NCBI GenBank assembly: GCA_021160245.1
Contig: JAGHCW010000021.1
Span: 1 to 5,148 of the forward strand
Reading direction: 5' to 3'
Source: a bacterium
GTDB taxonomy: Bacteria > B130-G9
DNA: 5,148 nt
Both the position numbers and the translations under genes were made by a program. Within the stretch, counting starts at the first letter, position 1, and each line of letters opens with the position of its first letter. Below are positions 1 through 5,148 of this stretch, piece after piece. A model generated the notes under the pieces. The model saw only the letters and a program-made list of their open reading frames with translations, did not search any database and was not told the DNA's origin.

Positions 1-64
1 AAGGAAACAACCCAGCAAAGCCTTCTCCGCCTACTCCCGACTTATTGGACAGCCTCTTCAGCAT
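1..64 (-). CDS. Partial small ORF downstream of the carbamoyltransferase (5' end only)
   Basis: On the minus strand an ATG at 64-62 opens a frame that stays open to the window edge, giving 21 residues that begin MLKRLSNKSGVGGEGF. It lies 29 bases after the carbamoyltransferase stop, on the same strand, so it is probably the next gene of that operon. The ribosome binding site is poor: only an AAGG about 12 bases upstream is visible. NodU-type carbamoyltransferases are often followed by a small membrane protein of about 50 residues (DUF5989-like) and then an SGNH hydrolase. The start of this frame is compatible with such a protein, but the diagnostic hydrophobic segment would lie outside the window. 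The family assignment is inference only; the open frame and its position are what is seen. Confidence 0.45.
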   Translation of the reverse strand, partial: MLKRLSNKSGVGGEGFAGLFP

Positions 65-93
65 GGTGAGGTGAGACCTTTATCCCAGCTCTA

Positions 94-1800
94 CTAGTCC
101 TTCTTTCCGTTCTTGCTGGCGATAAAGTCGCCGGCGACCAGGTAGTCGATGGCCGTCTTCTGGAATGTCGTAATCGCGTCGTCTATTGAACAGACAATCG
201 GCTCAATGCGGCGGTTGAACGACGTGTTCATGATCATCGATGAGCCTGTGAGCCTCTTGAACTCGCTGATGCAGCGGTGGTATCTGGGATTCTCGTCCTC
301 GTGGACCGTCTGTATTCTGGCCGTGTTGTCAACGTGCTTCACCGACGGCACTTTATCGCCCATGCCCTCCTTATACTTGAAGTTGAGCGTCATAAATGAG
401 CTGTCTGCAGCGTTCTCAAACCAGTCGCCCGTGTCCTCATATAGCACCGACGGAGCAAGCGGTCGCCAGAGCTCGCGGCTCTTGACCTTATTGACCAGGT
501 CCTTCATCTCCGAATTGCAGGGATTGCCCATGATGGTCCGATAGCCAAGCGCTCTGGGGCCAAACTCCATGCGGCCCTGGAACCAGCCGATGATCTTGTT
601 ATCCGCAAGCATCTGGCCGGCCTCCTTGGGAGCGTCGGACGATTTGTAATACGATAGTCCGGCCTTCTTAAGGGCGGTCTCGATCTCATCTTCAGTAAAG
701 CTGGGGCCGTATGCAACCGTCTTGAGCCTCGTCTTCGACTCGTAGCCCAGCATCGCGTAAGCCTCAAGCGCGCCTCCAATAGCTGTGCCCATATCCATCG
801 CGCCGGGCTGCACGAAGATATCATCGACAAAGTCCTGCGAAAGAAGCGCACTATTCATGTTGCAGTTGAGTCCAACGCCGCCGGCAATGCAGAGATTGCG
901 GTAGCCGGTTATCTTGTAAAGGTAGTCGGCCAGCTGCACAGCAGCTCTCTCCAGCTGAGTCTGCACGGTCTTCGCGATGTTCTTGTGCTCCTGGAGAATT
1001 GGTTCGTTTGCTTTGTAGCGCCTCGCGAATGGGCCAATCTTCTTAATCTGTTCAAGGTTGACCTTGTAGTGATGGCGTGAGACCTCAAGCATGTTCTCGT
1101 ACTTGGGATCAAACTCACCGTAAGAGGAAAGCCCCATCAACTTGCCGTCCCCGAAATAACCGAAGCCCAAAAGGAATGTGATCGTCTTGTAAAGCATCCC
1201 CATCGACTGGTATTGGCTATACTGGCGAATCGGCTTGGAGATGGTGTTGCCCTCGCCAATGTAAAGCGAGGTTGAGTGGTTCTCCCCGAGGCCATCGACT
1301 ATGAGTATGTTGGACTTCTCAAAGCCGGACATCCGAAATGCGCTCGCGGCGTGGCAGAGATGATGCTTGATCTCAAACACCCTCTTGAATCGACGCCTCA
1401 GCTGCGAAAGGAACCTCTTGCGGTTGTAGAAGTACCCCACAATGTTGCCATAGACCACGTTTGCAGCCGGATCGTCGGAGCCAATACGCTGCTTGATTAT
1501 GTTGCTTAACGTCATGCGCCTCATGTTGCTGACCACCGCGTCCACGATAGTTTTCACTGCGAGATAGCCGTTCATATCGTACGAAAGAGCAACAGCGTCA
1601 ATGTCGGAATCTTTCACGCCGAAAGTGTCAAAAAGCCACTGTATAGATAGCTCAGGCTCCTTGCCACCCCAGCAGAGTCCGGGTGTGTGCTTGCTTCTGT
1701 TGAGCCTTTCCTCCTCGATCACGCCGAGGACCTCGCCGTCCTTGATCAGCGCTGCCGATATATCGTGATAGAGCTCGTTAATCCCTAAAACGTATGTCAT
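94..1800 (-). CDS. NodU/CmcH-family carbamoyltransferase
   Basis: A complete 568-residue protein of normal family length. Enzymes of this family transfer a carbamoyl group from carbamoyl phosphate to a hydroxyl of a sugar or natural product through a carbamoyl-adenylate intermediate, in the cytoplasm. The N-terminal Kae1/TsaD-like ATPase domain (about 1-350) shows the start MTYVLGINELYHD, the metal-binding HHLCHAASAF (146-155, His146 and His150), VDGLGE (168-173), LMGLSSYG (221-228) and GGVGLNCN (307-314). The C-terminal carbamoyltransferase domain (about 360-560) shows WFQGRMEFGPRALGYRTIM (406-424), SRELWRPLAPS (441-451), ARIQTV (494-499) and NTSFN...EPIVC (525-537). The ATG at 1800 is preceded by GAGG (complement of 1809-1812) eight bases upstream and gives the expected family N-terminus. 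One small oddity is NTSFNRRIEPIV, where most relatives I recall have a Gly before EPIV. The acceptor cannot be read from sequence. The divergent sugar epimerase suggests a sugar, but that is inference. Confidence 0.95.
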   Translation of the reverse strand: MTYVLGINELYHDISAALIKDGEVLGVIEEERLNRSKHTPGLCWGGKEPELSIQWLFDTFGVKDSDIDAVALSYDMNGYLAVKTIVDAVVSNMRRMTLSNIIKQRIGSDDPAANVVYGNIVGYFYNRKRFLSQLRRRFKRVFEIKHHLCHAASAFRMSGFEKSNILIVDGLGENHSTSLYIGEGNTISKPIRQYSQYQSMGMLYKTITFLLGFGYFGDGKLMGLSSYGEFDPKYENMLEVSRHHYKVNLEQIKKIGPFARRYKANEPILQEHKNIAKTVQTQLERAAVQLADYLYKITGYRNLCIAGGVGLNCNMNSALLSQDFVDDIFVQPGAMDMGTAIGGALEAYAMLGYESKTRLKTVAYGPSFTEDEIETALKKAGLSYYKSSDAPKEAGQMLADNKIIGWFQGRMEFGPRALGYRTIMGNPCNSEMKDLVNKVKSRELWRPLAPSVLYEDTGDWFENAADSSFMTLNFKYKEGMGDKVPSVKHVDNTARIQTVHEDENPRYHRCISEFKRLTGSSMIMNTSFNRRIEPIVCSIDDAITTFQKTAIDYLVAGDFIASKNGKKD

Positions 1801-1808
1801 TCTTCAAA

Positions 1809-1812
1809 CCTC
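1809..1812 (-). promoter_or_regulatory. Ribosome binding site of the carbamoyltransferase
   Basis: GAGG on the minus strand lies eight bases before the ATG at 1800. It supports that start codon for the carbamoyltransferase. Confidence 0.6.
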
Positions 1813-1863
1813 ATACTCAAACTTATGGAAATCTCACCGTGGACTGGGTCAATAATCAGCAAA

Positions 1864-1892
1864 ACACTAACCGGTGTGGGGAGCTTTGTCAA
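1864..1892 (-). promoter_or_regulatory. Candidate sigma-70-type promoter for the carbamoyltransferase
   Basis: On the minus strand a perfect -35 hexamer TTGACA (1892-1887) is followed after 17 bases by TAGTGT (1869-1864), a weak -10 that keeps the TA...T positions. Transcription would start near 1857, leaving a leader of roughly 57 bases before the ATG at 1800. The -35 and spacing are good and the -10 is poor, so this is a candidate only. Confidence 0.4.
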
Positions 1893-1905
1893 GAAACCGT
1901 TGATA
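1893..1905 (-). promoter_or_regulatory. Candidate IHF-type binding site in the divergent promoter region
   Basis: Read on the minus strand the 13 bases are TATCAACGGTTTC. The E. coli IHF consensus is WATCAANNNNTTR. All specified positions match except the last, where C replaces a purine. The site directly abuts the candidate -35 of the carbamoyltransferase and lies 14 bases upstream of the candidate -35 of the plus-strand operon, whose first gene encodes an IHF-like protein. Autoregulation is a reasonable inference, but the consensus comes from a distant organism and such short matches can arise by chance. Confidence 0.3.
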
Positions 1906-1919
1906 ACCTAACGCTCCCG

Positions 1920-1948
1920 TTGAAATCCCGTAGAGACTCTTATACGAT
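1920..1948 (+). promoter_or_regulatory. Candidate sigma-70-type promoter for the IHF-MerR-epimerase unit
   Basis: TTGAAA (1920-1925) is followed after 17 bases by TACGAT (1943-1948). An overlapping alternative -10 is TATACG (1941-1946) with a 15-base spacer. Transcription would begin near 1955, about 40 bases before the TTG start at 1997. Both hexamers are imperfect. Confidence 0.4.
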
Positions 1949-1986
1949 CAGCGTCAGATATTCTAAAAATGTTCCCGAGTAAAGCC

Positions 1987-1991
1987 GGAGG
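1987..1991 (+). promoter_or_regulatory. Ribosome binding site that fixes the TTG start of the IHF-like gene
   Basis: GGAGG lies five bases upstream of TTG at 1997. An in-frame stop (TAA, 1964-1966) lies just upstream and there is no ATG or GTG between it and 1997. The TTG is therefore the only well-supported start. Confidence 0.75.
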
Positions 1992-1996
1992 CCAGA

Positions 1997-2296
1997 TTGA
2001 GTTCCAGAACGTTCACAAAAAAAGATGCGGCGAGAGCGCTAAGGGAAGCCCATGGAGGAATCTCCCTGGACGAGGCCAAAGAACTGGTTGAGGCGATTCT
2101 CGAGGCCATAGAGGAAGGTCTAGTTCGGGATGGCGAGGTCAAGATAAGGGGATTCGGCTCGTTTGAGGTGAAACTACGCGAGGCGCGGGTCTCTAAGCAT
2201 CCGAGAACCGGGGCTGATGTCCACATCCCAGAGGCTCAAGTGGTGAGATTCCGTCAGAGCAAGATGCTATTTGCGAAGATGAATAAAGGCCTCTGA
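1997..2296 (+). CDS. HU/IHF-family DNA-binding protein (IHF alpha-like)
   Basis: A complete 99-residue protein, the usual length for this family of small nucleoid-associated proteins that bind and sharply bend DNA as dimers. The N-terminal helical dimerisation part covers about 6-45 (TFTKKDAARALREA ... EAKELVEAILEAIEEGL). The signature VKIRGFGSFEV is at 48-58. The beta-arm that enters the minor groove is about 59-83 and includes KHPRTG (67-72), whose Pro69 is the expected intercalating proline. The C-terminal end is VVRFRQSKMLFAKM (82-95). The GFGSFEV core and the arm fit IHF alpha-like proteins at least as well as HU, but the two cannot be separated firmly by eye. Translation starts at TTG with a good GGAGG. 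It is the first gene of a plus-strand unit, with the MerR gene 20 bases downstream. The near-consensus IHF site at 1893-1905 raises the possibility of autoregulation. Confidence 0.93.
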   Translation: MSSRTFTKKDAARALREAHGGISLDEAKELVEAILEAIEEGLVRDGEVKIRGFGSFEVKLREARVSKHPRTGADVHIPEAQVVRFRQSKMLFAKMNKGL

Positions 2297-2303
2297 GCAG
2301 GTC

Positions 2304-2307
2304 GGAG
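2304..2307 (+). promoter_or_regulatory. Ribosome binding site for the TTG start of the MerR-type gene
   Basis: GGAG lies nine bases upstream of TTG at 2317, inside the 20-base gap after the IHF-like gene. No ATG or GTG gives the complete N-terminus MAKLYNKIGEVS, so the TTG start is favoured. Confidence 0.6.
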
Positions 2308-2316
2308 CGGCGGTCA

Positions 2317-2679
2317 TTGGCAAAACTGTACAACAAGATTGGCGAGGTCAGCGCGAAAGTCGGTGTTGACCCTTCCACTCTCAGATATTGGGAAAAGGAG
2401 TTTGATTGCCTTAGGCCGGCCACGAACCGAGCAGGCCAGAGGATTTACTCAAACGACGACATTGAGCTCATAGAGAGGATACGAGAGCTTCTGCACGTGC
2501 AGGGCTTTACATTATCCGGCGCAAGGAGGAAGCTCACATCCGAGGCCGGGCGGGGGGCTAAAACTCAAGAGAATGGCTGCTCCGCAAAAGAGGAACGGTT
2601 GCTATCTCGGATGAGAAGTGCGCGCAAGCTGGCGAAGGAGATAATACAGATACTAGATACAAGAAACGAGTTGGAGTAA
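2317..2679 (+). CDS. Short MerR-family transcriptional regulator
   Basis: A complete 120-residue protein. Residues 5-29 (YNKIGEVSAKVGVDPSTLRYW and on to EF) form the MerR winged helix-turn-helix. The wing follows at 39-49 (AGQRIYSNDDI), and the second helical pair at about 50-73 includes LLHVQGFTLSGARRKL (58-73). The remaining 45 or so residues are polar, with a likely dimerising helix at about 91-119 (KEERLLSRMRSARKLAKEI and on). There is no metal-binding cysteine cluster and no large effector domain, so the signal it responds to, if any, cannot be told. Short MerR proteins of this kind are commonly encoded right after an IHF alpha gene in deltaproteobacterial-type genomes (recalled family knowledge). 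The start is TTG with GGAG upstream. The stop at 2677-2679 is four bases before the epimerase ATG, which strongly suggests cotranscription. Confidence 0.9.
   Translation: MAKLYNKIGEVSAKVGVDPSTLRYWEKEFDCLRPATNRAGQRIYSNDDIELIERIRELLHVQGFTLSGARRKLTSEAGRGAKTQENGCSAKEERLLSRMRSARKLAKEIIQILDTRNELE
2673..2676 (+). promoter_or_regulatory. Ribosome binding site of the epimerase inside the MerR 3' end
   Basis: GGAG lies seven bases before the ATG at 2684 and within the last codons of the MerR gene. This arrangement favours translational coupling of the two genes. Confidence 0.6.
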
Positions 2680-2683
2680 GATT

Positions 2684-3814
2684 ATGGCGACGAGAGTACT
2701 TGTAACAGGCGGAGCAGGATTCATCGGCTCCCATATAGTGGATCGCCTACTTGAAGGGGGCTATGAAGTTGCGGTTTACGATAATCTGGATAGGCAGGTT
2801 CACGGCCCCGAGCAAAACATACCGGACTACTTGAGCAAAGATATTGAGTTTATCAAGGGCGATGTTCGGGACAGGGACTCGCTTTACAAAGCAATCGTCG
2901 GCAGGAATGTCGTGTATCACGAGGCGGCCGCGGTCGGCGTAGGGCAATCGATGTATGAGATCGCTCGATATACCGAGATCAACACGATGGGCGGAGCCAT
3001 CTTGCTCGATATCCTCGCCAACGAGAAGCATCAGGTTGAGAAGGTGCTTGTCGCCTCGTCAATGTCGATATATGGCGAGGGCAAATATGATTGCCCCCAA
3101 TGCGGCGCAATCTTCCCAAAGCTCCGACCCGAATCGCAGCTTGCGAATGGCGACTGGGAGATGCAGTGCCCGAAATGTGGCGCAGTTGCGAAGCCGCTGC
3201 CGACGGACGAGGACAAACCCCTCTATCCCACGTCGATTTATGCTGTCAACAAGCGTGATCACGAGGAGATGTTTTTGAGCACAGGCGTCGCCTACAAACT
3301 GCCGACCGTCGCGCTGCGTTACTTTAACGTCTATGGCCCGAGGCAGGCGCTTTCGAATCCATACACGGGCGTATGTGCCATCTTTGGGAGCAGAATCTTA
3401 AACGATCATGCGCCGATAATCTTCGAGGACGGCCTTCAGAGCCGCGACTTCATAAACGTGCGCGATATTGCCGAGGCGAATGTTCTTGCGCTTGAGAGCG
3501 ACAAGGCCAACTACCAAGTATTCAACGTCGGCTCTGGCAAGGGCATATCGGTGCTTGATATAGCGAACATCCTTATCGACAAAGTCGGCAAAGTCGAGGG
3601 CCTGACGCCTCAGATTGTCAACAAGTTCCGGGCCGGCGACATCCGCCATTGCTTTGCGGACATCACGAAGATCAAGACGCTGCTAGGATTTGCGCCAAAG
3701 GTCTCCTTCGGCGATGGCATGGCCGAGCTAACGAAATGGGTCAGCGAGCAGACTGCAACTGACGGCGTAGAGAGCGCAATCGAGGAGCTCAAGAGGCGCA
3801 ATTTGACGTCGTGA
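2684..3814 (+). CDS. NAD-dependent nucleotide-sugar epimerase/dehydratase with zinc-ribbon insert (dTDP-L-rhamnose 4-epimerase-like)
   Basis: A complete 376-residue extended short-chain dehydrogenase/reductase, cytoplasmic, expected to act on a nucleotide sugar. The Rossmann motif TGGAGFIGSH is at 8-17, the acidic residue after strand 2 (VYDNLD, 31-36) favours NAD, and GDVRD is at 59-63. The catalytic set is ASSMSIYG (124-131) with Tyr186 and Lys190 (YAVNK). Substrate-side motifs are RYFNVYGPRQ (212-221) and RDFINVRD (254-261). Two CxxC pairs, CPQC (137-140) and CPKC (162-165), lie in an insert of about 45 residues between the catalytic Ser and Tyr and look like a zinc ribbon. This insert is conserved in a subfamily often annotated as dTDP-L-rhamnose 4-epimerase (WbiB-like), so it is not a novelty here. 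The exact substrate is inference. The gene is the last of the IHF-MerR unit (four-base gap), and a group II intron begins just after its stop. Confidence 0.92.
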   Translation: MATRVLVTGGAGFIGSHIVDRLLEGGYEVAVYDNLDRQVHGPEQNIPDYLSKDIEFIKGDVRDRDSLYKAIVGRNVVYHEAAAVGVGQSMYEIARYTEINTMGGAILLDILANEKHQVEKVLVASSMSIYGEGKYDCPQCGAIFPKLRPESQLANGDWEMQCPKCGAVAKPLPTDEDKPLYPTSIYAVNKRDHEEMFLSTGVAYKLPTVALRYFNVYGPRQALSNPYTGVCAIFGSRILNDHAPIIFEDGLQSRDFINVRDIAEANVLALESDKANYQVFNVGSGKGISVLDIANILIDKVGKVEGLTPQIVNKFRAGDIRHCFADITKIKTLLGFAPKVSFGDGMAELTKWVSEQTATDGVESAIEELKRRNLTS

Positions 3815-3818
3815 AGAT

Positions 3819-3830
3819 GCGTCCGGACGC
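3819..3830. repeat. 12-base perfect palindrome between the epimerase stop and the intron
   Basis: GCGTCCGGACGC is perfectly self-complementary and is followed by TTT. It lies five bases after the epimerase stop codon and 7 to 18 bases before the candidate intron 5' ends. As RNA it could form only a four-base-pair stem with a CCGG loop and has no long U run, so it is a weak terminator candidate. It could also be part of the intron's target site. Confidence 0.35.
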
Positions 3831-3847
3831 TTTGGAGTGCGGAGGCT

Positions 3848-4327
3848 GTGCGTCCTGAAAGCTGTGTATTGTCCGAGTTGGTGAGATTCCAACCCGTTAG
3901 CCCAAAGGCATGGGAGCGGTAACCTTTGTCTTGGGAGCGTATCAGTAATGATGGGTTCTAAGCGTAGATAGGAAGGAGTTCGAGGTGTGAGGTTAATCCC
4001 CGAAACCACTGTCATCGAAGGCACCGATGCCCTGGCCTCGGCCGCAGGCAACACCGGCTGCAGAAATTGCCTATGCAGTTCGGGCCTTCCGGGGACATTT
4101 GCTCACATCGAGTATCCAGGGACAAGCACGGAACAGGAGAGACCCAGAAGCAACCGTCGATTGGTCTCGGCGGGCGCAGCGATGCAAGGGATAACCGAAG
4201 CGGTGCTGTGTCAATGGCTTTTGGGAGTCGGACCTTCTCATAGTAGTAATGAAGCCCGCGAAGGCGTCTTACGCCGAGTGGGTGGAGCGAAGGGGAAGGC
4301 CGGGCAGGGAACTCGACGGAGGGAAAG
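3848..4327 (+). ncRNA. Group II intron ribozyme, domains I-III and start of IV
   Basis: This stretch of about 480 bases has no credible protein gene and is explained as the catalytic intron RNA. Near its 5' end a stem GTTGG-TGAGATT-CCAAC (3877-3893) and the following CCCGTTAGCCC resemble the start of domain I of intron groups carrying this kind of reverse transcriptase. Internal complementarity includes AGGCAA (4046-4051) with TTGCCT (4067-4072). Near the 3' end the block GGAGTCGGACC..CTCATAGTAGTAATGAAGC (4224-4255) resembles a segment I recall from domain II/III of related introns. Exact domain borders and the exon-binding sites were not folded and are not claimed. The 5' end could instead be 3837. 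Confidence 0.7.
4318..4323 (+). promoter_or_regulatory. Ribosome binding site of the intron reverse transcriptase
   Basis: GGAGGG lies four bases before the ATG at 4328. A strong ribosome binding site at the start of the domain IV reading frame is typical for group II introns and supports this start. Confidence 0.7.
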
Positions 4328-5014
4328 ATGAGCCAGGCTCAGAAATGGACACCAGTCTGCCCGAAACTTCGTCGAGTGCAGGAATTGGCGAAAGCCAACC
4401 CGAAGGAGAGGTTCACGAGCCTCGCGCATCACATCACGCAAGACGCCTTATTGCGGTCGTTCAAGTCCCTTGATGGGAAGGCTGCAGCCGGGGTTGATGG
4501 CGTGACGAAGAAGGCGTATGGGGCGAACTTGGAAGAGAACCTGAAGGCGTTGCATGGGCGACTGAAGTCGGGCGAGTATCGAGCGACCCCTGTGCTCAGG
4601 GTTTATATCGAGAAACCTGACGGCGGCAAGCGACCGCTGGGGATGCCGACACTGGAAGACAAAATCGTGCAAGGAGCGGTTGTGGAAATCCTCAACTGCA
4701 TCTACGAGGGCGATTTCATGGGCTTCAGTTACGGCTTTCGACCGGGTCGGAGCGCACATCAGGCGTTGCAAGCGTTACAGACGGTTCTTCAGAAGGGGAA
4801 AGTGAACTGGGTGCTGGATATGGACATAAGCAAGTTCTTTGACACGATTGACCACAAAGAACTGATGTCCATAATCGAGCGTCGTGTGAAGGACAGCCGC
4901 CTGCTGAGACTGATTGGCAAATGGCTGGCAGTGGGAGCCGTGGAGGAAGATGGCCGCCGCATTCGCGGCAAGCAAGGAACGCCTCAAGACGAAAGGATGA
5001 AGGATGAAGGATGA
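4328..5014 (+). pseudogene. ltrA: Group II intron reverse transcriptase/maturase, N-terminal part, broken within the GTPQGG motif
   Basis: The frame gives 228 residues, against more than 400 for an intact intron-encoded reverse transcriptase/maturase. Clear motifs are AGVDGVT (54-60), KRPLGMPTLEDKIVQ (101-115), YGFRPGRSAHQAL (135-147) and LDMDISKFFDTIDH (163-176, with catalytic Asp166), then LLRLIGKWL (192-200) and GTPQ (217-220). The family continues GTPQGG..SP, but here the sequence switches after Gln220 to DERMKDEG and stops, because heptad-repeat DNA begins at about 4988. The YADD motif with the other catalytic aspartates, the rest of the palm and most of the thumb are missing. Maturase sequence resumes in another frame at about 5073. 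An active enzyme cannot be made. The symbol ltrA is used only in its generic sense for this family. Confidence 0.9.
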
Positions 5015-5072
5015 AGGCGGAAAAGACATCTGATCGACATTCATCCTTCATCCTTCCGCCTTCATCCTTCCA
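4988..5072. repeat. Heptad-repeat block with inverted arms that replaces part of the reverse transcriptase
   Basis: Three AAGGATG heptads (4993-4999, 5000-5006, 5007-5013) are followed by the variant AAGGCGG (5014-5020). After a spacer of about 20 bases come inverse-complement heptads TTCATCC (5040-5046, 5047-5053), the variant TTCCGCC (5054-5060) and TTCATCC (5061-5067). A perfect 17-base inverted repeat pairs 5006-5022 with 5054-5070 around a 31-base loop. The block has no coding sense and breaks the reverse transcriptase frame. Dispersed GGATGAA-type heptads are familiar from several bacterial groups, where they yield spurious peptides such as FILHPSSF. Borders are set by where reverse transcriptase similarity ends and resumes and are accurate to a few bases only. 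Confidence 0.85.
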
Positions 5073-5148
5073 CGGGTGCGTTTTGGTCGGGGATGGACTG
5101 GCGAAGATGGGGGCCCGAAGTCGGAGACGTTCGAGTTTCTGGGCTTCA
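5073..5148 (+). pseudogene. Reverse transcriptase/maturase remnant, thumb/domain X side (frame-shifted, runs off the window)
   Basis: Read with codons starting at 5073 (the frame that includes 5130), the sequence gives RVRFGRGWTGEDGG and then PKSETFEFLGF to the edge. Intron reverse transcriptases of this type have a KTRLVRFGR-like segment after the YADD region, followed by KPETFDFLGFTH. Both are recognisable here, in the correct order. This frame differs from that of the N-terminal part (4328). Relative to the family pattern, roughly 70 to 80 residues between GTPQ and VRFGR are absent and the heptad block sits in their place. Confidence 0.75.

Follow-up and report, generated by a model that had tools for sequence, protein, structure and literature searches.

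What is a block of inverted seven-base repeats doing in the reverse transcriptase (RT) gene of a bacterial group II intron, in the very place where the catalytic core of the enzyme should be encoded? The question is posed by the far end of the window, by which we mean the whole 5148 bp stretch of DNA analysed here, an entire contig (C152) of a draft MAG (G000; 3.43 Mb in 244 contigs, 94.8% complete). It touches two older puzzles. To our knowledge, heptamer repeats have been catalogued in bacteria for decades without an origin, and we know of no established role for the protein of 23S rRNA IVSs (IVP).

The host of the block is identified as a group II intron by ribozyme domains 1-4, which match the full Rfam model (RF02005), and by RT fingers and palm motifs present as far as the residues GTPQ (partial PF00078 match; 6ar1); the RT C-terminus and the intron 3' end, and with them any domain X and domain 5/6, lie beyond the contig end at 5148 (Table 1). 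The intron begins about 20 bp past the stop of an epimerase gene, directly behind a palindrome, GCGTCCGGACGC, followed by TTT (3814-3836), that resembles a terminator hairpin. The PF00078 profile match ends at GTPQ, the frame of the ORF starting at 4328 meets a stop at 5014 within the heptad block, and from 5073 the right flank translates in another frame as RVRFGRGWTGEDGGPKSETFEFLGF, bearing out a first-pass annotation of this DNA, made from its letters, in which the RT was normal to GTPQ and resumed off-frame at VRFGR..FEFLGF. That annotation also expected an intact relative to hold 70-80 residues between these points, YADD included, and alignment to two such relatives (L043, from G032, 53% identical, and L091) gives exactly 77 residues from G[TS]PQ to xRFGR or xEFGR, YADD among them. 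Its view of a deletion with replacement instead of a clean insertion is likewise upheld: positions 4988-5075 comprise 88 nt where the intact relatives have 231 nt, and an insert of about 82 nt stands in place of about 225-231 nt of RT coding sequence. The catalytic YADD is absent and the catalytic core, as had been supposed, lost; since the 77-residue segment that should hold it is replaced by the heptad block, the RT must be regarded as dead.

Table 1. Features of the intron and of the heptad block that interrupts it, in window coordinates
Feature	Position	Strand	Evidence
Group II intron	3837..5148	+	5' end GTGCG (3837) from alignment of five intron 5' ends in the genome; 3' end past contig
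Intron RNA domains 1-4	3884..4105	+	Rfam RF02005 group-II-D1D4-6, 87.4 bits, full model 1-225
Left breakpoint of the C65/C182 heptad replacement, window equivalent	4142	+	Alignment
Intron RT, N-terminal part to GTPQ	4328..4987	+	ORF; PF00078 E 9.6e-19, profile 1-121 of 205; GsI-IIC RT 6ar1 E 3e-41
Left heptad arm, AAGGATG-type units, last GGCGGAA	4993..5022	+	TRF; inverted repeat search
Core between arms, 17 nt, no gene	5023..5039	.	Sequence; inverted repeat spacing
Right heptad arm, inverted	5040..5069	-	33/34 nt match to arm of IVP-encoding cassette, sister-genus G001:C42
RT coding resumes, PRVRFGR..FEFLGF	about 5070..5147	+	Frame unlike 4328-4987

The block had been described as purely heptads, which needs correction, as about 17-27 nt in its middle are not. 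Period-7 arrays were detected by TRF at 4993-5017 and 5040-5071, and the best arm pair is built of GGATGAA heptamers, its arms 30 nt each, 87% complementary and 17 nt apart. Hairpin MFE values of -40 and -46 kcal/mol (z -5.1 and -6.9) were equalled by none of 200 shuffles. Rfam identities as an miRNA or as AniS were rejected, their sub-threshold scores being a mere reflection of the hairpin. As to a target-site duplication of the kind by which MITEs are recognised, the flanks share just the 3-nt ACG, by eye a chance-level match.

Similar arrays are plentiful in the same genome, where the three-unit GGATNNN pattern occurs 40 times, against none in the reversed control. At C21 in this genome, and at C42 in that of a sister genus (G001), inverted heptad pairs enclose the gene of a four-helix-bundle protein, which at C21 is PF05635, the 23S rRNA IVP (E 2e-18). 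Four genomes of the family contain seven PF05635 genes above cut-off, and 7-mer arrays adjoin every one, mostly with a 7-mer of its own (GGATTTC, GGATGAA, GGATAAG, GGATGGG, GAACCTT, AACTGCC and AAAGCTC). The GGATGAA cassette at C42, which supplies the 33/34 nt match to the window arm, carries its IVP gene within the 381 nt that separate its arms; the sole IVP gene of the window's own genome, that at C21, has arms of the GGATTTC and not the GGATGAA type. An arm motif with a phase break, AAGGCGGAAGGATGAAGG, was counted 20 times in G001 and twice in G000; a reversed-pattern control gave no occurrence. GGATGAA arrays in G001 are for the most part solo and unpaired, so heptads may in addition arise or spread independently of an IVP. 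At C48:5282 (L109) and C130:60109 (L113), the heptads start at the same codons near the ends of two related genes (EIRIVD, in a methylase-like C-terminus), so that arrays may prefer this particular sequence or grow from it.

The association between arrays and IVP genes extends well beyond this family. PF05635 matches were found in 71 of 193 genomes, and around 76 loci, chosen by top score instead of at random and in some cases sharing a genome, period-7 arrays number 82 at distances up to 300 bp and 11 between 600 and 1200 bp (1.86 versus 0.13 per kb; 14-fold). Period-8 arrays number 21 near (300 bp) and 3 far, other periods give little signal, and control RT loci yielded three period-7 arrays in 143 kb. 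Where arrays stand on both sides of the gene, 28 pairs are inverted and 2 direct. Flanks were compared by local alignment, 6-mer sharing on 200-nt flanks having been dropped as base-composition noise; inverted scores exceed direct ones (Wilcoxon p 5e-10), and at 46 of 62 IVP loci the inverted score lies above every far-flank control. Eight plasmid loci from cyanobacteria and a Chloroflexota member (L212-L219: AP017994.1, NZ_LR882964.1, NC_019759.1, NZ_CP128402.1, NZ_CP040287.1, NZ_LR882951.1, NZ_CP128401.1, NZ_CP112878.1) also have 7-mer-rich flanks. Several of these plasmid loci sit between defence-operon genes (drmD/methylase, DUF1156/Swt1, csx2/cas1), and a 2023 survey lists the 23S rRNA IVP among CRISPR adaptation associations (PMC10910872). 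A search for empty sites among plasmids near the Planktothrix locus (PLSDB) found all sites filled, and viral contigs gave four IVP loci, too few for an empty-site comparison.

Filled and empty versions of one site were found between fadJ and fadA (names read from translations), surveyed in 48 members of a single genus. Here the left array of the cassette follows directly on the fadJ stop, and a few bases separate the end of the right array from the start of fadA; in one species the site is empty, with 6 nt only, and in about ten species it holds 27-30 nt resembling a leftover, solo right arm. The 7-mer varies by species, and in 14 of 14 comparisons the two arms of a cassette agree better with each other than with the mean of other species' arms. 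Filled, empty and relic sites, together with this agreement, indicate that the arms change together, that cassettes can sit cleanly and that gene-less relics form.

We come now to the block itself, which is probably an IVP-less copy, relic or non-autonomous, of an IVS-like cassette with heptad arms, lodged in a decaying group II intron. It has the inverted arms of tandem 7-mers, their score of 20 equal to the median of IVP loci, and its arms are of the same type as those of the IVP-encoding cassette at C42. Since the IVP gene is missing between them, leaving the 17-nt core alone, we term the copy a relic or non-autonomous form and not an IVP element. Counting against this reading are that same missing gene, the different arm type at C21, the many solo arrays, the lack of an evident target-site duplication and the clean insertions at fadJ|fadA, made without the host deletion seen in the window and in two further intron copies (C65 and C182) described below. 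An arms-only copy with its 17-nt core would have lodged in the RT gene and displaced the YADD-bearing coding sequence, the loss either accompanying the insertion or following it through fold-back deletion. In the transcript the arms are predicted to pair into a long stem cleavable by RNase III, by analogy with the 23S IVS of Coxiella burnetii, whose terminal inverted repeat, on the upstream side of the S23p ORF, contains tandem heptamers and is cleaved by RNase III at the first of these repeats (PMC4990558); such cutting would make full cassettes tolerable within operons and rRNA. Arrays would grow and shrink by slippage, and loss of IVP genes would leave arm relics. We infer that heptad cassettes may be mobile and may be excised from RNA. 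More broadly, and with confidence only a little better than even, we propose that inverted heptamer-array cassettes with a four-helix-bundle IVP form a general class of bacterial selfish element, sited at stop codons or between the genes of operons, of which 23S IVSs occupy one habitat and many unexplained heptamer repeats (in Xanthomonas, Nostoc and here) are arms or relics.

The two further intron copies have 5' parts 93% (C65) and 92% (C182) identical to the window. Both switch at the equivalent of window position 4142 into a heptad pair of the GGATNNN type (GGATTGT...AATCCGC), which takes the place of most of the RT ORF, and both rejoin RT domain X at one common base; the breakpoints are identical, and flanking DNA and heptad copy numbers differ. 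As these junctions are identical to each other yet distinct from the window's, heptad pairs have, on this evidence, replaced intron coding sequence at least twice, one product being present at two places. The first-pass annotation suggested that heptads act as rearrangement endpoints; they are not merely that, for inverted pairs form the ends of IVP-encoding cassettes. Its idea that the intron depends on an RT supplied in trans is unsupported as stated: the draft genome contains no intact RT, its sole other RVT_1 match is a fragment in C96, and no domain 5 was found in C65 or C182 at the Rfam threshold. The C96 copy (L009, 3410-4008) is an intron remnant with the RT fragment, a domain 5/6 match and a rearranged middle. 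Read on the opposite strand, the core between the C65/C182 arms (L037:4060-4180, L038) resembles the 3' end of a protein gene (..VNFGTQKPVWVEVGAGPDGTTYVLGDCMDKPA*), for which an assembly search for a source gene found just the two copies. An ATCAGAT motif lies about 30 bp upstream of the intron 5' end in four of five copies (L037, L038, L039, L040), and AATCAGATTGACC is repeated just past the truncated 3' side of C182, so the introns perhaps sit within copies of another repeat.

The copies in C65 and C182 also help to weigh other accounts of the block. Two solo arrays could have landed or grown in opposite orientation at separate points within the RT gene, the coding sequence between them then being lost by fold-back deletion; arrays in G000 and G001 are mostly solo, and the left arm of the window, with GGCGGAAAA, resembles a solo array at C232, but IVP loci as a rule have inverted paired arms and the C65/C182 core, resembling a gene end foreign to the intron, implies that material was brought in there, so we hold this course of events to be unlikely. 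Less credible again is an assembly chimera, already entertained in the first-pass annotation, in which short-read assembly would have fused two intron fragments over a dispersed repeat. In its favour, the genome is a draft MAG, the block lies about 75 bp from the contig end, and contigs C84 and C29 end inside intron 5' ends; yet the longest stretch shared with other loci in the assembly is about 28-35 nt, short for final assembly k-mers, and heptads adjoining intron sequence on both sides would still be required. Because C65 and C182, contigs with different flanks, independently carry heptad replacements with breakpoints of their own in common, the block is unlikely to be an assembly accident. 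A simple-repeat expansion, with heptamers lengthening through slippage, replication fold-back producing the inverted pair and no mobile element taking part, is very improbable, for although C65 and C182 differ in array copy number, as Coxiella strains also do (PMC4990558), the recurrence of the phase-break arm at the places counted above implies copying.

A consistent arrangement in which inverted heptamer arms enclose IVP genes, and whose gene-less derivatives can settle within other mobile elements and disrupt them, would join the puzzle of heptamer origin to that of the role of the IVP, and the joined puzzles would become testable through empty-site surveys and RNase III assays. The literature searched seems to contain no description of such a class beyond rRNA genes, and no paper listed there ties heptamer arrays to IVP genes outside rRNA; with subscription journals thinly covered, this is weak evidence of absence.

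Comparison with known systems places the cassettes among several partial likenesses. Because PF05635 resembles Avd, the four-helix-bundle protein of diversity-generating retroelements (DGRs; PMC10053308), an RT partner for the IVP is conceivable by analogy; the likeness lies in the protein and not in a DGR RT, template or variable repeat. MITEs are similarly short, gene-less and inverted at their ends, with multi-copy arm sequence, but the ends of the window cassette are arrays of fast-changing 7-mers, target duplication was not seen and no transposase is known. The TAACTGA heptamers of Beggiatoaceae and cyanobacteria are likewise intergenic, tandem, of unexplained origin and spread over several phyla, but they stand almost always in one orientation, just upstream of start codons, and their description draws no link to IVP genes (PMC4679880). 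Closer in arrangement are the heptameric repeats GGGNATC of Xanthomonas and Nostoc (Rehm 2015), dispersed tandem 7-mers often near stop codons, with 70-75 inverted convergent pairs per Xanthomonas genome; they differ in their 7-mer, and the paper draws no link to mobile elements or IVP genes (PMC4692102). With the 23S rRNA IVSs that carry an S23p/IVP ORF, the comparison reaches the whole cassette: the window copy differs in sitting not in an rRNA helix but in a group II intron RT gene, in having no IVP gene and in the deletion of host sequence, but the two share terminal inverted repeats, heptamers in the arm and, in the full form, an encoded PF05635 protein.
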